Source: Candidatus Nanohalarchaeota archaeon
GTDB taxonomy: Archaea; EX4484-52; B79-G9
Assembly: GCA_017610545.1 (NCBI GenBank)
Contig: JAFCBV010000005.1
Location: 1-14,791, forward strand
Reading direction: 5' to 3'
DNA: 14,791 nucleotides
The notes below the pieces were generated by a model. It ran no database searches and had not been told where the DNA came from. It was given only the letters and a program-made list of their open reading frames with translations. Shown here in pieces: positions 1 to 14,791 of this stretch (the stretch's first letter is position 1; each line of letters begins with the position of its first letter). A program made the position numbers and the translations under genes.

Positions 1-1096
1 CGTTTACAATCCTTGACAAGCGCAAGGTTTCCTGATTCATTATTTTCAGGTATTTTTCCCTTTTCTTTTTGTCTTTCGCAACATCTTTTTTCTGCAGAAG
101 CTGGGAAAATCCGTGAATTGATGTCAAAGGTGTTTTAAGTTCATGCGCTGCTACAGATATAAACTGATTCTTTTTTATATCTGTTTCCTTTAACTCTTTC
201 ACATTTTGATTGAGCCGATTTTGCGCCTGAATAAGCTTTTTGTTCAACTCCGCAGTATCATTCATCATATTCAGTATTGCTTTTTTTGCTTTTTGCATTT
301 CAGATATTTTTTCATTCAGCTCACTGGTGCGTGCATTGACCTGAGATTCCAGTTCCTTGCCATGCAGATTAAGTTTTTGCTGTGACTCTTTGAGGTCTTT
401 TGCCATTTTATTAAACGCATTGCCTAAACTTTCCAGCTCATCTCCTGTCCGAACGTCCAATTTAACTCCCAGGTTTCCGCTGCTGATTTCCTGCATGCCT
501 TTGGATAATTTTCTGATGGGCCGCGTAAAAATTTCGCTCATAAAAAAGCCCAGAAATCCCATGAAAACCGATACCAAAACAATAACAAACACAAGAACTG
601 TGACAATTTGGGAAACTAGGTCCTCTACATAGGTTTTCTTATACCCCACGTGAATATGCCCAAGAAGGCGTATCCCTTCATTTATTGGATAAACAAGATC
701 AATCATGTTCGTGCCATCCAGATTGTGCTCTATAACATCAAACACACCATTCTCTTTATGCACATGCAATTGAATTATTTCTTCAGGGATGTCTGTCAAA
801 AAAGTGTGTGCTATGATGTTGTTATCTGCATCATAAACCATCAGGTACTCCACCATGTCTTTTTTTATCTCTTTCTGCTCAAACAAAATATTTGTTATAT
901 GCACATAGTCATTCTCAAGCACAAAAGGAGTTATTCCTTTTTCAATTACAATAAGCCCCATTTTTTCGCGTTCAATAAGATTTTGCTTCAATGTATTGCC
1001 CAGCATTTTCGAATTGATTATAATGACTGTAAAGCCTGTCAACAAAATCAGCACTACAATAATGAGGGATAGCCTGTACTGCAATCTCATAATCAT
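1..1096 (-). CDS. Membrane sensor histidine kinase, partial (C-terminal part beyond left edge)
   Basis: Reading the minus strand from an ATG at 1096 gives 365 uninterrupted codons that leave the window. Order seen: TM1 at about residues 8-27, an extracytoplasmic sensor region of about 130 residues, TM2 at about 162-186, a HAMP linker starting at FTRPIRKLSKGM (190-201), a Lys/Glu-rich coiled coil at 235-308, then a HisKA dimerisation/phosphoacceptor domain with the H-box AAHELKTPLT, the phosphorylated His being residue 318. The HATPase domain must lie to the left. The start ATG overlaps the stop of the solute-binding protein gene (ATGA), which suggests translational coupling; a second in-frame ATG lies two codons later. 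No TATA box is seen just before it, so it is probably transcribed from the promoter near 2401. The sensor fold (Cache-like or other) cannot be told by eye. Confidence 0.9.
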   Translation of the reverse strand, partial: MIMRLQYRLSLIIVVLILLTGFTVIIINSKMLGNTLKQNLIEREKMGLIVIEKGITPFVLENDYVHITNILFEQKEIKKDMVEYLMVYDADNNIIAHTFLTDIPEEIIQLHVHKENGVFDVIEHNLDGTNMIDLVYPINEGIRLLGHIHVGYKKTYVEDLVSQIVTVLVFVIVLVSVFMGFLGFFMSEIFTRPIRKLSKGMQEISSGNLGVKLDVRTGDELESLGNAFNKMAKDLKESQQKLNLHGKELESQVNARTSELNEKISEMQKAKKAILNMMNDTAELNKKLIQAQNRLNQNVKELKETDIKKNQFISVAAHELKTPLTSIHGFSQLLQKKDVAKDKKKREKYLKIMNQETLRLSRIVN

Positions 1097-2328
1097 CCAG
1101 CCCCTGCTTCAATTAAATGAAATGTTTTGTTTGACAAATAAGAAATATACGTCTTGTCAAACGCCTGATGGTCATTAGGCCCGAATGTGACTAAAGCCTC
1201 TACTTCAGCAGTGTAACCATTCAAAGATTCTGCTGTCTTGATGAACTTGTCTCTTGTCAGATCCCATCCCGAATCCTCCAGTATTTTTACAAGGAGTACT
1301 GCATTTATATATCCTTCAAGCCCAACGCATGACTGTTCTTCGTCCGGAAAGTATTTTGCACTAAGCTCCATGTATTTTTTGACAACTTCAAGACAAACTG
1401 TAGAATTTTCATAATGTGCAGGAACAACATGCGTTACAATTATCCGTTCTGATGTGATTGTCCCGTATTTCGAAAGCTCGGCTGCAAATGTGTCTACATC
1501 TACAAACGAACCTGTGTAAAAATAAGGGTTGTGCCCGCTGTCCCTGTAAAGAGCCACGAACTTTGCACTCGGGCGGGATATGCCTGCTATGATGATGGCC
1601 TCGGGATTTGAATCCCTGATAGATTCAAAGGAATCTACATCGTCAGTGCCACGAATATATTTGCCTTCAGCAACTATATTCAGCCCATACTTGTCAAGCG
1701 CAATATTCACGCCATCCAGCACATCGTGCCCAAATTCATCATCCTGATAAAAAACAGCTATCCTGCTAAACCCGTGGTGTTTCACAAAATAATCGACAGC
1801 TTCTTTTGCTTCATCGTGATAAGATGCGCGTGTATTGAATATGTATGGCTGAACCGATGTCCTAAACACCATTGCTCCGGTAAATAGCCCGAATAACGGA
1901 ATTTTTGCATCAGCAACCATGTTAATTACCCGCACACCCGTAGATGTTCCGACATAATCAAATAACAGAAAAACTTTGTCTTCTAATATTAGTTTCTGTG
2001 TATTGGCAACTGTGTGCGCCGGCTCGTAGTAATCATCATATGATATCACCCTGATCTTCCTGCCGTGAACTCCTCCATTTGCATTGACTTCGTTTAGATA
2101 TGCAATAGAGCCGTGGAGATACTGCGTTCCAAAATGACCTGCGTGCCCGCTCAGTGCAGCTGAAGAGCCGATAAGTATTTCAGAGCCAGTGATTCCATTT
2201 ACATTGCCGCTTCCAGCACCCTCATTCCTGTCATTTGAAACATCATCTTTTGGCAAAACCAAAGAATGGGCTCCTGCCAATGCGGCAACTAACACAATAC
2301 ATAAACCTAAAAAAGGTGCCGTTTTCAT
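1093..2328 (-). CDS. Secreted solute-binding protein, branched-chain amino acid (LivK/Peripla_BP_6) type
   Basis: A 411-residue protein from the ATG at 2328. This start is preferred over the in-frame ATG at 2355 because the protein then begins with a signal sequence (MKTAPFLGLCIVLVAALAGA), and a GTGAT Shine-Dalgarno-like motif lies three bases upstream of the ATG. The mature part shows the type I periplasmic-binding-protein layout: ILIGSSAALSGHAGHFG near the start, then NEVNANGGVHGRKI and DDYYEPAHTVANTQKLI, and a second lobe containing RIAVFYQDDEFGHDVLDG. No lipobox Cys follows the signal sequence, so it is either released or held by the uncleaved N-terminus. No permease or ATPase of a Liv transporter lies beside it; the next gene, overlapping by four bases, is a histidine kinase. 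A role as the ligand-binding half of a sensor is therefore inferred. The ligand is unknown. Confidence 0.88.
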   Translation of the reverse strand: MKTAPFLGLCIVLVAALAGAHSLVLPKDDVSNDRNEGAGSGNVNGITGSEILIGSSAALSGHAGHFGTQYLHGSIAYLNEVNANGGVHGRKIRVISYDDYYEPAHTVANTQKLILEDKVFLLFDYVGTSTGVRVINMVADAKIPLFGLFTGAMVFRTSVQPYIFNTRASYHDEAKEAVDYFVKHHGFSRIAVFYQDDEFGHDVLDGVNIALDKYGLNIVAEGKYIRGTDDVDSFESIRDSNPEAIIIAGISRPSAKFVALYRDSGHNPYFYTGSFVDVDTFAAELSKYGTITSERIIVTHVVPAHYENSTVCLEVVKKYMELSAKYFPDEEQSCVGLEGYINAVLLVKILEDSGWDLTRDKFIKTAESLNGYTAEVEALVTFGPNDHQAFDKTYISYLSNKTFHLIEAGAG

Positions 2329-2400
2329 GAAATCACTTTTGCCCTCGCACGGCAATATGGCATTGTAATGTCCATTGGATACTATAAGGAAGATGGTATG

Positions 2401-2408
2401 TATATATA
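2401..2408 (-). promoter_or_regulatory. Probable TATA box of the solute-binding protein/kinase operon
   Basis: The minus strand reads TTATATATAC here, about 75 bases upstream of the ATG at 2328. With usual archaeal spacing (about 25 bases to the transcript start) the leader would be about 50 bases. It lies just outside the hairpin array that begins at 2424. Confidence 0.5.
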
Positions 2409-2423
2409 ACTTCTAAGTATAGT

Positions 2424-2777
2424 AAAAGCCATAACTATTTGGACTGATGGCTTTTCCATATCCTTAAAATTGCTATGCAATTTTAGGATTGCGGAATTGG
2501 AGCCCAATTCCTAATTTCGCAACACTTAAAATTCCACGGGAATTTTAGTGTCGCAAAAACGCATGCGTTTTTGGCGATACATCAATTCAGTATGAATTGC
2601 GAAATCCAGGAAATCTTCGATTTCCCCGGACAGATTAAGGTCTCTTGGTTTTTGCTGTGAAAAACCACAAAATGGTGGTTTTTCCCGCATGCTGCCGAAG
2701 CACAAATGCTTCGTCGCATCCTAAAAATCACTGTGTGATTTTTAAGGATACATAAATCGCTTAATGCGATTTAGTAT
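2424..2777. repeat. Array of about eleven abutting, non-identical clamped hairpins
   Basis: This fills most of the 605-base gap between two divergent genes; no credible ORF is seen in it. Perfect or near-perfect inverted repeats by eye: 2424-2455 (9-bp stem, 14-nt loop); 2460-2489 (clamp ATCC/GGAT, bulged T, stem TAAAATTGC, loop TAT); 2490-2521 (TGCG/CGCA clamp, GGAATTGG, loop AGC); 2522-2551 (ACAC/GTGT, bulged T, TAAAATTCC, loop ACG); 2552-2576 (CGC/GCG, AAAAACGC); 2583-2599 (CAATTCA, loop GTA); 2605-2630 (TCC/GGA, GGAAATC, loop TTC); 2647-2666 and 2659-2684, which share an arm; 2696-2713 (CGAAGCA, loop CAAA); 2718-2749 (ATCCT/AGGAT, AAAAATCAC, loop TGT); 2748-2777 (ATAC/GTAT, TAAATCGC, loop TTAAT). 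Several share a shell of CC, a bulged base, an A-run, then a T-run and GG, with different tips. Some neighbours directly abut and some share a few bases. The stems are too unlike each other for a CRISPR array. Confidence 0.85.
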
Positions 2778-2904
2778 GGTTAAGTTTGTCCATTTAGTAA
2801 CGACCTAGCGCGCGCAAATTGAGCTGGCGCATGCAAGTAACTTCTAGATTTTATGCGTTCTGATACGCCCTTTATGCAAACCCAGTCTAATCCCTAAAGA
2901 AAAC

Positions 2905-2911
2905 ATATAAA
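2905..2911 (+). promoter_or_regulatory. Probable TATA box of the surface-protein gene
   Basis: ATATAAA is centred about 26 bases before the ATG at 2934, so the transcript may start at or within a few bases of the start codon, which is a leaderless arrangement. An AGGT six to nine bases before the ATG is a weak alternative ribosome site. 2778-2900 holds no other signal I can name. Confidence 0.6.
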
Positions 2912-2933
2912 CAGCCAAGATAATAGGTTTCTC

Positions 2934-5315
2934 ATGAAAGCACTCTTGATATCACTTATCATTGCATACCTAATGGCTCCGGCATCATATGCAACAGTGT
3001 ATGAAGGCGTTGTACCCTCTAATGTAACTGCCGGTGAAGACTTCATTGTATTTGTAAAAATAGTGGACTCTACAAGCAAGATAATAACAGACCCGATATC
3101 AACTGTGAGTGCAAAATATTCTGGCAGCACAACATCCATGCTGCCTCTTGACAGCATATATTCTGCATTCCCGGAAACCTCAGACTACTGGGCAACAACT
3201 TCTGATTTCTCTGCAGGATCTGCAAATTATGCAAATGTGAGTGCCAACTATATAGACACCCAACTTGGAAGTGTTGCGGAAAGCAAAATTGCCAACGTCA
3301 CTGTTGGAGTGTTAACCATTGTCTTTACCGGCAGCACGGATTTTCTCATGACAAAAAATATTGGGGAAAACATATCTTTTGTTGCATATCTAAAAGATTT
3401 TTCAACAACCCCCTACATCCCACCAATTGCAAAAATAAGCTACCTTGCATATGACCTGAAAAAAATGGAGGTATTTGACGGTCCGAAAAATTTTGTCCAA
3501 TGTACTGTAGATGAGACAAAACTTTGCGCAAGCCATACAATAACTGCAGAACATCCTGCAGGCATCCTGAGCTTTTATGCCTCAAATGGCACGGATGTCG
3601 GTGGAAGAAATATCTATTTCCAGGCGATACCTTATGAAGTGTCTCCTTCTGTCAATGTTTCACATCCACGGCCCGGAGATGTAGTTGAATTTTCACTTAA
3701 CCCAAGCAATGTTTATGGCCAACTTTCAGAGATTTATGCAAGCGTAACACTTCCAGACGAGACTGTGCTTCCTCTTTATCTCAACAATGGCAACGGATAC
3801 AAAGACACAGTTATCGCACCGAACATGTCCGGAGATTATGTCTTCAATGCAACAGTTAACCACACAATCAAAGGTATCACAGAACACATTTCTGCCTTTC
3901 GCATACATACCGCATACTTTGATGTGAAAACAAGCAAAAACGCATACAAACAGGGCGAAGATGTTGCGGTCACCATTGCAGTTTATGATTCCAACGGCAC
4001 TGCGCTTGAGATAACTGCCAATGCAACAATCATCACCTCCCGAGGAGCAAACACATATTACAGCAACTCCAGCATCGCGTTCTCAGGCAACATCCGCTCA
4101 TTCATCCAGAACCTCGCGCTTGATGCAACAGAAGGAGAATATGGCCTTGCTGTTGATGCAGAAGATTTATTTGGAAGAAAATACTTTCGCAAAATATCGT
4201 TTCATGTAAATACATTAAACAAAACACTTACCGCACTCCCATCACATATCGCAAATGCATTTGAATCAATAGAAAACACAACGTACACTATAAACCTCTT
4301 AAGCAACTCCACAAGCACAATAAACAACATTTATGTAAGCACAAGTTCAGAAATATCAGAATATGTTGTAATTAACGTGAGTGATATGTCCACGTCCCTT
4401 TTACCCAATACATCAACGTCATTCAGGCTAACGATAATCCCGGAGGATTCATTGGATTATATTGTTTCAGGAAAGCTGTTTGTCAATTTCGATGGCAACC
4501 TACTCATCATTCCAGTCATAATAGAAAACGAACTTTCAGCCACATTCTATGTTAACCCCTCATTAAATATAGAACTTCTTTCAGGAGTAGAACAGGAAAT
4601 CAAAATCAATATCAAAAACGATGGAAACAGAACAATGCACGGATTTGATATAGACTTTAGCTCAGACATCTCTTCATATGTCAGCAACAGCGACCTGCCG
4701 GACAGTATTGCAGTCGGAGAAACAGAAACAGTGTCTTTTGATCTCAAAATAAATTATGCAGGAACTTATTCCGGTACAATAACGTTCATAGGCCCTAAGG
4801 GTGCCAATGCCCCCGTCACGTTGTCAATAGAAGTTTTCAATGACTTTTCATCCTCTTTGAGTGCGCTTGACAGCATTCGAAAGACGCTTAACCTGCGCAT
4901 ACTCGCTCTTGAGGCAAACGGAAAAGACGTATCTCATCTTTCATCGAGCATAACAGCGCTTCAGGGAGGTATAAGCGAAGTCAACAGTTTTTATGAGAAC
5001 GGCTTGTACAAACAGGCAAAATCAACGATGTCATTACTTCAGGCAAATGCAAACACAATACAGTCCGCACTTGATACTCTGGAATCCGCCACCCCCGGCA
5101 CAGAACCAAATGGAATCGAGAACGATGGTGTCTGTGAAAGTGATGAGTTATGTAGCTCAGTTGACTGTATTGGGGATGAAAGATGCACAACATCCAATGG
5201 CGAAAGCAATGCCATGACAATCATCATCGTGGTGCTTGCAGTAATAATCATTTTGATTGTGCTTGCGACATCAATCATGCCCGATGAGAAGAAAAATGAA
5301 ACAATACCGATTTAG
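2934..5315 (+). CDS. Large secreted, membrane-anchored surface protein with Ig-like/COG1361-type repeats
   Basis: A 793-residue protein with an N-terminal signal peptide (MKALLISLIIAYLMAPASYA). A long beta-rich ectodomain follows, with repeated segments of the kind found in archaeal S-layer and COG1361/NEW3-like proteins (for example the stretches around residues 250-330, 335-420, 455-530 and 545-635). A helical, probably coiled-coil region lies at about 640-722, then a small Cys-rich knot with four cysteines at about 734-751 (GVCESDELC...DC...C), and a C-terminal TM helix at about 762-780 with a short charged tail (PDEKKNE). There are many N-X-S/T sequons (NVT, NIS, NGT, NVS, NMS, NAT, NHT and others), consistent with archaeal N-glycosylation. 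It is transcribed alone from its own promoter and runs convergently to the scp operon, whose last stop lies 22 bases away. The ligand or structural partner is unknown. Confidence 0.85.
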   Translation: MKALLISLIIAYLMAPASYATVYEGVVPSNVTAGEDFIVFVKIVDSTSKIITDPISTVSAKYSGSTTSMLPLDSIYSAFPETSDYWATTSDFSAGSANYANVSANYIDTQLGSVAESKIANVTVGVLTIVFTGSTDFLMTKNIGENISFVAYLKDFSTTPYIPPIAKISYLAYDLKKMEVFDGPKNFVQCTVDETKLCASHTITAEHPAGILSFYASNGTDVGGRNIYFQAIPYEVSPSVNVSHPRPGDVVEFSLNPSNVYGQLSEIYASVTLPDETVLPLYLNNGNGYKDTVIAPNMSGDYVFNATVNHTIKGITEHISAFRIHTAYFDVKTSKNAYKQGEDVAVTIAVYDSNGTALEITANATIITSRGANTYYSNSSIAFSGNIRSFIQNLALDATEGEYGLAVDAEDLFGRKYFRKISFHVNTLNKTLTALPSHIANAFESIENTTYTINLLSNSTSTINNIYVSTSSEISEYVVINVSDMSTSLLPNTSTSFRLTIIPEDSLDYIVSGKLFVNFDGNLLIIPVIIENELSATFYVNPSLNIELLSGVEQEIKINIKNDGNRTMHGFDIDFSSDISSYVSNSDLPDSIAVGETETVSFDLKINYAGTYSGTITFIGPKGANAPVTLSIEVFNDFSSSLSALDSIRKTLNLRILALEANGKDVSHLSSSITALQGGISEVNSFYENGLYKQAKSTMSLLQANANTIQSALDTLESATPGTEPNGIENDGVCESDELCSSVDCIGDERCTTSNGESNAMTIIIVVLAVIIILIVLATSIMPDEKKNETIPI

Positions 5316-5337
5316 AACCAACATATATTCTGCACAC

Positions 5338-6066
5338 TTAGCTGTTTTTAATCACATCACTAAACATACTTGTATGAGGGTTTTCACTTGCGCTGGTTGA
5401 CTTTTTCTTTGCCTTTGATTCTGGTTTTTGTTCCGGCTCATCTGTTGTGTCGGAATCAGGCTCTTTAGGCGCATCCTGACTTTTAACTTGTTCTGTATGA
5501 GATGATGAGCTTTCTTTCTCGCCTGCGCCATGTGCGCCTGTCTCTTTGGACGATGTTGGTGCAAGCCCCTCGCGGGCAAAATATGTCTTCAACTCTTCCT
5601 GTGAAGAGATGTTAAAGTATTCAAGAAACTTTCTTGTTATGTGAAGAATATTTGTGTGGCCTTTTGGCTCGCTTCTGACAAGTCCTTTTGACAAAAGCTC
5701 CTTTATGTGATTATACGCCCTGTTGCCGCGTATCTCAACAATTTCTGACTGTTTTACAGGCGACCTAAACGCTATCAATGATAATGTTTGCATTGTCGCG
5801 CGCGAAAAGTCGCGCTCGGGTGCAAGGTGCTCTACATGCTTCACGTATGCATCCTTTATCTGAAGTTCGTAATGCTCATCGCGCTCTATCAGGCGAACCC
5901 CGTGGTCATCATAGTGAGGCTTCATCAACTCAAGAATTTTCTTTATCTCCGGCTTTGGAATCTTCACAACATTATAAAGCTCTGCAAGGCTCATCGGGCG
6001 CGCGGCAATAAAGAGTGCGGCCTCTAGTATCTTTCTTTTCTCATCTGCGTCTTTTTTATCAGGCAT
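5338..6066 (-). CDS. scpB: Segregation and condensation protein B (ScpB)
   Basis: The protein is 242 residues from the ATG at 6066. This start is chosen because homology begins at MPDKKDADEKRKILEAALFIA and the ATG overlaps the scpA stop by eight bases (ATGCCTGA); an in-frame ATG at 6138 would add 24 residues lying inside scpA. ScpB is the winged-helix (kite) partner that binds the ScpA kleisin in SMC condensin complexes. Two winged-helix units are visible: about 10-85 (EAALFIAARPMSLAEL) and about 92-165 (TMQTLSLIAFRSPVKQSEI, RGNRAYNHIKELLSKGLV). The last 65 or so residues are a low-complexity tail rich in Ser, Glu, Lys and Pro, probably disordered and beyond the usual core. No smc gene lies in the window. 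Its 3' end faces that of the surface-protein gene. Confidence 0.93.
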   Translation of the reverse strand: MPDKKDADEKRKILEAALFIAARPMSLAELYNVVKIPKPEIKKILELMKPHYDDHGVRLIERDEHYELQIKDAYVKHVEHLAPERDFSRATMQTLSLIAFRSPVKQSEIVEIRGNRAYNHIKELLSKGLVRSEPKGHTNILHITRKFLEYFNISSQEELKTYFAREGLAPTSSKETGAHGAGEKESSSSHTEQVKSQDAPKEPDSDTTDEPEQKPESKAKKKSTSASENPHTSMFSDVIKNS

Positions 6067-6778
6067 TTTCAACACCACGTATTTGAATTTCACCAAAAAG
6101 CTCTGACTGGCTGCATACAATCCTTCCTTCTGAAGCAAGATGCAACATTGAATTGAACGCCCTTATCTTATTCTCTTTTGTAGATTCAATTCCAAGCAAG
6201 CCTGAAAAAGTGACTTGCTCTCCCCGAAGTACAAAAGTGCATATTTTTTCATATAGTTCTTCAATATTTTTTGACAGGTCCGCACCAGCAAGATCTATCT
6301 GAAAAAACTCTCGCGCCTCGCGCCTTGTCTTTATGTTCATTGCCTTGTCAAGGGCATGGACCAATTCATCAATTGTTATTTTTCTTCTTGGCGCCCTCTG
6401 AAGCGGAAGCTGTATGGGTGGTATTACAATGTTTTTATCAATAACCGGCATCTCTTCATCGACTACAAAGTCGTCACTGAAAAGATCCTCTTCGGGTGCT
6501 GCCTCTTCTTCGAATGCGCTTATTGCTTCTGATTTAAGCTTGTATATTATTGCTGCTGCAAGAAGTATTTTTGCAGGTATTCGCAAATCAAGACGTCTCA
6601 TGTGCTCTATGTGTTCGGTAAGCCGTTTGTTTAAAACAGAAAGATCTATGTCCCATGGGTCCATGTCATTTGTGAGATTACGAAGAACCTCACCCCATTC
6701 TCCGACAGATATGAGTGAGACTATGTTCTCGTTCGTTATCGCAATATTTTGCTCTTCACTTTCTATTTCAGTGTTCAT
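6059..6778 (-). CDS. scpA: Segregation and condensation protein A (ScpA), kleisin
   Basis: A 239-residue kleisin that bridges the SMC heads and recruits ScpB during chromosome compaction and segregation. The N-terminal helical domain carries the family signature (LTNDMDPWDIDLSVL, about residues 35-49, followed by RIPAKILLAAAIIYKLKSE). An acidic linker at about 88-110 contains many Glu and Asp. The C-terminal winged helix at about 165-239 includes VTFSGLLGIESTKENKIRAF, LHLASEGRI and CSQSELFGEIQI. It begins nine bases after the stop of the small winged-helix gene and overlaps scpB by eight bases, so the three genes form one operon. Length is normal for an archaeal ScpA. Confidence 0.94.
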   Translation of the reverse strand: MNTEIESEEQNIAITNENIVSLISVGEWGEVLRNLTNDMDPWDIDLSVLNKRLTEHIEHMRRLDLRIPAKILLAAAIIYKLKSEAISAFEEEAAPEEDLFSDDFVVDEEMPVIDKNIVIPPIQLPLQRAPRRKITIDELVHALDKAMNIKTRREAREFFQIDLAGADLSKNIEELYEKICTFVLRGEQVTFSGLLGIESTKENKIRAFNSMLHLASEGRIVCSQSELFGEIQIRGVENA

Positions 6779-6787
6779 AGTTGTGCC

Positions 6788-7006
6788 TTATTTGATATAC
6801 CAAAGTACTTTCTTTCCCACGCCAACATCCCTGCGCTCTTCCTGACAGCTTATTCTACCCATTGACTTTAGCTTGTAACAGTGTGTGTTTGCTGTTGGCC
6901 ATGAGATTTTTGCCTTTTTGGCAATCTCATATGTAGAAAGAGGTCTGGCAGAGCTCGCGAGAATGCGCTCGGTAAGTACATCTACAGAAATGTTTTCTTT
7001 TGTCAT
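6788..7006 (-). CDS. Small winged-helix DNA-binding protein, first gene of the scpA-scpB operon
   Basis: A 72-residue protein consisting of a single winged helix: helix 1 (VDVLTERILASSARP), a helix-turn-helix (STYEIAKKAKISWPTANTHCYKLKSMGRI) and a short wing ending in GKKVLWYIK. The start is supported by AGGGGGAT on the minus strand, six bases before the ATG at 7006. It is co-transcribed with scpA and scpB, so it may autoregulate the operon or take part in chromosome organisation; both are inferences. It resembles generic archaeal HTH proteins, and I cannot assign a named family. Confidence 0.78.
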   Translation of the reverse strand: MTKENISVDVLTERILASSARPLSTYEIAKKAKISWPTANTHCYKLKSMGRISCQEERRDVGVGKKVLWYIK

Positions 7007-7024
7007 TGTTTTATCCCCCTTTTT

Positions 7025-7054
7025 AAGAACCTTTCCTCCCCAAGAAAGATTCTT
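7025..7054 (-). promoter_or_regulatory. Leader hairpin before the winged-helix/scpA/scpB operon
   Basis: On the minus strand the arms AAGAATCTTTC and GAAAGGTTCTT pair over 11 positions with one G-U, around an 8-nt loop. It ends 18 bases before the ATG at 7006, immediately upstream of the AGGGGGAT ribosome site. The single mismatch on the plus strand becomes a G-U pair only in the sense RNA, which hints that the RNA form matters. It could modulate translation or stabilise the mRNA. Confidence 0.5.
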
Positions 7055-7091
7055 GTGTATTTTCCCTAACTTATCGTATGTACTTAAGTGA

Positions 7092-7099
7092 TATATATA
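7092..7099 (-). promoter_or_regulatory. Probable TATA box of the winged-helix/scpA/scpB operon
   Basis: The minus strand reads CTATATATATCAC, about 90 bases before the ATG at 7006 and only 12 bases past the 3' end of tRNA-Arg. Predicted transcription starts near 7070, giving a leader of about 60 bases that holds the hairpin at 7025-7054. Confidence 0.55.
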
Positions 7100-7110
7100 G
7101 ATTATTATAG

Positions 7111-7331
7111 CGAGCCCGGAGGGAATTTCGTTGGGGAAAATGATTCATGTAGTCTTTATTTAGTAGCCCGCATACACGAAATTTTGTTTATCCCGAACTA
7201 CGGAGTGCTGTTTGCGGCATACTTATGCAAATTCACCAAATTTCGAACCCCCGACCTACTGGTTTCTCTCAAAAACCCACTGCGGGTTTTGTCCGAAGCC
7301 AGTCGCTCTATCCGGACTGAGCCACGGGCCC
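7111..7331 (-). tRNA. tRNA-Arg(UCG) with two introns (37/38 and T-loop 59/60)
   Basis: Exons on the minus strand are 7331-7293, 7263-7242 and 7124-7111, giving a 75-nt mature tRNA without CCA. Acceptor GGGCCCG pairs with CGGGCTC (one G-U); D stem GCTC/GAGC; anticodon stem ACTGG/CCAGT; loop CTTCGGA with anticodon TCG at 7296-7294 and T33 present; T stem GGGGG/CCCTC (one G-U); T-loop TTCGAA+T. Intron 1 (7292-7264, 29 nt) sits at the canonical 37/38 site and folds as a hairpin (CAAAACCC with GGGTTTT). Intron 2 (7241-7125, 117 nt) interrupts the T-loop between 59 and 60. Its BHB is regular: central helix TTCG (bases 54-57) with CGAA near the intron 3' end, 3' bulge AT^T, 5' bulge AA^AT, inner helix TTGG/CCAA. 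The discriminator base is G. Confidence 0.9.
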
Positions 7332-7360
7332 ACCATACAGTATATAACAAGAATTATCCT

Positions 7361-7366
7361 TTTAAA
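7361..7366 (-). promoter_or_regulatory. Probable TATA box of tRNA-Arg
   Basis: The minus strand reads GATTTAAAAGG about 30 bases before the tRNA 5' end at 7331, a normal spacing for a short pre-tRNA leader. A second AT-rich motif (TTATATACT, 7341-7349) is too close to the tRNA to be its TATA box. Confidence 0.5.
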
Positions 7367-7399
7367 TCAAATGGTGGGTTGTCTTCCGACAGAAATCTT

Positions 7400-8587
7400 T
7401 CACTCATACCTAAGCGCCTCGGCAGGCTCAAGGCTCGCAGCCCTTAATGCAGGCAAAACGCCTGAAACAATCCCTACAATAAATGCAAATGATATGCTAA
7501 AGAGTATCAATTCAGTATCAAACACTATCTTTAACAATGAATATCCCGCGTAATTTGCAGCCACGCCCATAAGATATGAGAGAGTAAATCCTGAAAAAGC
7601 ACCTATCAGACCGCCGACCAACCCGATAAAACCGGCTTCTATGAGAAACATTATAACAATGTCCTGCTTCCTTGCCCCTATTGATTTTATAATGCCTATT
7701 TCTCTCGTGCGCTCAAGGACGGATGTATACATTGCATTCATTATCCCAATACCGCCCACAAGAAGCGATATGGCCGCGATTCCTGCAAGAACAAGGCGCA
7801 CTACGCCAAGAATTGCTCCAAGCTGATCTAAAATCTGCTCAGGCGTAAAAACATCGAAATTTTCGTTACCGCGCGACCTTTTCAACGCACGTATTATGTC
7901 TTCAGCCACATCTTCGGATACGGCGCCCTCATCAAGGCGCACGAGAATCACGTTCACCTCATCCGGCTTGTCAAAGAGATCCCTTGCAGAATCAATTGGC
8001 ATATAAATATTGTTGTCAAATTCACTGGTTCCTGTCTCCCCAAAAACACCTACGACCTCGAAAGCCTCGCCTTTTATCCTTAGTTTTGTGCGGACGGAAA
8101 GTTCCTTGTCAAAAGCCTCTTTTGACACTTTAAATCCTATATTCACTCCTTTCTTGTCGCTCCCTGTAAAAGGTCTGCCGCTGTAAAAAGAAACATCAAA
8201 GTCACTGAACCGCTCTTCTGCATTATCTGTAGGATATGCAATAATCGGCACAAATGCTTTTCCTCCGGAATATTCTACCTGCTCATTCAAAAAAAGCATG
8301 GGGGTAATATACTTTATCCCATGTATCCCATCAATAACTTCTGCATCTTTTGTTGTAAGGCCTGTGACACCCACAGGAGGCCCGCGAAGGGAACCTGGTA
8401 CAACTCGTATGCTGTCAGCGCCAAGCTTTCCGAACTGCTCTTCCACAGCATTTTGCAGGCCTGTGCCAAGAGAAATAAGTGCGACAATTGCGGCAATGCC
8501 TATTACAATCCCTATTATTGTGAGATATGCGCGCTTCTTTCTGTGCCTCATGTTCCTATATGCCATGTCAAAATAGTCGTATATCAT
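7400..8587 (-). CDS. MacB/FtsX-family ABC permease (second permease)
   Basis: A 395-residue protein with the MacB layout: TM1 at about residues 21-45 (KKRAYLTIIGIVIGIAAIVA), an extracytoplasmic MacB periplasmic-core region at about 45-270, then three TM helices of the FtsX domain (about 275-300, 325-352, 362-385). The signature between TM2 and TM3 is clear (MNAMYTSVLERTREIGIIKS, then GARKQDIVIMFLIEAG). It pairs with the upstream permease, which has the same motifs, and with the LolD/MacB-type ATPase of the same operon; the permeases probably form a heterodimer. Such systems act by mechanotransmission on extracytoplasmic substrates or enzymes rather than classical import. The ATG at 8587 overlaps the TGA of a short broken duplicate upstream. 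The substrate is unknown. Confidence 0.92.
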   Translation of the reverse strand: MIYDYFDMAYRNMRHRKKRAYLTIIGIVIGIAAIVALISLGTGLQNAVEEQFGKLGADSIRVVPGSLRGPPVGVTGLTTKDAEVIDGIHGIKYITPMLFLNEQVEYSGGKAFVPIIAYPTDNAEERFSDFDVSFYSGRPFTGSDKKGVNIGFKVSKEAFDKELSVRTKLRIKGEAFEVVGVFGETGTSEFDNNIYMPIDSARDLFDKPDEVNVILVRLDEGAVSEDVAEDIIRALKRSRGNENFDVFTPEQILDQLGAILGVVRLVLAGIAAISLLVGGIGIMNAMYTSVLERTREIGIIKSIGARKQDIVIMFLIEAGFIGLVGGLIGAFSGFTLSYLMGVAANYAGYSLLKIVFDTELILFSISFAFIVGIVSGVLPALRAASLEPAEALRYE

Positions 8588-8604
8588 GTATTTCCGCCTT
8601 TAAT

Positions 8605-8714
8605 TATACAAATCCAATTACAGTAAGATGTGAGCGCTTCTTTCTGTGCCTCATGTTCCTGTACGCCCCCGTAGTCAAAATAATCGTATATCATGTATTC
8701 TGCCTTCAATTACG
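8605..8714 (-). pseudogene. Decayed duplicate of the 5' end of the second permease gene
   Basis: The sequence just upstream of the permease start repeats the leader and first 25-30 codons of that gene at an offset of 104-107 bases. It includes a 27-base identical core (8634-8660 against 8530-8556) and the same start region (an ATG at 8694 matching the one at 8587). Read from 8694 it begins MIYDYFD like the real gene, then goes out of frame because of a small insertion. In the shifted frame YRNMRHRKKR and LTVIG are still legible before a stop. It is best explained as a tandem duplication, or the stump of a third permease copy, that has since diverged. Confidence 0.8.
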
Positions 8715-9876
8715 CGTATTGCCGAAGTGCATCTGTAGGCTGCATTTTTGAGGCTTCTTTTGCAGGAAAAGCCCCGCTGATGGCTCCAGTCAGTGCTGCA
8801 AAACCTATTCCAAACAGCACAAGATTTGGGGTTATGACGATGCTCAATATATTGTAGCCTGCGGCCTTTGCAGCTACGTCAACGCCGATTGCAATCATGG
8901 AGCCCAGTAATGTGCCTACCATCCCTCCTATTGCACCGACAAGGCCGGCCTCAAGTATGAAAAAGAACATTATGTCCTTGTTTCTTGCCCCAACGGCTTT
9001 CATGAGGCCGATCTCCTTTGTCCTCTCAAGCACAGAAGTATACATGGAATTCATAATTCCTATTCCGCCGACAACAAGCGAGATTGCTGCGATTCCAACC
9101 AAAACAATCTGTACAACTCCAAGCAGTGATGATATCTGTTCTATTAGCTGAACCGAAGTCATTACATCAAAATTCTCGTCACCACGCTCTCTTTCAAGCG
9201 CGCGCTTGACGCGCGCCACAAGCATGTCCGGATCCTGACCTGCTTTTGGCCGAAGCAGTATCATATTGAGCTCATTTGTCTTGTTGAATACATCGCGCAT
9301 AGTGCTTAACGGAATGTATGCAGACTCGTCATCAGGCGGGTTTCCTATTGGCTCCATAATGCCAATAACCACAAAGGATACACCATTTATTTCAATGCGG
9401 TTTTGCACAGAAATTTTCTTTGAGAACATGTTGTCTGCAATCCGCGAACCAATCACTATTGAATTAGAGTCACCGCTTTTCAGCATGCGGCCTGCCTGAA
9501 CATCCAGCCCGCCCTGCGAAAGATATTCTTCAATGTCTTCGGGCTCCATGCCCAGAATCTGTATATTTCTTGTCTCCCGCCGATACTCTACAGCCCCGAA
9601 ACTCATAAGCATGGGCATTACTTCTTCAAAAAGCCCAAGCCGCTCCATTGCAGATGCATCATCTTTTGTCAGGGTTGCGGCCTGTCCCATATCTGTAATT
9701 GTAACGCTTTTTGGCATCACATATATATCGTCTTTTGAAAACTGAGCCATTTGCTCGTTTATTGAGTTTTCAAGACCTCCTGAAATTGCAATAAGAGAAA
9801 CAATTGCCATTATGCCAATCATGATTCCGAGCAGTGTGAGGCCGAAGCGAAGCTTTCGGTGGCTTATGTTTCTCAT
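8710..9876 (-). CDS. MacB/FtsX-family ABC permease (first permease)
   Basis: 388 residues from the ATG at 9876, with TM1 at about 10-33 (LRFGLTLLGIMIGIMAIVSL), an extracytoplasmic core at about 35-265, and three C-terminal TM helices with the FtsX signature MNSMYTSVLERTKEIGLMKA and GARNKDIMFFFILEAG. It is a clear paralogue of the permease at 7400-8587. The frame stays open upstream of 9876 for 13 codons, and the residues there (ILIDAFEHAMRN) align with the paralogue's N-terminus (MIYDYFDMAYRN). The true start may therefore be an AUU at 9903, preceded by AGGGGG; no ATG, GTG or TTG is available there. It follows the CARDB-like gene by 82 bases, or 55 if the AUU is used. Confidence 0.9.
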   Translation of the reverse strand: MRNISHRKLRFGLTLLGIMIGIMAIVSLIAISGGLENSINEQMAQFSKDDIYVMPKSVTITDMGQAATLTKDDASAMERLGLFEEVMPMLMSFGAVEYRRETRNIQILGMEPEDIEEYLSQGGLDVQAGRMLKSGDSNSIVIGSRIADNMFSKKISVQNRIEINGVSFVVIGIMEPIGNPPDDESAYIPLSTMRDVFNKTNELNMILLRPKAGQDPDMLVARVKRALERERGDENFDVMTSVQLIEQISSLLGVVQIVLVGIAAISLVVGGIGIMNSMYTSVLERTKEIGLMKAVGARNKDIMFFFILEAGLVGAIGGMVGTLLGSMIAIGVDVAAKAAGYNILSIVITPNLVLFGIGFAALTGAISGAFPAKEASKMQPTDALRQYA

Positions 9877-9958
9877 TGCGTGTTCAAATGCATCAATAAG
9901 AATATGTAAAACCCCCTAAAGCATGCGCCCTGATGGCTGTTTGCAAAAGGCTCATCTC

Positions 9959-11182
9959 CTACGCCTTTCTTTTCTTTCTTCGGCGATACAAATAGTATCC
10001 TACTACAATGACAACGACCGCGGCAATTATTGTGTTGCTGCTGCCCCCATTTGATCCCAAACCAAATTCAGCCAACTCAGACTCTGTATAAAGCGGCACA
10101 GAAAGTGTGCGTGTCTCCTGAACTTCGTTGTTGAATGCATCACGATACTCCAGCATTATTTTGAAATTCTGCTGACCTGAGGCGGACGGGTGAGATGTGT
10201 ATATTGTGAACTCGGCAGTTTCAAAGTCATCGGGGTCAAGATTGCCAAGATATTCTTTTGCTCTGCCTATGATGGAATAACTATTGTCCGGCAGAATATG
10301 TACTGTAAGAAATTTGACATTTGAAGGTCCTGTGTTTGATATGCTGAAGATCAGGTCTTGCGCCTTATTCGAAATTATCGGGTCTTTTGTCTCTATGTTC
10401 AAATCAAGTGACGGAGGTGTGTCAACAACAATGCCTATTATGCCTGACTTTGTGTAATTGTTCCCTGCTGTGTCTGAATAGGTTATTGTAATCGGGATCT
10501 GATACACGCCTGACTCTGTTGAGGGGTCTGAAATTATGTCATAAAAAAATGTGGATGTGCCTCCTGCTGCGATTGCAGAAATTCTCTTTTCAGATGCCGA
10601 ATCAATCGGAGTAAATGCAGTCCCTAAAAAATCAAGTTTCACTACAACATTCTGGAAAAGTGTTTCCGCGAGATTCTCAAGGCCGATAAAAATCTTTGCA
10701 TTACTTCCTGCTGAAATAATTTTTGGCTCGGTGCTTGTTGAGGTTATGGAAAGAAGCGCGTCTTTTGCCCGAACCTCGATTTCAAGAGTCTTTTCTATCT
10801 TGACTGTGCCTGTGCCATAAAGTAGAGTGAGTTCTGCAGTCCCTGTTGGTGCATTCGCATCGACAAGAAACCGGAATTTTTTTACGATTATACCTCCTGC
10901 CGGAATTGTCCCAACCACTACACTGCTGCTTTCCCCGGAATCAATAGAAAACGGAAAGTTCTGCGAAAACTCGATGAAAAAATCATCTGCATCGCGCAAC
11001 CCTGTATTCTGGATTTGCAACCAGATATCGACATACCTTGCAGGCTCTGCAGGGTATGGTTCATACTTTGCAACAGACACTTCAACTGCAGAACCTGTGA
11101 ATGTTTCTGAATATGCAGTCCCTGAAAAAACCAGTACCATGTACATTGCAGCCAAAACCAAAAAACTTTTTTTGATGCTCAT
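9959..11182 (-). CDS. Secreted CARDB/COG1361-like protein of the ABC operon
   Basis: 407 residues with a signal peptide (SFLVLAAMYMVLVFSGTAYS), three or so beta-sandwich repeats of the CARDB/COG1361 kind (about 28-135, 140-250, 255-370, with phrases such as YVDIWLQIQNTGLRDADDFF and ISNTGPSNVKFLTVHI), and a C-terminal TM helix at about 381-399 followed by a basic tail (YRRRKKRKA). Its start overlaps the ATPase stop by four bases (ATGA), so synthesis is probably coupled. In archaeal MacB-type operons a protein of this shape often sits between ATPase and permeases and is presumed to be the surface adaptor in place of the bacterial MacA; that role is inferred here. Confidence 0.85.
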   Translation of the reverse strand: MSIKKSFLVLAAMYMVLVFSGTAYSETFTGSAVEVSVAKYEPYPAEPARYVDIWLQIQNTGLRDADDFFIEFSQNFPFSIDSGESSSVVVGTIPAGGIIVKKFRFLVDANAPTGTAELTLLYGTGTVKIEKTLEIEVRAKDALLSITSTSTEPKIISAGSNAKIFIGLENLAETLFQNVVVKLDFLGTAFTPIDSASEKRISAIAAGGTSTFFYDIISDPSTESGVYQIPITITYSDTAGNNYTKSGIIGIVVDTPPSLDLNIETKDPIISNKAQDLIFSISNTGPSNVKFLTVHILPDNSYSIIGRAKEYLGNLDPDDFETAEFTIYTSHPSASGQQNFKIMLEYRDAFNNEVQETRTLSVPLYTESELAEFGLGSNGGSSNTIIAAVVVIVVGYYLYRRRKKRKA

Positions 11183-11886
11183 TTTTTTCCGCCTCCATTA
11201 ATCACTTCTTTTAGCACTTGCCCGTCCTTGATGTGAATTGTCCGCTCTGCAAAGCGCGCAACCGCTGAATCGTGAGTAACAACAATAATTGTCTTGCCTT
11301 TTTTGTGCAAGTTCTGCAATATATCTATAACTTCAGCCCCTGTTTTTGAATCAAGATTTCCTGTCGGTTCATCAGCAAGCATAACTTCGGGATCGTTTGC
11401 AAGTGCGCGGGCAATTGCTACGCGCTGCTGCTCGCCCCCGGACAACTCACCCGGAAGGTGTTCCGCCCTCTCAGCCAAACCGACATTGCTGAGCAGCTTT
11501 TTTGCGCGAGTCCTGCGCTCGTCCTTTGGAACTCCCTGAAACACCATCGGAAGAGCAACATTCTCCCATGCATTAAGTGTTGACAAAAGATTGAATTTCT
11601 GGAAAACAAAGCCGATTTTTTTGCCACGAATCTGCGCCAACTTTGATTCAGACATATGCGCAATGTTTTGCCCGTCAAGATATATGCTGCCTTTTGTTGG
11701 CAGGTCGAGGCAGCCAACAAGGTTCATCATAGTGCTTTTCCCGGAACCTGAAGGCCCCATTATTGAGACAAACTCACCGGAATGTATTTTTAGGTTTACG
11801 CCTCTTAGCGCAGGAACCTCTACTGTGCCCATCTGGTATGTTTTTCCGGCATCATCCAACTCTATTATGGGTTTTGTCTTTTGCAT
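11179..11886 (-). CDS. ABC transporter ATPase, MacB/LolD family
   Basis: 235 residues with all ABC motifs: Walker [10 protein letters not shown] (44-52), Q-loop Gln96 (FVFQKFNLL), signature [15 protein letters not shown] (148-162), Walker B VMLADEP (168-174), D-loop NLDSKTG and H-loop His205 (VVTHD). The [12 protein letters not shown] and ADEPTGNLD phrasing is typical of the LolD/MacB/FtsE branch. It powers the two permeases downstream. It begins nine bases after the regulator gene stop and overlaps the CARDB-like gene by four, so it sits centrally in one operon. Confidence 0.96.
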
Positions 11887-11895
11887 AATATCACG

Positions 11896-12414
11896 TTATT
11901 TAAGACAGCCATTACGTTTTTGCCCGCTGTCACCGGCATTCTCTGTGGCATCAAGCATCCGGATGAGAGAACCAATTATTTTCTCAAAAACAAGAACCTG
12001 CTTGCCGTATCCTTTGATAATTTGCAGTTCCTCTTTTGATGCCTTTGATTTTTCAGTTTTGTACTTTTCAATTATATTCGGAAGTTCTCTTTTTGTTTTG
12101 GTAATCACTAATTCATGCTTTCGCTGCATAAGCTGCATTGTAATCTTAATCAGGTCTTTTTCCATGTAAAAATAAACTTTTCTTGACCCCGGTTTTTTCA
12201 GGCGCTTTACAAGCCCTGTGCGCACAACCAACTTCATCGCAGTGCTCACCGCAGAAAGGCTGTACCCGGTCATTTTTGCAAGGTTTTCAAGAGCGACCTC
12301 TTCAGGCTCTATAAACAGGGTTCCGACAATCTTCGAGGTCAACTCGTCAAAGCCATCGACCTGACAGTTCTTTGAAATAAGGTCTATGAATTCATCTCTC
12401 GGCGATGTTGTCAT
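11896..12414 (-). CDS. GbsR/MarR-like HTH transcription regulator (COG1510 type) of the ABC operon
   Basis: 172 residues from the ATG at 12414. An ATG two codons earlier (12420) is also in frame, but the only ribosome site, TTAGGT, touches that codon and is six bases from the one at 12414. An N-terminal winged helix (about 25-90: ALENLAKMTGYSLSAVSTAM, VRTGLVKRLKKPGSRKVYFY) is followed by a long helical segment (about 95-165) suited to dimerisation. This layout matches archaeal GbsR/MarR-like regulators. It is the first gene of the ABC operon, and an inverted repeat that could be its operator lies directly upstream. The effector is unknown. Confidence 0.82.
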   Translation of the reverse strand: MTTSPRDEFIDLISKNCQVDGFDELTSKIVGTLFIEPEEVALENLAKMTGYSLSAVSTAMKLVVRTGLVKRLKKPGSRKVYFYMEKDLIKITMQLMQRKHELVITKTKRELPNIIEKYKTEKSKASKEELQIIKGYGKQVLVFEKIIGSLIRMLDATENAGDSGQKRNGCLK

Positions 12415-12440
12415 AATCATACCTAATTTGTAATTTTCTG

Positions 12441-12464
12441 AACTTTCAGTAATTTATGAAAGTT
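12441..12464. promoter_or_regulatory. Palindromic operator candidate between the regulator and primase genes
   Basis: AACTTTCA and TGAAAGTT form a perfect 8-bp inverted repeat with an 8-bp spacer, 24 bp in all. It lies 27 bases upstream of the regulator's first ATG. The AT-rich spacer (minus strand CATAAATTAC) is at a plausible TATA distance for that gene, so a bound dimer would block the regulator's own promoter. This is inferred from position and symmetry only. Confidence 0.5.
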
Positions 12465-12478
12465 ATTGTTCTGGAATG

Positions 12479-12486
12479 TATTTATA
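12479..12486 (+). promoter_or_regulatory. Probable TATA box of the primase gene
   Basis: TATTTATAC lies about 70 bases before the ATG at 12555, predicting a transcript start near 12507. A start codon at 12456 would lie upstream of this box, which argues for starting the protein at 12555 or 12570. Confidence 0.45.
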
Positions 12487-12554
12487 CTTTAGGCACATCA
12501 ACGCCTGTTTTCTGCTGTTTTAAGATTGTTAAAACTACGCTACGAATACTTGTT

Positions 12555-14009
12555 ATGAGCCCGGAACCTATGTCTTCGCAAAAAGTGATGCGATATTACC
12601 TTCGCCCTGAAATACTTGAAAAGCTTTTTTCATTATCTGCCGGGCGCGAAGTAGTGCCTGTTTATGCCGCAAGAGGATTTGGCTCAAGGCCGTCAATTGT
12701 GCAGTTCCCGGGAGACCTTGAGCACATGATAAGGCGCGGTGCCACAAGCTTTCACTGCTCAATTGAGCACTGGAAAAATCCTCTTGTCCTCGCCAACCAA
12801 CTCAAAAAACAGGAGATGAATGCGCTTCGCTCTGGCTGGGACCTTGTGTTTGATATTGATTCAAAAAAAGACCTTTATGTGGGACAAATCACCGCAGATC
12901 TTGTTGTCCGCGCGCTCAATGAGCACGGCATAAGTACAGTATCTGTCAAGTTTTCCGGCAGGCGCGGCTTTCATATTGGGGTGCGCATGGAATGTATGCC
13001 AAAGAATATCAACAATATAACTATTGCAGCGTCATATCCTGATGTTCTGCAGAAAGTTGCCCATTACATAAAGCAATACATGCGGAAGCCGCTGCTTGAA
13101 GAAATTGTGCGCTACGATAAAAACCTTGAAACCGAGCTTAAAGGAGATCCGTATGAGGCTGTAGAACTTGAAGAGAACTGGTCAAACAGGCACTTATTCA
13201 GGATGCCTTATTCTTTCAATGAAAAGACCTGGCTTGTCAGCGTTCCTGTTGACCCTGAAAAAATACGTGACTTCAAAGCAGAGTTTGCGCAGCCTGAAAG
13301 GGTTTCCGGAAAACTTGGTTTTCTTGAAACCTTTGAAGAAGATTCTGCAGAAACACTGGTTGCAAATGCTCTTGAATACAGAGATGAAAAACCAGCTGAA
13401 AAAAAGAAAGGACATGAAAAAGTTGCAGCGCACCTTCTTGACGGGCACGGTGTTGTTCAGATAGTGAAGAAAAAAGCAACAAACTCGGAAATGCATCGGT
13501 CTTATTCACGCCTTACCGCAGAAGAGCTTGAAAACGAGATGGCCTCTTTCAAAAAGACTGATTTTTCGTCTACGCGCATCGGTAAAAGAGTGCCTGAAGA
13601 GTTTTTCCCGCCGTGTATAAAAAAGGGTATGGCGGGTCTTGAGGATGGCAGAAAACGATTCATGTTCATATTGATAAACTTCCTTAAAAGCTCCGGATGG
13701 GTGATGAATGAAATAGATGAGAAAATTACAGAGTTTAATAAAAACAATCCTGAACCTGTTGACGAATCGTATGTTCGCGGGCAAGTATCTTATGCATCTA
13801 AAAGGGCAGAGAGCTTTCCGCCGCCTAATTGCGCAGCTGCGGGGTATTATAATGATTTGAAGATATGCGAACCGGATAATATTTGCGCAAAGATAAAGAA
13901 TCCACTGGGATATGCGTTTTTTATGGGCATGAAGCCAAAAAAGAAGAAAAAGGCTTCGCGAAAACCTATAAAACGTTCAGCGCAAAAGAAGAAACCTTCG
14001 GGGCCTTAG
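12555..14009 (+). CDS. priS: DNA primase, PriS catalytic domain fused to a PriL-type Fe-S domain
   Basis: 484 residues from the ATG at 12555. The frame is open back to 12456, but those 33 residues look non-coding and the TATA box lies inside them; a further ATG at 12570 is possible. The PriS part makes RNA/DNA primers: metal-binding DxD in WDLVFDID (D100, D102), SGRRGFHI (134-141, His140) and the nucleotide-binding RMPYSFNEKTWL (about 216-227). The third catalytic acid is not obvious by eye. After about residue 345 a second domain resembles the PriL C-terminal domain: FPPCIKKGMAGLEDGRKRF, FLKSSGW and SFPPPNC...C...C. Four cysteines at 354, 426, 438 and 444 would hold a 4Fe-4S cluster. Length exceeds ordinary PriS by roughly 130 residues. 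The end is a Lys-rich tail. The stop codon lies inside tRNA-Pro. Confidence 0.88.
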   Translation: MSPEPMSSQKVMRYYLRPEILEKLFSLSAGREVVPVYAARGFGSRPSIVQFPGDLEHMIRRGATSFHCSIEHWKNPLVLANQLKKQEMNALRSGWDLVFDIDSKKDLYVGQITADLVVRALNEHGISTVSVKFSGRRGFHIGVRMECMPKNINNITIAASYPDVLQKVAHYIKQYMRKPLLEEIVRYDKNLETELKGDPYEAVELEENWSNRHLFRMPYSFNEKTWLVSVPVDPEKIRDFKAEFAQPERVSGKLGFLETFEEDSAETLVANALEYRDEKPAEKKKGHEKVAAHLLDGHGVVQIVKKKATNSEMHRSYSRLTAEELENEMASFKKTDFSSTRIGKRVPEEFFPPCIKKGMAGLEDGRKRFMFILINFLKSSGWVMNEIDEKITEFNKNNPEPVDESYVRGQVSYASKRAESFPPPNCAAAGYYNDLKICEPDNICAKIKNPLGYAFFMGMKPKKKKKASRKPIKRSAQKKKPSGP

Positions 14010-14114
14010 GGTAGCTTGGTCATCCCTCCAGCTCGGGGAGCTGGGAACCTGAGTTCAAAATTTTGCTGGCTTGAAAAGCATATTGAGCCACAAATGAAAA
14101 TCTCAGAGGCCCCA
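14000..14114 (+). tRNA. tRNA-Pro(GGG) with a T-loop intron at 59/60
   Basis: Exons are 14000-14059 and 14101-14114; the intron is 14060-14100 (41 nt). Acceptor GGGGCCT/AGGCCCC is perfectly paired; D stem GGG/CCC with loop GG; anticodon stem CCAGC/GCTGG; loop TCGGGGA, anticodon GGG; T stem CTGAG/CTCAG; T-loop TTCAAA+T. BHB: exon TTCA (54-57) with intron TGAA (14095-14098), 3' bulge AA^T, 5' bulge AA^AT, inner helices TTTG/CAAA and TGGCT/AGCCA. There is a C at position 33 instead of the near-universal U. The CCA is not encoded. The first ten bases overlap the primase gene, whose TAG stop is tRNA bases 8-10. Confidence 0.92.
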
Positions 14115-14116
14115 TC

Positions 14117-14124
14117 TTATAAAA
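14117..14124 (+). promoter_or_regulatory. TATA-like box between tRNA-Pro and tRNA-Ala
   Basis: TTATAAAA begins three bases after tRNA-Pro. With normal spacing, transcription would start near 14147, about 160 bases before tRNA-Ala, so the product would carry the hairpins at 14164-14291 as leader or as a separate RNA. Confidence 0.45.
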
Positions 14125-14163
14125 ACAGATTGAATCAAGAGTTGGCGAGTGAAAGAAAGGGTT

Positions 14164-14291
14164 AGCCCCAAAAACAAAGAAATATGTGCTGTTTTTGAGG
14201 TCCTCGAAAATTCAACAAGTTTCATTGACTCGAATTTTCGGGCTTTTTAATGGCTCGTCTCCAAAACATTGTGAGCTTGTTGTTTTGGGAG
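14164..14291 (+). ncRNA. Possible structured RNA of three hairpins between the two tRNA genes
   Basis: Three long-loop hairpins in series: CAAAAAC (14169-14175) with GTTTTTG (14191-14197), clamped by CC/GG; CGAAAATTC (14205-14213) with GAATTTTCG (14232-14240), clamped by CC/GG; and CAAAAC (14262-14267) with GTTTTG (14282-14287), clamped by CTC/GAG. Each clamp is set off by one bulged base. AGCCC (14164-14168) can pair with GGGCT (14240-14244) in an alternative fold that encloses the first two. No ORF of note is present. A downstream T-run (14244-14248) follows the second hairpin. Whether it is a leader, an RNA gene or only DNA structure is open. Confidence 0.4.
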
Positions 14292-14306
14292 TCGCACATT
14301 AAAAAC

Positions 14307-14415
14307 GGGCCGGTAGATCAGCTGGTAGATCGCTGCGTTCGCAACGCAGAGGCCTCGGGTTCGAATGTGGTTGAGTTGAATAGTGACTTTTCCAACGAGA
14401 TTCCCGACCGGTCCA
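14307..14415 (+). tRNA. tRNA-Ala(CGC) with a T-loop intron at 59/60
   Basis: Exons are 14307-14365 and 14402-14415; the intron is 14366-14401 (36 nt). Acceptor GGGCCGG/CCGGTCC contains the G3-U70 pair that identifies tRNA-Ala; D stem GATC/GATC; anticodon stem CTGCG/CGCAG; loop TTCGCAA, anticodon CGC; T stem TCGGG/CCCGA; T-loop TTCGAA+T; discriminator A at 14415. BHB: TTCG (54-57) with CGAG (14396-14399, one G-U), 3' bulge AT^T, 5' bulge AA^TG, inner helix TGG/CCA. No CCA is encoded. A run of five T at 14416-14420 directly after the gene is a plausible archaeal terminator. Confidence 0.92.
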
Positions 14416-14420
14416 TTTTT
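14416..14420 (+). terminator. T-run terminator of tRNA-Ala
   Basis: Five consecutive T directly follow the tRNA discriminator base; archaeal RNA polymerase commonly terminates at such tracts. Confidence 0.45.
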
Positions 14421-14421
14421 G

Positions 14422-14485
14422 GTGAGTGAGTCTGAAATTGGTATGCTCGCCTCAATTTCGAGGCGAACCACCAAAACAATCTCAC
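14422..14485. other. Nested three-part stem-loop downstream of tRNA-Ala
   Basis: Three stacked helices can form: GTGAG/CTCAC (14422-14426 with 14481-14485), TTGGT/ACCAA (14438-14442 with 14470-14474) and TCGCCTC/GAGGCGA (14447-14453 with 14460-14466) around a 6-nt loop. It superficially resembles a tRNA arm set, but the anticodon-like loop has six bases and there is no T arm or acceptor. It may be a small RNA or a tRNA relic. Confidence 0.35.
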
Positions 14486-14497
14486 TATCGTTCGAAT

Positions 14498-14572
14498 GTC
14501 CTAAAAAATCAAAGATTTTTTGGACCCTAAAACAGCTTTGCTGTTTTATGGTCTTCAAACTTCGTTTGAAGA
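14498..14572. repeat. Three overlapping clamped hairpins of the same type as the 2424-2777 array
   Basis: 14498-14525: clamp GTCC/GGAC, bulged T, stem AAAAAATC, loop AAA. 14523-14553: clamp GACC/GGTC, a one-base bulge on each side, stem TAAAACAGC, loop TTT. 14552-14572: stem TCTTCAAAC, loop TTC. Neighbouring units share clamp bases (GAC at 14523-14525 and TC at 14552-14553), so only one of each adjacent pair can be fully closed. Confidence 0.8.
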
Positions 14573-14610
14573 AGCTTGAAAAGCCTAACTAAAAGTATTT
14601 GTGGATTTTC

Positions 14611-14688
14611 ATGATTTCGCGCCTGAAACAATTTGTGTTGCGCGACACAGAAACCAAGAAACTGATTGAAATAAGAGCGAATTGTTGA
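14611..14688 (+). CDS. Tiny ORF, doubtful (25 residues)
   Basis: The ORF MISRLKQFVLRDTETKK... ends in TGA at 14686 and is followed 12 bases later by a strong terminator-like hairpin. Its composition is protein-like, but it is very short, has no clear ribosome site, and a TCGCGC/GCGCGA inverted repeat lies inside it. It could instead be part of a small RNA ending at the terminator. 14573-14610 and 14725-14791 show nothing I can name. Confidence 0.15.
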   Translation: MISRLKQFVLRDTETKKLIEIRANC

Positions 14689-14700
14689 TAGAATGTATTC

Positions 14701-14724
14701 GTGCCTCCTCGGGAGGCACTTTTT
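14701..14724 (+). terminator. Strong hairpin plus T-run, intrinsic-terminator-like
   Basis: GTGCCTCC and GGAGGCAC form a perfect 8-bp GC-rich stem with loop TCG, followed directly by TTTTT. On the plus strand this is a textbook intrinsic terminator shape, so some transcript from the tRNA side probably ends here. Confidence 0.7.
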
Positions 14725-14791
14725 CTTTCCGTCAACGGTTTTCATGGAACATCAAACCAACTGAAGTCCCATGAAAGAATGGGTTGCGCTG

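Follow-up and report, generated by a model that had tools for sequence, protein, structure and literature searches.

BHB introns at position 59/60 of tRNA genes in a DPANN order share a TTCR-based end and have probably been copied between tRNA genes

The window, that is, the whole stretch of 14,791 nucleotides analysed, holds three tRNA genes as detected with a half-tRNA model (three matches on the window contig, C88, at E <= 10), and all three, tRNA-Arg(TCG), tRNA-Pro(GGG) and tRNA-Ala(CGC), are cut in the T loop between positions 59 and 60. The tRNA-Arg gene (7331-7111, minus strand) comprises positions 1-58 (7243..7331), recognized from the R1 model match and the sequence with the anticodon read by eye, a 117-nt intron (7125..7241; 5' ATTTGG, 3' CCAA-CGAA-AT) and positions 60-73 (7111..7124). 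This gene carries a second intron of 29 nt at 37/38 (7264..7292), absent from the original prediction, whose exact ends were placed from the anticodon stem-loop. On the plus strand, the tRNA-Pro gene (14000-14114) consists of positions 1-59 (14000..14059), a 41-nt intron (14060..14100; 3' CAAA-TGAA-AA) and positions 60-73 (14101..14114); its anticodon GGG was read by eye from the loop TCGGGGA (C33), and the automated loop choice differed from this reading. The tRNA-Ala gene (14307-14415, plus strand) has positions 1-59 at 14307..14365, a 36-nt intron at 14366..14401 (3' CCAA-CGAG-AT) and positions 60-73 at 14402..14415. As originally predicted, intron removal restores the T arm and acceptor stem in each case, with 5/5 T-stem and 7/7 acceptor pairs, and thereby a full cloverleaf. 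The exon fit (12/12 pairs) scores 22-24 in the three genes, and shuffled downstream sequence reaches 20 or more in 17/11,600 trials. Default searches were expected to miss these genes, and this is borne out for ARAGORN and Rfam, the two tools compared: over the window, ARAGORN finds no tRNA gene and Rfam at its gathering score gives no tRNA match, while over the whole genome Rfam sees 2/8 interrupted genes, as partial 57-nt matches.

The original prediction also placed the BHB central helix between T-loop positions 54-57 (TTCR) and a YGAR motif near the intron 3' end, and in all three genes we indeed observe a 4/4 partner in register (CGAA in Arg, TGAA in Pro, CGAG in Ala), after which come two bases of intron and then T60. 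In MFE folding of the whole genes, tRNA-Pro forms the central helix together with a 3' bulge of 3 nt and a 5' bulge of 4 nt (z -3.0), and in tRNA-Ala the central helix is formed over only 2 bp (z -2.2). When the Ala sequence is shortened so as to exclude the 3' T strand, no central helix appears and the fold is no better than that of shuffles (z 0.77).

The same arrangement recurs in a set of 53 introns from seven genomes that were chosen without using the pairing. A58 and T60 are present in 53/53, with the NN|T60 end in all of them, and the central helix is complete (4/4) in 44 and has 3/4 pairs in the other nine; in the window's own genome it is complete in 8/8. Moving the register 1 to 3 positions in either direction leaves 4/4 pairing in at most 2/53. 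The inner helix pairs 4/4 in 29 introns and 3/4 in 17, compared with 2.3% and 14.6% of shuffles, although among the 44 whose central helix is complete, seven reach no more than 2/4 in the expected register. Position 57 and the intron base opposite it covary (G57 with C in 12 and T in 5, A57 with C in 2 and T in 28; Fisher p = 8e-6, six rows with a purine partner omitted), and in another genome (G039) a T loop reading TCCA lies opposite TGGA. The pairing and the covariation at position 57 bear out the idea that an intron end built on TTCR fits most tRNAs. As read from the sequences, and taking the 5' bulge to be 3 (in MFE folding it is 4 for Pro, and for Ala the central helix is incomplete), the majority of these BHBs have the canonical form. 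Because of this, the broad-specificity endonuclease raised in the original prediction is not strictly needed.

Genome-wide, 59/60 introns occur in 8/29 tRNA genes found in the window's own genome (G000, an assembly 82.65% complete), so that the expectation of an intron in every tRNA gene holds for the window, within what the half-tRNA model detects, and not for the genome. A Ser-type pattern search in this genome gave nothing beyond the Ser gene already found, and the Arg gene had no match among plasmids. Across the order we document 69 such introns in eight genomes, and nine further ones in two more distant archaea. G012 (96% complete) has them in 23/38 tRNA genes found, a figure that covers the 59/60 site, and G015 in 0/25 assessable tRNAs, a total that omits about twelve Rfam tRNAs lacking a half-model match. 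Left out are four bacterial-looking tRNAs on G012 contig C11, which we take to be contamination, two loci with no acceptable 3' half (G002:C92 and G016:C54:5891) and two at a contig end (G015:C5:22610 and G037:C1). Candidate T-loop introns in G040 were rejected, as its two half-model matches lacking an Rfam match proved intronless.

We infer from these patterns that the 59/60 introns are spliced. Before splicing, the outer helix would be the 5-bp T stem (49-53/61-65), the 4-bp central helix would be TTCR with YGAR and the inner helix would be the intron closing on itself, with two 3-nt bulges, A58-N59|i1 and N-N|T60; EndA, the archaeal splicing endonuclease, would cut the intron and RtcB would seal the exons. 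Canonical 37/38 introns interrupt a loop of seven bases, closed by a stem of 5 bp, behind its sixth base. The 59/60 cut likewise separates nucleotides 6 and 7 of a loop with the same dimensions, and so may have the canonical geometry. Where the two loops differ is in sequence: that of the anticodon loop changes from tRNA to tRNA, whereas that of the T loop is near-universal and TTCR hardly varies. An intron end therefore has no need to be tRNA-specific, and YGAR-NN would be a ready-made fit for most tRNAs.

The window's own genome encodes RtcB. A search of this 82.65%-complete assembly found no EndA, which is found in relatives, including one of the same genus (G001). EndA-bearing genomes of the order show a single PF01974 match apiece, and PF02778 and PF01974 domains occur together in 3/3 proteins scanned, suggesting one gene with N- and C-terminal domains, as in the homotetrameric (alpha4) type. 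The M. jannaschii enzyme (1a79) is the best structural match, with the same fold and the same two-domain single gene, but the order's EndA differs in two insertions and in the catalytic lysine. Among 109 aligned homologues (from the best 120 of 244, with 11 longer than 260 aa omitted), the catalytic Tyr and His are kept in 109/109 and the place of the lysine aligned with K156 is taken by Ala, Ser or Thr, again in 109/109, leaving the Tyr-His-Lys triad of alpha4 EndA incomplete; the activity of this putative EndA is thus unproven. A literature search on the missing lysine returned nothing relevant. The ARMAN-2 epsilon2 enzyme (4fz2/9w2k), which has an ASL with Y160-K161 (PMC12397907), shares the fold, and the order's EndA has a longer loop at the ASL position; in G001 the loop aligned there (FGKW) is of similar length, and Trp-Ile faces Tyr160-Lys161 of the 11-aa ASL. 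We considered a 7-residue insertion between the catalytic Tyr and His, seen relative to two control genomes, as the ASL and rejected it, since the counterpart of the ASL in the alignment is the N-terminal FGKW loop, and that of the insertion is the I243-E248 region of ARMAN-2 and a loop in N. equitans 3iey. G015, with the intron in 0/25 assessable tRNAs, has this kind of EndA too, so enzyme and site alone do not explain the spread of the introns.

Different tRNAs of one genome carry introns similar beyond chance in G012 (8/171 pairs above the highest shuffled score), in G016 (10/36) and, for one pair, in G013. In G012, the Ala-CGC and Val-GAC introns are 98% identical, compared with 74% for their 5' exons. 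In addition, G016 and a further relative, G021, contain a structured repeat of about 100 nt (family f7) in many T loops. Twelve further element-bearing tRNA loci all fit as 59/60 introns, and two of them carry the element inverted; as a minimum of 3/4 central pairs was the condition for accepting them, these loci do not test the pairing independently. The element is inverted relative to the tRNA in the Ser-GCT introns of both genomes, and three other copies lie outside tRNAs, starting 2 nt past a stop codon. As a known RNA family, f7 was rejected: Rfam searches at E <= 0.1 on seven loci return tRNA only. The original prediction spoke of a specialised or spreading intron class. Intron copying in relatives is evident from these sequences, in the G012 copies and the G016/G021 element, and in the window's own genome it is only suggested, with 0/28 pairs exceeding the 99% shuffled similarity and first bases common to 3/28; in G002, 0/15 pairs are similar beyond chance. 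Overall, we consider it quite probable that these are BHB tRNA introns with one TTCR-based end that accumulate at 59/60 and are copied between tRNA genes.

An alternative route of spread is gene conversion from one tRNA gene to another, in which T-arm exon sequence would travel with the intron; we regard this as rather unlikely. The T stem is CCGGG or CCCGG in many intron-bearing G012 genes, and Thr-GGT has CCGGG there but GCGAG or GCGTG in relatives' copies that have no T-loop intron. Nevertheless, five G016 introns average 81% identity, against 68% for T stem plus 3' acceptor and 75% for 5' exons (over aligned columns, a modest contrast), their T stems differ (GTGCG, GGGAG, GCGCG, CCGGG), and conversion between tRNA genes cannot yield inverted copies or copies past stop codons. 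About as doubtful is reverse splicing of an excised intron into other tRNAs, followed by reverse transcription and recombination. EndA/RtcB chemistry could run backwards, and the introns sit at the splice site to the exact base. This route is conceivable for a G012 family (f3). For f7, whose copied unit is the structured repeat, its inverted orientation and stand-alone copies outside tRNAs favour DNA-level insertion over reverse splicing of excised RNA.

An old, vertically inherited set of introns, alike at their ends since every 59/60 BHB needs YGAR and involving no spread, appears quite improbable. The shuffle-level internal similarity in G000 and G002 would fit such inheritance, as would the Arg-TCG intron with alike ends in both G000 and G001; against it stand the near-identical introns in different G012 tRNAs, the element common to G016 and G021, and tRNAs interrupted in one species only, such as Ala-GGC, interrupted in G000 and G003 and uninterrupted in G002. 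The Lys-CTT gene offers a contrast, as 23 nt in a row of its 37/38 intron are identical in G000 and G012, although of these two G000 alone has a 59/60 intron in this gene. Finally, that these genes are dead relics, with working intronless tRNAs encoded elsewhere and perhaps missing from the 82.65%-complete assembly, is highly improbable: stems are intact (12/12), splice-site pairing is kept with covariation, copies of Arg-TCG, Pro-GGG and Ala-CGC free of a T-loop intron, the sign of relics named in the original prediction, were sought in that assembly and none was found, the same holds for its sole, interrupted Asp-GTC isoacceptor, and in the 96%-complete G012 the sole isoacceptors Asp, His and Cys (Trp being kept off this list, as G012:C3:58040, with an ambiguous anticodon, could read as Trp), both Glu and all four Pro genes found are interrupted with no intact copy found.

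Returning to introns with a shared end copied between tRNA genes, we think that they pile up at 59/60 and are copied in this DPANN order because one end fits most tRNAs. We tentatively extend this to a broader picture, which we hold to be possible but not likely: mobile BHB elements may have in the T loop a landing site that is universal, and at least one family of them (the ~100-nt repeat, with self-complementary ends) would insert there and after stop codons in either orientation, being harmless in tRNAs since TTCR completes the splice site, and the EndA that excises them may have moved its catalytic lysine.

The kind of intron is known from Thermoproteales, where similar sequences occur at non-canonical sites of different tRNAs (Fujishima 2010, cited in PMC4033280 and PMC4090602). 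As there, we observe BHB introns at non-canonical sites, 59/60 being among those listed for archaea, and similar introns in different tRNAs (PMC4033280, PMC4090602). What is new is the lineage, the mobile unit and the enzyme variant: a DPANN lineage in which a single genome has 23/38 genes cut at 59/60 with one BHB design on TTCR, and a dispersed non-tRNA element with inverted copies, of which the passages of PMC4033280 and PMC4090602 cited here make no mention for Thermoproteales. The permuted tRNAs of Thermofilum pendens and Cyanidioschyzon merolae, whose fragments join at 59/60 (PMC3218864), have the joint in common, but in the genes described here the 5' half precedes the 3' half and the intron lies between them.

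ARAGORN and Rfam searches give too low a tRNA count for DPANN genomes of this type, and, if the lysine-less EndA is active, the indispensability of the catalytic triad would be challenged. The combination of anticodon-loop geometry with a near-uniform T-loop sequence may offer a simple structural reason for a non-canonical site becoming common. The mechanism of tRNA intron gain is called still unknown in a review (PMC4090602), and this order would make intron gain testable in a second lineage, with recent, inverted and non-tRNA copies for comparison.

Neither ARAGORN nor Rfam at gathering score found a tRNA gene in the window (contig C88 of genome G000, an archaeal assembly of 953 kb, 82.65% complete), as anticipated by the warning that default searches may miss these genes. 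R1, a covariance model covering tRNA positions 1-58, gave exactly three matches on C88: Arg, Pro and Ala. Its 14 training sequences contain the Pro and Ala genes of the window and a further interrupted gene. The 3' halves of the three genes were located by a downstream scan for sequence complementary to the T and acceptor stems. Removal of introns of 117, 41 and 36 nt leaves 5/5 T-stem and 7/7 acceptor pairs in all three genes, confirming the intron coordinates and lengths of the original prediction; with shuffled downstream sequence, a score of 20 was reached in 17 of 11,600 trials.

The tRNA-Pro gene begins over a primase (12456-14009), whose stop codon falls within the gene's first 10 bases and whose small and large subunit domains share one reading frame (PF01896 and PF04104, 465 aa). 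The names on its relatives are Nanohalarchaeota and Aenigmatarchaeota; the closest, L029, shows 82% identity over 248 residues, up to the end of its contig. Repeat-like stretches lie beside the tRNA genes (14115-14310, 14416-14610), and similar AAGCTTGAAAAGCC...GGATTTTCATGA stretches are seen by eye 3' of several G000 tRNAs. Also by eye, in three of the order's genomes Pro-GGG appears to carry C33 where U33 is near-universal (window 14000-14114; G002:C27; G012:C4:63497).

We examined the splice site in 53 introns selected by exon fit alone, all of which have A58 and T60. Bases 54-57 pair with the four bases preceding the intron's last two at 4/4 positions in 44 introns and 3/4 in 9, as expected from the proposed central helix between TTCR and the intron 3' end, and shifted registers give 4/4 pairing in at most 2 of 53. 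The inner helix has 4/4 pairs in 29 introns, 3/4 in 17 and 2/4 in 7 (2.3%, 14.6% and 33.5% in shuffles), and reaches at least 3/4 in 37 of the 44 introns with a full central helix. Base 57 and its intron partner covary (G57 with C 12 times and T 5 times, A57 with C twice and T 28 times; p = 8e-6, leaving out six rows with a purine partner), although this test, like the pairing figures, treats related sequences as independent. In G039, an archaeon outside the order, one T loop reads TCCA and lies opposite TGGA. Free-energy folding reproduced the motif well for Pro and only partly for Ala; it did not form when a short Ala fragment without the 3' T strand was folded.

The observation that three of three tRNA genes are interrupted at one site holds for the window, whereas genome-wide only 8 of the 29 genes found (23 by Rfam, 6 added by R1) have a 59/60 intron: Arg-TCG, Pro-GGG, Ala-CGC, Ala-GGC, Gly-TCC, Pro-CGG, Asp-GTC and Lys-CTT. 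Anticodons were assigned by script, or by eye where a second intron or odd loop interfered. No copy of these eight anticodons without a T-loop intron occurs among the genes found in this 82.65% complete genome. The window's three of three is thus partly luck, yet the site recurs in over a quarter of all tRNA genes found.

Introns at 59/60 also occur in 2 of 10 genes fetched from G001 of the same genus (13 R1 matches), and within the family in 2 of 15 from G003 (19 matches) and 6 of 18 from G002 (20 matches). For the other families, 7 of 8 genes fetched from G013 (26 matches) and 9 of 12 from G016 (20 matches) carry one, as do 23 of 38 found in G012; since mainly matches missed by Rfam were fetched first from these three genomes, and the rest for G012 only, the G012 figure alone is a true proportion. 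This count excludes four tRNAs of bacterial appearance (two Thr, one Gly and one Tyr), which lie inside a 330-base stretch of G012:C11 (L199), probably a contaminating bacterial contig. Three more introns in G016 and all nine in G021 came from the f7 element search described below, giving 69 in eight genomes of the order. None was seen among 25 assessable tRNAs of G015, where 25 of 26 R1 matches lie inside full-length Rfam tRNAs and one runs off its contig. Outside the order, we found them in 7 of 8 genes fetched from G039 (30 matches; 14 to 33 nt long) and 2 of 5 analysed from G037 (23 matches); none was seen in G040, whose two R1-only matches are intronless. In G039, a more distant archaeon (L210-L217) in which we also noted a 387-aa frame with two endonuclease-domain matches, the site may have acquired its introns independently.

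Archaeal tRNA introns at 59/60 and large-scale intron transposition in Thermoproteales are already on record (PMC4090602, PMC4033280), as is a 59/60 junction in permuted tRNAs (PMC3218864), and tRNAscan-SE 2.0 uses models trained on Crenarchaeota/Euryarchaeota and Thaumarchaeota to detect introns at non-canonical sites (PMC8450103). A literature search of titles and abstract openings, with most subscription journals outside its reach, returned no report of T-loop introns in this order, where they are, to that extent, new.

The suggestion of a spreading intron class fared differently between genomes. With BHB ends trimmed, intron pairs exceed the highest score of dinucleotide shuffles in G012 (8/171), G016 (10/36) and G013 (1/21), whereas none exceeds even the 99% shuffled level in G000 (0/28) or G002 (0/15). 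In G012 the introns of Ala-CGC and Val-GAC have 98% identity over 45 nt, compared with 74% for the 5' exons of the two genes. In three G000 pairs, 8 or more of the first 9 intron bases are identical (0.01 expected), which is only suggestive of copying because those bases also build the inner helix. The 37/38 intron of Lys-CTT has 23 identical nucleotides in a row between G000 and G012 (L207; L073/L076), suggesting, from conservation across families, a function of its own; the 59/60 intron of this gene is present in G000 and absent from G012. A second non-canonical site was noted in or beside the D arm (G012:C3:79312, C5:23410, C1:64272, C2:52503; G000:C108:3851, G000:C30:2823), and by eye the G012 introns of Arg-TCT and Arg-CCT at this site resemble each other.

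The Asp intron of G016, searched against five genomes, identified f7, a structured element of about 100 nt, with numerous additional copies in G016 and G021, weak short matches only in G000 and G013, and no copy in G012. Twelve further tRNA loci with f7, outside the 53-intron set, all fit as 59/60 introns (at least 3/4 central pairs required). The element is inverted in two, Ser-GCT of G016 and of G021 (L177, L194), which probably dates this insertion to before the two species diverged; nine others are direct by script, and L189, unscored, looks direct by eye. Three copies lie outside tRNAs (L190 on G016:C35, L191 on G016:C23, L193 on G021:C48), and in each the motif CGGTTTCT starts 2 nt past a reading frame's stop codon, one of these frames being, by our reading, transcription factor B-like; by eye, each copy seems to contain a nested insert. 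The consensus of nine tRNA copies forms one long hairpin and a second hairpin, with changes on both sides in 12 of 25 predicted pairs, and matches no Rfam family. For this family, the inverted and non-tRNA copies speak for insertion at the DNA level.

Of the family's 11 genomes, 9 have a match to the ligase RtcB, G000 among them (one of the nine matches is a short contig-end piece). The tRNA splicing endonuclease EndA (PF01974) was found in 33 of 41 genomes searched, including G001, and none was found in G000 (82.65% complete). In this order, which we place in DPANN partly from names among the listed homologues, EndA is a single two-domain gene. P0001 shares 98% identity with the G001 EndA, and its structure model (pLDDT 88.8) has M. 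jannaschii EndA (1a79) as the nearest structural match. Compared with two control genomes, the order's enzyme is longer by about 5 residues at the ASL/CSL position and by 7 between its catalytic Tyr and His, where a conserved NPYKxGxKxxKEHTKY-like insertion lies (G001 L060 and homologues). Tyr and His are kept in all 109 aligned homologues (at most 260 residues, from the best 120 of 244 found), whereas none of the 109 has Lys at the position aligned with M. jannaschii K156, a member of the catalytic triad, which agrees with the Y115 and H125 numbering in the alignment; the residue there is always Ala, Ser or Thr. Since, according to PMC12397907, two other enzymes lose activity when their conserved catalytic residues are changed to alanine, our guess is that the missing lysine is compensated, perhaps by the lysine of NPYK, a position at which 60 of the 63 closest homologues have Lys.

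The EndA of G015 is of the same kind although no 59/60 introns were seen there, so the enzyme may permit intron spread and does not drive it. The canonical 37/38 site has a five-pair stem and a seven-base loop cut after the sixth base, and 59/60 has the same geometry; the central-helix bases vary between tRNAs at 37/38, whereas at 59/60 they are TTCR. We infer that this TTCR-based helix accounts for intron portability: an intron at 59/60 could move from one tRNA to another without any new property of the enzyme.
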